Of a DNA stretch of 64,000 nucleotides, positions 1 to 64,000 are shown in pieces. Made by a program: the position numbers and the translations under genes. Within the stretch, counting starts at the first letter, position 1, and the number at the start of each line of letters is the position of its first letter. This stretch comes from Trichocoleus desertorum ATA4-8-CV12 (lineage in GTDB: Bacteria > Cyanobacteriota > Cyanobacteriia > FACHB-46). The notes below the pieces were generated by a model. That model was not told the origin of the DNA and made no database searches. It saw only the letters and a program-made list of their open reading frames with translations. The stretch lies in NCBI GenBank assembly GCA_019358975.1, contig JAHHIL010000001.1, forward strand, positions 434,001-498,000, given 5' to 3'.

Positions 1-623
1 TCTTCGATGAAATCGAGAAAGCCCACCCCGACGTGTTCAATATGCTGTTGCAAATCTTGGAAGATGGTCGCCTGACCGATGCCAAGGGCCGCACAGTAGA
101 CTTCAAGAACACGCTGCTGATCATGACTTCCAACATCGGTTCCAAGGTGATTGAGAAGGGTGGTGGTGGTCTTGGCTTCGAGTTCTCTGCCGAGAGCCAA
201 GCTGATTCCCAATACAACCGCATCCGCTCTCTGGTCAACGAAGAACTGAAGCAGTACTTCCGCCCAGAGTTCCTCAACCGTCTCGACGAGATTATTGTCT
301 TCCGTCAACTGACGAAGGACGAGGTCAAGGAAATCGCCGACATCATGCTGAACGAGGTCTTCCGTCGTCTCGGCGAGCAAGGCATCACGCTGGAAGTCAC
401 TGAGCGGTTCAAGGATCGGTTAGTGGAAGAAGGCTACAACCCCAGCTATGGTGCCCGACCATTACGTCGAGCCATCATGCGGTTGTTGGAAGACAGCCTT
501 GCTGAGGAAATCCTCTCTGGCCGCGTCCAGGATGGCGACACTGCCATTATGGATGTGGATGAAGGTCAGGTGAAGGTGTTGAAAGGTGAAAAGCGCGAGT
601 TGTTGCCTCAAGCAGCTGAGTAA
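1..623 (+). CDS. clpC: ClpC AAA+ chaperone, C-terminal part (5' end outside window)
   Basis: Open from the left edge (reading frame starts at base 3) to a TAA at 621-623; only about the last 206 residues are present. The fragment opens with [13 protein letters not shown], the Walker B region of the second AAA+ domain of Clp/Hsp100 ATPases, followed by the sensor-1 stretch [10 protein letters not shown] and the arginine-finger region [13 protein letters not shown]. The sensor-2 motif GARPLRRAI lies near the C-terminus, inside the D2-small domain. ClpC unfolds substrates for the ClpP protease in the cytosol and is the main, essential Hsp100 of cyanobacteria and plastids. The C-terminus is short and lacks a long extension, as usual for ClpC rather than ClpB; the missing N-terminal and middle domains would be needed to rule out other Hsp100 members. 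A strong terminator follows, so this gene ends its transcription unit. Confidence 0.93.
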
Positions 624-655
624 CTTCTAGTTCCGAGAAATAATTAATAGTTAAG

Positions 656-687
656 CGGTAGAGCGTTAAATCCTCTACCGTTTTTTT
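656..687 (+). terminator. Rho-independent terminator of clpC
   Basis: Perfect 8-bp stem CGGTAGAG (656-663) / CTCTACCG (673-680) with a 9-nt loop, followed directly by seven T residues (681-687). It lies 33 bases after the clpC stop and 33 bases before the next start codon. Confidence 0.9.
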
Positions 688-719
688 GTTTTTGCTGAAG
701 GAAGAAGCAAGGAGGATCT

Positions 720-1616
720 GTGAAAGTTGCAATTATTGGCTGTGGATATGTCGGCATGGCAACCGCTCGATGCTGGCGACAAGCAGGTTGCACCGTTACC
801 GCTACCACAACTAGCGTGCCGCGCTTGTCAGAACTAGAAGCGATCGCAGACCATGCCGTTTTAGCCCAAGGCAATGATGAAACCTCACTAGCTGAGGCTT
901 TAGCGGATCAACAAGTCGTGTTGCTGAGTGTGGGGGCGCGTAGCCCTAGCAGTTACGAAGAAACCTATCTACAAACAGCCAAAACTTTAGTGAAGGTTCT
1001 AGCTCAAACACCGAGCGTGCAACAACTTATCTATACAGGCAGCTATGCGGTTTATGGTGACCAGCAGGGCAATTGGGTAGATGAAACCTCACCCGTTAAA
1101 CCTGCTAACCGCAACGGTGAAATTTTGGCCGAAACTGAACAAGTATTGCTGAATGCTCAGTTACAGCCGTTCTCACAGGAATCTGTTGCCCCTGAAAATT
1201 CTGGTTCCCCCCAAAATTGGGGGGCTAGGGGGGCGACAAGTGCTGTCAAGGTGTGTGTCTTGCGGTTGGGTGGCATCTATGGCCCAGGACGAGAACTCCA
1301 GCGAATTTTTGGGCGAGCTGCGGGCACCACAAGACCAGGAACAGGGGCAGAACCGAGTAACTGGATTCACCTGGATGACATTGTGGGCGCGATCGCTTTT
1401 GCCCAAGAGCACCAACTCCAGGGAATTTATAATCTGGTGCAAGAAGTGACGCTAACCAGTCGAGAACTGATTGAGCAGGTGTGTCAGCGCTACAACCTAG
1501 CCCCTGTGAATTGGGACGAATCGCAACCCAGTGCCCGCCCCTACAATGCCAAGGTATCTAACCAAAAACTGAAATCCGCCGGATATCAATTTATTTATCC
1601 AGAGCTGCAAGTGTAG
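720..1616 (+). CDS. NAD(P)-dependent epimerase/SDR-like protein
   Basis: 298 residues from a GTG at 720, chosen because a perfect AGGAGG Shine-Dalgarno lies at 710-715. The N-terminus KVAIIGCGYVGMATARCW is a Rossmann dinucleotide-binding turn (GxGxxG). Later LIYTGSYAVYGD (about residues 101-112) and VLRLGGIYGPGRE (about 182-194) match the NAD-dependent epimerase/dehydratase family, and IHLDDIVGAI is its usual downstream motif. No substrate can be assigned. The protein contains an unusual segment at about residues 155-174, encoded by 1183-1242, built on the palindrome CCCCCCAAAATTGGGGGG (1207-1224). This looks like an intergenic repeat inserted without breaking the frame. The gene stands alone between the clpC terminator and the CIRCE element of groEL. 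Confidence 0.8.
   Translation: MKVAIIGCGYVGMATARCWRQAGCTVTATTTSVPRLSELEAIADHAVLAQGNDETSLAEALADQQVVLLSVGARSPSSYEETYLQTAKTLVKVLAQTPSVQQLIYTGSYAVYGDQQGNWVDETSPVKPANRNGEILAETEQVLLNAQLQPFSQESVAPENSGSPQNWGARGATSAVKVCVLRLGGIYGPGRELQRIFGRAAGTTRPGTGAEPSNWIHLDDIVGAIAFAQEHQLQGIYNLVQEVTLTSRELIEQVCQRYNLAPVNWDESQPSARPYNAKVSNQKLKSAGYQFIYPELQV
1207..1224. repeat. C6AA/TTG6 palindromic repeat inside a coding frame
   Basis: Arms CCCCCCAA and TTGGGGGG flank a 2-base centre, and a second G6 tract follows at 1228-1233. Palindromes of this C6/G6 type with an AT core are, from general knowledge, typical short dispersed intergenic repeats of cyanobacterial genomes. Here the element lies inside the epimerase-like gene. 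Confidence 0.7.
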
Positions 1617-1689
1617 CCCGCGAAGGTGGGCTTGGTATCTGTAACCTCAGGCTTCAGTCTGTAGGTTCATTGAGAAATGGTTGGTTTAA

Positions 1690-3462
<1,773 letters not shown>

Positions 3463-3517
3463 GCCTGCTGCCACAACCCTAATTTGAACCATCTGAACTA
3501 ATCCGAACTAATTGGAG

Positions 3518-3549
3518 AGCAGTAGCTATCACAAGCTGCTGCTTTTTTT
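3518..3549 (+). terminator. Rho-independent terminator of groEL
   Basis: 10-bp stem AGCAGTAGCT (3518-3527) / AGCTGCTGCT (3534-3543) with one G-T pair and a 6-base loop, running into seven T residues. It lies 55 bases after the groEL stop, upstream of the start chosen for corA. Confidence 0.85.
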
Positions 3550-3619
3550 AGCTTTAAAGAGTACTCAATCACTGTTGAATTGCTTAAGATGGCGGTGCGC
3601 GTCTTGCTCAAAACTTCCT

Positions 3620-4819
3620 ATGCCTAGCCAGTCGAGTCAGCCATTGCATGGTTTCAATCCTCAAACTCCTAAAAACACCCTCGACCTGTCTGAAGCAAGT
3701 GCTTTAGCAGACGAACCGTCCTATATTGACTACTTCTATGACCAGCCTGGCAGTATGCCAGGAACACTCAAAATTGAGGCCGATGCACCGCCTTCGGTGA
3801 TTATTTTGATCGACTACAGCGAAACCAAGGCCACAAAGGTAGAGCTTGAAACGCCGGAAAGCTGTGAAGCCTACTTAGATACTGAATCGGTGTCTTGGGT
3901 AGATGTGAAAGGACTGGGAAGTGAGGATATCTTAAAGCGGTTAGGCCAGGTATTTAATCTGCATCCGCTCGTCCTAGAAGATATTGTGAATGTGCCGCAG
4001 CGCCCCAAAGTTGAAGAGTACGAAGACCAACTGTTGATTGTGGCTCGGATGGTAACGCTGCAAGCAAACAAGCAAAGCTTTGTCAGTGAGCAGGTGAGCT
4101 TTATCTTAGGAAAGCATTATCTGCTGACTGTACAAGAGGAACCAGAGCATGACTCCTTCGGGCCAGTCCGGGAGCGGATTCGTTGCAATAAAGGAAGTAT
4201 TCGTAAGCAAAAGTCTGACTACCTCACTTATGCCCTGCTTGACTCGATTATTGATGGATTCTTCCCCGTTTTAGAAGCCTATGGAGAACGAATTGAGGAA
4301 TTAGAAGACGAAGTTGTTTCTAACCCTACGCGACAGACCCTGGAGAAAATTCATGGTATCAAGCGAGAACTGCTGACCTTGCGCCGCTCCATTTGGCCTC
4401 AACGAGATGCCGTCAACATGTTGATTCGTGATGGTAGTGATCTCATTAGCCAGGATGTGCAGATTTACTTACGGGACTGCTATGACCATACAGTTCAGGT
4501 ACTGGACATGGTAGAAACCTATCGAGAACTAGCCTCTAGCTTGATGGATGTCTATCTGTCCTCGGTCAGCAACCGCATGAACGAAATCATGAAAACCCTC
4601 ACTGTGATTTCAGCCATTTTTATTCCCCTGACCTTTGTGGCTGGGATTTATGGCATGAATTTCAACACAGAGAGATCACCTTGGAATATGCCTGAATTGA
4701 ATTGGTATTGGGGGTATCCGCTTTGTTTAGCTTTAATGGTTGCGATTACAGCGGGCCTTTGTACCTTTTTCTGGAAAAGAGGCTGGTTCGAAAATATTTC
4801 TACGCTTAAAGATGATTAA
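3620..4819 (+). CDS. corA: CorA-family magnesium/cobalt transporter
   Basis: 399 residues from the ATG at 3620. The frame is open back to 3512, but that part contains the groEL terminator, so 3620 is preferred. The large N-terminal cytoplasmic part has the CorA fold signatures (HPLVLEDI, about residues 114-121, and RPKVEEYEDQLLIVARM). It ends in a long helix and two C-terminal membrane segments, the first followed by the diagnostic selectivity loop AGIYGMNF (Gly-Met-Asn). CorA proteins form pentameric channels in the plasma membrane that bring Mg2+ into the cell; some members export other divalent ions, so substrate is not certain. The next gene starts 3 bases after the stop, so both are probably translated together. 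Confidence 0.93.
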   Translation: MPSQSSQPLHGFNPQTPKNTLDLSEASALADEPSYIDYFYDQPGSMPGTLKIEADAPPSVIILIDYSETKATKVELETPESCEAYLDTESVSWVDVKGLGSEDILKRLGQVFNLHPLVLEDIVNVPQRPKVEEYEDQLLIVARMVTLQANKQSFVSEQVSFILGKHYLLTVQEEPEHDSFGPVRERIRCNKGSIRKQKSDYLTYALLDSIIDGFFPVLEAYGERIEELEDEVVSNPTRQTLEKIHGIKRELLTLRRSIWPQRDAVNMLIRDGSDLISQDVQIYLRDCYDHTVQVLDMVETYRELASSLMDVYLSSVSNRMNEIMKTLTVISAIFIPLTFVAGIYGMNFNTERSPWNMPELNWYWGYPLCLALMVAITAGLCTFFWKRGWFENISTLKDD

Positions 4820-4822
4820 GCA

Positions 4823-5464
4823 ATGAATCAGTTTGATCTGCTGATTTTGGCGATTTATATCATTTGTGTCACCTATGTGATCAACGAGGCGATCAAATCG
4901 CTGGATGCCCGATTCACCGTGCGATTTGAGTCAGATGATTTGAAGCAGCAACTGCAAGACCAAAATTTACAAGACACTATCGGGGTTGGTTTTGGCTTGG
5001 CTTCGCGTTATACCAAGCCAGATGAACTGCAAAAGCTGCCTATCATCATTAGTAATCGTTCTAGCCGCTACTCTATTTATGTGGATTGGGACCATAGCTC
5101 CTTCACAGACTTTGGTGGGCGATCGCGACGGGTGATCCGGTTGATGCCAGGATTAACGACTGATTTATTTCAGCCCCAAGTCTTTAGCGTCATTGCTCCA
5201 GGTAAGACGCTCCAAGAAGCCGTGACCGCAGAAGATGCTCTGAAGCGAGAATCAGATGCCGTAAAAATTGGTGGCCCTTTAGTGAATCTAGGAAGTTTAA
5301 AGACTGCCGCTGATAAAAAAGAATTTTCCTTGAGATTAGTCCTCCGAGTGTTTGATCCCGTTGGCGGTGGTGGGGGCGATCGCTTTCATTCGCTGTCGTG
5401 TAAATTCGCCGCTAGACGGTTGCCCTGGACAGATGCCCTCCCTTGGAAGCACCTGAAAACATGA
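4823..5464 (+). CDS. Conserved hypothetical single-pass membrane protein
   Basis: 213 residues, starting 3 bases after the corA stop. The first about 22 residues (LLILAIYIICVTYVINEAI) form one membrane helix, after which a soluble domain of about 190 residues follows. That domain has many beta-type hydrophobic alternations (LPIIISNRSSRYSIYVDWD, SLRLVLRVFD). I do not recognise a characterised family. Tight linkage to corA suggests a joint transcript and possibly a role at the membrane near the transporter, but that is inference from position only. A Gly-rich stretch (GGGGGD) is encoded over a HIP1-like GCGATCGC site near the 3' end, as is common for low-constraint loops in cyanobacterial proteins. 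Confidence 0.7.
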   Translation: MNQFDLLILAIYIICVTYVINEAIKSLDARFTVRFESDDLKQQLQDQNLQDTIGVGFGLASRYTKPDELQKLPIIISNRSSRYSIYVDWDHSSFTDFGGRSRRVIRLMPGLTTDLFQPQVFSVIAPGKTLQEAVTAEDALKRESDAVKIGGPLVNLGSLKTAADKKEFSLRLVLRVFDPVGGGGGDRFHSLSCKFAARRLPWTDALPWKHLKT

Positions 5465-5520
5465 CCCGAAAACAGGAAGATGGTTTTGCTGGCTCCGCTG
5501 GTTGGTAAACTGAATTGTAC

Positions 5521-5978
5521 GGAAGAGTTGGTGTAGGTGGTTGCGGACTTGGTGGGCCTGAGAGATCAGGCCAGCGTGCTAAGGCATCACGCTTAAAGCC
5601 AGTCTGAGGAAAGTCCGGGCTCCCCAAAGACCAGACTTGCTGGGTAACGCCCAGTGCGGGCGACCGTGAGGAAAGTGCCACAGAAACATACCGCCAATGG
5701 AGATCTATTTATTTTTGGTGGACTTGTTCACCAAAAATAAAAGAAATCACAGGTAAGGGTGCAAGGGTGCGGTAAGAGCGCACCAGCAGCATCGAGAGGT
5801 GCTGGCTCGGTAAACCCCGGTTGGGAGCAAGGTCGCGGGAACAAGGGTTGGTCTTTTTCCAGTTCCCAATGCAAATACCGCTTGAGGCGTTTGGTAACAA
5901 ACGTCCCAGATAGATAACCGCCTTCTGAGGTGCATGGCGCTGAGGAAAACAGAACCCGGCTTATGTCCAACTCTTCCG
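5521..5978 (+). ncRNA. rnpB: RNase P RNA (catalytic subunit), bacterial type A
   Basis: The conserved core is visible in order: GAGGAAAGTCCGGGCT (5606-5621), the ACAGAAACATACCGCC block (5681-5696), AGATAGATAACCGCC (5909-5923) and ACAGAACCCGGCTTATG (about 5950-5966). The outer P1 helix is formed by GGAAGAGTTGG at 5521-5531 and CCAACTCTTCC at 5967-5977, which sets the ends approximately. An AT-rich 11-bp hairpin (TATTTTTGGTG / CACCAAAAATA, about 5710-5740) occupies the variable P12-type region. The RNA cleaves the 5' leader of tRNA precursors together with the RnpA protein. Exact 5' and 3' ends are estimates within a few bases. All frames read through this stretch as protein are spurious. Confidence 0.96.
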
Positions 5979-6309
5979 CTTCTTAAAAGCTTGTCTGCTG
6001 GGCTTGTGATTGAGTTAAGGTGTATCGATTTCTGATGAAGCTTGTGTGTTTTGTGAAGTTGTGTAGCTTCCTCGCTATTAGAACGATTCAATCTCAAAGC
6101 CTTTGGCTTGGGAGTTTACGGATTTTTTAGATTTACCAAGCCATTGTGTAGATTACTAGAAGTCTGGGTTGCGTTGCTAGGCAAGGATTTATCTCTGCTC
6201 TACGATAAAGGCATTCTGGCTTAGGAATGTTTGCATGGACACATGGCTGTTCTCCCCATACGGACATGTGACCTATCAGCCCTAGTTTTAATGAGGTGGA
6301 TCAAAACCT
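5979..6309. other. Non-coding stretch between rnpB and a hypothetical gene
   Basis: 331 bases with no supportable gene on either strand. It must contain the rnpB 3' processing or termination region, but I see no clear stem followed by T residues. A GGTGG at 6295-6299 may serve as ribosome-binding site for the GTG at 6310. Confidence 0.5.
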
Positions 6310-6900
6310 GTGCCACACTGCAACCCCGTCCTCGCTGTGAGTGAACAAAAAAAATGTGGACTGATCCTCTGCAAAACTTATCATGCTGACTTCGCTGGGC
6401 CTGGTGCCGCTGTGGGTAGCCGAGATGAGCAAGGTTATAACGTTGTCATTGCAATTGGTTCACCCGAATTAATTCCGGTGGAAACCTTTGGGGAGCGCTA
6501 CAAAGCTTATGGACGGCGAATTCAATGGATGCGGTGGCTAGAAAGAATTACTAGCTATCCTGACCCAATTGTCAGAGTTGAGAAGCTGCTAGCTGGATTT
6601 GAAGCGTTTTTTAGCCGCCAAGTAGTCATTGAGTTACCCGATGAAGTATTGGCGCTATTAGTGGGAGTGCTGCCTCAAACAGTTAATGCAGTGCGACTAC
6701 AACAATATGGTTTGTGGTATGCCCATCATAAACAGCAAGCGTCTAGCTGGAAGCAGTTGCCCAAGCAAGCGCTCGTTTCGCGATCGCATCCTGAACTGGT
6801 TAGTCCTGTGACTAATTATTGTTTTTCTGACTCCACAAGCCCCTATTTGAGCGTTTACAATTTCAATCAGAGTATTCAACAGCTGCCTTGCTCTGCCTAA
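6310..6900 (+). CDS. Hypothetical protein upstream of rnc
   Basis: 196 residues from a GTG at 6310, the first start after an in-frame stop at 6292; GGTGGA at 6295-6300 is a reasonable ribosome-binding site. No signal peptide or membrane segment is evident. The middle part (about residues 78-145) looks helical and folded: PIVRVEKLLAGFEAFFSRQVVIELPDE can be read as helix then strand. The last about 40 residues are polar and Ser-rich. I do not recognise the family. Codon use and the HIP1-type CGATCGC at 6780 resemble the neighbours, so it is probably native. It may be co-transcribed with rnc, although two short hairpins lie in the 87-base gap. Confidence 0.6.
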   Translation: MPHCNPVLAVSEQKKCGLILCKTYHADFAGPGAAVGSRDEQGYNVVIAIGSPELIPVETFGERYKAYGRRIQWMRWLERITSYPDPIVRVEKLLAGFEAFFSRQVVIELPDEVLALLVGVLPQTVNAVRLQQYGLWYAHHKQQASSWKQLPKQALVSRSHPELVSPVTNYCFSDSTSPYLSVYNFNQSIQQLPCSA

Positions 6901-6953
6901 GGGGGTCTCACCCCTTTAGCCACATACTTAGATCACTCCCTGCAATTGGGAGT
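6899..6953 (+). promoter_or_regulatory. Two short hairpins in the leader of rnc
   Basis: AAGGGG (6899-6904) / CCCCTT (6911-6916) and ACTCCC (6935-6940) / GGGAGT (6948-6953). The first overlaps the stop codon of the upstream gene and could act as a weak terminator. Both lie within 90 bases of the rnc start. Function is unproven. Confidence 0.35.
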
Positions 6954-6987
6954 AGCAAGTGCGCTTCAGTAATTGATTGAGTTTGAA

Positions 6988-7719
6988 ATGACAACCTTGG
7001 GCTATCCTCATCGTCAGCAGCAGCTCCAAAGCCTTCTGCGAAAATTGGCTCTACCTGAAACAGCCCCTGTGCAGTGGTCACTGCTGGATTTAGCACTAAC
7101 GCATCCCACAATTTCAGCCGCTGCCAATTACGAACAACTGGAATTTGTCGGGGATGCCGTAGTTCGATTGGCGGCATCTGAACTTCTATTTGAAACCTAT
7201 CCTGACTGTCCTGTAGGCGAGTTTGCGGCAATTCGGTCGATGCTGGTGAGCGATCGCTCTCTGGCCCGCATTGCCCAATCCTACGGGCTAGAACGGTATC
7301 TTTTGGTGGCGGGTAGTGCTATGGGAGACAAGGCTGGGGAGGAATCTCGCTTAGCGGAGGCACTGGAAGCCTTGGTTGGCGCTCTCTACTTGAGTACTCA
7401 TACTCTGGCCCTAGTTCGCCCGTGGCTCGACTCTCACTTCAAGGAATTCGCGATCGAGATTCGGACTGATCCGGCGCGTCAAAATTACAAAGCAGCTTTG
7501 CAGGAATGGACGCAAGCTCAGCATAAAAGTCTACCAACTTATCGCACGCAAGAGGTTGGCTGGACGCATGGCGATCCCCATCGCTTTACGGCTGAAGTTT
7601 GGTTGCAAGGACAACTTCTGGGACAAGGAATGGGTCGTTCTATTAAAGCTGCGGAACAAGCCGCCGCACAGGTAGCGTTTTTGCAGCTAACGCAGCCTGC
7701 CTCTGTTCAAGAGGATTAA
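6988..7719 (+). CDS. rnc: Ribonuclease III
   Basis: 243 residues from the ATG at 6988 (a TTG five codons earlier is possible). The catalytic domain carries the family signature YEQLEFVGDAVV with Glu49, Glu52 and Asp56. The second acidic cluster is SRLAEALEALVGALYL (Glu124, Glu127). In Escherichia coli RNase III the first of those is Asp114, so this protein has a conservative Asp-to-Glu change at a metal-binding position. A double-stranded-RNA-binding domain follows (about residues 162-236: QNYKAALQEWTQ to AAEQAAAQVAF). The enzyme cuts double-stranded RNA in rRNA processing and mRNA turnover, as a homodimer in the cytosol. Cyanobacteria often carry more than one RNase III-type gene, so this may be one of several. 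Confidence 0.93.
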   Translation: MTTLGYPHRQQQLQSLLRKLALPETAPVQWSLLDLALTHPTISAAANYEQLEFVGDAVVRLAASELLFETYPDCPVGEFAAIRSMLVSDRSLARIAQSYGLERYLLVAGSAMGDKAGEESRLAEALEALVGALYLSTHTLALVRPWLDSHFKEFAIEIRTDPARQNYKAALQEWTQAQHKSLPTYRTQEVGWTHGDPHRFTAEVWLQGQLLGQGMGRSIKAAEQAAAQVAFLQLTQPASVQED

Positions 7720-7760
7720 GTCGCGTTTGAACGCTGGGCTAACGAAAAAGGATTATTGGA

Positions 7761-8834
7761 ATGACAAATCAGATCGGAATTGCTGTCATAGGGGCTGGAC
7801 GTTGGGGCGTGCATCTGGTGCGGAATTTCTTGGAGCATCCCCAGGCTCGCTTGGTGGCTGTGATCGATCCTGACCCAGAACGCTTGGCTAGCTTAAAGCA
7901 ACGGTTTGATTTCGACGAGCAAGTGATCTTGGCTACTGACTGGTCTGCTCTGCCTCCGCCACCCGTAATTGAGGCGTTAGCGATCGCGACTCCTGCGACC
8001 ACCCATTATTCACTGATTACGACTGCTCTAAAGCAGGGCTACCATGTCTTAGCAGAGAAACCCCTAACTCTAGCCGTTGCTGAATCGCAAGAACTCTGTC
8101 GCTTAGCTGCCGCCCAACAACGGCAGTTGGTTGTTGACCATACCTACTTATTTCATCCGGCGGTGCAACGGGGTCGAGCAGTTGTGCAATCGGGTGAATT
8201 GGGTGGATTGAGGTACGGTTATGCAGCTCGCACTCATCTTGGACCTGTGCGCCCCGATGTCGATGCCCTTTGGGATTTAGCCATCCATGACATTGCCATC
8301 TTTAATTCCTGGCTGGGAGAAACCCCCGCTCAAGTCCAGACGCAAGGTAAAATCTGGCTGCAAACGCGATCGCCCGATCACCATTACTTTCCGCAAGGCT
8401 TGGCAGATTTAGTCTGGGTAACATTGCTCTACCCAAGTGGGTTTCAGGCTGTAGTACATTTATGTTGGCTGAATCCAGATAAGCAGCGACGGCTGGGTGT
8501 GGTGGGCACTCAAGGGACTTTAGTCTTTGATGAATTATCGCCTGAGGCTTCCCTGACGATTCAACATGGGCAACTGCAACCTACTGCCAATAGCCAATCG
8601 AACGAAGCAACGGCTGAGCCAATCTATTACACACCGATAGAGCAGCGTCATGAAGTGCTAAGCCTAGAACCTGGTGAACCTTTACAACAAGTTTGCACTC
8701 ATTTTCTACACTGCGTACGCGACAACACCCCTTCACCCATTTCGTCGGGCCGCGTGGGGACTGAATTGGTACGGGTGCTGAATGCTCTAACTGAGTCTCT
8801 CAATCAGTCAGGCCAACCGATTAACTTATCCTGA
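7761..8834 (+). CDS. Gfo/Idh/MocA-family oxidoreductase
   Basis: 357 residues starting 41 bases after rnc. The N-terminal Rossmann domain begins IGIAVIGAGRWGVHLVRNF (GxGxxG); HYSLITTALKQGYHVLAEKPLTL contains the EKP lysine motif that is the hallmark of the family, and DLAIHDIAIF supplies the usual active-site His in the C-terminal domain. Members oxidise or reduce sugar-like substrates with NAD(P). The nearest functional analogues with this layout are sugar 3-dehydrogenases, but the substrate cannot be fixed. The C-terminal domain has a variable loop near residues 275-290. Its convergent neighbour is a histidine kinase on the other strand, 42 bases away. Confidence 0.85.
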   Translation: MTNQIGIAVIGAGRWGVHLVRNFLEHPQARLVAVIDPDPERLASLKQRFDFDEQVILATDWSALPPPPVIEALAIATPATTHYSLITTALKQGYHVLAEKPLTLAVAESQELCRLAAAQQRQLVVDHTYLFHPAVQRGRAVVQSGELGGLRYGYAARTHLGPVRPDVDALWDLAIHDIAIFNSWLGETPAQVQTQGKIWLQTRSPDHHYFPQGLADLVWVTLLYPSGFQAVVHLCWLNPDKQRRLGVVGTQGTLVFDELSPEASLTIQHGQLQPTANSQSNEATAEPIYYTPIEQRHEVLSLEPGEPLQQVCTHFLHCVRDNTPSPISSGRVGTELVRVLNALTESLNQSGQPINLS

Positions 8835-8876
8835 CGCTTTTCTTCCTAATCTCACAAGTTCCCAAGATTACAAGCG

Positions 8877-11066
8877 TTAGCGGAAGGTATCTGCGGCTTT
8901 AGCAATGCTGAGTTTATGGCTCGGTTCCTTAAAGTTCTGAATGGGGAGTTGGGCCACATCAATCATAGGCAAGGTGATTTCGACCGTGGTGCCTTGGTCA
9001 GGCCCAGCGCTATCTAAGGTAATATTGCCTCCCATCAGTTCCATAAAGTTACGCGAAATAGCCAGTCCCAGACCTGTACCCTCAAATCGTCGGGTTGTAG
9101 TGCCATCAGCCATGACAAACGGGCGGAAGAGCTTGGGTAGCTGATTGGGTTCTATGCCAATTCCTGTGTCCCGGATGGTAATGATCACTCGTGTGCCTCG
9201 ATACCCATTTTGGCTACCTGTAGTCGGTTCAGTTCGAAGCTCGATCGCAATCTTGCCTTCCTCTGTAAACTTAGTTGCATTGCAGACTACATTGAGCAGC
9301 ACTTGCTTCAGTTTGGCGGGGTCTGCGTAAACAGCAAGAGGTTCTTTGAGTTGAGGGAAATCTAGCTCCAACCCTTTTTGTTGGATGGGAACGGTTTGCA
9401 GATCGATCACCTCATGCAGAGTGTTGCGTAAATCGAGGGGTTGCAGATCGACTGAAAGGGTACCTGCCTCAATTTTGGCAATATCTAGCAAATCGTTGAT
9501 CACATCGAGCAAATGAATGGCTGCATCGTCGGCCCGTTGTAGAAAGTCAAATTCTTCTTCGCGATCGTCACAGCAGCCATCCCGGACTAGGCGAATGCAG
9601 CCAATAATGGCGTTTAGGGGAGTGCGTAGCTCGTGGGAAGTATTAGCCAAAAATTCGCTTTTGAGACGATTGGCAGCTTCTGCTTCTCGCCAAGTTGCTT
9701 CTAACTCCTCAGCCCGTTCTTCTAGCCGCTCCACCATACTGTTCAGAGCTTTAGCTAGTTGATTAAGTTCGCGAATGCGAAAATCGGTGGGAGCGCGATC
9801 GCTAATGCTTAAGGCTGTAGTGACAACTGAGGCGGTGCTGATGTTCTCGCCCCTACTCAAACTCTCAGAAGAGGCATCTGTTGTACTGGAATTGGATGCA
9901 GTCGTAGCAGGAGCGATCGCTGCATCCGTCTGTGGAGAATCCAAAGCAGTATGCCGTTGCTGAATATGCAGAGCATAGTTGCCTAATTCCTCTAGCGGTC
10001 GTGATAATTCTCTCGCTACATATAAAGTCGCTAGCAAATTGGCTGCCACGAGTCCCAAGGTCAGGACTACCAGGATTTGCTTAATTTCAACCAGACCATA
10101 GAGAGCATTATCAATGCGGGTGACCGCTAGCACGACCCAAGTATGGTTTGCTGATTGGGTAAAGGGAACCTGGATCGGGCTGTACCCTGCTAACCACTCA
10201 GTGCCGTTTTCCACAAAGCCAAACAGGTGTCGTACATCCGAGTTGCCACTCACGATCGCATTGCGCACAATATCGACTAAACGGGTAGAATCTGCCTCCT
10301 GGCGGATATTCCTCCCAATTCGCGCTGGATCGGGATGGGCTAGGATGGTGCCGTCTTGATCGACCACAACGGTATAACCAGAGAGGGAACCAGGTTTATC
10401 GCTCTCTTTCTGGTGGAGCGCTGTTTGGACACTCAGAGCATACTTGAGCTGGCCTGTAGCGCTATAGACAGGGACACTTAAAACCAAGCTGAGTTGTCCT
10501 TGAGGATGACTGACTGGGTCAATCTGGCTCGCAGGTGTGACATAAACTAGGGATTGATCAGAGCTTAACTGGCTTTGAGCGCGCGGCCACAACCCGGAGG
10601 CACTAGCGGCAGCATTGGAAGTGCCTGGAGCAGTGTTAGAGCTAGGCTGGTCAAACTGGGTCGAGGTGGAGAGTGCGGCAGCGGATAGTAGCTGCAATTG
10701 GTTGCCACAGGTACTCACTGCTAGTCGCTGGATTTGGAGATCTGTCAGCTGGATGCACTGAACCTGAGTCGGAAGTGTGCGCTGCAACTGCAATAGCGAT
10801 CGCCGCGCCTGTTCCAGGGAGTTTGACTGTAGAGCTGATGTTTCACTCGCAATAATTAAGTTTGCCTGTAACGCTTTAATGGAATCCTTGATGTCGTTCC
10901 CTTTTCTGACAGCACTTTCGGTAAGATTGCGGCGAGCTGTTTCTAGGAGACTAGAGCGGGCTTTGCGATAGGTCACAACTTCCCCTAATAACAGCACTGG
11001 GACGCTGAGCAGCAAAATACATGACAGCAAAACACGGCGGAAAGAGGATTGACCTAGCTTAGCCAT
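8877..11066 (-). CDS. Sensor histidine kinase with extracytoplasmic Cache-type sensor and HAMP
   Basis: 729 residues. Order: membrane segment about 13-33; periplasmic sensor about 35-327 whose second half (YTVVVDQDGTILAHPDPARIG) is a dCache/PAS-like signature; membrane segment about 328-349; HAMP; coiled coil EELEATWREAEAANRLKSEF; HisKA with the phospho-acceptor in SHELRTPLNAIIG (His about 478); HATPase with N, G1 (DTGIGI), F and G2 (GTGLGLAIS) boxes. There is no receiver domain. The HAMP is odd: its first helix (SRPLEELGNYALHIQQ) and second helix (RIRELNQLAKALNSMVERL) are separated by about 60 Ser/Thr/Ala-rich residues instead of the usual short connector. No response regulator is adjacent, so it is an orphan kinase. 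Its upstream region holds two dyad-containing 33-bp repeats. Confidence 0.92.
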   Translation of the reverse strand: MAKLGQSSFRRVLLSCILLLSVPVLLLGEVVTYRKARSSLLETARRNLTESAVRKGNDIKDSIKALQANLIIASETSALQSNSLEQARRSLLQLQRTLPTQVQCIQLTDLQIQRLAVSTCGNQLQLLSAAALSTSTQFDQPSSNTAPGTSNAAASASGLWPRAQSQLSSDQSLVYVTPASQIDPVSHPQGQLSLVLSVPVYSATGQLKYALSVQTALHQKESDKPGSLSGYTVVVDQDGTILAHPDPARIGRNIRQEADSTRLVDIVRNAIVSGNSDVRHLFGFVENGTEWLAGYSPIQVPFTQSANHTWVVLAVTRIDNALYGLVEIKQILVVLTLGLVAANLLATLYVARELSRPLEELGNYALHIQQRHTALDSPQTDAAIAPATTASNSSTTDASSESLSRGENISTASVVTTALSISDRAPTDFRIRELNQLAKALNSMVERLEERAEELEATWREAEAANRLKSEFLANTSHELRTPLNAIIGCIRLVRDGCCDDREEEFDFLQRADDAAIHLLDVINDLLDIAKIEAGTLSVDLQPLDLRNTLHEVIDLQTVPIQQKGLELDFPQLKEPLAVYADPAKLKQVLLNVVCNATKFTEEGKIAIELRTEPTTGSQNGYRGTRVIITIRDTGIGIEPNQLPKLFRPFVMADGTTTRRFEGTGLGLAISRNFMELMGGNITLDSAGPDQGTTVEITLPMIDVAQLPIQNFKEPSHKLSIAKAADTFR

Positions 11067-11406
11067 AGGAAATCTTTAACCTGAGGTGAAAGACCCAGCG
11101 ATGAAGGTGCTTTGCAGGATAGATGCAAAAGCGATAAAGGTGCTTTACAGGATAGATGTAAATTAAGGATCTATACCTATGCTACAAAATGGATGATGCC
11201 AGTGAAACTACCAGTGGACTAACTGAGTAGAAGTAACACAATCAAGTAGTTGCAGAACGTTAGTCAGACAAAGCAGTGATTGGTATAATCACCCATTCTA
11301 AAGGAACTCGATTTAAGCGGGGGCTACTGTGTTAGCAATTCTTGGCTCAAGCTAGGGTGCCGAACTTTTGCCCGTAGGGAATTCTTTGCTGTAGGAGGTT
11401 TTTCAC
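11067..11406. other. Intergenic region upstream of the Cache kinase
   Basis: 340 bases without a gene. It contains the two-copy 33-bp repeat described separately and should hold the promoter of the kinase gene (minus strand). Nothing resembling a terminator for the copS-like gene is obvious. Confidence 0.5.
11104..11162. repeat. Two tandem 33-bp repeats, each with a 6-7-6 dyad
   Basis: Copies at 11104-11129 and 11137-11162 share AAGGTGCTTT.CAGGATAGATG.AAA. Copy 1 contains TTTGCA-GGATAGA-TGCAAA (11111-11129); copy 2 contains TTTACA-GGATAGA-TGTAAA (11144-11162). The two differences within the shared block fall on paired positions and keep both dyads perfect. They lie 38-96 bases upstream of the kinase start (11066, minus strand). 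Confidence 0.85.
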
Positions 11407-12744
11407 CTAAGAGCCTCTTTCCTTCAGAGGTAAGCGGATGGTAAATATGCTACCTTTGCCTAATTTGCTTTGTACTTTCAAGCTGCCTTGATGTGCTTCG
11501 ACAATGGCCTTGGCGATCGCTAGCCCTAATCCAGCCCCTCCCGTTTGACGAGAGCGATCGCCACTGACGCGATAGAAGCGCTCAAAGATATGTAATTGGT
11601 TTTCTGGAGCAATGCCAATTCCTGTATCTTGGACATGAATCAGGGCTTGGGAGTCTATTCGCTCTAGAGTGACCGTCACCCTTCCGCCGCTAGGGGTATA
11701 TTGCAGGGCGTTGACAATCAGATTAGAGATCGAGCGACTGAGCTGATTTTCATCGCCTGTGACGTACAAGAGTTCGCTTCCTCGAATCTGTGTGGTTAAC
11801 TGGATCGCAGCGGCAATCTCAAGGACTAATAGACCCTCCACGAGGTCGCTGATCAAGTCGTTGAGACAGCAGGACTGGCGTTGCGTTAACTTTGTTTGAT
11901 CCATTCGAGAGATCAGCAGGAGATCCTGAACCAGTGTTGCTAGTCGGTGGTTTTGGCGATCGATCGCGCTTAGGGTTTCCTGGACTTCCTCAGGGGAGAT
12001 ATCAGTAGCATCTGCCGCTTCTACCGTGGCTCTAATAGCGGCGATCGGGGTGCGTAATTCGTGGGCAGCATCAGCGGTGAACTGCTGCATTTGGGCGTAG
12101 GAGCGGAAAACAGGCTGCATAGCTAATCCTGCGAGCCACCAACTTGCGCCTCCCACCATCAACATCAAGAGTGGTAATCCGACTGCTAGCAATAATCTCA
12201 GGGTGGCGAGATGGTCATCAAATTCTTGGAGCGATCGCCCAATCTGCATGTAACTCCAAGGAGCGCCTGTCGCTGTTTTCAGCAACAAGGTGACTTGGCG
12301 GTAGCGGATGTCGTTGTGATCGTGAACCGTTTGCCAGCCTTCCTGAGTCGTTGGTTGTGGTAGTCCTGGCCGTGGTGAGCTGAGTTGAGCCAATATTTGC
12401 CCCGACTGGTCAAAGAAGCGCACGTAGTAGTTGCCTGTTTGCACAATGCCCAGAACATGCCGCGATCGCGAGTCTTGGGAGCAGCCAGTGCCAACCACAC
12501 ATAGCCCTGGCAGAACTTGCTTCACCACAGGTTCTAGGCGATTGGGTTGTTGCAGTTTAGGTTCTAGGGTGTCGTGTAGCGTGCCTGAAATCGATTGGAG
12601 TTCTTGTTCTACTGCTTGCCAGTGGGTATATGCCAACATTTCATACGCAACCAAGCCACTGATGCTGAGAATGAGGCCCATAACCCCGGCGTAGCACCCC
12701 GCAAGCTGGACGCGAGTGCGATTAAATAGCTGATTCTGATGCAT
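11407..12744 (-). CDS. Sensor histidine kinase of the metal-resistance operon (CopS/NrsS/CusS-like)
   Basis: 445 residues from the ATG at 12744, which overlaps the end of the response-regulator gene by 23 bases; an in-frame ATG at 12786 would add 14 residues. Two membrane segments (about residues 20-40 and 190-212) flank a periplasmic domain of about 150 residues that includes two cysteines in LCVVGTGCS. A HAMP-like linker precedes HisKA with AADAAHELRTPIAAIRA, and the ATPase domain has SNLIVNALQYTP (N box), DTGIGI and GAGLGLAIAKAI. It pairs with the adjacent OmpR-type regulator. By context the periplasmic domain senses a metal such as copper or nickel; in Synechocystis the comparable kinases are CopS and NrsS. 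Which ion is sensed here is not visible. Confidence 0.88.
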   Translation of the reverse strand: MHQNQLFNRTRVQLAGCYAGVMGLILSISGLVAYEMLAYTHWQAVEQELQSISGTLHDTLEPKLQQPNRLEPVVKQVLPGLCVVGTGCSQDSRSRHVLGIVQTGNYYVRFFDQSGQILAQLSSPRPGLPQPTTQEGWQTVHDHNDIRYRQVTLLLKTATGAPWSYMQIGRSLQEFDDHLATLRLLLAVGLPLLMLMVGGASWWLAGLAMQPVFRSYAQMQQFTADAAHELRTPIAAIRATVEAADATDISPEEVQETLSAIDRQNHRLATLVQDLLLISRMDQTKLTQRQSCCLNDLISDLVEGLLVLEIAAAIQLTTQIRGSELLYVTGDENQLSRSISNLIVNALQYTPSGGRVTVTLERIDSQALIHVQDTGIGIAPENQLHIFERFYRVSGDRSRQTGGAGLGLAIAKAIVEAHQGSLKVQSKLGKGSIFTIRLPLKERGS

Positions 12745-13435
12745 CAGATATGTGGAATCGGTAGCCAAGACCATGAACCGTCTCAATCAAGCCATGACAG
12801 CCTACCTCTGTCAGCTTACGCCGGAGCAGACGGATCTGGGCCGCTACCACATTGCTAGTGGGTTCCGCTCCTACTTCCCAAAGTTGATCCATTAACTGTT
12901 GGCTAGTAACCACTTGGTTAGGATGCCGCATGAAGTATTCCAGCGTTTGAAATTCCTTGGCAGTTAAAGCGATCGCCTTTGGTTCTCCGTTAGCAACCTG
13001 AAGAAACACTTGATGCGTCCCGTAATCTAGCACCAGATGCCCCGCTTGCAGTTGCGACGGTTGGATTTGGGGCGATCGCCGTTGCAAGGCTCGCATTCGG
13101 GCCAAAAGTTCTGCCATGCCAAATGGTTTGACTAAATAATCATCTGCACCCGCATCTAAGCCTACAATTTTATCTTCCATGCGATCTTTAGCCGTTAGCA
13201 GTAAGACCGGAAGAGCCTGTTTGTGGGCACGGAGCCGTTGACACAGTTCCACGCCAGATAAGCCTGGGAGCATCCAGTCAAAGATTGCCAGAGTATATTC
13301 GACCCACTGAGTGTTCAGGTATTCCCAAGCGGTAGTGCCATCTTGTACCCAATCCACTACATATTTTTCTCGGTTTAAGACACGCTGAATCGCTTTACCC
13401 AGATCGAGTTCATCCTCCACTAGTAGAATTCGCAT
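12722..13435 (-). CDS. OmpR/PhoB-family response regulator of the metal-resistance operon
   Basis: 237 residues. Receiver domain: MRILLVEDELDLGKAI with the acidic pocket (Glu/Asp at 7-9), phospho-acceptor in LAIFDWMLPG (Asp about 54), conserved Thr/Ser-Ala in LLTAKD and Lys in DDYLVKPFGM. C-terminal winged-helix DNA-binding domain: ALTAKEFQTLEYFMRHPNQVV to LRRKLTEVGCHGLIETVHGLGYRF. It starts 25 bases after the small lipoprotein gene and its 3' end overlaps the kinase gene. Both facts suggest co-translation and feedback control of the whole operon. A direct repeat with 11-bp phasing lies upstream of the first gene (19661-19678) and is a good candidate binding site. Closest functional relatives by context are CopR and NrsR of Synechocystis. 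Confidence 0.9.
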   Translation of the reverse strand: MRILLVEDELDLGKAIQRVLNREKYVVDWVQDGTTAWEYLNTQWVEYTLAIFDWMLPGLSGVELCQRLRAHKQALPVLLLTAKDRMEDKIVGLDAGADDYLVKPFGMAELLARMRALQRRSPQIQPSQLQAGHLVLDYGTHQVFLQVANGEPKAIALTAKEFQTLEYFMRHPNQVVTSQQLMDQLWEVGAEPTSNVVAAQIRLLRRKLTEVGCHGLIETVHGLGYRFHISDASESAI

Positions 13436-13460
13436 TGGCTTATAGCTCTAGCCTCGTATC

Positions 13461-13937
13461 CTACTGGTTGAATGTGAAGCGACCATTCACCTTTTCGCCG
13501 CTGATGTCAGACAGGACGGCGACCTTATATTCTCCAGTGCTAGTCTCAGGCAGAATGGCGGCGTAATGCTGACCTTGCGCGTCATACTTCATGTCTAAGG
13601 ATTTCTGAGTGCCATCGGGTAACTGCACTTGAGCGGTGACTTTAGCATTAGCAACAGGCTCATGATTGTCTCCCTTCTGCAAGAAGAAGTCGATGTGAGT
13701 CCCTGCCGCTTCTTTGGCGGTCACGAGTTCCAAATGATAAGGGCCAGACTCAACCACTTGTCCTCCTTGCCCTCCGTGAGCACCTGCTGGGGCAGAGCTG
13801 GGACTGGTGGCTGTAGAGGCAGCAGGGCTACTGGTTGAATTGGTGGCTTGATTACTGGTCTGATTACCACTGCTGCAAGCCCCCAAAAAGAGAAGTCCGA
13901 GGGTGACAGTCGCGATCGCACTAACTTTGAGCTGCAT
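13461..13937 (-). CDS. Small exported lipoprotein of the metal efflux operon
   Basis: 158 residues from the ATG at 13937, preceded by AGGAGAAA. The frame extends 19 codons further, but only this start gives a proper signal sequence. The sequence MQLKVSAIATVTLGLLFLGACSSG is a lipoprotein signal with lipobox LGAC. A Ser/Thr/Asn/Ala-rich tether follows, then a His/Gly patch (AGAHGGQGG) and a domain of about 100 residues with beta-sandwich-like text (YHLELVTAKEAAG, VTAQVQLPDGTQKSL, EYKVAVLSDISGEKVNGRFTF). This resembles FixH/YtkA-type or CopC-like periplasmic domains. It overlaps the end of the pump gene by 17 bases. Inference: a periplasmic metal-handling accessory, comparable in position to the small CopC product of the Synechocystis copBAC cluster. 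The family assignment is tentative. Confidence 0.72.
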   Translation of the reverse strand: MQLKVSAIATVTLGLLFLGACSSGNQTSNQATNSTSSPAASTATSPSSAPAGAHGGQGGQVVESGPYHLELVTAKEAAGTHIDFFLQKGDNHEPVANAKVTAQVQLPDGTQKSLDMKYDAQGQHYAAILPETSTGEYKVAVLSDISGEKVNGRFTFNQ

Positions 13938-16900
13938 AATTTTTCTCCTGTTTGGTAGAGAGGTTAGGAAACAAATGCTTGCCAAACTTGGCATAGAGAG
14001 CAGGCAAGACCAGGAGGGTTAAAGCTGTAGAGGTGAATAACCCGCCTAAAACCACGATCGCTAGAGGTTGCAAAATCTCCTTTCCGGGTCCGCCTGCCAC
14101 GACTAAGGGAGCCAACCCCAACGCTGAAGTAAACGCGGTCATCAGAATGGCGTTTAGCCGCTCCATTGAACCTTTGATCAAAATGTCTTTGAGTGGCATC
14201 CCTTCGGCAAACTTGCTGTTGTAGTTATCCACCAGCAGCAGACCATTCCGGGTTGCGACTCCAAATAGGGTGACGAAGCCCACCAACGACGCGATCGATA
14301 AAGTTCCTCCGGTTAGAGCGACGGCAATTACCCCTCCCACCAAAGCCAGCGGCAAATTAATCATGATCGCGGCAGTGGAAGGAATCGACTTCACGGAGAG
14401 ATACATGATGATCGTAATCACCACAAAGGCGATCGCGCTGAAGATGAGAATGTTTTGACTGGCGCGTTCTTCGGCTTCAAACTGCCCTGCGTACTGGATG
14501 TAATAGCCGGGTGGTAACTGAACTTGTTGCTGCACTTGAGCCTGAATGTCATTCACGACCGATCGCAAGGCTCTTCCTTGAGCGTTGGCAGCCACCACGA
14601 TCAGGCGCGAGACATTCTCCCGGTTAATGGTGTTTGGGCCTGTGCCTTCCTGAATTGTTGCCACTTGAGCCAGCGGAATTTTATTGCCATTGGGCGTATC
14701 GACCCTTAAGTTAGCGATCGCATCTATGCTTTGGCGGGCTGCTGGGTTGAGCCAAACCACCAAATCAAAGGTTTGCTGCTGTTCTAAAACTTGAGAAACG
14801 ACTCGTCCATTCAGCGCCGTTTCAATCGTTTCTGAGAGCTGCCCCATGCTCAAGCCGTATCTCGCCGCTGTCCCCCGATCAAATTGGATTTGGATCTGCT
14901 CCACCGGGATTTGTGGTTCTAGTTGCAAATCCACGATGCCTTCAACCGATCGCATCACGTCATTCACCTGCTGACCCAGGGTGCGGAGTTCTTCCAGATC
15001 TGAGCCAAAGATTTTGACGGCGATCGCACTTCTTACCCCTGATAGCACCTCATCCATACGATGAGAGATAAAGCCACCCACATTGGGAGCCGCTCCCGGA
15101 ACCTGATTGAATTCTTGGCGCAATGCTTCCACTGCGGCTGGGCGATTTTGCATACCCTCCGGACTCAGCTCCACATCGATATGGGCCAGATTCACACCAG
15201 CAGCATCAGCATCCCCCTCAGCCCGTCCCGCCCGCACCTGAATGGAAGCAAATCTAGGGTCATCCCTGAGCTGATGCTCTAATACTGAGGCGGCGCTGTT
15301 CGTCGCTTCTAGAGAGGAGCCAGGGTAGAGCAGCAGCGTGTTTACCAGCGATTGCTCTTGAAACTCCGGTAAGAAGATCCGCCCAAACGACGGCACGATA
15401 ATTGTGGTAGCGACCAAACTGGCGATCGCCAAGCCTAGAATTAAGGGCGATCGTCGCATGGAGAACGTCAGGAGCGGCAGATAGAGTCCTTTGAAAAAGC
15501 GAGCCACCCAAGGTTCCCGTTCTGGTAAGCGACCATAGGGCAGCAAAATCGCGCATAGAGCTGGAGTAACGGTTAAGGCAACCACACTAGAGGCCAGTAC
15601 TGCCACTAAGTAACCCAACCCCATCGGGATAAAAATACTGCCTTCGACTCCCGTTAGCGCAAAGATGGGAGAGAAGACGACAACGGTGATGATCGTGGCT
15701 CCAAATACCGAATCCCGCACTTCCTGGCAACCTTCAAACACGACTTCTAGAACGGGACGGGGGTTGGGAGAATATTTGTTCTCGCGCAGACAACGGTAGA
15801 CATTCTCGGCATCGACGATCGCATCATCGACCGCAGAACCGATGGCAACGGCTAAGCCGCCTAAGGTCATCGTGTTCAAGCCTTGCCCTAACCAATTCAG
15901 TGCCAAGATCCCGATGAGTAAGGAGAGCGGCAGAGCGGCTAAACAGACGGCTAGATTGCGCCAATTCATCAGGAACGGAATCAAGATTAGGGCGACGATA
16001 ATGCTGCCTTCTAGCAGAGCTTCGCGGACGTTTTCGATTGAGGCATCAATATAGGTTTCTTGCCGAAAGGTCGTCGCCACTTGAATATCCGATGGCAAAC
16101 CCGCCTTTACCTCTGCCATTGCCGCTTCAACTGCACGAGTTACGGTGGGCGTGTCAGCAGCAGGCTGTTTGTTCACGATCGCCACGACCGCTTTTTGCCC
16201 ATTGACGCTGGCATCCCCTCGCTTTACCGCTGCACCAATTTTGACCTCGGCGACTTCTGTGATTCTGACTGGAGTGCCATTGCGAGCCGTAATCACCGAC
16301 TGCTTCAACGCTTCAATATCTTCAATGCGGCCAATCCCGCGAATCAGTTTTTCGCGATCGGGAGTAATTAAATATCCTCCCGGTGCGTTCACATTAGCCG
16401 CTGCTACTGCCTCCGTGACATCCTGCAAAGAGACATTAAAAGCTTGGAGCTTTTCCGGTGCTACTAAGACCTGGTACTGCCGCACATCTCCACCAAAGAT
16501 GATGACTTGAGCGACTCCGGGTACGGCGAGGAGACGATTGGTGACTTGCCAATCTACCAGCCGTCGCACTTGCATTAAATCTATGGTTTGGGAGGTAAAG
16601 GCATAAGTGACAATGGTGCCAATCGGAGAACTAATCGGAGCAACTTCCGGGGTTTCCACGCCTTCCGGTAACTTGCTTTGAGCCGATTGCAAGCGCTCTG
16701 TGACCAACTGCCTGGCTTGATAGATATCGGTGCCCCAGTTGAAAATCACTCGTACCACGGAAATACTGGCCGCACTGGAGGAGCGAACCGTAGCAACCCC
16801 TGGAGTCCCATTGATTGCACTCTCGATTGGCAATGTGACTAATGTCTCGACTTCTTCTGGCGCTAGTCCAGGCGCTTCGGTTTGAATTTCGACTTGGGGT

Positions 16901-17031
16901 GGTGCAAAGGGGGGAAACACATCCAATGGCATTTGGATGATCGTCCGAAAAATCCAAATCGTGATGACGATCGCGCCTAGAATCACCAGCCAGCGTCGGG
17001 CGATCGCCCATTTAATGATGGCACTTAGCAT
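13921..17031 (-). CDS. Heavy-metal efflux RND pump (HME-RND, CzcA/CusA/NrsA type)
   Basis: 1036 residues, full length for the family. An N-terminal membrane segment is followed by QMPLDVFPPFAPPQVEIQTEAPGL, the classic start of HME-RND pumps. The TM4 proton-relay region reads AVAIGSAVDDAIVDAENVYR with the paired aspartates. Two large periplasmic loops and twelve membrane segments can be traced, ending ALTLLVLPALYAKFG. These pumps form trimers in the inner membrane and, with a membrane fusion protein and an outer-membrane channel, move Cu(I), Ag(I), Zn, Co or Ni out of the periplasm or cytosol by proton antiport. No outer-membrane TolC-type gene is present in the window. The 19-base gap to the fusion-protein gene and the overlap with the lipoprotein gene show one transcript. 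The DUF305 partner points to copper, but the ion is not proven. Confidence 0.94.
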   Translation of the reverse strand: MLSAIIKWAIARRWLVILGAIVITIWIFRTIIQMPLDVFPPFAPPQVEIQTEAPGLAPEEVETLVTLPIESAINGTPGVATVRSSSAASISVVRVIFNWGTDIYQARQLVTERLQSAQSKLPEGVETPEVAPISSPIGTIVTYAFTSQTIDLMQVRRLVDWQVTNRLLAVPGVAQVIIFGGDVRQYQVLVAPEKLQAFNVSLQDVTEAVAAANVNAPGGYLITPDREKLIRGIGRIEDIEALKQSVITARNGTPVRITEVAEVKIGAAVKRGDASVNGQKAVVAIVNKQPAADTPTVTRAVEAAMAEVKAGLPSDIQVATTFRQETYIDASIENVREALLEGSIIVALILIPFLMNWRNLAVCLAALPLSLLIGILALNWLGQGLNTMTLGGLAVAIGSAVDDAIVDAENVYRCLRENKYSPNPRPVLEVVFEGCQEVRDSVFGATIITVVVFSPIFALTGVEGSIFIPMGLGYLVAVLASSVVALTVTPALCAILLPYGRLPEREPWVARFFKGLYLPLLTFSMRRSPLILGLAIASLVATTIIVPSFGRIFLPEFQEQSLVNTLLLYPGSSLEATNSAASVLEHQLRDDPRFASIQVRAGRAEGDADAAGVNLAHIDVELSPEGMQNRPAAVEALRQEFNQVPGAAPNVGGFISHRMDEVLSGVRSAIAVKIFGSDLEELRTLGQQVNDVMRSVEGIVDLQLEPQIPVEQIQIQFDRGTAARYGLSMGQLSETIETALNGRVVSQVLEQQQTFDLVVWLNPAARQSIDAIANLRVDTPNGNKIPLAQVATIQEGTGPNTINRENVSRLIVVAANAQGRALRSVVNDIQAQVQQQVQLPPGYYIQYAGQFEAEERASQNILIFSAIAFVVITIIMYLSVKSIPSTAAIMINLPLALVGGVIAVALTGGTLSIASLVGFVTLFGVATRNGLLLVDNYNSKFAEGMPLKDILIKGSMERLNAILMTAFTSALGLAPLVVAGGPGKEILQPLAIVVLGGLFTSTALTLLVLPALYAKFGKHLFPNLSTKQEKNYAAQS

Positions 17032-17050
17032 AAAAGTTGGCTCAACGTCG

Positions 17051-18682
17051 CTAACGAAGAGAACGATCCGACTTTGAATCGTGTGAAGCTACAGGAACAC
17101 GAGTCGTGTCATGCTCCTGAATATCCTGTAAGCCATAATCCTGAGGGACGCTGAAACCTTGGCGATGACGGCGATTGGCCCAGTACACACCTGCTCCGAA
17201 CGTACCCGCCGCGATCGCCCCTCCCGCCGGAATTACCAGCCACCAAGGGATTGCGGGTTGGGAAGTTGTGGTAACTGTCTCCCCATGCTCGTGATCCTCA
17301 GCAGTGTTGCTGCCGCCACGTAGCGATTGGGCATAGAGTTGCATGGCGCGTTGAGTGACAATGCGATCGCCATCAAAGAGTCCGTTTTTGACCTCCACTA
17401 ATTCCCCGGAGGCTTGACCCAGGGTCACTTCGGTCGGTTGGAAGGCATCGCCGTTTTGCACAAAGATAATCTGCTTTTTGTCATTAGTTTCCACCAACGC
17501 CGACTTGGGAATAGCTAGCACAGCGGCTGAGGTGCGATCGGTTAGAACCTCTAATTCTGCAAACATCCCCGATTTCAAGAGCCCGTCAGGGTTGTCCAAC
17601 TCAGCTTTGACAGGCACAATACGCGTCTCCCCTTGTACGACCGCGCCAATCACACTGATGCGACCTGTAAAGCTACGATCGCTTAGACTCGCCACTTTCA
17701 CTTGCACTCTTTGCCCCGTCTGAATCCGATCTAAGTCTTTTTCGTAGATATTGGCGCTGACCTGCACGCTGCTATCGTTGATGATTGTCATCACCTTTTT
17801 GCCTGCGTCCTCGCCTGATTCGCCCAGAGTGGTCTCGCGATCGGCCACGGTTCCTGCAATTGGAGCCGTAATGGTAATCGCGCCATCGCCATTGGCATTC
17901 GCGCCTAGTTGTCGCAATCGGGTTTGATAAGTTTCTTCGCTCAGATTGACCCGCGACTGAGCCACCTGCACTGCTGATTCAGCATGTCTCAGTTGGGAGG
18001 TGGCTTCAGAAACTTCTAAGCGGCTTTCAGCTTTGGTCAGCGCTGCTTGGGCTTGAGCCAGTTTTGTTTCTGACTCTAGAAACGTCCGTCTGGCGATCGC
18101 GCCGTTAGCCAATAGCTCCTGATCTTTGTCAAAACGCTCTTGAGCAAAACTGACTTCACTGCGAACTTGAGCCAGCTCGGTAGCCGCGATTTTTTGTTGC
18201 TGAGCATAGTTCTGTTGCGCCAGTTGCAAATCTGCCTGGGCTTGTTGCACCGAAGCGATCGCCTCAGAACGCCGATCGAGGGCTGTAGTTCGCAGTTCCG
18301 CCAGTTCCGGACTCGTCATCACTGCCACCGTCTGCCCCGCTTTGACGCGATCGCCGGGACTGACGAGCAGCCGAGTTACGGTACCTTTTACGGGAGTTGT
18401 TACCTCTACCTGCTGATTGGGCAAAGGTTCAATTTGGCCCGTAGTTTTGAGGCCAAAGGCCAACCGCTGACGAGTCACAGGCTCTACTTTTAGCCCCATT
18501 AGCTGAGCTGTCTTCGCATCGACTGGAATTGCCCCAGCCGCTTGCGTTGCTTGGCTACCGCCCTGAAATTCGTTGTCTCCATGCCCCTTATGCGCCAAGC
18601 TCTGGATGGGAGCACTCAACAGCAGCACGGTTAGGAGAGTGCTTGTAAGCTGAAAAATAGACAATTGAGGTAGGGGAGTCAT
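17051..18682 (-). CDS. Membrane fusion protein (periplasmic adaptor) of the HME-RND pump
   Basis: 543 residues from the ATG at 18682, preceded by AGGAAA. An ATG 12 codons earlier gives a less convincing signal peptide. A signal sequence ends in QSLAHKGHGDN, giving a His-rich mature N-terminus that may bind metal. Then come the lipoyl half-motif (VKGTVTRLLVSPGDRVKAGQTVAVM), a long alpha-hairpin of about 130 residues rich in Gln/Ala/Glu, the second lipoyl half (TITAPIAGTVADRETTLGE), a beta-barrel and a membrane-proximal domain. A second hydrophobic stretch follows (IPWWLVIPAGGAIAAGTFGAGVYWA, about residues 480-504). That stretch and its basic tail are an addition to the usual CusB/CzcB plan and suggest a C-terminal membrane anchor. 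It links the RND trimer to an outer-membrane channel. Confidence 0.9.
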   Translation of the reverse strand: MTPLPQLSIFQLTSTLLTVLLLSAPIQSLAHKGHGDNEFQGGSQATQAAGAIPVDAKTAQLMGLKVEPVTRQRLAFGLKTTGQIEPLPNQQVEVTTPVKGTVTRLLVSPGDRVKAGQTVAVMTSPELAELRTTALDRRSEAIASVQQAQADLQLAQQNYAQQQKIAATELAQVRSEVSFAQERFDKDQELLANGAIARRTFLESETKLAQAQAALTKAESRLEVSEATSQLRHAESAVQVAQSRVNLSEETYQTRLRQLGANANGDGAITITAPIAGTVADRETTLGESGEDAGKKVMTIINDSSVQVSANIYEKDLDRIQTGQRVQVKVASLSDRSFTGRISVIGAVVQGETRIVPVKAELDNPDGLLKSGMFAELEVLTDRTSAAVLAIPKSALVETNDKKQIIFVQNGDAFQPTEVTLGQASGELVEVKNGLFDGDRIVTQRAMQLYAQSLRGGSNTAEDHEHGETVTTTSQPAIPWWLVIPAGGAIAAGTFGAGVYWANRRHRQGFSVPQDYGLQDIQEHDTTRVPVASHDSKSDRSLR

Positions 18683-18810
18683 GGCGGTTTCCTGAGTACA
18701 GCGCTTGCTGGAGGGCAATTCTCGCTTGGGGGCTATCCTGTGGCGATCTGGGGGCGATCGCTAGGCTTTTACTAAGTCAGGCAAAATGCAGTTTTGGTAC
18801 CAACTTGTTT

Positions 18811-19503
18811 TCAGCGTTGGTACCAAGCTTGTCGCCATTGCTGCATCTGCTGAATTTCAGCTTCTTGGGACTTAATGATGTCTTGAGCCAGTTTTTGAAT
18901 TTCGGGGCGCTTGGACTTGCTGAGAGCCTCTTGTGCCATCGTCACTGCTCCCTCATGGTGCGGAATCATGGCATTGATGAAGCGCAGGTCAAATTCGGCA
19001 TCGGCTGCGCCTAAGTCCATCTCCATTGCCATGCCTTTTCTTTGATCCGGTGACATAGGCATAGCATGACCCATCTGAGGATTCCAAGCGACGGGTTGAG
19101 CACTGGCCTTGGGATACCAGGCTTGCCGCCACTGTTTCAGTTCTCCAATTTCTTTGTTTTGGGCCGCGATAATGTCTTGAGCCAGTTTTTGAATTTCGGG
19201 GCGCTTGGACTTGCTGAGAGCCTCTTGCGCCATCGTCACTGCTCCCTCATGATGTGGAGTCATGGCATCCACAAATCGCAAGTCAAAGTCGGCATCGGCT
19301 GGGCCTAACTCCATGCTGGTGCTGTGGTTCATCATGCCGCCATGATGCGCGTTGCCATGATCCATCCCGGATGTGGTGGTGGGGCTAGGAGCTTCAGCCT
19401 GGGTTTGGCTAGGTGTAGAGCAGGCATTGAGCAAACTAGCTGTGGCGATCGCCCCTAGTAATAAAGCAATAGAACGAGTTCTCATCCAAAATATGCGGGT
19501 CAT
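18811..19503 (-). CDS. DUF305 lipoprotein with two tandem domains (CopM-like)
   Basis: 230 residues from the ATG at 19503 (a second ATG at 19485 is possible). The sequence up to LLNACS is a lipoprotein signal with Cys28. A His/Met-rich region (MDHGNAHHGGMMNHSTSM) and two DUF305 domains follow (about 66-131 and 164-228). Each carries DLRF(V/I)(D/N)AM.PHHEGAVTMAQEAL, with the His-His and Met pattern expected to bind copper. CopM of Synechocystis is a periplasmic/exported DUF305 protein that binds Cu and protects cells; this protein heads an operon with a pump and a two-component system, matching that role. The two domains are nearly identical at DNA level over 80 bases, so duplication or conversion was recent. 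It is the first gene of the operon; the next gene starts 128 bases downstream. Confidence 0.88.
   Translation of the reverse strand: MTRIFWMRTRSIALLLGAIATASLLNACSTPSQTQAEAPSPTTTSGMDHGNAHHGGMMNHSTSMELGPADADFDLRFVDAMTPHHEGAVTMAQEALSKSKRPEIQKLAQDIIAAQNKEIGELKQWRQAWYPKASAQPVAWNPQMGHAMPMSPDQRKGMAMEMDLGAADAEFDLRFINAMIPHHEGAVTMAQEALSKSKRPEIQKLAQDIIKSQEAEIQQMQQWRQAWYQR
18878..19251. repeat. 80-bp direct repeats inside the DUF305 gene (18878-18957 and 19172-19251)
   Basis: The two 80-base segments differ at one position (T/C at the base after CCTCTTG), including all other synonymous sites. They are offset by 294 bases, so recombination between them would delete exactly 98 codons in frame. Confidence 0.92.
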
Positions 19504-19660
19504 AAGTCTTCGTGCCTTCGGAAAGTTGCAGAGGTCTATGTCGCTATTCTGAAGTCTCCTGTGAACTGGAGTGTCAACTAGGCAAACGAAATCCGTTAGA
19601 GCAGCCGCTTTGCATCTGTAGAAATCGGCGCTGCTCAACCATTCAGGGTGGCATGCAGTT

Positions 19661-19678
19661 ATGAAATCAGGATGAAAT
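19661..19678 (-). promoter_or_regulatory. Candidate OmpR-type operator upstream of the metal operon
   Basis: ATGAAAT at 19661-19667 and again at 19672-19678 on the plus strand. Read on the minus strand this is ATTTCAT-CCTG-ATTTCAT, a direct repeat with 11-bp phasing, the geometry bound by OmpR/PhoB regulators. It lies about 160 bases before the DUF305 start. A TTGACA closer to the gene (about 19575) has no convincing -10 partner. Confidence 0.5.
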
Positions 19679-19720
19679 AGCCCTAACCTTCAGGCAGGAA
19701 ATTGTGTTGTGGCGCTCTTA

Positions 19721-20899
19721 CTAAGCGATCGCGGAGAAGCGAGCTGGTGAAAGTTGTTCCAAGATTGGGTCTGTTGGGCCTGAGGCAGCTTGAGCAAATC
19801 GTTGGGCTAAAGGCGGCATGATCGCGAAGGGGTTACTAAAGCCAGAGAAAACGGACAATCCGCTTGTGTCTGGAACAGGGCCAATTAAAGGTAAGCGATC
19901 GCGGCTAAAGGCTACTAAGCATTGCTGCCATTGACCAGGCAAGTTTTGCAGTGCGGGTAACACCTGGCCTACCGCCTTCCGAATCGCTGTTTCACTGGCG
20001 ATCGCGTCAACTACCGCTTGCGGATCGCTCAGAACTCGGCTAATTTGTCCCAACCGCAGACTGCCATTTGCTAATTGCACCGCCCCCGCATCCAAGATCC
20101 AAGGCACTATCTCTAAGCCAGGCTCCTGCCACTCTTGCTCTTTAGCTGCTGTGCTTGCTTGTGCCTCTAGCTGAAAGCGCTGCATCTCTGCCGTCATCAC
20201 TAGCGTCCGTAACTTGACCTCTACGGGTAGCGTTTCAACCAGTTCAGCCTGGGTAAAGTAGAGGGGCACGGGTAATCCTGCTGCTAGCAAATCTCGACTC
20301 CAGCCACCCGCACAAACCACTACATTGCCAGCGGGGTAAGTTTGTTGAGTGGCGATCGCTCCTGTGACTCGCTGGTTTTGTCGCTGCAATCCTGTCACCT
20401 GATCGATCACAATGTTGCCACCCGATCGCACAAAGGCTTGGCGATAGGCTTGAGTTAGGGCTTCTGGGTCTACTTGACCGTGGCGAACGGTAAAAGCTCC
20501 AGCGATCGCTTCAGGATTGAGCAAAGGCTCCAACTCGCAAGCTTCAGTGACGCTCAGTAAATGCGGAGAAATGGCGTAATTGGCATAACTAGGTGCGATA
20601 GTAGCAGGGTCGCGATCGGCAGCGACCGTGAGCAACAAGTCTAGTTCTCGAAAGTGAATTTCTGCGCCTAACTCTGCGGCCAAGTGAGGATAACGCTGCT
20701 TGCCTTCTTGACAAAGCTGCTGAGTTAACTCAGTCGTACCAGACCAATAGGCAATGCCGCCGTAGCTGAAACGAGTTGCGCCTTGTATTGTGGCAGATTG
20801 CTCAATCAGCAGCACCGAAAACTGTTTCTGGGCCAGTTCGTAGCTTAAGGCTGCTCCGGTCACACCGCCGCCAATTACAATCCAGTCGTATGTACTCAT
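19721..20899 (-). CDS. FAD-dependent amine/amino-acid oxidase (DAO family)
   Basis: 392 residues. The sequence starts YDWIVIGGGVTGAALSYELAQKQFSVLLIEQ, the FAD-binding Rossmann motif with the ribose-binding Glu at its end. Further DAO-family elements are GAFTVRHGQVDPEAL (about 158-172), VVVCAGGWSRDLL (about 217-229) and a late SRDRLPLIGPVPDTSGLSVFSGFSNPF. The family oxidises glycine, sarcosine, D-amino acids or similar amines, releasing imine and H2O2. ThiO-type glycine oxidases for thiamine synthesis are one possibility, but no thiamine genes are near. It lies 22 bases behind the AtzE-like amidase and reads the same way, so the two are probably one operon. That context suggests use of an amide- or amine-containing nitrogen compound, which is inference. 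Confidence 0.82.
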   Translation of the reverse strand: MSTYDWIVIGGGVTGAALSYELAQKQFSVLLIEQSATIQGATRFSYGGIAYWSGTTELTQQLCQEGKQRYPHLAAELGAEIHFRELDLLLTVAADRDPATIAPSYANYAISPHLLSVTEACELEPLLNPEAIAGAFTVRHGQVDPEALTQAYRQAFVRSGGNIVIDQVTGLQRQNQRVTGAIATQQTYPAGNVVVCAGGWSRDLLAAGLPVPLYFTQAELVETLPVEVKLRTLVMTAEMQRFQLEAQASTAAKEQEWQEPGLEIVPWILDAGAVQLANGSLRLGQISRVLSDPQAVVDAIASETAIRKAVGQVLPALQNLPGQWQQCLVAFSRDRLPLIGPVPDTSGLSVFSGFSNPFAIMPPLAQRFAQAASGPTDPILEQLSPARFSAIA

Positions 20900-20921
20900 G
20901 CCCTCAATTTATACCCCAAGT

Positions 20922-22325
20922 TCAGGCCCCAAGCTGTGGTTGAACAATGGGCGCAGACACAACTCCAGCTTGTTCTAGAAATGCCGCCGCCCGCAGAATC
21001 AAGGCTTCATTATAGGGTGCGGCGATGAGTTGTACGCCAAGCGGCAATTGGCCCGATCGCTGAAGCGGTACTGATACTACTGGCAACCCGATAAAGGATA
21101 ACGGCTGAGTATATAACCCCAAATTAGGTCGAATCAGGATCTCTTCACCATCGATCGCGATCGTTTGCTGACCAATCAGTGAAGCAGGGTAAGGAGTGGT
21201 GGGAGCCAAGATCAGATCGACAGTTTGGAAGATCTCGCGCACCTGCTGCTGAAACCATTGGCGGAAGCGTTGGGCTTGGAGATACCAATGAGCAGGGATC
21301 AAAGCACCAGCCAGAAACCGATCGCGAGTGGCAGGGTCAAAGTCTTGAGACCGCGATCGCAAATTGGCCCAGTGGAAATTGGCACCTTCTGCGGCTGTAA
21401 TCACAAAAGCGGCAGCTCTGGCTCGATGGGCTTCTGGGATGGTGACGCGCTGAGTTGCGCCTAAAGCTGTGGCAACTTGCTCGACCGCTGCTAGCACTTC
21501 TGGTTCGGCCCCTTGAGCAAAGTACTCGTCTGCGATCGCGATTCTCACCCCGTCAATGCCTTGGTTTAGCTGGGGTAGGCACAGATCAGGGAGGCGATTG
21601 CTACTAATGGGGTCACGGGGGTCAGAGCCTTGCAACAAATCAAAAACTGTGGCCAGATCTCGCACCGAACGGGCGAAAGGGCCGATGTGGTCAAAGCTAC
21701 TAGAAAACAGCACTGCGCCAGCTCGTGACAAACGCCCATAAGTGGGTTTGAGACCGAACACGCCACATAAGGCCGCAGGGACTCGGATCGAGCCGTTAGT
21801 ATCAGAACCCAAGGTTAAGGGGACGAGACCCGCTGCTACTGCTGCTGCCGAGCCACCAGAGGAACCTCCCGCAATCCGAGCTAAGTCATGGGGGTTGTGT
21901 GTAGGACCGTAATGGCTATTCTCCGTCACGAAGCCATAGGCATACTCATCCATATTGAGCGTACCGAGCAAAATGGCTCCTGCTTGCCGCAGCTTTGCCA
22001 CGGCTGTTGCATCTTGGGTGGCTGGGGGATGTTCCGCGTTAATCTTGGAACCCGCTAAGGTGGTTAACCCCTCAACATCAAACAGATTTTTGACTGCAAA
22101 GGGCACGCCTGCTAGAGGGCCAGGATCTTGTCCTTGGGCGATCGCTTGGTCAATTTGCTCAGCAGTTGCTAAAGCGGTCTCGGCCATCACGGCTGTAAAG
22201 CAGTTGAGGGACTGGTTGAACTCAGCAATTCGCGCTAGAGTCGCTGCCATAACTGCTTTGGCCGTGACTTCTTGCCCTCGAATCACCGCTGCAATGCTGG
22301 TTGCATCTGCTTGCCATTGGCTCAT
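20922..22325 (-). CDS. AtzE-family amidohydrolase (amidase-signature enzyme)
   Basis: 467 residues. The amidase-signature triad is visible: Lys in GVPFAVKNLFDV (about residue 79), the Gly/Ser-rich loop AGGSSGGSAAAVAAGLVPL with the cis-Ser, and the nucleophile region LTLGSDTNGSIRVPAALCG. FGLKPTYGRLSR follows as in GatA-like enzymes. The upstream gene encodes a 62-residue AtzG-like protein and overlaps by the tetranucleotide ATGA, so the pair is translationally coupled. In Pseudomonas, AtzE with AtzG forms the 1-carboxybiuret hydrolase of the cyanuric acid route. Here no cyanuric acid hydrolase or allophanate hydrolase lies nearby, so the true substrate may be another ureide or amide. It is not the GatA subunit of the tRNA amidotransferase, because gatB/gatC are absent and the small partner is AtzG-like. 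Confidence 0.85.
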   Translation of the reverse strand: MSQWQADATSIAAVIRGQEVTAKAVMAATLARIAEFNQSLNCFTAVMAETALATAEQIDQAIAQGQDPGPLAGVPFAVKNLFDVEGLTTLAGSKINAEHPPATQDATAVAKLRQAGAILLGTLNMDEYAYGFVTENSHYGPTHNPHDLARIAGGSSGGSAAAVAAGLVPLTLGSDTNGSIRVPAALCGVFGLKPTYGRLSRAGAVLFSSSFDHIGPFARSVRDLATVFDLLQGSDPRDPISSNRLPDLCLPQLNQGIDGVRIAIADEYFAQGAEPEVLAAVEQVATALGATQRVTIPEAHRARAAAFVITAAEGANFHWANLRSRSQDFDPATRDRFLAGALIPAHWYLQAQRFRQWFQQQVREIFQTVDLILAPTTPYPASLIGQQTIAIDGEEILIRPNLGLYTQPLSFIGLPVVSVPLQRSGQLPLGVQLIAAPYNEALILRAAAFLEQAGVVSAPIVQPQLGA

Positions 22326-22510
22326 GGTTCAAAAATAGGCGCAGCTTCAATATTATCGGGCAGCGGAAACTCTAGAACTAGCTCTGCGATCGCTTCAATG
22401 CGGGCGAAGTTGGTGACGATGCTAGGAATGCCATCGGGGTCGAGGGGCAAATCAATCAGGCTAGCAGCAGCATGAACGTAATCAGTAGGGTCAATGGTTG
22501 AGTTTGACAT
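22322..22510 (-). CDS. AtzG-like small subunit (DUF4089-type)
   Basis: 62 residues. The text DYVHAAASLIDLPLDPDGIPSIVTNFARIEAIAELVLEFPLP matches the pattern of DUF4089/AtzG proteins, which fold like the GatC subunit of tRNA amidotransferases and stabilise their amidase partner. The stop codon overlaps the ATG of the AtzE-like gene (ATGA at 22322-22325), the typical arrangement for a 1:1 complex. It is the first gene of a three-gene operon. The assignment rests on size, motif look and position together. Confidence 0.8.
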   Translation of the reverse strand: MSNSTIDPTDYVHAAASLIDLPLDPDGIPSIVTNFARIEAIAELVLEFPLPDNIEAAPIFEP

Positions 22511-23136
22511 GCCTGGCAGGATGCTACTTGAAACTATATTTTCTCTGAAAGATTCCGCTACAGGGGATGCAAATTCCGGTTCTGGCCCGTGACGAGTTCA
22601 ACGAAGAGGCCAGCTCCCTTAATATCCTTTAAAGAGCGCCTCTACTGCCAAAATCGGCAAAAGAGTTAAGGGAGCAGAACTGTCAGCGCGAGTTTTTCGT
22701 TCAAGTCTTCTGGGCCATTTAACCCACGCTTCAGGTTCAATTGCTTGCCCGTAATCTCTCCTGCGATAGGTGCCAATTGCTACTGAAAAAGCTCAAGCTG
22801 GTGATGAGTGATCTCAGTGGGACTTGCTTTTCTTAATCCTGTCTTAACCACAGCAAAACTTTGTTATTCTAATGAATCCTGCTACGGATCACTGTCTTTG
22901 GCTGGTATTGCAGAGAAACTTAAATATATATGTTGAGGACTGCTGGAGCTAAAACACTTTTTGGTTAAGATCTGGTTAATAAGCAATTAAAGCCCTTGCT
23001 AGTCCTTTAACAGAACTCTTGGTTTCGTCAATCTGTTCAGACCTGAAGCCAGCGATCGCGGCAGGAACTTGTATTTGACGCTACAGGGTTCATCACTTAG
23101 AAAAGATAACAATTTAACAATCTCAGGGAGGAAACC
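22511..23136. other. 626-bp non-coding region with a long inverted repeat
   Basis: No gene is supportable on either strand. GCTCCCTTAA (22613-22622) is exactly complementary to TTAAGGGAGC (22666-22675), and TGCC (22646-22649) with GGCA (22656-22659) forms an inner hairpin, giving a potential branched structure of about 65 nt. The rest is unremarkable AT-rich sequence. The promoters of the AtzG-like gene (leftward) and of the small gene at 23137 (rightward) must lie here. Confidence 0.6.
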
Positions 23137-23394
23137 GTGACAGAACGCTCTAACTTTCTCTATCCGCGTAGTCGCTACCACGGCGAAGTTAAGCCAGAGA
23201 ATCTAGTTTTCAACGCCAATTTGCAAGAATTCTCTCAGCAAGTTACCTATATCTGTTGCTTAGAAACAGGTGGCAAACTCACGCCAGAGGAATCCTACAA
23301 AAAGGTAAAAGCGCTTTGGAAGCAGCTAAAGCGGACCAAAAAGCAACTGGGAATCGGTCAGAAACCTTTTCATCAGCCGGAAGAAGGTCTTTAG
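23137..23394 (+). CDS. Small conserved cyanobacterial protein (DUF7219-type)
   Basis: 85 residues from a GTG at 23137 with GGGAGGA just upstream. The sequence FLYPRSRYHGEVKPENLVFNANLQEFSQQVTYICCLETGGKLTPEE followed by a Lys-rich helix (YKKVKALWKQLKRTKKQLGIG) matches a short protein found widely in cyanobacteria. It is sometimes labelled, misleadingly, as isopropylmalate dehydrogenase-like; it is far too short for such an enzyme and has none of its motifs. Function is unknown. The basic C-terminal half could bind nucleic acid or a large complex, which is a guess. It is a single-gene unit with its own terminator. Confidence 0.82.
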   Translation: MTERSNFLYPRSRYHGEVKPENLVFNANLQEFSQQVTYICCLETGGKLTPEESYKKVKALWKQLKRTKKQLGIGQKPFHQPEEGL

Positions 23395-23432
23395 CAGTTT
23401 CAACTCTCAGTTTTTATATTTATCAATGTCGG

Positions 23433-23457
23433 GGGGTAGGCTTGCTGCCCCTCTTTT
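23433..23457 (+). terminator. Probable terminator of the DUF7219-type gene
   Basis: Stem GGGGTAG (23433-23439) / CTGCCCC (23445-23451) with one G-T pair and loop GCTTG, followed by TCTTTT. It is located 39 bases after the stop. Confidence 0.65.
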
Positions 23458-23471
23458 GCTATTTACTCGTG

Positions 23472-26108
23472 CTATTTGCTTGTCATGGTGTGCACACCAT
23501 CCCAATCTTCTGGGGGCGGATTGGTTAAGTAGTCTTGAATGCGACGGAGATGCACTTCTACTGCTTGATCTGTGTCCCGCAGCTCTTGGGCGGCATTGAA
23601 GTACTGGAGAGCTTGCTGAAACTCCATTTGTTTGTACGCGGTGCGTCCAGCTATATATAGATCTAGAAATTCCTCACTGTCGGCGGGTAAAGCCTCTCGG
23701 CGATCGCCAATCAACTCAAAAATGCTGACAGGTCTGTTCTTGCCCTTGACGCGAATTTTGTCGAGTTCTCGCACCCAGATGCGATCGCGGCAGAGTTCGT
23801 AGGTGAACTCGCTCAGCACAATATCGCAGCCGTATTCCTTGGTCACACTTTCTAAGCGAGAGCTGAGGTTCACACCATCCCCGATCACGGTGTAGTCCAT
23901 GCGCTTCTGGGAGCCGATGTTGCCAGAAACTACTTCTCCAGAACTAATCCCAATCCCGATGTGAATTTGGGGTTGCGATTCCATCCGCCGGGACTCGTTA
24001 AACTCCTTCAACCGTCGCCGCATATCCAGCGCTGATTGCACTGACATCCAGGCGTGGTTTTCGTTTAGCGGAAGCGGTGCCCCAAAGACCGCCATGATTG
24101 CATCCCCAATGAACTTATCCAGGGTGCCTTCATAGTTGAAGATCGCTTCCACCATCGTTTCAAAGTACTGATTCAGCAACTCGACGACTTTGGTCGCTTC
24201 TAAGTTTTCCGTCAACGTGGTGTAGCCGCGAATATCCGAGAACAGAATCGTAACTTCCTTACGCTCACCCACCATGAGGCCATCTTCGCCCAAAGCCATG
24301 ACTCGCTCTGCCACCCCAGGGGTCATGTAGCGATACATGGTCGTCTTCATCCGTTTTTCTTGGCTGATGTCTTCTAACACCACCAAGCCACCCCGCACGC
24401 CGCCTTCTGGGTTGGTGAGGGGGTTTACGGTGAGATTGATACTGCGCTCAATTTCGCGGATTTGGTCTTTGGTGAAATAGGTTGGCACTGCCCCATGGTT
24501 GCCATTACTAGTGTCAGCTTCGGGTGGCGTTGGGACTTCATTCCAAGCAATGTAGCATTTGGCCTCAGTGCGATCGCTAATCGCCAAGGTATATACGGTG
24601 TTGCCGTCATCCTCCAGCATGCCCTCACCCACAGCAGTCGTGGCAATATGCAGCCCCACGGTTAAGCTCTGCTCTGGTACATAGTGTTTAGCAGCAGTTT
24701 TCAAGCTGTCTTGCAAGCGCATTTGCAAGTTTTCGATCGGAATAATGTCCCAGACATAGCGCCCGACTAGCTTGTCTTGCCAGTGCAATTTATTCACCTT
24801 GCCACTGGCTTTGCGAACTGGGCAACCGAGCAACTCGATCGCAGCATCATTAATAGTGACGATTCTGCCTTGCATGTCGGTGGAGATCACCGCATCCGAC
24901 AAGCTCTGTAGCATGTCTTTCTGATACTGTTTCTCCAGCAGCACATTCTCAAACAGTTGGGCATTTTCTAAAGCAATGCCTGCCTGAATGTTAAAGGCCC
25001 GCATAAACTCTTCGTCAGAGTTGGTAAAGCTGCCTTGATGCTTGTTAATTAACTGCGTCACTCCAATTAAATCGCTACCCGAGTTAAACACAGGCATGCA
25101 AAGGATATTGCGGGTGTGATAGCCTGTTTTCTTGTCAGTACTGGGATCAAAGCGTGGGTCTTCGTAAGCGTTAGGAATGTTCAGCGTCTCACCCGTAGAG
25201 GCGACGTACCCAGCAATGCCTTTATTGGCAGGAATACGAATTTCTAGAATTGTTTTTTCGTCTGCGGCGGCAACTTTGGTCCACAGCTCATTGGTTTCCC
25301 GGCTCAATAGGAATAAAGTACTGCGATCGGCTTGCATCAAGTCACGGGCTTGATTCATCACAGCCCGCAGGGTGGTTTCTAGATCTAAGCTGCGCCCCAA
25401 CATCTTGGTCGCTTCTAGTAACGCTGCTACCCCACGCTGGTTGCGGGCGGCAATGTAGAACGTATTACAACTCTCTAGGATGATGCCAATAGAAGAAGCA
25501 AATTCCCGAAAATGTTGCTCATCTGTAGCGTCGAATGGCATCCCGCCCATCTTGTTCAGCAACTGAACGACTGCCACCACTCGCTCATGCTTATTGAAAA
25601 TGGGCATGCAAAGGATGTTCTCAGTGTGGTAGCCCGTTTGCTTATCCACTTCTTTATTAAAGAGAGGATGGCTGTAGGCATCGGGAATATTCAGGCACTC
25701 TCCGGTCGTAGCAACGTGCCCTGCAATGCCTTTATCAATCGGAATCCGAATCTCAGGAGACTTGCCGTCATCACTCTGAGCAATTTTGGCCCAAAGTTGC
25801 GCTTTTTCTTCATCTACTAAAAAAATGGTAGTGCGATCGGCCTGGAGAATTTGGCCAATTTTTAAGGTGAATGCCTCTAGAATCTGCTCTAGTAGTGTCT
25901 CTAGAGTTTCGTTATTAATTAAATCGATCGCCCGTAAAAAGTGCTCAAACTCACGAGTAATCTGCTCCAGCAAATCAATGAATTGCGGAATCGGTAAATC
26001 CTTGACGCGATGAGTGAGGCTACCTTTGCGGTTATTGGCTTGAGTCAGGGTAGCCAGCATGCCACCCGATTGAGGCACAGCGCCAGAATTATGGAGTGTC
26101 ATAGTCAT
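23472..26108 (-). CDS. Adenylate cyclase with GAF-GAF-PAS sensor region (CyaB type)
   Basis: 878 residues. GAF-A (about 55-205) and GAF-B (about 225-385) are clearly related. Both end in an NKFDE-type motif (NKMGGMPFDATDE; NKHQGSFTNSDEE), the mark of GAF domains that bind cyclic nucleotides. A PAS-like region with a long insert spans about 395-580. The class III cyclase domain (about 605-800) has the metal aspartates Asp625 (LFSDIRGYT) and Asp669 (DKFIGDAI), purine-selecting Lys665 and Thr740 (MDYTVIGDGVN), and Asn747/Arg751. The Lys/Thr pair instead of Lys/Asp is known from Anabaena CyaB1, which has the same layout and is activated by cAMP through GAF-B. A TPR-like tail of about 70 residues follows. 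It converts ATP to cAMP, probably with positive feedback; no membrane segment is present. Confidence 0.93.
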   Translation of the reverse strand: MTMTLHNSGAVPQSGGMLATLTQANNRKGSLTHRVKDLPIPQFIDLLEQITREFEHFLRAIDLINNETLETLLEQILEAFTLKIGQILQADRTTIFLVDEEKAQLWAKIAQSDDGKSPEIRIPIDKGIAGHVATTGECLNIPDAYSHPLFNKEVDKQTGYHTENILCMPIFNKHERVVAVVQLLNKMGGMPFDATDEQHFREFASSIGIILESCNTFYIAARNQRGVAALLEATKMLGRSLDLETTLRAVMNQARDLMQADRSTLFLLSRETNELWTKVAAADEKTILEIRIPANKGIAGYVASTGETLNIPNAYEDPRFDPSTDKKTGYHTRNILCMPVFNSGSDLIGVTQLINKHQGSFTNSDEEFMRAFNIQAGIALENAQLFENVLLEKQYQKDMLQSLSDAVISTDMQGRIVTINDAAIELLGCPVRKASGKVNKLHWQDKLVGRYVWDIIPIENLQMRLQDSLKTAAKHYVPEQSLTVGLHIATTAVGEGMLEDDGNTVYTLAISDRTEAKCYIAWNEVPTPPEADTSNGNHGAVPTYFTKDQIREIERSINLTVNPLTNPEGGVRGGLVVLEDISQEKRMKTTMYRYMTPGVAERVMALGEDGLMVGERKEVTILFSDIRGYTTLTENLEATKVVELLNQYFETMVEAIFNYEGTLDKFIGDAIMAVFGAPLPLNENHAWMSVQSALDMRRRLKEFNESRRMESQPQIHIGIGISSGEVVSGNIGSQKRMDYTVIGDGVNLSSRLESVTKEYGCDIVLSEFTYELCRDRIWVRELDKIRVKGKNRPVSIFELIGDRREALPADSEEFLDLYIAGRTAYKQMEFQQALQYFNAAQELRDTDQAVEVHLRRIQDYLTNPPPEDWDGVHTMTSK

Positions 26109-26555
26109 GACCGATAAAAGGGGCAGGGAAGCCCATGCTTGGTAGATGGATTCTGAGCGAGGCGATCGCAGGAGGATTAGATGTTTTTATAGACACTACA
26201 CTAAAGCCCATCTTCTGTTGATTAGCGTAGCTTGCTCTAGTCTAGGTGATGCCACAGAGAGCCAGTCAGAAAACTTGGTCGAGTTGTTGGCATGGCAAAA
26301 CTCTCTCAGATTCTTTGATTGGTTTATATCTATAGTGTCGTGAGGTATCACCGATTAATCAAGAGAGCAGTCTCGCTAAAACAGGCCGCTGTTTTAGTCA
26401 AGGTTAGTATCCCCTCACAATACTTGGCAATAACAGAACCACTACGAATGTAACTGGTTGTTTACAGTCCAACAAGCAGCAGCTTATACAAAACTGTAGT
26501 TGTGCCTCTAGTTCGCCTTCCCTACTAGGCAAGGGCGGGGGGTAGGTCTCAGTTG
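26109..26555. other. 447-bp intergenic region with a 9-bp hairpin
   Basis: No supportable gene. CTAAAACAG (26376-26384) and CTGTTTTAG (26389-26397) form a perfect 9-bp stem with a 4-base loop GCCG. It lies about 160 bases beyond the stop of sqdX (minus strand) and has no T-run on either side except the TTTTAG in the stem, so a terminator role is only possible. The promoter of the leftward cyclase gene should lie near 26110-26250. Confidence 0.5.
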
Positions 26556-27689
26556 CTAAGCGGCTGAAGGCAGGGCTTGGGAGGTAACTACAGCGCGATA
26601 ATAACTTTGAAGTTGACGGGTCGCTGCTGCCCAACCCCAACGTTCTGCTTCCAGACGAGCATTGTGCCGGAGAGTTTCGCGTTGCTCCACTTGATCTAAC
26701 AAAGTTCGGGTCGCCGCGATCGCCCCTTGCTCATTGCTGGGATCAAACAGGTAGCCATTGACGCCATCGGTCACAATGTCAGGAATACCGCCGGAGCGAG
26801 CCGCAACTACGGGGCACCCTGCGGCCATTGCTTCTAAAAGCACTAGCCCTAAAGTTTCAGTTCGAGAAGGAAAGACAAAGGCATCAGCAGAGGCAAAGGC
26901 ACTGGCTAGCTCTTTGCCTCCGAGATAACCAACGAAGTGGGTGGGGGTGCCAGCAAAATGCTTTTCTAGTTCTTGGCGATAGGGGCCATCTCCCACTAAA
27001 GCCAAGCGAGCGTTAGGAATTGCTTCTAGGATGGGTTTGATCCGATCGATTTCTTTTTCAGCGGAAAGACGACCGACATAGAGCAATAACGGTGCTTCTG
27101 GATGGCCTTGACTGAGACGCGATCGCATTTCCTGACTTGCCAAATCAGGCTGGAAGGTTTCTGTGTCTACGCCTCGTTGCCAGAGGTCCACCCGTTCAAT
27201 CCCGTGGGCGGTTAATTCTTCCACCATGGCGGTGGAGGTACATAAATTTAGTTGAGCTTGGTTGTGCCCCGCTTTGAGCAATTCCCACAGCAAACCTTCT
27301 AGCATGCCCAAGCCGTAGTGCTCTAAGTATTTGGGGAGATGGGTATGGTAAGAAGCAACTAACGGAATTTTTAGCGTTTTACTATAGTAGAGACCTGCCA
27401 ATCCTAGGACAGCCGGATTGACGATATGAACCAGATCTGGCCGAAATCGCTCTAAGGCTTCCCCAATCGAAGGACGAGGAAAAGCCAGCTTCAGCTCCGG
27501 GTACAGCGGCAGTGGAATTCCTGGTACCCCATAAATTTTGGCACCTTTGTACTCCGTCAATCCTCCATCTGGAGAAAAAATGAGTACTTGGTCGCCAGCA
27601 CGCTGTAAATGCTCAACCGTATGGCGTAGGCGCGTGACAATTCCATCAACCTTGGGCAAAAAGGTTTCAGTGAATAGAGCAATTCGCAT
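26556..27689 (-). CDS. sqdX: Sulfolipid glycosyltransferase SqdX (GT4)
   Basis: 377 residues. The N-terminus MRIALFTETFLPKVDGIVTRL is typical for GT4 enzymes of the SqdX/SQD2 group. The donor-binding part has LLYVGRLSAEKEID, ALVGDGPYRQEL, HFVGYLGGKELA and the E-x7-E motif (FPSRTETLGLVLLEAMAAGCPVVAARSGGIPDIV). SqdX transfers sulfoquinovose from UDP-sulfoquinovose to diacylglycerol, making the thylakoid lipid SQDG at the membrane. The adjacent upstream sqdB makes the donor, which supports this assignment over other GT4 enzymes. A stem followed by T residues lies in the 95-base gap between sqdB and sqdX, so sqdX may depend partly on read-through or on its own promoter. Confidence 0.93.
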   Translation of the reverse strand: MRIALFTETFLPKVDGIVTRLRHTVEHLQRAGDQVLIFSPDGGLTEYKGAKIYGVPGIPLPLYPELKLAFPRPSIGEALERFRPDLVHIVNPAVLGLAGLYYSKTLKIPLVASYHTHLPKYLEHYGLGMLEGLLWELLKAGHNQAQLNLCTSTAMVEELTAHGIERVDLWQRGVDTETFQPDLASQEMRSRLSQGHPEAPLLLYVGRLSAEKEIDRIKPILEAIPNARLALVGDGPYRQELEKHFAGTPTHFVGYLGGKELASAFASADAFVFPSRTETLGLVLLEAMAAGCPVVAARSGGIPDIVTDGVNGYLFDPSNEQGAIAATRTLLDQVEQRETLRHNARLEAERWGWAAATRQLQSYYRAVVTSQALPSAA

Positions 27690-27732
27690 AAAGTCTAGAA
27701 ATATTTAATTGCTGACAACTTTTTTAGGGTTG

Positions 27733-27777
27733 AAAAAAGCAGAGCCCCCCTAGAAGCAGATAGAAGCAGCTCTGCTT
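27733..27777 (-). terminator. Terminator between sqdB and sqdX
   Basis: On the minus strand AAGCAGAGC (27777-27769) pairs with GCTCTGCTT (27745-27737), and T residues continue to 27733. The 9-bp stem is perfect, with a 23-base loop. It begins 8 bases after the sqdB stop. Confidence 0.75.
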
Positions 27778-27784
27778 GAGATGG

Positions 27785-29011
<1,227 letters not shown>

Positions 29012-29118
29012 CTAAGTTCTAAGTTCACTGTCAGCCCAAGGCTGGAATGAACTTCGAGAACCTTCTACCAACCGTACCAGGAATAGGGGTCATTGAACCT
29101 CCCTCTGGAACAGAAATT

Positions 29119-29709
29119 TCAAACTCTCACTTCTTCGGCAAAATTGGCCCAGCGTACGAAGTAAAAAGGGCCTGCAACAGAACCCCAAATGTGCTCGTCG
29201 GTTTCGGGATCTCGACCGCGATCGTGGCTAATAAATCTTTCGCCGTCTATCTCAAATGTGCTATCGAGATAGGTACTTTGGCCTTTGCGAAAGACGATGC
29301 AGCCTTTGCCGGGTTCTACATAGCCCTTAAAGCTGTTGCCTGTCCACTCGGCAATCATGTTGCATCCGGGTAATTTTTCTAGATCCTCAGCTTGGAGGGT
29401 TTTGAGGCACTCTAGGTCTCGCGAGGCTCCATAAAACCGCGCTTCTTCCCGGACAGTGTAGTTCTCAATTTCAATGCGATCGCCCTGCACCACCAAATTG
29501 AGTATTCGCACCCGATAGGGATCATTCAGCTGATAATCATAGGCTTGCTCAACCAGCAGGCTGACGCCAGATAGAATTTGTTGGGGAATGGGACGCATAC
29601 AAACCCGGATATGGGCGAAGAAGGGTGGGTTCTCAAATGCTTGTTCTTGGTTGCTAAAGTCTGCTGCCATCCAGCGGGCCAAGGTGCCAACATCAGTCGC
29701 GTGAGTCAT
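29119..29709 (-). CDS. cpcT: Phycobiliprotein chromophore lyase CpcT
   Basis: 196 residues, the normal length of the CpcT/CpeT family. The text THATDVGTLARWMAADFSNQ, FFAHIRVCMRP, LEKLPGCNMIAEWTGNSFKG and the final DRGRDPETDEHIWGSVAGPFYFVRW are nearly diagnostic. CpcT attaches phycocyanobilin to Cys-153 of the phycocyanin beta subunit, and the beta-barrel cups the bilin. The close match to CpcT rather than CpeT suggests phycocyanin, not phycoerythrin, as substrate. No other phycobilisome gene lies in the window. It sits alone between sqdB and a lipoprotein gene, as lyase genes of this family often do. Confidence 0.95.
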   Translation of the reverse strand: MTHATDVGTLARWMAADFSNQEQAFENPPFFAHIRVCMRPIPQQILSGVSLLVEQAYDYQLNDPYRVRILNLVVQGDRIEIENYTVREEARFYGASRDLECLKTLQAEDLEKLPGCNMIAEWTGNSFKGYVEPGKGCIVFRKGQSTYLDSTFEIDGERFISHDRGRDPETDEHIWGSVAGPFYFVRWANFAEEVRV

Positions 29710-29807
29710 GGAAAAATTAAAACCGCATATCTAAAAGTGATCCCCATTATTGTCTAGGATCTAGCTGATTTTTAGCCGCGAGTTTTTCTGAGGTTGATTC
29801 ACGTGAC

Positions 29808-31076
29808 TTAATCCGTGTTTTTGAGACGAAATAAGAGCACTTGAGTTGGTTGTTCGGCTTGCAGATGGTTGTTGCTGACCAGCAATAAACTCTGAGAACC
29901 GTCTGGTAATTGTGGCCCCAAGGTCATTCCGGCTAAGTCACCCAGTGGAATTCCGAGCTTGTTCAAATCCAATAGCGATCGCTTACGAATCGGTTGAATT
30001 CCTTCTGCCCCTTGGAGGCTGGCCAAACTGGAAGTGTCTGTAGCGCTGCCCATTGCTAGTTGAAAAATTTCCGCAGAGGGGTTGGAGTCATCTAGGGTTT
30101 CCTCCAAGCTCAAGAAATGCCCACCTTGGTCGAGCACCATTAGTTCTGTCAGTTGCGGGGCGATCGCTCCGACGGGAGGAGCTTTGATGGGATACACATG
30201 CTCTGCAATCAGCACTGGGGGGCCGTCTCCGATCAGATAGTGAAGTAAGCGATTATTAGCAGTTTGGTTTTCTGTCTCTCGGTCTTGCACTAAGGCTGAT
30301 TGAGTGGCGGCGAAGATGCGAAACGGTTCTAAATTGGCAGGACTGACACTAGGAGCGCTAAGGGTCAGGGCTGAGAATGCTCCATGCGCTTGAACTCCGA
30401 CAGGTTCTTCCGGTGTACCCGTATTGGGTAAGAATCGATTTGGGATCGGTAGCCGTTGCCGTAACTTACCAGTGGCTAGATCAAACTCGCCGACTAAAGG
30501 CGTGGTACCCGCCGCATCTAAGTTGTCGCTTGCAATGAAGACAGAATTTTGTGGAGACAGACCAATGCCAGCAGGAGCGATCGTATTAGGCGGATAGGGT
30601 TGACCGTTGTCCTGTTTCAGGATGGTGACTTGCTCAACTTCTAGCTGCTGGATTTTGGGAGCTTCCGGATCACTCGTATCAACACTGAGCTTGAAGGTGT
30701 AAAACCTAGCAGGTGCTTGCTGACTAGTATCATTAGAAACGGCATAAAAGCGATCGCGCTGCCGATCGTAAGTTAGGGCTGACAGACCTCCTACAGGAGT
30801 GTTGTTGTACGTAAACTGCGGCAGTTGATACTCCCCCAGAAACTCCAGGGAACGGTCCAAAAACAGCCTAGATTCAGCAGAAATTCTAGGCACACCGCAA
30901 GCAGTGAGCAGGAGAGGGATGATTAAAACTAGTGCACCCAAAGCTCGACGGTAAGTCCCAAAACGTGCCCCCACCACTGAAAGAACTTCTGGAAAAACTT
31001 CTGGAAGAAAAGATTTATCGTACTTCACTGCCAACCCTCGGCTCCTATACAACGCATTATCTACAGTTGCTGGCAA
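29808..31076 (-). CDS. Phytase/esterase-like beta-propeller lipoprotein
   Basis: 422 residues as listed; the start is uncertain because the first about 40 residues before the hydrophobic LGALVLIIPLLLTACG are long for a signal peptide. The lipobox LTAC with its Cys makes it an exported lipoprotein. The mature part carries GGLSALTYDRQRDRFYAVSND, PAGIGLSPQNSVFIASDN and LAGMTLGPQLPDGSQSLLLVSNNH, the recurring pattern of the esterase-like activity of phytase family, which forms a beta-propeller. Activity on phytate is not established for most members, so a general phosphoesterase or binding role is equally possible. It lies downstream of ctaE in the same direction but is separated from it by a strong terminator. 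Confidence 0.75.
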   Translation of the reverse strand: MPATVDNALYRSRGLAVKYDKSFLPEVFPEVLSVVGARFGTYRRALGALVLIIPLLLTACGVPRISAESRLFLDRSLEFLGEYQLPQFTYNNTPVGGLSALTYDRQRDRFYAVSNDTSQQAPARFYTFKLSVDTSDPEAPKIQQLEVEQVTILKQDNGQPYPPNTIAPAGIGLSPQNSVFIASDNLDAAGTTPLVGEFDLATGKLRQRLPIPNRFLPNTGTPEEPVGVQAHGAFSALTLSAPSVSPANLEPFRIFAATQSALVQDRETENQTANNRLLHYLIGDGPPVLIAEHVYPIKAPPVGAIAPQLTELMVLDQGGHFLSLEETLDDSNPSAEIFQLAMGSATDTSSLASLQGAEGIQPIRKRSLLDLNKLGIPLGDLAGMTLGPQLPDGSQSLLLVSNNHLQAEQPTQVLLFRLKNTD

Positions 31077-31078
31077 TT

Positions 31079-31100
31079 AAAAACCCCCTAGGGAGGGGGT
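31079..31100 (-). terminator. Terminator of the ctaCDE operon
   Basis: On the minus strand ACCCCC (31100-31095) / GGGGGT (31088-31083) with a 6-base loop TCCCTA is followed by TTTT (31082-31079). It lies 26 bases after the ctaE stop. Confidence 0.85.
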
Positions 31101-31125
31101 AAAAATCACGAATGGGTCGCCCGTT

Positions 31126-31758
31126 TTAGAGCAAGTAGAGCAAGAGAAAGAGCAAAACCCAGATCACATCGACAAAGTGCCAATACAATTCGGCAGCTTC
31201 GACGCCAAAGTGATGCTCCTTCGAGTAGTGGTTCGGCTTGAGCGATCGCCACAGTACACCCAGCATCAGCAATAAGCCAAAGCAAACGTGTAAACCGTGG
31301 AAGCCAGTCAAGACATAGAAGGTGCTGCCAAACAAGTTTGAAGTGAGGCCAAATTCTAGGTGCTTGTACTCGTAAATCTGACCGCACAGGAAGATGGCTC
31401 CCATCAAAGCGGTGACACCAAACCAAGTACGCAATCCCTTAACATCGTCTTTTTTGACGGCGGTGTCTGCCTGGTGAATGACAAAACTGCTAGCAATCAG
31501 AATGACCGTGTTGATGCTGGGCAAAAGTAACTCCAACTTGGGTGTCCCTGCGGGGGGCCAACTCGGAGCTACGGCCCGGAAGGTTAAATAAGCCGTAAAC
31601 AAGCCCAAGAAGATCATGCCCTCAGCAATCAGGAACACAATCACACCTAGGAGGCGATAGTCGTGATGCTCAACTCCATGTGCCGAAACTTCTGACACTT
31701 CGGCTTCGTGATGGTAATTTAGCTCAGCTTTTGACGGATCAATCGTGGAACCTTGCAT
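31126..31758 (-). CDS. ctaE: Cytochrome c oxidase subunit III
   Basis: 210 residues with about five membrane segments, the short form usual in cyanobacteria (seven in mitochondria). The text LLGVIVFLIAEGMIFLGLFTAYLTFR, GSTFYVLTGFHGLHVCFGLLLML and VEAAELYWHFVDVIWVLLFLLLYLL are family hallmarks. Subunit III stabilises the aa3-type oxidase and the proton uptake path. It is the last gene of ctaC-ctaD-ctaE, 49 bases after ctaD. The complex reduces oxygen with electrons from cytochrome c6 or plastocyanin at the thylakoid and/or plasma membrane. Confidence 0.96.
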   Translation of the reverse strand: MQGSTIDPSKAELNYHHEAEVSEVSAHGVEHHDYRLLGVIVFLIAEGMIFLGLFTAYLTFRAVAPSWPPAGTPKLELLLPSINTVILIASSFVIHQADTAVKKDDVKGLRTWFGVTALMGAIFLCGQIYEYKHLEFGLTSNLFGSTFYVLTGFHGLHVCFGLLLMLGVLWRSLKPNHYSKEHHFGVEAAELYWHFVDVIWVLLFLLLYLL

Positions 31759-31807
31759 GAATCTCTAATGCCTTTAGCGCAACGACAAGTGCGTTGATCT
31801 GGGTTGA

Positions 31808-33580
31808 TCAGCGGTTATGGCTTTCGCCTTGGCGATCGTCAGGATGGACCGCAACCGCCGGATCAGGCTCAGCTCTGAGCGCGGAACTGGGACCCGCCGA
31901 TAAAGCTGGATCGCGGGCATCCGAGAAGGGCACATCTACCTGAGTGGCGCGACTGCCCATTCCATAGTCATAGGGGCCTGTAGCCAAGACGGGATCACTC
32001 TCAAAGTTTTCCACAGGAGGTGGGGAAGTCGTCATCCACTCTAAGGTGAGACCTTGCCAGGGGTTGTCCGGTGCTTTTGGACCCGCTATCCAACTCCAGC
32101 AAGCATTCACAATGAAGGGGATCGTAGAGAGAGCCAGCAAATAGGCACCGACCGAACAAATTAAGTTCAGGGTAGCGAACTTGGGGTCATACTCAGCAAT
32201 GCGTCGGTTCATCCCTTCCATGCCTAGCTTGTGCATGGGCATGAAAGTAATGTTGAAGCCAACTAGCATCATGGCAAAGTGAATTTTGCCCCAGGTCTCA
32301 TTCAGCATCCGCCCCGTCATTTTGGGAAACCAGTGATAGAAGCCAGCGTAGATGCCGAAGACACTGCCGCCAAACAGGACGTAGTGCAGGTGGGCGACGA
32401 CAAAGTAGGTGTCGTGAACATGAATATCAAAGGGGACAGCCGCCACCATAACGCCGCTGATGCCACCGATGACAAACATGGAGACAAAGCCCATTGCAAA
32501 CAGCATGGCGCTGTTGAGCCGTAGCTTTCCGCCCCAAATGGTAGCTAGCCAACTGAAGACCTTGATCCCCGTGGGAACCGCAATCACCATTGTCGTGATC
32601 ATGAAGAACATGCGGAGCCAAGCGGGGGTGCCGCTGGTAAACATGTGGTGTGCCCACACGATCAGGCCCAGGAAGCTAATTGCCAAGCTGGAGTAAGCGA
32701 TCGCCTTATAACCAAAAATTGGCTTGCGAGCATGGACGGGCAAAATTTCCGAGATCATGCCGAAGAAGGGCAAGATCATGATGTAAACGGCGGGGTGGGA
32801 GTAGAACCAGAATAAATGCTGGTAAACAATCGGGTCACCGCCACCTGTCGGGTTAAAAAATGCTGTACCTGCCAGCAGGTCAAAGGCCAGGAGAATGAGT
32901 GCGCCTGCTAAAACCGGAGTCGCGATCAGCGCTAAGGCTGAAGTCGAGAGCATGGCCCAGCAGAACAGGGGCATTTGGTTATAACCCATGCCGGGGGTCC
33001 GCATCTTCACAATCGTGACGATGAAGTTCACTGCTGCCAGGATCGAAGAGGTTCCGAGCAGTAGCACGCTCATGATCCAAATCGCCTCTCCAGCCTTGCC
33101 CGCACTCATCGTGCTTAGCGGTGGATAGGAGGTCCAACCTGCACCCGGTGCCCCAACTAAGAAACTACTGAGCAGCAATAAGCCTGCGGGGGGAATGATC
33201 CAGAAGGCGATCGCGTTCAGCCGGGGGAAGGCCATGTCTCTAGCCCCGATCAGCAGCGGGATCAAGAAGTTGCCAAACCCACCCGTTCCGGCAGGTACGA
33301 TCCACAAGAAGATCATGATCGTGGCGTGGACCGTAAATAAGCTGTTGTAAACCTCACGGCTGACAAAATCAACTTCTGGAGTTGCCAGTTCGGTGCGGAC
33401 GGCAGTCGCCAGGACACCACCAATTAAATAGAAGATAAACGTAGTGACCAGGTACTGAATCCCAATCACCTTGTGGTCAGTACTAAAGCCAAAATATTCG
33501 CGCCAATGGGTCACTTTAGGCTCAGAGCCGTGGGCGGGGATGTTAGCAGTTTCTTGAAGCTGTGCTTGTGTCATAGCCAA
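31808..33580 (-). CDS. ctaD: Cytochrome c oxidase subunit I
   Basis: 590 residues, twelve membrane segments. The high-spin heme/CuB site is visible in HLFWFYSHPAVYIMILPFFG (His and cross-linked Tyr), the following WAHHMFTSG histidine pair, and HVHDTYFVVAHLHYVLFGG, which carries both late heme ligands. The proton-channel motif is the YSHPAVY variant, not GHPEVY, so it belongs to the A2-type heme-copper oxidases. The last about 60 residues (after TGPYDYG) are polar and Ala/Asp/Pro-rich and extend beyond the usual end. ctaD sits 83 bases after ctaC and 49 before ctaE. Together with heme A made by CtaA and CtaB it forms the respiratory terminal oxidase. Confidence 0.97.
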   Translation of the reverse strand: MAMTQAQLQETANIPAHGSEPKVTHWREYFGFSTDHKVIGIQYLVTTFIFYLIGGVLATAVRTELATPEVDFVSREVYNSLFTVHATIMIFLWIVPAGTGGFGNFLIPLLIGARDMAFPRLNAIAFWIIPPAGLLLLSSFLVGAPGAGWTSYPPLSTMSAGKAGEAIWIMSVLLLGTSSILAAVNFIVTIVKMRTPGMGYNQMPLFCWAMLSTSALALIATPVLAGALILLAFDLLAGTAFFNPTGGGDPIVYQHLFWFYSHPAVYIMILPFFGMISEILPVHARKPIFGYKAIAYSSLAISFLGLIVWAHHMFTSGTPAWLRMFFMITTMVIAVPTGIKVFSWLATIWGGKLRLNSAMLFAMGFVSMFVIGGISGVMVAAVPFDIHVHDTYFVVAHLHYVLFGGSVFGIYAGFYHWFPKMTGRMLNETWGKIHFAMMLVGFNITFMPMHKLGMEGMNRRIAEYDPKFATLNLICSVGAYLLALSTIPFIVNACWSWIAGPKAPDNPWQGLTLEWMTTSPPPVENFESDPVLATGPYDYGMGSRATQVDVPFSDARDPALSAGPSSALRAEPDPAVAVHPDDRQGESHNR

Positions 33581-33663
33581 TTCTCACAACAGAGAGATGC
33601 CAAGTGACAGTCTCTAAATTTCTCTGAAAGCAAAACTCAACTGGACCTTAGTTTAAGCGTGAT

Positions 33664-34791
33664 TTAGCTAGCAGTACTGCTGACAGGATCTGCATGATGC
33701 ATCTGATGCATGCTATGGGGGAGTTCCTGAAGGGCTGCTGCGCTGATGCCTAAATCTTGGGTGTAAGGCGCTAAAAATTCATCAGTAGAGAGATTGGCTG
33801 GGTTAGCCGCGATCGCCTGGGTCAAGTCTTCGGCTGTCGCCACCTTCTGACTTTGAATCCAATTGTCAAAGTCTTGAGGAGCTTGCACTAAAACTTTAGT
33901 TTTCATCGCGCCATGATAAGCCCCACAAAGTTCGGCGCAAATCAGCGGGTATTCTCCAATTCGATTAGGGGTGAAGCGCAGTTCACTTTGCAACCCTGGC
34001 ACCGCATCTTGCTTCAAGCGAAATTCTGGTACCCAGAAGGCATGAATCACATCATTGGCCGAAATATTGAGCTTGACTTCGCGGCCATTGGGAACGTGCA
34101 ACTCAGCCGCAACCACGCCGCTATCGGGGTAGGTAAAGATCCAGGCAAATTGCAGACCTGTGACATTCACCACTATTTCGGGAGCTTTGCCTTGCTTATC
34201 AGGGGTGGGTCCTAACCGACCTGCGGTAACGCCTTCACCCGGAGCATCCTTGCGCTGGGGAATGGTTTCATTCCGGACCGCAGCCGTCGCTGGATCTTGC
34301 AGCGCTTGCTCTTGCTCCAGTTGATTGCGATTTTTGGTGGCAGGCGTCTCAGTCAGAGTGGCCGCGATCGCCGCTCCAGGCATTTGAGCCATTCGTTCGG
34401 CTTTAGGGGCATGGGCAGCCGCGTGATTCATCGGATCAACGCCGCCTTCGCGTAGATAAACTTCGAAGCTATAGACCGAAATACCTAAAACAATGATGGC
34501 AGGGATCGCAGTCCAAAGAATTTCGAGGGGGATATTGCCGTGGATGGGAGGCCCGTCTGTATCGTCCCCCTCACGACGACGGAATCGAATAATGGAAATA
34601 ATGATGATTCCTTGAACTAGCAAAAAAATGCCAGTTCCGATGGTCATCATGACATTGAACAGTCCGTCTACAAGAGGAGCCTCTTCAGAAGCTGCAATTG
34701 GCAACAAATCATGATTTTGGCCGTACCAAACACTCACAAGTGTCAGTAGGATGCCAGCAATCATGGCTGAAATAGCGCTTGGGATTTTCAC
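33664..34791 (-). CDS. ctaC: Cytochrome c oxidase subunit II with extended linker
   Basis: 375 residues. An N-terminal hydrophobic segment (about 5-24) and two membrane helices (about 48-69 and 93-112) precede the periplasmic or lumenal CuA domain. The CuA ligands are visible: His250 and, in CAELCGAYHGAM, Cys285, Glu287, Cys289, His293 and Met296. Between the second helix and the cupredoxin domain lies a polar segment of about 80 residues (about 120-203), rich in Ala, Gln, Glu and Thr. This is longer than in most subunit II proteins and looks disordered. The CuA centre accepts electrons from cytochrome c6 or plastocyanin. It is the first gene of ctaCDE and divergent from ctaA. Confidence 0.95.
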   Translation of the reverse strand: MKIPSAISAMIAGILLTLVSVWYGQNHDLLPIAASEEAPLVDGLFNVMMTIGTGIFLLVQGIIIISIIRFRRREGDDTDGPPIHGNIPLEILWTAIPAIIVLGISVYSFEVYLREGGVDPMNHAAAHAPKAERMAQMPGAAIAATLTETPATKNRNQLEQEQALQDPATAAVRNETIPQRKDAPGEGVTAGRLGPTPDKQGKAPEIVVNVTGLQFAWIFTYPDSGVVAAELHVPNGREVKLNISANDVIHAFWVPEFRLKQDAVPGLQSELRFTPNRIGEYPLICAELCGAYHGAMKTKVLVQAPQDFDNWIQSQKVATAEDLTQAIAANPANLSTDEFLAPYTQDLGISAAALQELPHSMHQMHHADPVSSTAS

Positions 34792-35291
34792 GGCTAGTTA
34801 GAGCTTCCTATCAAAACTAACTTTGAGATTAAGTGGCAATTAATGCTTTTTAATGAGTTGAGATCTCATTAACTTAGGAAATTCAGCTCAAAGGATTCCC
34901 ACAAAATTGAATTAATTTGCTAAATGCAAATAGGATCACGAAGCTTTATCAGTTCGATCTACCTACTAAGGTAAAGCAGGGAGTTAGGGAGATCGGTCGT
35001 CATTGTATATCTTTAGGAATTTCTTCGGGATCGCACCGAAGAGAGATGAATCAAGCGCTGGAAGTGTTTATCCTATGTCTGAATTTTTACACTGGTTTAA
35101 CTTTTGAAAGCCAAATGTGATAACTCGCAGCCTACTTGACAATCCGAAGAAATTCCTAAACCTACCTCTCTCTAAGGATAGCGTCCTTAAAGTAGTAAGT
35201 AGACCCCTTCATCCTGGAAATCCAGTGCTAGGGTGAGGATGAGAGTTGGCCCAAATCTCAGTAAATTTTGATTTTTGTTAGGGTACCGCTT
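34792..35291. other. Divergent control region between ctaC and ctaA with several inverted repeats
   Basis: 500 bases without a convincing gene; a 67-codon frame (34917-35120) lacks a ribosome site and recognisable sequence. Structure is notable. A perfect 17-bp inverted repeat lies at 35012-35028 / 35144-35160, and its inner part CTTCGG can instead pair locally with CCGAAG at 35036-35041. TAAGGA-TAGCG-TCCTTA forms a hairpin at 35173-35189. Promoters for both oxidase arms must lie here, but I could not pick a reliable -35/-10 pair. Confidence 0.6.
35012..35160. repeat. Perfect 17-bp inverted repeat spaced by 115 bp
   Basis: TTTAGGAATTTCTTCGG (35012-35028) and CCGAAGAAATTCCTAAA (35144-35160) are exact reverse complements. 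The enclosed 115 bases contain no gene. Confidence 0.9.
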
Positions 35292-36269
35292 ATGACAGAT
35301 TCTGTCTTACCTCGCCACCCTGAATCAGCGACGGAGACCTCCCAGCTAGCTCAATGGATCTCACGGTTTGTGATGCGGATGGCGATCGCGACGTTGCTGT
35401 TGATGGCGATTGGCAGTGCTACCCGTGTGATGAATGCTGGATTAGCCTGCCCTGACTGGCCCTTGTGCTATGGCGAGTTGGTGCCCCGCCAGCAGATGAA
35501 TCTGCAAGTTTTCTTAGAGTGGTTTCACCGCTTAGATGCCGCCCTGCTGGGTTTGTCTTCGATCGCTTTATTTGGCGTTACTTGGTGGAATCGCCGCCAA
35601 TTGCCGACTTGGTTGCCTTGGGCCGCCACGCTAGTTGTAGGCTTGATTGTGTTTCAAGGAGCCTTGGGAGGGCTGACAGTCACTGAACTTCTACGCTTCG
35701 ACATTGTCACGGCTCACCTAGGAACGGCATTGCTGTATTTCACGACGTTGCTCGTGATTCGCATGGCGTTGGTGCCTTATCAAGGCACTGGCACTGTCGG
35801 AAAGCTACCTTGGGTTAGTCTGAGTGCGGCTATCTTTGTTTATGCTCAAAGCATTTTAGGGGCGTTAGTTGGCTCTCAGTGGGCGTTACACCAATGCTTA
35901 GGAACCGCTCAACTCTGCCAAGTGATGAATAGCCATATTGCTGGAGTGCTGCCAGCTAGCTTAGCGACGATCGCAACTGTCTGGTTGGCTTGGCGAACTC
36001 CTGCCCTAAGCTCGCTTCTGCGCCAGTTTGCCAACTGGATTGCAGGTCTGCTCGTGTTGCAAGTTGCCTTGGGGATCGCTACATTTCGTTTACACCTACA
36101 GGTGGAACCGCTGACCGTGGCTCATCAAGCCATTGGTGCGGCCTTACTCGGAACCTTGGTGGCATTCACCGTAATAGCTTGGCGCGATCGCTCCACGATT
36201 AAAGCGGCTGAGCCAACCTCTACTTTATTGGTACAACCCTCGCCTAGCATTCACTCTGAACCTGCCTAG
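35292..36269 (+). CDS. ctaA: Heme A synthase (CtaA/COX15)
   Basis: 325 residues from the ATG at 35292; the frame is open eight codons further back, but this start precedes a sensible N-terminus. Eight membrane helices are apparent. Conserved elements: SATRVMNAGLACPDWPLCYGE, FLEWFHRLDAALLG (first heme-ligand His), FQGALGGLTVTELLRFDIVTAHLGTALL and a late VAHQAIGAALLG, with His residues in matching places of the two halves. The enzyme oxidises the C8 methyl of heme O to a formyl group, giving heme A for the ctaCDE oxidase that starts on the other side of the shared control region. The Cys pair in ACPDWPLC and CLGTAQLC are the loop cysteines known from this family. Confidence 0.94.
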   Translation: MTDSVLPRHPESATETSQLAQWISRFVMRMAIATLLLMAIGSATRVMNAGLACPDWPLCYGELVPRQQMNLQVFLEWFHRLDAALLGLSSIALFGVTWWNRRQLPTWLPWAATLVVGLIVFQGALGGLTVTELLRFDIVTAHLGTALLYFTTLLVIRMALVPYQGTGTVGKLPWVSLSAAIFVYAQSILGALVGSQWALHQCLGTAQLCQVMNSHIAGVLPASLATIATVWLAWRTPALSSLLRQFANWIAGLLVLQVALGIATFRLHLQVEPLTVAHQAIGAALLGTLVAFTVIAWRDRSTIKAAEPTSTLLVQPSPSIHSEPA

Positions 36270-36376
36270 CCCCGCTTCAGGTAAGACTGTAGAGCCTAAT
36301 AAGGCCATGAATGGCTAACGATAAGTAGGGTCGTGTCCCCGCTGCTGTAGCCTGCAAGTTTTATAGGAACTAAATA

Positions 36377-37372
36377 ATGCAAGAAACGCTTTGGACTCAA
36401 GCCCCCCGCCGAAACCAAAACTTAGTTCAAGTTATTCAGAGCTATTACCAACTCACTAAACCCCGCATTATCTTGCTGCTGCTGATTACCACCGCAGGCG
36501 GGATGTGGATTGCGGCAGAAGGCCAAGTGAATCCGCTGCTGCTGCTGGTAACGTTGACAGGTGGTGCTCTGGCTGCGGCCTCTGCCAACACGATCAACTG
36601 TTTATACGATCGCGATATTGACTACATCATGGAGCGGACGCGGCATCGCCCCTTGCCTTCGGGTCGGGTGCATCCTCGTGACGCGCTGATTTTTGCGATC
36701 GCCCTGGCTTCAGTTTCCTTTTCTTTATTGGTGGTCTTCGCCAATTTGCTCAGTGCCTTGCTGGCGATGTCGGGCATTGTGGTCTATGTCTTGGTCTATA
36801 CCCACTGGCTCAAACGGCATAGTACCCAAAATATTGTGATTGGTGGTGCGGCAGGTGCGATCCCACCCTTAGTGGGTTGGGCGGCGGTGACAGGTGATCT
36901 AAGTTGGGCAGCTTGGGTGTTGTTTGCGATCGTCTTTTTCTGGACGCCCCCTCATTTCTGGGCCTTAGCCTTGATGATTCGTAAAGACTACGCCAGTGTA
37001 GGTGTGCCAATGTTGCCCGTGGTCGCTGGAGAAGCAGAAACGGCACGGCAAATTTGGTGGTATACCCTGCTCTTGATCCCCGTGACCCTTTTGTTGGTCT
37101 ATCCCTTACATGTGATGGGAGCGGTGTACGCGGCTGTAGCCTTGCTATTGGGCGGTGTCTTTGCTCAGAGAGCATGGCAACTTATGCAAGCTCCGGCTGA
37201 CTTAGATCAGGCGCGATCGCTGTTCAAGTACTCCATCCTCTATCTGATGTTGCTCTGTGCTGGCATGGTACTAGATAGTCTGCCTTTGACCCATCAATTG
37301 CTGAGCTTTTGTACCGAACATCTCCAGTCTTTGATCAGTGCAGTTCCAATGCTGCAAAGCCTAACTGTTTAG
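36377..37372 (+). CDS. ctaB: Protoheme IX farnesyltransferase (heme O synthase)
   Basis: 331 residues, a UbiA-type prenyltransferase with about nine membrane helices. The first Asp-rich motif is [26 protein letters not shown] and the second is [19 protein letters not shown]; both are specific for CtaB/COX10. It adds farnesyl to protoheme to make heme O, the substrate of CtaA. It starts 107 bases after ctaA in the same direction, completing the heme A route next to the oxidase genes. Confidence 0.96.
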
Positions 37373-37430
37373 AATAAAAGGAGATGCTGCTTAAACTTTA
37401 GTTATAAATTGCCAAGGAATATTGATCGCT

Positions 37431-38450
37431 ATGCCTCCCGCTGTTCTGATTCAACATCTCCAGAAGCACTACGGTCAGGTTGAAGCGGTTAAAGACGTTT
37501 CGTTTCAGGTGGAACCAGGAGAAATTTTTGGTCTCCTAGGACCGAATGGTGCGGGTAAAACCACTACAATTCGCTGCCTTTGCACTCTGGCGCAACCGGA
37601 TGCTGGCAAGGTCGAGGTGTCTGGTGTTTCCGTGACTGAAAATCCCAGGGCAGCTCGACAGTTGCTGGGCTATGTAGCTCAAGAGGTGGCGCTGGATAAG
37701 GTTTTGACGGGACGGGAACTGCTGCAACTGCAAGCGGCGCTGTATCATTTGCCTCGTGCGATCGCCAAAGCACGAATTGCTACAGCGATCGAATTACTGG
37801 GCTTAGCAGAATGGGCCGACAAAAAGACAGGTACCTATTCTGGCGGTCTCCGCAAGCGGTTAGATCTGGCAGCGGGCTTGCTGCACCAGCCGGATGTCTT
37901 GGTTTTGGATGAGCCTACCGTAGGCTTGGATATTGAGAGTCGCGTAGCAGTCTGGAACTTTCTCCGCCAGTTGCGAGCCGCAGGAACCGCAGTTCTCATT
38001 ACCAGCCATTATTTAGAAGAAATCGATGCCCTAGCCGATCGCGTTGCCATTATCGATCGCGGGTTGGTGATTGCCACAGGGACTCCGTCAGATCTCAAGG
38101 ATCAAGTCGGGGGCGATCGCATTACCCTCCGAATTCGCGAGTTTACGCCACTCGAAGAAGCCGAAACAGCCAGAGCAATGTTAGAAAGCCTGCCGACTGT
38201 GCAGGAAGTGATCATCAACGAGGCTCAAGGCAATTCGCTCAATCTGGTGGTGGCCTCCCAAAGCGAAGCACTCAATACGGTACAGCAAGCCCTCAAAGAG
38301 GCGGGTTTACCCACCTTTGGCATTGCTCAAGCCCGTCCCAGCTTAGATGATGTTTACCTAGCGGCGACAGGTTGTACCCTCGTAGACGCGGAACTGGCAG
38401 CGGCAGGCAGTCGTGATCCCAAGGCTGAACGTAAACAAAATATGCGCTAA
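37431..38450 (+). CDS. ABC transporter ATP-binding protein (DrrA/ABC-2 type)
   Basis: 339 residues from the ATG at 37431 (the open frame begins three codons earlier at a TTG). Walker A is GPNGAGKTTT, the Q-loop follows in GYVAQEVALD, the signature is YSGGLRKRLDLAAGL and Walker B is VLVLDEPTVGLD, with His in ITSHYLEEID. The about 100-residue C-terminal extension is typical for DrrA-like exporters. It pairs with the permease 53 bases downstream. Its position after ctaA-ctaB is seen in other cyanobacteria as far as I recall and hints at a role linked to oxidase or heme maturation, but the cargo is unknown. Confidence 0.92.
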   Translation: MPPAVLIQHLQKHYGQVEAVKDVSFQVEPGEIFGLLGPNGAGKTTTIRCLCTLAQPDAGKVEVSGVSVTENPRAARQLLGYVAQEVALDKVLTGRELLQLQAALYHLPRAIAKARIATAIELLGLAEWADKKTGTYSGGLRKRLDLAAGLLHQPDVLVLDEPTVGLDIESRVAVWNFLRQLRAAGTAVLITSHYLEEIDALADRVAIIDRGLVIATGTPSDLKDQVGGDRITLRIREFTPLEEAETARAMLESLPTVQEVIINEAQGNSLNLVVASQSEALNTVQQALKEAGLPTFGIAQARPSLDDVYLAATGCTLVDAELAAAGSRDPKAERKQNMR

Positions 38451-38503
38451 CCCTGAGCGTTAATTCCTGAGCCCTAATTTCTAAGCTAACTAAGGACAGT
38501 TGA

Positions 38504-39418
38504 ATGAGCCGTAGTGTAACTCCCCCGAAACCCAGCGTACCTTCTGAGAATACAGTACCTAGTCATGCCGTTGGACTCGCTGCAAAACCAGCATTGCCTC
38601 AGACCAGCGCTTTGAGTGACTTTGTTCAAGAAACTTTAGCGCTTACCCGTCGCCTATTTATTCAGTTACAACGCCGTCCTTCTACATTGATTGCTGGCAT
38701 TATCCAGCCGTTGATGTGGCTGGTTCTATTTGGCGCTTTGTTTCAAAATGTGCCGCAGGGTTTGTTTGGGGATAGCCAGAGTTATGGTCAGTTTTTAGGT
38801 GCGGGCATTATTGTCTTCACGGCTTTTGGTGGGGCGTTGAATGCAGGGCTCCCCGTGATGTTCGATCGCGAGTTTGGTTTCTTAAATCGTCTGTTAGTGG
38901 CTCCTCTGGCCTCTCGCTTTTCGATTGTGGTAGCCTCAGCGATTTTTATCACCACGCTCAGCTTGATTCAGACGGCGGTGATTGTCAGCGCGATCGCATT
39001 TTTGGGCGCTGGCTTACCTAATCTCCTCGGTTTGGGTGTTGTCACCTTAATTGTGTTTGCCTTAGTTTTGGGCGTCACAGGCTTAAGCTTAGGGTTGGCC
39101 TTTGCCTTACCTGGACATGTTGAGCTAATTGCTGTAATTTTTGTCACCAATCTACCGCTGTTGTTTGCTAGCACAGCCCTAGCTCCTCTGTCTTTTATGC
39201 CCCGCTGGTTGCAGGTTGTAGCGACGCTCAATCCCCTCAGCTATGCGATCGAGCCAATTCGCTATCTCTATCTACACAACGACTGGGCCTTAAATAGTGT
39301 GGTGATGCAAGCGCCTTGGGGAGCAGTCAGCTTGGGTGGAGCCTTACTGGTGCTCTTTGCTTTTGATCTCGTCGCTCTATTGAGTATTCAACCTCTGCTC
39401 CGGCGCACCTTTGCTTAA
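38504..39418 (+). CDS. ABC-2 type transporter permease (DrrB-like)
   Basis: 304 residues. About 45 polar N-terminal residues are followed by six hydrophobic segments of the ABC-2 membrane fold, with RLFIQLQRRPSTLIAGIIQPLMWLVLFGALF opening the domain and FASTALAPLSFMPRWLQVVATLNPLSYAIEPIRYLY, the ABC-2 signature, near the end. It would form a homodimeric channel with the preceding ATPase. The Pro/Ser-rich N-terminal tail is longer than usual and probably cytosolic. Substrate unknown. Confidence 0.9.
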   Translation: MSRSVTPPKPSVPSENTVPSHAVGLAAKPALPQTSALSDFVQETLALTRRLFIQLQRRPSTLIAGIIQPLMWLVLFGALFQNVPQGLFGDSQSYGQFLGAGIIVFTAFGGALNAGLPVMFDREFGFLNRLLVAPLASRFSIVVASAIFITTLSLIQTAVIVSAIAFLGAGLPNLLGLGVVTLIVFALVLGVTGLSLGLAFALPGHVELIAVIFVTNLPLLFASTALAPLSFMPRWLQVVATLNPLSYAIEPIRYLYLHNDWALNSVVMQAPWGAVSLGGALLVLFAFDLVALLSIQPLLRRTFA

Positions 39419-39610
39419 CTAATCTTGGGGTCGCTTCTTGGGGCCGTTGCGAGGGCAGGGCGGCAAGGTTAGACTGTCTCTAGGTCAGTGAAATGAACCT
39501 GTCAAACTAGAAAGCAATATCGGCTCATGCTCTGGTGTGGGAGCTTTTCTATTTTGCTAGCGTCTTAAATCTCAGTCAAAGTTTAGTAAATATCGAATTC
39601 GGAACGGCTT

Positions 39611-40024
39611 ATGAAGATGCAGCCTCAGACTAAATTAGCTTCTCCTCATTTCCAGGCTCGGCTCGCCCTGGGTCTGCTAGTCGGGGTTGCTCTCGCTCCT
39701 TGGCTATTGCCTCAAGTGACCTTGGCTCAAACCGCTGGGGCTGTGCAGCCATTAGAGGATTTTCAAAATAAGGATGGAGGTACCGATCTCTTTTCTGATC
39801 GTTCTGGCAACGGTGCCTCCAGCTTGTTTAATCTAATGCACCGGGCTGCTTTTAGCGGCATGCGGAGTGCAGATGACTACGGAGCTGAGCAACAACAAAA
39901 TTTGAATGATGCCGCAGCTCAATTTCGGGAACTGCAATTGAAGCGCCTGAAGCAGCAACCCAGTACTCCCGCTAGTTCAACTTCTGCTCCTGCAACTATT
40001 CTGGAAATTTCTCCTGCTAAGTAG
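39611..40024 (+). CDS. Small exported hypothetical protein
   Basis: 137 residues. A signal peptide is clear: basic start, hydrophobic LALGLLVGVALAPWLLP and cleavage likely after TLAQ. The mature protein (about 95 residues) has a Gly/Asp-rich start (FQNKDGGTDLFSDRSGNG), one amphipathic helix (LNDAAAQFRELQLKRLKQQ) and a Ser/Thr/Pro tail. I recognise no family. It lies 192 bases after the permease gene and is convergent with the kinase gene, 25 bases from its end. A GGAAC before the ATG is the only hint of a ribosome site. Confidence 0.6.
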   Translation: MKMQPQTKLASPHFQARLALGLLVGVALAPWLLPQVTLAQTAGAVQPLEDFQNKDGGTDLFSDRSGNGASSLFNLMHRAAFSGMRSADDYGAEQQQNLNDAAAQFRELQLKRLKQQPSTPASSTSAPATILEISPAK

Positions 40025-40049
40025 GCAAGATGCTTGCTAGCGCTCAGGA

Positions 40050-42383
40050 CTAATTGATTGGCTTGAACCGATAAACCTGAGGTTGCTGTTTAGAAACAGG
40101 CGCGGCTTGAACTAGCTGCACTGCCCCTTCGCGATCGCCTGTCAGAGAAAAAGACACGGCACCTAGGGCACCAGTCGCAGCAAAATTAGGTGTTTCTAAG
40201 GTCTGTCTAACTCCGCGACGAGAGGGATCGCGTTGGATTCCTGCGACTAAAGTCTGGGTTGAGTCATAGGCAAGAGCCGTGCGCCAGTCGATTTCATGCC
40301 CCCATAACTTCTGGGCTTGCTGTTGAAAGGGTAGGCGAGTATTCCCCAAAACATTGGAAGGAACAGCCACGACCATGCCGACTGCTGCCTCTCCCCCTAC
40401 CTGTAAAGTCTTCTTGGTATAGATGCTGTCCCCGGCTAGAACGGGAAGCCGTCTACGGTTCATTTGTACCACCTGCAAGGCGCGATCGCTTACCTGACTG
40501 GGTGCTGCCAGCATAATCACTTCTGCTTTCTGCTCAATTGCTTGCTCAACTGTTTCGTAAGCGTTGAAGTCAGGGCCAGCCAAGTCAAATTCCCCTACAA
40601 CCTGGCCTTGATTTCCGTAAAACAAAGCGTTCTTAAATTCACTGCTTAAAGATTCGCTGTAGCTACTTCCAGAGCTGAAAAAGATCGCGACTCGTTTTTT
40701 TTGCAGTTTAGTCAGCATGTAGTTGCAGAGGGCACGGGCAGTGAAGCGATCGCTGGGCATCACGCGAAAAATATAGTTGCCCAGCGTTGAGAGTTGAACG
40801 GCAGAACTGATTGGAGCCACCATGACTAATTCGGCTGTCTGATACACCTGACCCGCTGCTAAGGTGGTATCGCTAGTGCCATGCCCTACAACTCCTAGAA
40901 CTTCGGAGCGATTGACCAAAGTGCTAGCAATCGCTTGAGCCGTTTCAGCTTGATTGCTGTCATTGGCGATCGCAACTTTGAGTGGTACGCCATTAATCCC
41001 TCCCTTCTGGTTTACCTGTGCTTGAGCGTGGGCCACCCCTCGTAAAATTTCTAAGGATGAGTAAAGGGTGTCGCCCAAAGGAACGACCACTGCGATCGCA
41101 TGAGCAGGAGTTGTCCCAATCCGAGCATTGTTGAGATAGATCAGTGTTTCGGGATCGTTACGCTCTGCCTGACGTGCGGCTTCTAGAGCTGTCACTGCTT
41201 GAGGATAAGCACTAGCGGCAAACGCATCCACTCCTTTCTGCTTAGTAGGTGGGGCGACTCCCGGCGTCAGAATTTTCTCGCCCCAGCTCATATTGGTGGT
41301 CGCGATCGCGGAATCAGAGCTAGGTACTGGGTTGAGGGCTTCTGTTGGGGTTTCTACAGCCGCATCAATGAAAAGTTGAGGCAAAGGCTTTCTAAACAGA
41401 GCCGCGACCCCGAAGCTAGCAATTGCAGCAACGCCAACTCCAACTAAAACTGGCCATAAACGACGAAAGCGATCGCTTTTAACAGGTCTGATGGGAGTTG
41501 CGATGGGAGTTGCCGCAGGTTTAACAGGATCGCTAGTAGCAACAGGCGAATCAGCAATTTGTTGGAGGTCTTGTAAAACTGTTGCTGCCGACTGGTAACG
41601 CTGGCTGAAGTGATAGCGCACCATCTTGTCGATGATGTTTCGCAAATGAGGGCTGACACGAGCTTGATCGTGCCAAACGATTTCACTGCTTTCTGGGTCG
41701 AGAGGAAACTGGGAAGGCCGCATTCCCGTTAGGGCCTGAATCGCAATCACGCCTAACGCATAAATATCGCTGCTAAATTGAGGCTTCCCTAAACATTGCT
41801 CACTGGCTCCGTAACCAGAGGTGTAAATCGGTACACTTAACTGGGTTTGGCCTGTCGTTTCGACAACTTGGTTGGTAATGGTTTTGACCGCACCAAAATC
41901 AATTAAAACTAACTTGCTGTCTTGTTGTCGCCGAATCAAATTGTCTGGCTTGATATCTCGGTGAATAACTCCTTGAGAGTGGATGTAAGCCAAGACTCCT
42001 AAAATATCTTCCAAGATGGCAATGACTTGGGCTTCTGATAGCTTGGTGCCCCCAGGTAATTCCACACTTAAAGGATTTCCAGGTATAAATTCTTGCACCA
42101 AATAAAACTCTTGCTCTTCCTCAAAGTAAGCTAGGAGTTGAGGAATTTGGTCATGGTGTTTCCCTAGCTTTTCTAAAGTTTCTGCTTCTGCATAAAACAA
42201 GCGCCTCACCTGCTGCAACACCTGTAGATGATGTGTCGAAAAATTGAGGTGTTTTAGCACACAGGGAGGATTTCCAGGTCGCTGCATGTCCTCTGCAATG
42301 TAGGTCTGACCAAACCCGCCTGAGCCTAGAGCTTGTATAACTTTGTAGCGCGTCCCTAACAGTCTTCCTAGCATTGCATTCAT
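40050..42383 (-). CDS. Ser/Thr kinase fused to a periplasmic amino-acid-binding-type receptor domain
   Basis: 777 residues (ATG at 42383, or at 42374 three codons later). The N-terminal Hanks-type kinase has the Gly loop LGSGGFGQTYIAED, Lys in CVLKHLNF, catalytic HRDIKPDNLI and IDFGAVK, all intact. One membrane helix follows (about 309-331, LWPVLVGVGVAAIASFGVAALF). A short repeat-like segment leads to a type-1 periplasmic-binding fold of the LivJ/branched-chain amino-acid group (about 425-770: AIAVVVPLGDTLYSSLEILRGVAHAQAQVN, LGVVGHGTSDTTLAAG, VMVAPISSAVQLS, FRVMPSDRFTARAL). The protein reads as a one-piece transmembrane receptor kinase whose outer domain would bind an amino acid or amide. Ligand and targets are unknown. 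Such fusions occur in cyanobacteria but I know of no characterised one. Confidence 0.9.
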   Translation of the reverse strand: MNAMLGRLLGTRYKVIQALGSGGFGQTYIAEDMQRPGNPPCVLKHLNFSTHHLQVLQQVRRLFYAEAETLEKLGKHHDQIPQLLAYFEEEQEFYLVQEFIPGNPLSVELPGGTKLSEAQVIAILEDILGVLAYIHSQGVIHRDIKPDNLIRRQQDSKLVLIDFGAVKTITNQVVETTGQTQLSVPIYTSGYGASEQCLGKPQFSSDIYALGVIAIQALTGMRPSQFPLDPESSEIVWHDQARVSPHLRNIIDKMVRYHFSQRYQSAATVLQDLQQIADSPVATSDPVKPAATPIATPIRPVKSDRFRRLWPVLVGVGVAAIASFGVAALFRKPLPQLFIDAAVETPTEALNPVPSSDSAIATTNMSWGEKILTPGVAPPTKQKGVDAFAASAYPQAVTALEAARQAERNDPETLIYLNNARIGTTPAHAIAVVVPLGDTLYSSLEILRGVAHAQAQVNQKGGINGVPLKVAIANDSNQAETAQAIASTLVNRSEVLGVVGHGTSDTTLAAGQVYQTAELVMVAPISSAVQLSTLGNYIFRVMPSDRFTARALCNYMLTKLQKKRVAIFFSSGSSYSESLSSEFKNALFYGNQGQVVGEFDLAGPDFNAYETVEQAIEQKAEVIMLAAPSQVSDRALQVVQMNRRRLPVLAGDSIYTKKTLQVGGEAAVGMVVAVPSNVLGNTRLPFQQQAQKLWGHEIDWRTALAYDSTQTLVAGIQRDPSRRGVRQTLETPNFAATGALGAVSFSLTGDREGAVQLVQAAPVSKQQPQVYRFKPIN

Positions 42384-42483
42384 AGAATACAGCAGAGTCT
42401 ACCTATCGCTAGCTCCAAAATATAGGAGTCACGATATTGGCATTGTATTCGTTGTCAATCGCTGCTGAAAAAGTTAAATGAAG

Positions 42484-43446
42484 CTATTCGGGGTTAGTGG
42501 TCTTAAAGCCATAGGCTTCGCGGACTAAATAAAGTGGTCTTCGCTTGACTTCTTCGTAAACTCGACCTAGGTATTCACCAATGATGCCGAGCGTGATGAG
42601 TTGGATGCCACCTAAAAACAAGACAACCACCATTAAAGAGGCATAACCAGGCACATCAATTCCGAAGATTAAAGTCCGCACAACTAGAAAAGTAGCGTAG
42701 CAAAATGAGGGAATAGAGAGAGATAGACCCAAATAGCTCCAAACTTTAAGGGGTAAGAAGCTAAAAGAAGTAATGCCATCTACGGCAAAGTTCCACAAGC
42801 GCCAGTAGTTCCAGGTTGTTGTGCCTTTGTAGCGTTGGGGGCGATCGTAAAACACCGCTGCTTGTTTAAAGCCGACCCAAGCAAATAGCCCTTTCATAAA
42901 GCGAGTTCTTTCTGGCATTTGCTTGAGGGCATCAATGACACGGCGATCGAGCAAGCGGAAGTCTCCGGTGTTTCGGGGAATCGGAACTTGGCTCATGCGT
43001 CCGATAATGCGATAAAACACATCCGCAGTCCAGCGCTTGAGCCAACTTTCTCCCTGACGCGATCGCCGTGTTGCAAACACAACATCGTAGCCTTCCCGCC
43101 ACTTCGCCATCAAATCTCCAATTAATTCGGGCGGATCTTGTAAATCAGCATCAATCGGAACGACAGCGGCCCCTTGGCTAAAATCTAGACCTGCGGTGAG
43201 GGCCACTTCCTTACCAAAATTACGGGATAAGTTAATCACCTTAATTTCAGGACGACGCTGGTGATGCTCCACTAAGCACTTCAGCGTGTCATCTTGGCTG
43301 CCATCATTGATGCAAATAACTTCGTACTGAACTTGAAGTTGATCGAGTACCGAGAGCAACCGCTCAAACAGGTGATCAATGTTGAGCGCCTCGTTATAGA
43401 AAGGAATAACGATAGAGAGTTCAGGATTGTCTGAACTTGCAAACAT
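42484..43446 (-). CDS. Family 2 glycosyltransferase (polyprenyl-phosphate sugar synthase, GtrB/DPM type)
   Basis: 320 residues. The GT2 domain contains LSIVIPFYNEALNIDHL, ICINDGSQDDTL, NFGKEVALTAGLDFSQG and the DxD-type VPIDADLQDPPELI. GDFRLLDRRVIDALKQMPERTRFMKGL follows as in dolichol/undecaprenyl-phosphate sugar synthases. Two C-terminal membrane helices (about 233-255 and 265-287) end the protein, as in GtrB. It would transfer glucose or mannose from a nucleotide sugar to a lipid carrier at the plasma membrane. A partner flippase or glycosyltransferase is not adjacent. Confidence 0.9.
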   Translation of the reverse strand: MFASSDNPELSIVIPFYNEALNIDHLFERLLSVLDQLQVQYEVICINDGSQDDTLKCLVEHHQRRPEIKVINLSRNFGKEVALTAGLDFSQGAAVVPIDADLQDPPELIGDLMAKWREGYDVVFATRRSRQGESWLKRWTADVFYRIIGRMSQVPIPRNTGDFRLLDRRVIDALKQMPERTRFMKGLFAWVGFKQAAVFYDRPQRYKGTTTWNYWRLWNFAVDGITSFSFLPLKVWSYLGLSLSIPSFCYATFLVVRTLIFGIDVPGYASLMVVVLFLGGIQLITLGIIGEYLGRVYEEVKRRPLYLVREAYGFKTTNPE

Positions 43447-43713
43447 GGCAAGGGGTAAGGTAACGATGACTGGTCTTGGCTAGGAGTGTATTAGAGTTCA
43501 GGATGACTCCGCAACCTGAGCAAGTTTTCACAGTCTGACTCCAAAAGCCCTGACCTGTCTACTGTGTAAGTACCTCCTGCGATCGCTGCGCGAGCAGAGT
43601 CAAGCATAAAATTCATCAAGCCTGACCTTTCTTGAAGGAATGAGAAAGTTTGACATGCAAGGTTAAACCTGCCGTCATCGGGTTTAGGTTTTCTACCCAT
43701 TACTAGCCAACTA

Positions 43714-44142
43714 CTAGAATTTAGGCTTTACGACCCAGACTGAGCAGGGAGCGCTTTCTACTACCTGGCTGCTTACCGATCCCTGAATGATCCGGTTTAA
43801 GCCTGTCAGACCTCGACTGCCGATTATGATCAAGTCTGCTTCATAGATATTGGCAAGCCGCACGATTTCTTCGGCAGGGTCGCCGCTAACAATTTCTAGT
43901 TCACTAGGACAAGTCAGAGTCACTTGATAGGACTGTAATTGCTTCTCTAAATTACGGTAGGGAAGTGGTTCAAAGTTTGGATGAGGCTGATCAGCGGCTA
44001 ATTCTGTTTCCTCTTCTGGAGGAGAAATAACATGAGCTAAGACGATTTTGGTCGAAGGTTGCAGTACTAATGCTTGCAAAGCTTGCATGACTTGCTCAGC
44101 TAATCCCGAACTATCTAGGGCGATCACAATTGTTTTCAACAC
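43714..44142 (-). CDS. Universal stress protein (UspA family)
   Basis: 142 residues, a single Usp domain. The start LKTIVIALDSSGLAEQVM and the ATP-binding loop GSRGLTGLNRIIQGSVSSQVV (G-2x-G-9x-G-S) show the nucleotide-binding subclass. A Glu/Asp-rich insertion lies at about residues 43-56. Usp proteins are small cytosolic dimers with roles in stress signalling; no specific task can be given. A 75-bp imperfect inverted repeat lies upstream, between this gene and hisD. Confidence 0.9.
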   Translation of the reverse strand: MLKTIVIALDSSGLAEQVMQALQALVLQPSTKIVLAHVISPPEEETELAADQPHPNFEPLPYRNLEKQLQSYQVTLTCPSELEIVSGDPAEEIVRLANIYEADLIIIGSRGLTGLNRIIQGSVSSQVVESAPCSVWVVKPKF

Positions 44143-44203
44143 AACGGGCCTCCTAACAATGCAAAGCAGCCTTGGTCATGCCCTACTGTTAGGCATAAAC
44201 TTC

Positions 44204-44278
44204 TAACGCTGAAAAGAGCTAGCTTGCAGTGGGTACGAGAAGCGCTTTCAGCTAGCTTAGCGGTCTTTCCAGCGTTAG
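44204..44278. repeat. 75-bp inverted repeat between hisD and the usp gene
   Basis: Outer arms CTAACGCTGAAAAGA (44204-44218) and TCTTTCCAGCGTTAG (44264-44278) pair at 14 of 15 positions. Inside, GCTAGCT near 44219-44225 and AGCTAGC near 44250-44256 can extend the pairing. It lies after hisD and before usp on the minus strand; no T-run follows it. Confidence 0.8.
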
Positions 44279-44297
44279 TGGCTAAATTTTGCTTTTT

Positions 44298-45614
44298 TTA
44301 GGATTGTGGATCTATCTGCTTGGGTTGGGTTCTGAGGCGAACTGAGTCGGCATGGGAAGTTAGCCCTTCTGCGGTCGCTAAAACATCTATGGCTGCGGAA
44401 ACTTTTTGCAGCGCTGTTGGGCTGTACTGAATCAGGCTGGAGTGCTTCATAAAGGTCTCGACACCGAGGGCGGAAGCATAGCGAGCCGAGCCAGAGGTGG
44501 GTAGGGTGTGGTTTGGGCCTGCTAAGTAGTCTCCTACTGCTTCTGGGGTCGAGGACCCTAAGAAAATAGCACCAGCGTGACGAATCTGATCAATCAAGGC
44601 CCACGGGTCTGCGATTTCTAGCTCTAAGTGTTCTGGCGCGAACTCATTAGACAACTCGGCTGCAGTTTCCAGAGAATCGACCACGATGATCAAGCCGTAG
44701 TGAGCGATCGCCTTCTCTGTGGGGGTACGTCTGGGGTGGTCGATTAGTTGTTGCTCTACTTCTGCGACCACTTTTAAAGCTAGAGAAGAGTCTGTAGTAA
44801 TTAAAATCGCCGCTGCCATTGGGTCATGTTCTGCCTGAGCTAGCAGATCAGCCGCTACATAGACTGGGTTGGCAGTTTCGTCTGCGATCACCAATACTTC
44901 GGAGGGACCCGCTAAGGAGTCAATGCCAACAGTGCCGTAAACCAACTTCTTAGCGAGAGTCACATAGATATTGCCGGGGCCAGTGATCACGTCTACTTTG
45001 GGAATGGTTTCGGTGCCAAACGCTAAAGCGGCGATCGCCTGTGCTCCCCCCACTCGATAAATCTCTTGAACGCCTGCCTCTTGAGCCGCCACCAGTACGG
45101 CTGGGTTGACCGATTTTTCTGGTCCTGGTGGGGTCACGATCGCGATTCTAGGCACCTGAGCCACCATCGCCGGGATCGCGTTCATCAAAACTGTACTGGG
45201 ATAAGCCCCTCGACCCCCTGGTACGTAAAGGCCCGCTCGATCGACTGGTGTGTAGCGCTTTCCTAGAACGACCTCATCTTCACCAAACTGCACCCAGCTT
45301 TTGGGGACTCGTTGCCGATGAAACGCTTCAATTTGTTTACGAGCCAGACGAATCGCATCTAGTAACTCCTTCGATACCTGCTGATAGGCAGCATCTAACT
45401 CTGAGCCACTAACACGTAATTCTTCAGGTTTTAATTCTTGTTGATCAAATTCGGCTGTGTAGTGTAACAGGGCTCGATCGCCTTGACGCTTCACAGCTTG
45501 TAACACTTCGCGAACCGTGGCTTCTTTGTGAAACACTTGGTCATCGTGAGTGCGATCGCAAATACGCCGTAGTTCGGTTCGTGCCTCAGTTCGCTGAGTA
45601 ATAATTCGCAGCAT
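44298..45614 (-). CDS. hisD: Histidinol dehydrogenase
   Basis: 438 residues. Family landmarks: GKRYTPVDRAGLYVPGGRGAYPSTVLMNAIPA, YRVGGAQAIAALAFGTETIPKVDVITGPGNIYV, GIDSLAGPSEVLVIADE, and AGPNHTLPTSGSARYASAL with the Zn ligand and catalytic His residues (QAEHDP, EFAPEHLE). The enzyme converts L-histidinol to histidine in two NAD+-dependent steps, the end of histidine synthesis. No other his gene is near, as is normal in cyanobacteria, where his genes are scattered. The region upstream is shared with rpsT, which reads the other way. Confidence 0.96.
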   Translation of the reverse strand: MLRIITQRTEARTELRRICDRTHDDQVFHKEATVREVLQAVKRQGDRALLHYTAEFDQQELKPEELRVSGSELDAAYQQVSKELLDAIRLARKQIEAFHRQRVPKSWVQFGEDEVVLGKRYTPVDRAGLYVPGGRGAYPSTVLMNAIPAMVAQVPRIAIVTPPGPEKSVNPAVLVAAQEAGVQEIYRVGGAQAIAALAFGTETIPKVDVITGPGNIYVTLAKKLVYGTVGIDSLAGPSEVLVIADETANPVYVAADLLAQAEHDPMAAAILITTDSSLALKVVAEVEQQLIDHPRRTPTEKAIAHYGLIIVVDSLETAAELSNEFAPEHLELEIADPWALIDQIRHAGAIFLGSSTPEAVGDYLAGPNHTLPTSGSARYASALGVETFMKHSSLIQYSPTALQKVSAAIDVLATAEGLTSHADSVRLRTQPKQIDPQS

Positions 45615-45655
45615 GGAGTCAGAATGCAGTCTCTTAGGAATTACCCGTCGGAGAG

Positions 45656-45672
45656 CGGGTTTGACAAACCCG
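45656..45672. repeat. Short perfect hairpin between hisD and rpsT
   Basis: CGGGTTT (45656-45662) - GAC - AAACCCG (45666-45672), in the 183-base divergent gap. It sits in the leader of hisD (minus strand) and could influence its expression. No T-run follows. Confidence 0.6.
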
Positions 45673-45728
45673 TACTCGCCTCTCTAGCTTAACCTGGATT
45701 TTTGAAGGATCGGAATACGGTAAGGAGA

Positions 45729-45737
45729 TGCTATATT
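45729..45737 (+). promoter_or_regulatory. Candidate extended -10 promoter of rpsT
   Basis: TGCTATATT: a TGn extension followed by TATATT at 45732-45737, about 60 bases before the rpsT GTG. No clear -35 box is present, as allowed for extended -10 promoters. Confidence 0.4.
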
Positions 45738-45797
45738 AGTTTTTCTGGTATTTTATTTCTTTCCAAGTAGTTGTAGAGAGTTTCCTTAGGACTGGCT

Positions 45798-46103
45798 GTG
45801 GCGAATATTAAGTCCGCTATCAAACGCGTCAAGATCGCAGAACGCAACCGTTTGCGCAACAAAACCTACAAATCAGCGGTTAAAACCCTGATGAAAAAGT
45901 ACTTAGCAGCTGTAGACACCTATGCAGCCGATCCTAGCCCTGAGCTAATGCAAGAAGTACAAAAGCACATGGCCAACGCTTACAGCAAAATTGATAAAGC
46001 TGTGAAGCGAGGCGTGCTGCATCCTAATAATGGCGCTCGCAAAAAGTCGAATCTGGCTAAAGTGCTAAAAAGCAAGAACTCTCCCGTTTCTGCTGCCTCC
46101 TAG
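45798..46103 (+). CDS. rpsT: Ribosomal protein S20
   Basis: 101 residues from a GTG start at 45798. The start [22 protein letters not shown] is the S20 N-terminus, with the initiator read as Met. The protein is basic and all-helical, and ends [21 protein letters not shown] as expected. S20 binds 16S rRNA early in assembly of the small subunit. The gene is monocistronic; a hairpin with AATTTTG after it (46159-46184) may terminate transcription. Confidence 0.97.
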
Positions 46104-46158
46104 TTGGTAGCCTAAGGGCTGAGGTTCGTTGCTGACAACTGAACTTTGGGTAGCGGTA

Positions 46159-46184
46159 GTCTGGTGCCTGAGCGCCAGACAATT
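46159..46184 (+). terminator. Possible terminator of rpsT
   Basis: Stem GTCTGGTGC (46159-46167) / GCGCCAGAC (46172-46180) with one G-T pair and loop CTGA, followed by AATTTT. The T-run is short and offset, so termination may be partial. Confidence 0.55.
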
Positions 46185-46285
46185 TTGCTGCTAGGGGGTT
46201 GTAAGCTTGATAGATACAATTCCGCATTCTGCTTTAACCTCATTTAGTGAGATTGTTCCCATTAGAACCAATCAGCGGCTTGCTT

Positions 46286-47110
46286 ATGCAGTTGATTGAT
46301 ACGCACGTCCATATCAACTTTAAAACGTTTCAGCCTGACTTGGAGGCTGTAGCTCAACGGTGGCGGGAGGCTGGAGTGGTTCGTTTGATTCACTCTTGCG
46401 TAGAGCCAACGGAGTTTAGCAGTATTCAAGCGATCGCCGATCGCTTTCCTGAGTTGTCTTTTGCGGTGGGTTTGCACCCACTGGATGCAGACAAATGGAC
46501 ACCTAATTCTCGCGCTCAAATCTTAGAGCTGGCCTCTTCTGATTCGCGAGTGGTGGCGATTGGTGAAACAGGCTTAGACTTCTACAAAGCAGATAATCGG
46601 CAACAGCAGATAGCAGCATTTCAAGGTCAACTTGCGATCGCTCAAGAGTTAAGCTTGCCAGTGATTATTCATTGTCGAGATGCTGCACCAGAAATGGCTC
46701 AGTTGTTAAGGGATTTCTGGCAAGACCAAGGTCCTGTTCGCGGCGTGATGCACTGTTGGGGAGGGACACCGACCGAAACTGAGTGGTTCCTAGAATTAGG
46801 GTTCTATATCAGTTTTAGTGGTACGGTGACTTTCAAAAATGCGGCTGGGATTCAAGCCTCTGCCCGTATGGTGCCCAGCGATCGCCTCCTAGTAGAAACA
46901 GATTGCCCATTTTTGGCTCCTGTTCCCAAGCGAGGAGAGCGACGAAATGAACCTGCTTACGTGCGCTATGTGGCGGAGCAAGTTGCGCAGTTGCGGTCTG
47001 TGCCTCTAGAAGTGCTAGCAGCACAGACGACGCAGAACGCTTGTCAGCTTTTTGGTTTGCCTCAACTGCCGCCGAAAGCAACTGGAGCCCCTGCTATCCC
47101 TTACTCCTAA
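46286..47110 (+). CDS. TatD-family metal-dependent hydrolase
   Basis: 274 residues from the ATG at 46286 ([12 protein letters not shown]); the frame extends 13 codons further upstream. The sequence has the TatD metal-site pattern: [32 protein letters not shown] and [22 protein letters not shown]-like text. These TIM-barrel proteins hydrolyse DNA 3' ends in vitro and are implicated in repair and quality control. It lies just before the rpoB leader, from which it is separated by a hairpin followed by T residues. Confidence 0.92.
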
Positions 47111-47403
47111 CCCTTACTCATAAGTAAGCTTTAGAATTTGATGGCTATGTACAAAACTACAGCCCACAAATTGCCTCTGCTTACGTCATAATGGTAGGAG
47201 TGTCAACAGTAGCGATTTTGTGGCGTCAGTTAACAACCCCTTGAGTAGACGCTATTGGGAAACTGCTCCTGCCTCTTCCTTGATTTTGGAAGGTGCTGAC
47301 AGTTTTCCTCACCTTAACTAAAAAATTTCAGCTGCTTAGCTAAACAGCCCATTGGAGACTACCTTAAATCTCTCAACTGCCCATTTAATTCGCTAGACTA
47401 CGC

Positions 47404-47436
47404 CTTTGGGTCCTTCTCGTCAGGGTCCAAAGTTTT
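47404..47436 (+). terminator. Hairpin plus T-run just before the rpoB promoter
   Basis: CTTTGGGTCC (47404-47413) pairs with GGGTCCAAAG (47423-47432) over 10 positions, two of them G-T, with a 9-base loop and TTTT following. It most likely ends transcripts coming from tatD. Confidence 0.65.
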
Positions 47437-47439
47437 CTA

Positions 47440-47468
47440 TTGACATTTTTGTGCAGATCGCATAACAT
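47440..47468 (+). promoter_or_regulatory. Sigma70-type promoter of the rpoBC1C2 operon
   Basis: TTGACA (47440-47445), exactly 17 bases of spacer, then TAACAT (47463-47468). A start near 47475 would leave a leader of about 33 bases before the ATG at 47508, which has CTGAGGAG (47495-47502) as ribosome site. Confidence 0.75.
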
Positions 47469-47507
47469 CTGGGACTCGCGCTGGGCGTGACCCTCCTGAG
47501 GAGACGC

Positions 47508-50500
47508 ATGACTAATCAGACTCAAACTGCACTGGCCTTCACCCTTCCAGATTTAGTTGAGATTCAGCGATCCAGTTTTCGCTGGTTCTTAGAAGAGGGA
47601 CTCATCGAAGAGCTAGAGAGCTTTTCGCCTATTACCGATTACACAGGCAAACTGGAGCTACATTTCTTAGGTAAGAATTACAAACTGAAGCGGCCCAAGT
47701 ACGACGTTGATGAAGCGAAGCGCCGGGATGGTACCTACGCTGTTCAGATGTATGTCCCCACTCGCCTAATCAATAAAGAGACGGGTGAAATTAAAGAGCA
47801 GGAAGTGTTCATCGGTGACCTGCCTTTGATGACCGATCGCGGTACCTTCATTATTAACGGTGCTGAGCGGGTTATCGTCAATCAGATTGTTCGTAGCCCT
47901 GGCGTCTACTATAAATCTGAAACTGACAAAAATGGTCGTCGTACCTACAATGCCAGCTTGATTCCCAACCGAGGCGCTTGGCTCAAGTTTGAGACTGATA
48001 AAAATGACTTGGTGTGGGTGCGGATCGACAAAACCCGCAAGCTGTCTGCTCAGGTGCTGTTGAAGGCATTAGGTCTCAGCGACAACGAAATTTTTGATGC
48101 GCTACGTCACCCAGAGTACTTTCAGAAAACAATTGAGAAAGAAGGCCAGTTTAGCGAAGAAGAAGCTTTGATGGAGCTTTATCGCAAACTGCGTCCAGGT
48201 GAGCCTCCGACTGTTTCTGGTGGACAGCAACTGTTGGATTCTCGCTTCTTTGATCCTAAGCGCTATGACTTGGGTCGAGTGGGTCGCTACAAGCTCAACA
48301 AGAAGCTCAGACTCAATGTGGCGGATACCGTTCGAGTTTTGACGGCTCAGGATATCTTGGCTGCCATTGATTATCTGATCAACCTGGAATTTGATATTGG
48401 CAGCATTGATGATATCGACCACTTGGGTAACCGTCGGGTGCGCTCTGTCGGTGAGTTGCTGCAAAACCAAGTCAGAGTTGGCCTCAACCGTTTAGAGCGA
48501 ATCATTCGGGAACGGATGACGGTTTCGGATGCAGATTCTTTGACACCTGCGTCTTTGGTGAACCCCAAACCTTTGGTTGCCGCGATTAAAGAGTTCTTTG
48601 GTTCTAGCCAACTGTCTCAGTTCATGGACCAAACCAATCCTCTGGCTGAGTTGACCCACAAGCGTCGTCTCAGTGCCTTAGGCCCTGGGGGTTTAACCAG
48701 GGAGAGGGCGGGCTTTGCGGTGCGGGATATTCACCCTAGCCACTATGGACGGATTTGCCCGATTGAAACTCCAGAAGGCCCTAACGCTGGCTTGATCGGC
48801 TCTTTGGCAACTCATGCCCGTGTCAATTCCTACGGTTTCATTGAGACTCCTTTTTATCCGGTTGAGATGGGACGAGTCTTGAAGGACCAGCCGCCCATCT
48901 ATATGACCGCAGATGAAGAGGACGATCTGCGAGTTGCTCCAGGTGACATCCCGATGGATGAGGAAGGCTTCATTCAAGGTGTGACCGTTCCAGTGCGTTA
49001 CCGTCAGGACTTCACGACTACTACGCCTGACCAAGTAGACTACGTGGCTGTCTCTCCGGTACAAATCATTTCGGTGGCAGCTTCGTTGATTCCTTTCCTG
49101 GAACATGACGATGCGAACCGAGCTTTGATGGGTTCCAACATGCAACGTCAGGCTGTACCTCTATTGCGGCCAGAGCGGCCTTTGGTAGGGACAGGTTTGG
49201 AAGCTCAGGCGGCGCGTGACTCCGGTATGGTTGTGGTCAGCCGAACCGCTGGTGAAGTGACTTATGTGGCGGCTGATAAGCTGCGAGTCAGAGATCCTCA
49301 AGGTCGCGAAATTGAGTATCCCATGCAGAAGTATCAGCGGTCTAACCAAGATACCTGCTTGAATCAACGCCCCATCGTTTTTGTGGGCGATCGCGTCGTG
49401 GCAGGTCAAGTCCTAGCTGACGGCTCAGCCACCGAAGGCGGAGAACTGGCCCTAGGACAAAACGTTCTGGTAGCCTACATGCCTTGGGAAGGCTACAACT
49501 ACGAGGACGCGATCCTGATCAGCGAGCGCCTAGTTTCTGATGATGTGTACACTTCAATTCACGTTGAAAAATACGAAATTGAAGCGCGTCAGACCAAACT
49601 CGGACCCGAAGAAATCACCCGTGAAATTCCTAACGTGGGTGAAGATTCCCTTCGTCAACTCGACGAAAGCGGCATTATTCGGATTGGTGCTTGGGTAGAA
49701 GCAGGAGACATCCTGGTTGGGAAAGTGACTCCCAAAGGGGAATCAGATCAGCCTCCGGAAGAAAAGCTGCTACGAGCCATCTTTGGTGAAAAAGCTAGAG
49801 ATGTTCGCGATAACTCCCTGCGCGTCCCCAACGGTGAAAAAGGCCGAGTTGTGGATGTCCGAGTCTTTACTCGTGAACAAGGGGATGAACTGCCCCCGGG
49901 TGCCAACATGGTTGTGCGGGTGTATGTAGCCCAGAAGCGCAAGATCCAAGTGGGTGACAAGATGGCAGGTCGCCACGGTAATAAAGGGATTATTTCCCGG
50001 ATTCTGCCGATTGAAGACATGCCTTACTTGCCAGATGGCCGTCCCGTGGATATTGTGCTCAATCCCTTGGGTGTGCCTTCCCGGATGAACGTCGGCCAAG
50101 TCTTTGAATGTCTCTTAGCTTGGGCTGGAGAGAATCTGGATGCCCGCTTCAAGGTGGTCCCTTTTGACGAAATGCATGGAGCGGAGAAGTCTCGTGAAAC
50201 CGTGCATGGCAAGCTTCTAGAAGCCAGTAAGAAGAAGGGCCAAGATTGGCTATTTGACCCGGATAATGCTGGCAAGATTCAAGTGTTCGATGGTCGTACT
50301 GGCGAACCCTTTGATCAACCTGTGACCATCGGTAAAGCTTATATGCTGAAGCTGGTTCACTTGGTTGATGACAAGATTCACGCTCGTTCTACTGGACCTT
50401 ACTCGCTCGTAACGCAGCAACCCTTGGGTGGTAAAGCTCAACAAGGGGGCCAGCGCTTCGGAGAGATGGAAGTGTGGGCGTTGGAAGCCTTTGGTGCTGC

Positions 50501-50807
50501 CTACACCTTGCAAGAGTTATTGACTGTGAAGTCGGATGACATGCAGGGTCGGAATGAAGCCCTCAATGCGATCGTCAAAGGAAAAGCCATTCCTCGTCCG
50601 GGAACGCCAGAATCCTTCAAGGTACTGATGCGAGAATTGCAGTCCCTCTGCCTAGATATTGCAGTCCATAAGGTAGAGACGAAGGAGGATGGAACTAGCC
50701 GAGACGTAGAGGTAGACCTGATGGCAGATGTTAATAGCCGTCGAGCTCCCTCTCGGCCCACCTACGAATCTATCTCCAGAGAAGAACTGGAAGAAGAAGA
50801 CGCCTAA
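47508..50807 (+). CDS. rpoB: RNA polymerase beta subunit
   Basis: 1099 residues from the ATG at 47508 with GAGGAG upstream; an in-frame GTG at 47487 would add seven basic residues. Typical blocks: [45 protein letters not shown], the rifampicin region [59 protein letters not shown] and [25 protein letters not shown]. The rifampicin-cluster residues look wild type. The gene starts the operon with rpoC1 and rpoC2. In cyanobacteria the beta subunit is of this compact size, without the large insertions of E. coli. Confidence 0.98.
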
Positions 50808-50931
50808 GTTAATGCAAGATGGGTTGCTAGAGTCAATAGTCAGTTAACTAAGCTGACAGCTAGCAGCCCATCAACCAGAAACTAAGCCCAACAACAGATC
50901 TCAACAATAGACACTAAGGAAGCTGCAAGCG

Positions 50932-52806
50932 ATGCCAAAGCTAGAACAGCGATTTGACTACGTCAAAATTGGTCTGGCATCTCCGGATCGAATTCGCCAA
51001 TGGGGGGAGCGGACTCTACCTAATGGGCAGGTGGTTGGTGAAGTGACCAAACCGGAAACCATCAACTACCGGACGCTAAAGCCAGAAATGGATGGTTTGT
51101 TCTGTGAGCGGATCTTTGGCCCAGCTAAAGATTGGGAATGCCATTGCGGTAAATACAAGCGAGTTCGGCATCGCGGAATTGTCTGTGAGCGCTGTGGCGT
51201 TGAAGTCACAGAATCGCGGGTGCGTCGGCATCGCATGGGCTATATCAAACTGGCGGCTCCTGTCGCTCATGTTTGGTACCTCAAGGGTATTCCGAGCTAC
51301 ATGGCGATCTTACTCGATATGCCTTTGCGGGATGTGGAGCAGATTGTTTACTTTAACGCCTATGTAGTGCTCAATCCGGGCAATGCAGAAAACTTAACCT
51401 ATAAGCAACTGCTGACAGAAGACCAATGGATTGAGATTGAAGACCAAATTTACAGCGAAGATTCGCCTCTAGAAGGGGTTGAGGTTGGCATTGGAGCCGA
51501 AGCGTTGCAACGGTTGCTGCAAGACATCAACCTAGAAACAGAGGCTGAGCAGCTGCGAGAGGAAATTGCTACCTCTAAAGGTCAGAAGCGGGCCAAGCTG
51601 ATTAAGCGTCTGCGCGTGATTGATAACTTTATTGCGACGGGTGCTCAAGCAGAATGGATGGTGCTGTCGGTGATTCCGGTGATTCCGCCGGATTTACGCC
51701 CGATGGTGCAGCTAGATGGGGGCCGATTCGCAACCTCTGACCTGAATGACTTGTATCGGCGGGTCATTAACCGGAATAATCGTCTAGCGCGTCTGCAAGA
51801 AATCCTGGCTCCTGAGATTATCGTTCGTAACGAGAAGCGAATGCTTCAGGAAGCAGTGGATGCCCTGATTGACAATGGTCGTCGGGGCCGAACGGTCGTC
51901 GGGGCTAATAACCGTCCTTTGAAGTCACTGTCAGACATCATTGAAGGTAAGCAAGGGCGATTCCGTCAAAACCTATTGGGTAAGCGGGTAGACTACTCTG
52001 GCCGTTCTGTCATTGTGGTAGGCCCTAAGCTCAAGATTCACCAATGTGGTCTGCCACGGGAAATGGCGATCGAGCTGTTCCAACCTTTCGTGATTCATCG
52101 GTTGATTCGCCAAGGGTTAGTGAACAACATCAAGGCTGCCAAGAAGCTGATTCAACGGGGCGATCCGAGCGTTTGGGATGTCCTCCAGGAAGTGATTGAT
52201 GGTCACCCGGTGCTACTAAACCGAGCGCCAACCCTCCACCGCTTGGGGATTCAGGCGTTTGAGCCGATCCTAGTAGAAGGCCGCGCGATTCAATTGCACC
52301 CATTGGTTTGCCCTGCGTTTAACGCTGACTTTGATGGTGACCAAATGGCGGTTCACGTGCCACTCTCGCTAGAATCACAAGCAGAGGCTCGGCTGTTGAT
52401 GTTAGCTTCTAACAATATCTTGTCGCCAGCGACAGGTCGCCCAATTGTGACACCGAGCCAAGACATGGTATTGGGTTGCTATTACTTGACGGCTGAGAAT
52501 CCGACTCACCAGAAGGGGTCAGGTGGCTATTTTGCCAATTTGGATGATGCCATTACTGCCTATGAACAGCAACAGGTTGACCTCCATGCTTATGTTTGGG
52601 TGCGATTCGATGGCGCTGTCGAATCTAACGAACCGGATACGGAACCTGTAGAAGTCCAAGAGTCCACAGATGGTACGGTCACCAAAGTTTATAAGTTCCG
52701 CAGAACTCGTGAGGACAATGAAGGGAATTTGATCTCGCAGTACATTCGAACGACTCCGGGACGAATTATCTACAACAAGACGATTCAAGACGCCTTGACT
52801 AACTAG
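50932..52806 (+). CDS. rpoC1: RNA polymerase gamma subunit (N-terminal part of beta')
   Basis: 624 residues. The N-terminal zinc finger is [23 protein letters not shown], and the catalytic loop [16 protein letters not shown] carries the three Mg-binding aspartates. The protein covers the first half of bacterial beta'; the second half is encoded separately by rpoC2. This split is shared by cyanobacteria and plastids and is a main reason for the organism assignment. It begins 124 bases after rpoB. Confidence 0.98.
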
Positions 52807-52930
52807 CTTCATGACGGTAGAAGCTGCAACTTTATGGCGTAAGCCTATACAGACGTGATGAGTAGGCGCGACTTCCCAGTCGCGTCTATACGCGTCTCTT
52901 CCTGCATTAAAAGAGGGACAGAGAGCAACA

Positions 52931-55900
52931 ATGGCAGAGCAAAATTCAAACCAGAAGCCTGAAGAAGCAGTGATTTTTCGGAATCGAGTGGTTGATAAAG
53001 GACAGCTCAAGAAACTAATTTCTTGGTCTTTTACCAACTACGGTACGGCTCGGACCGCCCAGGTGGCTGACTTATTGAAGGATCTGGGCTTTCGCTACGC
53101 TACCAAGGCAGGGGTTTCAATTAGTGTAGACGACCTACAAGTACCTCCGACCAAGCGAGCGCTATTGGACGCAGCGGAAGAAGAGATTCGAGACACTGAA
53201 ACCCGTTATACCCGTGGTGAGATTACTGAAGTAGAGCGTTTTCAGAAGGTTATCGACACCTGGAATGGTACGAGTGAGGAACTGAAGGACGAGGTGGTTC
53301 GGCACTTCAAAACCACCAATCCGTTGAACTCGGTTTACATGATGGCCTTCTCTGGGGCTAGAGGAAATATCTCCCAGGTTCGCCAGCTGGTTGGTATGCG
53401 TGGACTGATGGCCGATCCGCAAGGTGAAATTATTGACTTGCCGATCAAAACCAACTTCCGAGAAGGTTTGACTGTCACTGAGTACATCATTTCCTCCTAC
53501 GGAGCCCGGAAGGGATTGGTAGATACCGCCCTTAGAACCGCAGACTCTGGATACCTCACCCGTCGTCTGGTTGACGTGGCCCAGGATGTAATCATTCGTG
53601 AAATTGACTGTGGCACCCAACGGGGTATCCCAGTGCGTAGCATGACCGATGGTGATCGCGTCTTGATTCCCCTAAAAGACCGCTTGTTTGGTCGGGTGGT
53701 GGCAGAAGATGTGGTGCATCCTCAAACTGGTGAGGTGATTGCAGCCCGGAACCAAGACCTCTCAGATGACCTCTGCCAACTTATTGGTCAATCGGGCGTC
53801 CCAACAGTCGTGGTGCGATCGCCCCTGACTTGTGAAGCAACTCGTTCCGTCTGTCAGCACTGCTACGGCTGGAGCTTGGCTCACGCTCACATGGTTGACT
53901 TGGGTGAAGCAGTAGGTATTATTGCCGCGCAATCCATTGGTGAGCCTGGAACGCAGCTAACCATGCGGACCTTCCACACAGGAGGGGTATTCACAGGGGA
54001 AATGGCGCGCCAAGTGCGGGCTACCTTTGAAGGCACCATTCGTTACGCTAAGCGTTTTCGGACTCGTCCCTACCGGACCCGTCATGGAGATGAAGCTTTA
54101 ATTGCGGAAAGCAATACTGACCTGACCCTAGAGTCGGGTTCTAAGAAAGAATCCTTTGCGATTCCTCAAGGCTCCACCTTATTGGTTAAAGATGGTGAGC
54201 ATGTCAAGAAGGATCAATTCTTGGCAGAAGTTCCCCTTGCGGGTCGGACTCGGCGCACAACTGAGAAGGCTAGTAAAGATGTGGCTTCAGACTTGGCTGG
54301 AGAAGTCAAGTTTGCAGACATTGTGCCCGAAGAGAAGAAAGACCGTCAGGGCAATACCACTCGGATCGCTCAAAGGGGTGGTTTGATCTGGATTCTGTCG
54401 GGTGAAGTTTACAACTTGCCGCCGGGTGCTGAACCGATCGTGAAGAACGGCGATCGCGTGGATGCTAATAGCGTCCTAGCTGAAACTAGGCTGATCACAG
54501 AGCATGGTGGAACCGTGCGTCTACCTCAGCAAGAAGCTGAAGGCAAGGGAGGCCGTGAAGTTGAAATCATCACAGCTTCTGTGCTGCTAGATGAAGCGCG
54601 GGTGCGGGTAGAAAGTTATCAAGGCCGCGATCACTACTTAGTTGAAACCAACCACAACCAGTCGTTCTCCCTCAAAGCAACGCCTGGTACTAAAGTAACG
54701 AACAACCAAGTCGTCGCAGAGCTGATCGACGATCGCTACCGGACTCAAACAGGCGGGATCATCCGTTACTCTGGCGTTGAAGTAGCGAAGCGAGGCAAAG
54801 CTAAGCAAGGCTACGAAGTGGTTCAAGGCGGTACGCTGCTTTGGATTCCAGAAGAAGCGCACGAAGTGAACAAAGATATTTCTTTGCTCCTTGTGGAGGA
54901 CGGACAGTACGTCGAGGCAGGAACTGAAGTCGTTAAGGACATCTTCTGCCAAAGCAATGGTGTGGTCGAAGTGATCCAGAAGAATGACATTCTACGGGAA
55001 ATCGTGATCAAGCCAGGGGACTTGCACATGATTGATAACCCCGAAGAATTCATGGGTAAAGAACCCACTCTGGCTAATCCTGGGCAAGAAGTGCTTCCTG
55101 GCTTGACGCTCAGCGAACTGCGCTACATGGAGTATGTGGAGACACCCGAAGGTCCAGCGGTGCTGTTGCGACCTGTGACTGAATTCGTCGTTCCTGATGA
55201 ACCTTCTGTGCCGAGCCAAGCTTCCACTAGCGAAGAATCGGGCCGTACCATTCAGCTACGAGCGGTACAGCGCCTACCCTACAAGGATGGAGAGCGGGTC
55301 AAGTCTGTTGAAGGCTTAGAGTTGCTCCGCACCCAGCTCGTGCTAGAAATTGATCAAGATGCACCTCAGTTAGCTGCCGATATTGAGCTAATTCCAGACG
55401 AAACTGACCCAGAAATCATGCGTCTCCAACTCGTGATTCTGGAGTCTTTGGTCATTCGTCGTGACATTGCCGCAGACACCACTCAGGGGAGTACGCATAC
55501 TCGGCTTTTGGTCAAAGACGGCGAGCAAATTGCTCCAGGTGCTGTGGTCGCGCGGACTGAGATTCAGTGTAAAGAGGCGGGTGAAGTTCGAGGGATTCGC
55601 GAAGGTGCTGAGGCAATTCGCCGAGTGCTGGTAGTGAGGGATGCTGACCGAGTGGTCATTAGCACTCAAGGTAAGGCTCCCAAGGTGCAAGAAGGTGACT
55701 TGCTAATTGCTGGAACCGAAATCGCTGCTGGCACCAAACTAGAAGACTCTGGTCAAGTGGTTGGCGTGGCTGATTCTGAAGTCACTTTGCGCATTGCCCG
55801 TCCTTATCGGGTATCTCCTGGAGCAGTGCTGCACATTGATGATGGCGATCTGGTGCAGCGGGGTGACAACCTAGTGCTGCTGGTGTTTGAGCGCACGAAA

Positions 55901-56923
55901 ACTGGAGACATTATCCAAGGTTTGCCCAGAATTGAAGAATTGCTGGAAGCTCGCAAACCTAAGGAAGCCTGCGTCTTGTCAGAACGTCCTGGCACGGCTC
56001 AAGTGGTCTACAGTGACGATGATGTGGCGGAAGTCAAAGTCATCGAAGCGGACGGGGTGATGACAGATTACCCTCTTGGCCCTGGTCAGAATGTGATTGT
56101 GTCTGATGGTCAGGAAGTTGGCGCATCAGAACCCCTGACGGATGGTCCATCCAATCCTCACGAAATCCTAGAAATCGTCTTCAAGGTCAACCGAGAAACA
56201 CTGGGAGTTCATGACGCATCTCTCATCAGTTTGCAGAAGGTACAAACCTTCTTAGTGAACGAAGTCCAATCTGTATATCAGTCTCAGGGAATTGATATTT
56301 CCGACAAGCACATTGAAGTGATTGTGCGTCAGATGACTTCTAAGGCTCGCGTTGACGATGGGGGTGACACTACCATGTTGCCTGGTGAATTGGTTGAACT
56401 CTATCAAGTTCAGCAGGTCAACGAGGCAATGGCGATTACGGGTGGGGCTCCCGCTGAGTATACACCTGTGCTCTTGGGTATCACCAAAGCATCGCTCAAC
56501 ACAGACAGCTTTATCTCGGCGGCTAGTTTCCAGGAAACCACCAGGGTTCTCACAGAAGCTGCGATCGAAGGTAAGTCTGACTGGCTGAGAGGTCTGAAGG
56601 AAAACGTGATCATCGGACGCCTGATTCCAGCGGGTACTGGTTTCAATGCTTATGAAGAAGTTGGCAGTCCGGACATTGACCTCAGCTTTGATAGCACCAA
56701 TGTCTTTGACGAAGATGCAGACCTGCGGGATGTGGTCTTAGACGATCGCACAGCCCGTAGCTACGGCTTGGATGGTGCGTTTGACGATCGCCCCAACTTC
56801 AGTTTTGAAAGTTTCACCGTGCCTGTTCCTGGAGAGGAGAAACCTACATCTGCCATTTTGGACGATGATGAACTGATTGATGATGAGTTTAGTGATGTCG
56901 TGGATGATGACGATGAAGATTAA
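52931..56923 (+). CDS. rpoC2: RNA polymerase beta' subunit, C-terminal part
   Basis: 1330 residues. It opens with [19 protein letters not shown] and contains the trigger-loop region [35 protein letters not shown], the second zinc site [14 protein letters not shown], and [27 protein letters not shown]. Between about residues 345 and 980 sits the very large beta-rich insertion (SI3) made of repeated barrel-sandwich units ([34 protein letters not shown]), as in all cyanobacteria. The C-terminal tail is strongly acidic (DDDDED). It starts 125 bases after rpoC1 and is followed by a strong terminator. Confidence 0.98.
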
Positions 56924-56980
56924 TTTCCTCTAATCACGGTGTTCAATCCGCATTAAGGCTCACGTTACGGCTTAAGTGAA

Positions 56981-57020
56981 ACCGGAGGCTCCAGAAATAT
57001 CTGCACCTCCGGTTTTTCTT
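56981..57020 (+). terminator. Terminator of the rpoBC1C2 operon
   Basis: ACCGGAGG (56981-56988) and CCTCCGGT (57006-57013) form a perfect 8-bp stem followed by TTTTCTTTT. It is located 58 bases after the rpoC2 stop, and just beyond the end of the convergent cellulase gene. Confidence 0.92.
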
Positions 57021-57033
57021 TTCTAATGAAAAT

Positions 57034-58767
57034 TTAAGGACTGGAAATAGAAACTTGCTGGGGGCGGTAATCGGAGCCTGACTTAGTAGCGCAAAAGCCC
57101 AGATCCATAGTTTGATTCGGCTGTAATATCTTTCCCCAATCAGGTGGGGTGACTCGATACTGTAGACCTTGACGATTGAAGCTACCATTCCAGCTGTTGT
57201 TAATGCTGGCTTGGTTCATCCGAAAAGCCAACTGCCAATTCTGGGCTGCAATCTTACCGGAATTCGTCACTAAGAACCTGGTACAAAAGCCAGTAGCCCA
57301 ATCTGACTCGATCGCTGTCTTCACTTGCAGCTGAGCGTTAGTCGGTCGAGTTGTTGTGGTTGCAGATGAAGCAGGTGAAGACGGAGCAGGTAAAGATGCG
57401 GTAGGTGATGTGGCGGGCGATCGCGAGCTTGGACGTTGACCTCTCGGAGTTGGTTGAGTTCTGGAGGGAGAAGTAACACGGTTAGTCGGGAAAGAAACTG
57501 CCGGAGAATTAGGCTTGGGTAAGAGCTGGCTGAGGAGTGCTTGCTTGTTACGTTCCACCGTGCGCCAATCATCTTGTAAGACGCCTCCAGTATCTTTACT
57601 GTTGGGGTTCCAGCTCCAGTAAGTAAAGCTCAGTTGTTTCTGCCGAATAAAGTCAACCAGCTGCCGTTGCCAAATTCCCTCAGGGGAGTTGCGGTCTACC
57701 TGTCGCCCCCCAAACTCTCCAATCAAGATAGGCGCTAGTTTCTGAGTGGCAATGTAATGAAATCCAGTTTCCCAGCGACTATAAAGGTTTTTAGGAAAAG
57801 CTGCTCCTGAAAACCAAGGTTGGTCGTAAACACCGGGGCCATATTCATGGGGCGAGTAAACTAATTTATGCTTGAGCGCTAAGCGAACAGGGAAACGCTT
57901 GACACCTTCTAAGTTGCCACCTTGCCAGTGAACTGCTAGCTTCTGCCCTGGTACATTGTTTTCGACTCCCTCGACCACAATTAGCCAGTTAGGATTCACC
58001 GCCAAAATGGCATTGCCTGCTCGCTCAGCCGCCAGTCGCCAATCCGTCGCTGAGTTATTTGTGCCCCAACTGGCGCGACCATGCGGCTCATTTTTAAGAT
58101 CGGCTCCAATCACATGCGGCTGGTTTTTGTAGCGAGTTGCTAACATTTTCCAGGTGTCGATCCAATCTGCTTCGGTAAAGCCATCACCATACCAAAGCTC
58201 CGGAATGCGTTGATCGTTAAGCTGGTGACAATCCAACAAAATCAGCAATCCTTGTTGCCCCGCTGCTTGAATCACAGCATCCATAATTTCTAGAGGCGAT
58301 TTACCCTCCAAGGCTTGATTTGCGCCAATACTAAAATCAATCCCGCTCACCTCAGCAGAGCGTAGGGCTTGTACTGAGAAAGGAAGGCGAATGATGTTGT
58401 AGCCTAAACCCTTGATTTGCGCCAACATCTCACGGTAGTCACGAGCCCATAAACCGTGAGGAGCGTGCAGTTCTGTCTCTATGCCGAACCAATTCACCCC
58501 CCGCAGTAAGACTGGCCGACCTCTGCCATCAATAATTTGAGCACCTCTGGTCATTAGGGGGAAAGCGATCGCGGGGGTAGCATTCGCTGGCTCTAAGCTT
58601 GGATAGAACTGTAGTCCCAAACTGAGACATAAGCCAACCAGAGCTAAGGCTAACCACTGGAGTAAAGGACGCGATCGCCAGTAGTTCCGGACATGAACCA
58701 CTCTTTGGTAATGCCGTCCAAAAAAAATTGAGACTTGCTGGAAGAATTCGCTCATATTTTTAGTCAA
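57034..58767 (-). CDS. Membrane-anchored GH5 cellulase with C-terminal CBM2
   Basis: 577 residues (ATG at 58767 or 58755). A basic cytosolic N-terminus of about 34 residues precedes one hydrophobic segment (LLQWLALALVGLCLSLGL), read as an uncleaved signal anchor or long signal peptide. The GH5 catalytic domain (about 70-405) starts GAQIIDGRGRPVLLRGVNWFGIET. Acid/base Glu227 sits in DLKNEPHG and nucleophile Glu351 in LIGEFGG; HEYGP and WSWNPNSKDTGG complete the site. A Pro/Ser/Thr-rich linker (about 412-470) leads to a CBM2-type domain (about 472-577) with ATGFCTRFLVTNSG, NSWNG and a Cys pair (Cys at about 492 and 562). It should cut beta-1,4-glucan, perhaps remodelling the cell's own cellulose or sheath. 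It reads toward the rpo operon. Confidence 0.9.
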   Translation of the reverse strand: MTKNMSEFFQQVSIFFGRHYQRVVHVRNYWRSRPLLQWLALALVGLCLSLGLQFYPSLEPANATPAIAFPLMTRGAQIIDGRGRPVLLRGVNWFGIETELHAPHGLWARDYREMLAQIKGLGYNIIRLPFSVQALRSAEVSGIDFSIGANQALEGKSPLEIMDAVIQAAGQQGLLILLDCHQLNDQRIPELWYGDGFTEADWIDTWKMLATRYKNQPHVIGADLKNEPHGRASWGTNNSATDWRLAAERAGNAILAVNPNWLIVVEGVENNVPGQKLAVHWQGGNLEGVKRFPVRLALKHKLVYSPHEYGPGVYDQPWFSGAAFPKNLYSRWETGFHYIATQKLAPILIGEFGGRQVDRNSPEGIWQRQLVDFIRQKQLSFTYWSWNPNSKDTGGVLQDDWRTVERNKQALLSQLLPKPNSPAVSFPTNRVTSPSRTQPTPRGQRPSSRSPATSPTASLPAPSSPASSATTTTRPTNAQLQVKTAIESDWATGFCTRFLVTNSGKIAAQNWQLAFRMNQASINNSWNGSFNRQGLQYRVTPPDWGKILQPNQTMDLGFCATKSGSDYRPQQVSISSP

Positions 58768-59365
58768 TGCTTCGTTTGGCTATCAAACTCATTGAAGAAA
58801 TTGCTGGAAATAGCAGCTTAATGGTCATTGAGCTAATAAATAGTTCCGAGGGATTCGACCGTAACAAGCAGGTAGTAAAAACTACGCCCTACGACGCCGA
58901 CCCAAGCCGAAAGTGTCTTTTTATCGAAAAATTCACAATTTCATCAGTCAGCTTTATCTAAACTTCTTGCAGTCCAGACCTGTTACTAGAAAAAGTATAC
59001 CTTTTGAGTTATTTACTTTTTGGAGTTGCCTAACTCCATGAAGGCGCAGCTTATCTCTAAGGGGATAGACGTAGGTAGATGCTTGAGCTTAGAGGGTCTA
59101 AGGCAAAATTTACATCATCTTCATCAGCGTCTAGGGGTGTCTTTATCAGGTCTATACGGAAATTACTGAGATACCTATTAATGTTTATAAAGAAGAGCAG
59201 TTACTCCACTTAAGTTTTCTAGGGTTAATTCTCTGCTCACCCAGTCAGCCGCTGCTTTTTTTTAGCCCTGAGTTATAGAAGAGCCAGGGAAATGAAAACA
59301 GTAAACATCATTTCCACGACGAAACTAACGACCTTTGAAACCCGTATTTGCTTGGAGTTCAAAAT
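58768..59365. other. 598-bp intergenic region
   Basis: A 64-codon frame (58767-58961) has no ribosome site and no recognisable sequence, so I do not call it. GGAGTT-GCCT-AACTCC forms a small hairpin near 59022-59037. The promoters for the divergent cellulase gene and the gene at 59366 must lie here. Confidence 0.5.
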
Positions 59366-60193
59366 ATGCCTGTATCGCCACTTAAGAGCTTTTTACTACC
59401 TGCTGTTCTTCTCTCTAGCACGGTGTTTTCTAGCTTGACGTTGCCACTAGTTGTGTTGGGTTCACAACCAGTTGATATTCGGATGCAACAAGAACCTGTT
59501 TTTAGTGGTCAGCTAAAAGATGTAGCAGCTCCCTATTTAGGGTTTGCAGCGGCGCTGAGCTTGGGTGCAGGAATTGCAAGTATCGCGGTAACGGGTTGGC
59601 GGCACTCTTCTCGTAAATCTGCTCAAGCCGAGGAACAACTGTCTAGCCTCAAAGAGAATTTGCAAGTAAAAGAGATCCAGCTAGAAGAGCTGAAGTTATC
59701 TGAAGTTCGCTTGGCAGCTACGGGACTCTCTGATTTTCTGCATGACAAACCTGCACAGGCTGTGACAGCAACTGTCGTTAATGTAGCTCAACCTGTAGTA
59801 ATTACCGCTTCAGATGCAGGCGCAGCTGAAGTTGCAACAGTTTCGACTCCAACGGTCGAGGTAAAAACTGATGCACCTCGTTCGATGTCGATGCAAGCTG
59901 CCGTTTCTGCTTTGCATCCCGCTCAAGCTTTCCTCAGCTTTGCTCAAGCAGGGGCAACGACTGAGGCAGCACAGTTGCAAGCCACCGCAGCTCATGCCCA
60001 AGTAGATGAGTTACAAACTCAACTGAAACAAATTATGTCTCAGTTAGAAGTGTTGCAAGGAGCCTTCCAAGATTTACCTCAATTAGATGCTGGACGAGCT
60101 ACTAGCCTCAATCGATTTCATTCCAATATGAGCCATCAGCCTCGCTCACAAAAGGTGGAGCCTGTCCACGTACAACAGCGAGTGGCTTCCTGA
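59366..60193 (+). CDS. Hypothetical exported/membrane protein with coiled coil
   Basis: 275 residues from the ATG at 59366. A hydrophobic N-terminus (FLLPAVLLSSTVFSSLTLPLVVLG) looks like a signal sequence, and a second hydrophobic stretch (YLGFAAALSLGAGIASIAVTGW, about 58-79) is likely a membrane helix. A coiled-coil segment (about 85-115, QAEEQLSSLKENLQVKEIQLEELKLSE) and a long Ala/Val/Thr-rich region follow. The C-terminal part contains another Gln/Leu-rich helix (AHAQVDELQTQLKQIMSQLEVLQGAF) and a basic tail. I recognise no family. The arrangement suggests a protein held in the membrane that spaces or scaffolds something through its coiled coils, which is inference. Confidence 0.65.
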   Translation: MPVSPLKSFLLPAVLLSSTVFSSLTLPLVVLGSQPVDIRMQQEPVFSGQLKDVAAPYLGFAAALSLGAGIASIAVTGWRHSSRKSAQAEEQLSSLKENLQVKEIQLEELKLSEVRLAATGLSDFLHDKPAQAVTATVVNVAQPVVITASDAGAAEVATVSTPTVEVKTDAPRSMSMQAAVSALHPAQAFLSFAQAGATTEAAQLQATAAHAQVDELQTQLKQIMSQLEVLQGAFQDLPQLDAGRATSLNRFHSNMSHQPRSQKVEPVHVQQRVAS

Positions 60194-60305
60194 GCTACAA
60201 GTTTTGCTTTTGTACTGATGGCATTGGCAATCTTAACTACTGCTTCCTCAAACCCTTGATCCCACTGGACTCGATATTGTAGATCCGGTTTCAGATGGGT
60301 ATCTA

Positions 60306-61091
60306 CTAGCGAAGTTGCTGGTCGGGTGAGAGTGGGGCAGTAGTTTGGCTAATATTGGCGCTGGCTGCTGGTTTGAGATCTTCTGTGTTTGATTGTTGAG
60401 GGGTGCTCCCAGCGCGATCGCCCCATCCACCGTTGATATCAGCTGCGGTAATGGCTGGAGGAACTGTTTTACCTGTTGGCAGGGCTACGGGTAATGCTTG
60501 ACTCACTTGCAAGTAACGTTGACCATCTGTGGTAAAGCGGGCTAAGTTACCTTCTAGTTGCAGGCCTTGCTCTTGTAATTTTTGGGAAATAGTAGCTGGT
60601 TGATTCGCAGGCTCGAAGGTTGCTAAGAAGACGACATCAGGCGCGGGAGTCATGGGAAGTTTGAGTTCCGGTTGATTGAGTTGCCATCCTTCACGAACTT
60701 GACCATTGGGTGCAACTTGCCAAAGATTCAGCGAGGTTTGCCATTTGCCTTGGTTGACTGCAACGTTTTGCCGACTCAAGACTGTATAAGTTAGCTGAGA
60801 TGAGAGTTCTGATGACAAGTGCCCAGCGGCTATGGGTGCTGTGTTGCTGGCAGAAAGATAGCGAATGGCAGCAACGGTGATCTGGCTTTGGTCGGGTAGA
60901 TTGGTGCTGCCTGAGACGGCATAGACCCCCGATCGCCCGGCGGGTTTTACTTGGAAGCTCAAATCAGCGACAGGAGCTTTTGCCTCCGAGCAACCAGTGC
61001 CAGCAAGAGCTAGGACGCTCAGGCAATAGGGTAGCGCTTTCTGCCAAACCTGCTTGGCTTGGAAGGTGAGATCTAGAAACTGATGTGGCAT
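60306..61091 (-). CDS. Hypothetical exported lipoprotein
   Basis: 261 residues from the ATG at 61091; the frame extends 19 codons further upstream, but this start fits a signal peptide. LPYCLSVLALAGTGCSEAK is a lipobox-type ending. The mature protein begins VADLSFQVKPAGRSGVYAVSGSTNLPDQSQITVAAIRYL, then beta-rich text (YTVLSRQNVAVNQGKWQTSLNLWQ) and VFLATFEPANQPATISQKLQEQG. A polar tail of about 40 residues ends it. No family is recognised; the beta-rich core resembles periplasmic sandwich domains. It is convergent with the coiled-coil gene to the left. Confidence 0.65.
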   Translation of the reverse strand: MPHQFLDLTFQAKQVWQKALPYCLSVLALAGTGCSEAKAPVADLSFQVKPAGRSGVYAVSGSTNLPDQSQITVAAIRYLSASNTAPIAAGHLSSELSSQLTYTVLSRQNVAVNQGKWQTSLNLWQVAPNGQVREGWQLNQPELKLPMTPAPDVVFLATFEPANQPATISQKLQEQGLQLEGNLARFTTDGQRYLQVSQALPVALPTGKTVPPAITAADINGGWGDRAGSTPQQSNTEDLKPAASANISQTTAPLSPDQQLR

Positions 61092-61545
61092 GGCGATCGC
61101 GAGTAAGTTGTTAATAAAATAACAAATCCTATTAGTTGATGAAAGCAAAATTAGAATAGCATCAACTACTATTGAGCCTGATATTCCTGATAAAAATAGT
61201 ATTTTAATATTCGGGTTTTTTGTGTGAAAAATTAATGAATTTCAGCAGATTGTTGTACCACTAGATCTCGAAGTATTGTATTTCCTTAGATAGGCCTTTT
61301 TGAGGCCGTTCAAGGGGTGGGTGCTGTCTAAGTTATTTGACTTCCATTTTGATTCTAATCAGCATTTGGATGAATTCAGATCCAAATATCAGCGAAGCGT
61401 TTAGATGAAGCAGTTAAATAAGATTTTTATTTTCCTTATGACCGCTGCTTCTGCTAAAGTTTTCAGCAGTCTCAGTGTTTTCGACAGTCTTAGCTTCAAT
61501 ATTCGCTAGACCGCATCAGACAGCACAGTAGGTGTGAGCCATATC
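61092..61545. other. 454-bp intergenic region upstream of the porin-like gene
   Basis: AT-rich sequence with no supportable gene. It holds the divergent promoters of the lipoprotein gene and the large gene at 61546; neither could be located with confidence. Confidence 0.5.
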
Positions 61546-64000
61546 ATGCTTGATTCTCGTTGGTCTATCTTTCGTAGCTATTTATTCTCTGTTAGAGTCC
61601 TGGCATCTGGCTCAATCTCATTGTTTTTGGCTGCTGGGTTAATTCAGGCAAAGCCTAGCTTGGCAAACTCTCGCCGTCAGCAAGAGCCAACGCCTCAAGC
61701 AACCTCTCCGAATCCAGCCCCAGGTACTCAGAGACAAGCTGACCCAGAAAGAAAAGAAAGGAAAAAGATCAGAGGCAAAAACGCTACACCTCAGGCTCGC
61801 TCCGGGGTGGCTATGGCCGCTCCCCTCAATGCCCCTAAAAGTTTGTCTACGGCTGAAGTGGATCTAACTCAGCCGCTTGAGCTAAAAACTACTGATCTGG
61901 AAATTAGTGCCCCTCCTGAGCGATCGGCCACCTCTACTGCTCCTGAGCGATCGCTTTCTGCTCAAGCCACATCGGTTCCTACCGCTCCTGTTAGCATCTC
62001 CCCTACTGCTCCTATCCAGACGGCTGATAATTACTGGCAGATGAACGGTACGGGTTTAGGTGTAACTGGACCCTATGGCCCTGGAATGTGCGGAGATAAT
62101 TGCAATAGTTGGCCCCAACCCCTAGGGCAGGGTAGAAATTTACCCACGCTTTCTACCACCGAACAACCGCTGCCAGTTCCAACTCCATTGCCTACGGTTC
62201 GCTCAGAAGCATCCAGCAGTAATTTTTCTCCTCAGCAATTGCCCTGGATGTCTGGAGTGCCTGTACCCGCGCCAGGGTGGGGAGTTGCCAATGGTAATGC
62301 TTATGGTAATGCTTACCCCTATCCCTATGCAGTTGGGCAGTTGCCTCCTGTTCAGCCATCACCTATGCCACCACCTGGAGGATGGAATCCTTATGGGAGT
62401 CCTTATGGTTGGAATCCCAATGGTGGTTTCTACCCGATGGGGCAGTCACTTCCTGCGCCGATGCCCGCTCCAATGGCTCCCGGTAGCGGTTCTAACCCTT
62501 CTAATAGCTCGAATAATGTCTATTTCTACAATCGATTTGCTCCATCCCCCTCTCCTAATTCAGCGCCTGTAGCTACGCCCTCAATGCCTAATTTGAGTGC
62601 GCCACCTGTAGAGCAAAATTTTTATCAAGGAGCGCCTAGCTATCCCAGTAATTTTTATCAAGGAGCGCCGAATTACCCAAACAATTTCTCGAATGGAGCC
62701 CCTAACTATCCGACTAATTTCTATAACCAAAATCCAGGTTATCCGACTAATTTCTCTAGCCCTATCCCACCTGGTTATCCAGGTAACATTTATAACCAAA
62801 ATCCAGGTTATCCCAGTAATTTTCCTGGGCCTATGGTAGGTTATCCCGGTACTGCTTATCCCAATAATTCCTATACGCCAGTTCCTGGTTATCCGAGCAA
62901 TTTTTATCCCAACAATCCTGGCTACCCCGTTAATTTTCCTGGGCCTACGGTAGGGTATCCTGCTATTCCTTACCCTGCTAGTGCCTACCCACCCGCTCCG
63001 GGTTATCCCAGCAATTTTGCAGCCCCGCCTCCAACCTATCCTGGTAACTTTTACAACGCTGCGCCCAATTATTCTGGAAACCCTGCTCCCAGCAGCCCTT
63101 ATCCCAGTGCACCCTACGTCCCCTCCGGTGCTCCGAGTCCCTATGGTGCTCCAAGTCCCTATGGTGCTCCAAGTCCCTATGGCAGTGGTTATCCAGCGGG
63201 GCAGCCGACAGCTTTTCCACCATTCCAAAACACACCAACCCCGACAGCGCCTCAAAGCACCACGATGCCTCCGAGTAACTTAGCGCCCGCTGCTGCTTTG
63301 GAAACTCAGCCAGAAACCTCTAGACCACTTTTGCGAAGTACGGCTTTAAGCCAACCCGCTGTGCAACTGCAAGGCGTATATCTGTATCAAGGAGATGACT
63401 CATCTGCTAGGGCTCGCTTATCAGCAGCTTACCCCTTGACACCGAATATTCTGTTTGGTGGAACGTTGGATTTGACCACGGGCCAAGGGTTGGCAGATTC
63501 TCAGCAAGAAGGTCTGAGCTTGAATGAGCTGTTTGTTGCTACCTCTCCCCGGGACTTGCCAAACTTGCGGTTTGTGGTGGGGCAATTGGACTTAACGTCC
63601 TATTTCGATCGCAACAGTTTTGCCAAGGATGGAGCCAGCCACTTCTTTAACCCCGTGTTTCAGACCAACTCCGCTTTAACGGCCACAGGAATCGGCTCTC
63701 GGCCTGGAGCGCTGGTTAATTGGTCTTTGACTGACAACATCGAAGCGAGATTTGCGGCCTTTTCTTCCGCCCGGAGTATCGGAGATTTCAGCTTGGATGG
63801 CTTTGCGGGTGAACTGGGACTGCGCTACGGCAACGCCATTATTCGGGCTACCTACACTACGGGTCGAGAAACTGGTGCAGGCGATGGCTTCCGAGAAATC
63901 TTTCAGGTGAATCGAGGTGATGGGATAACTGGGCCTCAACGGGGCGATCGCGAGGAAGGCTTTGGCATTAACGCAGAAGTCTTTATCCCTAGCCTCAATA
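61546..64000 (+). CDS. Large exported protein: Tyr/Pro/Asn/Gly-rich repeat region plus porin-like barrel (3' end outside window)
   Basis: Open from the ATG at 61546 to the right edge, 818 codons without a stop. A signal peptide (about 1-40, hydrophobic VLASGSISLFLAAGLIQA) is followed by a Ser/Thr/Pro-rich stretch. About residues 246-555 are dominated by degenerate repeats of the form GYPSNFY / NYPTNF / GYPGNIYNQNP, ending in three exact GAPSPY units. After about residue 600 the text changes to alternating strands: GVYLYQGDDSSARARLSAAYPL, LRFVVGQLDLTSYFDRNSFA, HFFNPVFQTNSALTATGIGSRPGALVNWSLTD and LGLRYGNAIIRATYTTGRE. This resembles OprB-type carbohydrate porins. The likely location is the outer membrane, with the repeat region as an extended periplasmic or surface segment. 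The barrel's C-terminus, needed for proof, is missing. Confidence 0.75.
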   Translation, partial: MLDSRWSIFRSYLFSVRVLASGSISLFLAAGLIQAKPSLANSRRQQEPTPQATSPNPAPGTQRQADPERKERKKIRGKNATPQARSGVAMAAPLNAPKSLSTAEVDLTQPLELKTTDLEISAPPERSATSTAPERSLSAQATSVPTAPVSISPTAPIQTADNYWQMNGTGLGVTGPYGPGMCGDNCNSWPQPLGQGRNLPTLSTTEQPLPVPTPLPTVRSEASSSNFSPQQLPWMSGVPVPAPGWGVANGNAYGNAYPYPYAVGQLPPVQPSPMPPPGGWNPYGSPYGWNPNGGFYPMGQSLPAPMPAPMAPGSGSNPSNSSNNVYFYNRFAPSPSPNSAPVATPSMPNLSAPPVEQNFYQGAPSYPSNFYQGAPNYPNNFSNGAPNYPTNFYNQNPGYPTNFSSPIPPGYPGNIYNQNPGYPSNFPGPMVGYPGTAYPNNSYTPVPGYPSNFYPNNPGYPVNFPGPTVGYPAIPYPASAYPPAPGYPSNFAAPPPTYPGNFYNAAPNYSGNPAPSSPYPSAPYVPSGAPSPYGAPSPYGAPSPYGSGYPAGQPTAFPPFQNTPTPTAPQSTTMPPSNLAPAAALETQPETSRPLLRSTALSQPAVQLQGVYLYQGDDSSARARLSAAYPLTPNILFGGTLDLTTGQGLADSQQEGLSLNELFVATSPRDLPNLRFVVGQLDLTSYFDRNSFAKDGASHFFNPVFQTNSALTATGIGSRPGALVNWSLTDNIEARFAAFSSARSIGDFSLDGFAGELGLRYGNAIIRATYTTGRETGAGDGFREIFQVNRGDGITGPQRGDREEGFGINAEVFIPSLN
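62620..63050 (+). repeat. Degenerate YPxNF(Y/P) coding repeats
   Basis: About a dozen imperfect units centred on Tyr-Pro-x-Asn-Phe/Ile, spaced 10-16 codons apart, within the porin-like gene. The codons vary, so this is an old protein-level repeat rather than a recent DNA expansion. Confidence 0.85.
63127..63180 (+). repeat. Three 18-bp tandem repeats encoding GAPSPY
   Basis: GGTGCTCC(G/A)AGTCCCTAT three times in a row, with a single G/A difference in the first copy. A recent slippage-type expansion inside the porin-like gene. Confidence 0.95.

Follow-up and report, generated by a model that had tools for sequence, protein, structure and literature searches.

The window analysed here, a 64,000-nucleotide stretch of the genome of Trichocoleus desertorum ATA4-8-CV12, ends inside a forward-strand reading frame that starts with an ATG at position 61546 and stays open for 818 codons up to the window edge. 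An alternative in-frame GTG lies ahead of this ATG, at 61534. A reading made from the sequence alone (hereafter the sequence-only reading) had pointed to this uninterrupted frame, and extension beyond the edge led to a TGA stop codon at G000:C1:498327-498329 (window-equivalent 64327-64329). The gene thus spans G000:C1:495546-498329 and encodes a protein of 927 residues, composed of a signal peptide, a disordered Pro/Tyr/Asn/Gly-rich stretch of about 560 residues and a 16-strand barrel of the OprB family (PF04966), in that order. Upstream of it lie genes for a divergent lipoprotein, a membrane/coiled-coil protein and a GH5 cellulase. The features discussed below are the following:

57034..58767, reverse strand: GH5 cellulase with CBM2, recognized by domain scan
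59348..60193, forward strand: membrane/coiled-coil protein
60306..61148, reverse strand: divergent lipoprotein of a family without a Pfam match
61546..64000 and on to G000:C1:498329, forward strand: candidate outer-membrane cellulose exporter, with its final 109 codons and stop outside the window
61546..61668, forward strand: signal peptide, residues 1-41, assigned by reading (LASGSISLFLAAGLIQAKPSLA/NS)
61669..63330, forward strand: disordered Pro/Tyr/Asn/Gly-rich arm, residues 42-595, from its composition and the low pLDDT of a homologous arm
62089..62103, forward strand: CGDNC, whose two cysteines are the only ones in the arm
62641..63051, forward strand: YPxN[F/I/S] repeats spaced mostly 11 residues apart, from sequence counts and shuffles
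63127..63180, forward strand: three exact GAPSPY units
63331..64000 and on to window-equivalent 64326, forward strand: OprB-family 16-strand barrel, from a Pfam profile, a homologue model and a fold search
63586..63630, forward strand: LDLTSYFDRNSFAKD, a near-invariant segment at strand 5 and the long loop behind it, from an alignment and the homologue model

The single RefSeq record seen for the barrel family (WP_051056019.1) is annotated as hypothetical. Searches gave one match among plasmid records and none among phage records.

Several lines of evidence identify the window protein as a divergent OprB-family barrel. Pfam and NCBIfam scans of the whole protein listed no family, the biased composition of the long arm being the probable cause, and the barrel portion alone matched the Pfam OprB profile with 29.3 bits (cut-off 22.9; E 7.3e-7). 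At the limit of the search, 13 of 18 members of the barrel family matched this profile. AlphaFold2 modelling of a homologous barrel (L044, 72% identical, with an alignment of 43 sequences) predicted sixteen strands with a pLDDT of 90.1 and a pTM of 0.86, and located YFDRNSFAKD...HFFNPVFQTNPAL, which hardly varies within the family, in the long loop that follows strand 5. When this model was submitted to Foldseek, the top PDB match was Pseudomonas putida OprB (4gey; E 1e-12, TM 0.68), followed by general porins; BcsC was absent from the best 50 fold matches. A viral fold library gave porin-like matches only, which were uninformative, and a profile search of PDB sequences with the barrel returned no match. 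The sequence-only reading had recognized the signal peptide and an OprB-type barrel and had seen no SLH domain; the first is evident by eye, the second agrees with the profile and the model, and a Pfam scan found no SLH domain in the window protein. Two OprB paralogues of the same genome (L125 and L127) do carry, by reading, an SLH-like segment and a coiled coil ahead of their barrels.

The arm that precedes the barrel is of a very different character. Residues 331-600 consist of 26% Pro, 11% Asn and 11% Tyr, and contain nine YPxNF units, compared with a mean of 0.04 (maximum 2) in 2000 shuffles. The YPxNF low-complexity region and the GAPSPY units described beforehand are both present, and the GAPSPY copy number is variable, since two congeners have one unit each against three in the window protein. 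Comparison with the same two congeners gave barrel identities of 98.8% and 94.5% and arm identities of about 86% and 53-57%; dN/dS was 0.22-0.31 for the arm and 0.02-0.03 for the barrel, which is under very strong constraint. Among homologues the arm ranges from about 70 to 930 residues. Its Pro enrichment is kept (7-31%), whereas its Tyr content is not conserved (0-11%). The suspicion that the repeat region might be a short variable linker of no conserved composition thus met a divided answer: the spread in length and in Tyr speaks for such a linker, and the persistent Pro enrichment, beside a strongly constrained barrel, speaks against it. We considered the YPxNF repeat as a conserved element and rejected it, as other lineages bear different repeats (Pro/Tyr/Asn/Gly or TFNQLLN). 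Lineage-specific tandem repeats seen in the same arm include YNPALGQYPYYPQ..., NYNPGYGQYPNYPQ... and TFNQLLN...APLPPLPG (L061, L122, L117 and Nostocales loci). The arm is, in short, a fast-evolving segment, probably a tether, of variable length and with lineage-specific repeats.

Two short elements recur within these arms. A homologous arm was predicted to be disordered (pLDDT about 27-52) except for short helices, one of which falls at the motif EDALIGQ. This motif, approximately E-x-[LF]-I-x-Q-x-x-G, was found in 24 of 73 non-redundant arms (including L026, L029 and L045-L109) against 0.2 by shuffling, an enrichment that is descriptive only, because the regular expression was picked after the sequences had been seen, its first version having been replaced after the motif search and shuffles. 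One congener has the motif intact (EADLVHQIAG), whereas the copy in the window protein is degenerate. The second element is a cysteine pair of the form CXnC, represented in the window protein by CGDNC; 27 such pairs occur in 94 homologous sequences, the arms being otherwise Cys-poor, and the barrels examined contain no cysteines.

The decisive context was cut off at the window edge, as the barrel gene heads a cellulose-synthase operon. Closely spaced on the same strand are the genes for the barrel, a TPR protein, a BcsZ-like GH8 enzyme, BcsB and BcsA-PilZ, in this order, and the start of the TPR gene overlaps the stop codon of the barrel gene (ATGA). The GH8 domain (E 3.8e-40) and BcsB (E 2.9e-104) were matched with high significance, and BcsA scored above the cut-off of TIGR03030, with a PilZ match (E 4e-12) and the usual DxD, TED and QxxRW motifs. 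No lipobox was recognized by reading in the N-terminus of the TPR protein, and the operon showed no further gene for an outer-membrane protein. In BcsB (P0005, G000:C1:502080-504635), the signal region is followed by about 80 residues rich in Pro, Ala and Glu.

We also examined the distribution of the barrel in a sample of 291 cyanobacterial genomes from 130 genera. The barrel was detected in 88 genomes and a strong BcsB match in 85, the class of weak BcsB matches (19 genomes) having been set apart after the scores were seen; all 85 genomes with strong BcsB also possess the barrel. The association has a Fisher p of 1e-70 over the 291 genomes, a value not corrected for phylogeny. In the three genomes with the barrel only, the gene sits next to the end of its contig; the TPR gene is retained in two of them, and a partial GH8 in one of those two. 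At the level of individual genes, 97 of 118 barrel hits are followed on their own strand by BcsB at a distance of 2.0-5.3 kb, and among the remaining 21 there are 19 without a BcsB hit on that contig and two with BcsB about 27 kb away. In 78 of 80 named loci the barrel is succeeded by the TPR gene, while two loci stop at a contig edge, and the full order TPR, GH8, BcsB, BcsA is present in 56 of the 80. Loci L107 and L122 have the barrel and TPR genes, and the 10 kb downstream are without other operon genes. On plasmid pMIC7113.02 (93 kb) of Allocoleopsis franciscana PCC 7113 (L131), the barrel-TPR pair and bcsBA lie on opposite strands with a homologue of the lipoprotein between them. The BcsC barrel domain BCSC_C (PF05420) was found in only 5 of the 291 genomes, always as a weak and partial match, and neither in G000 nor in the window protein.

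The 19 genomes set apart (e.g. G006, G018, G030 and G062) have weak, mostly partial BcsB-like hits and neither barrel nor lipoprotein; many of these hits fall in frames of about 645-685 residues and belong to a different family. Many genomes, such as G083, G141, G210 and G275, carry two barrel and two BcsB genes, which suggests two cellulose systems per cell.

Two of the upstream genes follow the barrel closely. The lipoprotein family is present in 84 of 291 genomes, all of which have the barrel; no convincing Pfam or PDB relative was found, and a profile search of PDB sequences was not significant. Of the 72 genomes that contain the coiled-coil family, 71 also have the barrel. In the sole exception, G007, the coiled-coil copy has a stop and the BcsB match is short, perhaps the remnants of a decayed locus. 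From this co-occurrence both families look like parts of the cellulose system, and the lipoprotein family is likely to be a new component of it.

Taken together, the best reading is that cyanobacterial Bcs has a split BcsC, in which a separate TPR scaffold is joined by a recruited OprB-type porin that would act as the glucan channel. The gene order, the co-occurrence, the predicted fold and the predicted disorder of the arm are results of the analysis; glucan passage and arm docking are inferred. BcsA, with its c-di-GMP-binding PilZ domain, would make the glucan and, together with BcsB, move it across the inner membrane; the periplasmic TPR protein would stand in for the TPR solenoid of BcsC and the 16-stranded OprB-type barrel for its barrel, and GH8 would trim stray glucan. 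The arm is proposed as a tether because the TPR module and the barrel are not one chain; it may hold the barrel to the TPR/BcsB machinery, carry glucan across the peptidoglycan, or both, with its short motifs as putative docking sites. Docking is proposed on the basis of composition and of the short motif, of which the window protein has only a degenerate form. A barrel of 16 strands has its two termini on the periplasmic side, so the arm is expected to be periplasmic, and the earlier idea of a sticky arm extending to the sheath was rejected on this topology.

We consider it quite probable that the product of this gene is the outer-membrane channel in the cyanobacterial Bcs cellulose-secretion machine. 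It should be weighed against export that OprB and the general porins resembled by the barrel are diffusion porins in which a loop folds inward. The lack of BcsC among the best 50 fold matches, the incomplete loci L107 and L122 and the opposite strands of bcsBA and barrel in Allocoleopsis count on the same side. The barrel could accordingly be an uptake porin for cello-oligosaccharides released by GH8 and GH5, co-regulated with synthesis, with export proceeding through a TolC-like or other channel. Sugar uptake is known for OprB family porins, the GH5-CBM2 cellulase lies nearby in 28 of the 80 loci, and a TolC route has been proposed for Xcs-type cyanobacterial cellulose synthesis (PMC12430437). 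However, the constant partners of the barrel are TPR, BcsB and BcsA, GH5 being much less constant; moreover, BcsAB with a TPR scaffold requires an outer-membrane pore, BCSC_C barrels are essentially absent, and the operon offers no second outer-membrane gene. An uptake role therefore seems unlikely to us.

The function of the arm is less clear-cut. Even if the barrel exports glucan, the arm might be a mere length-variable spacer that binds nothing in particular, with repeats produced by slippage and tolerated within a disordered stretch. The differences among lineages in arm length and repeat type, the contrast in dN/dS between arm and barrel, and the lack or degeneration of the motif in many arms, that of the window protein included, would all fit a spacer. 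Yet the dN/dS of the arm is well under 1, its Pro enrichment persists, and the motif and the CXnC pairs recur across distant lineages; we regard the spacer as a serious possibility, somewhat on the doubtful side. A third suggestion, close to the sequence-only reading, is that the Pro/Tyr arm binds peptidoglycan or self-associates and so anchors the outer membrane in place of an SLH domain. The arm does occupy the position taken by SLH and coiled coil in L125 and L127, and its expected periplasmic location would suit such a role, but the Pfam scan found no peptidoglycan-binding domain, Tyr content is not conserved, and the gene is associated with BcsB instead of envelope functions in general, all of which makes an anchor quite improbable. 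For the split-BcsC reading in its fullest form (an OprB sugar porin recruited as exporter, separate from TPR, with a Pro-rich tether bearing docking motifs and two undescribed accessory families, the lipoprotein and the coiled-coil protein), we put the chances at about even.

Earlier accounts leave a place for such a channel. A phylum-wide survey in 2015 detected no cyanobacterial BcsC_C domain and left BcsB and BcsC out of consideration (PMC4594306), and a 2025 review describes cellulose secretion and outer-membrane crossing in cyanobacteria as poorly defined and gives the TolC model alone (PMC12430437). Some alphaproteobacteria have lost BcsC, and their export route is unknown (PMC7112194). 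Another survey from 2015 listed five BcsC-type barrels in cyanobacteria, including alr3754, which is induced about 10-fold on nitrogen starvation (PMC4365693). By locus number, alr3754 is near alr3757 (cellulose synthase). We found in it no link to OprB, no operon analysis and no split-BcsC proposal; it may nevertheless concern part of the same system, which limits our claim to novelty. A literature search largely confined to open-access papers found no proposal of this system, and in the accounts found cyanobacterial cellulose export across the outer membrane is unassigned. The expectation that this gene would prove to be something undescribed appears to have been right. The present analysis singles out one particular gene, conserved widely and labelled hypothetical in the RefSeq record seen, as a candidate that probably encodes the missing cyanobacterial cellulose channel. 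If this is true, an ordinary sugar porin can be converted into a polymer exporter, and candidate parts become available to engineer phototrophs that secrete cellulose.

Alginate export also divides the task between a barrel, AlgE, with 18 strands, and a scaffold, AlgK, which is a lipoprotein. The arrangement proposed here is alike in having barrel and repeat scaffold as separate polypeptides; it differs in its 16 strands and in a TPR scaffold that lacks a recognizable lipobox. Myxococcus has export porins whose barrels are encoded next to polysaccharide genes (PMC9603273). These Wzp porins resemble the window protein as stand-alone barrels next to synthesis genes, and they are needed for export; however, they have 18 strands, are PgaA-like and serve an OPX/Wzy pathway (PMC9603273). 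With OprB itself (PF04966; 4gey) the window protein shares the profile match, the sixteen strands, the conserved long loop after strand 5 and the best PDB fold, whereas it is divergent, shorter and tied to a cellulose operon, and has a disordered Pro-rich arm where the paralogues L125 and L127 have SLH and coiled coil. E. coli BcsC combines a TPR solenoid and a 16-strand barrel pore in one chain; BcsB docks at TPR#1, and a putative cello-oligosaccharide is held by the TPRs (PMC11379886). The likeness here lies in a 16-stranded barrel and a TPR module encoded with bcsA, bcsB and bcsZ, although the two modules are separate overlapping genes, the gene order differs, and the barrel is of OprB type, not BCSC_C, and preceded by a long Pro-rich arm. 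The window protein is therefore not a BcsC in the strict sense, being neither one chain with the TPRs nor a BCSC_C barrel, but by analogy we propose that it may work like one.
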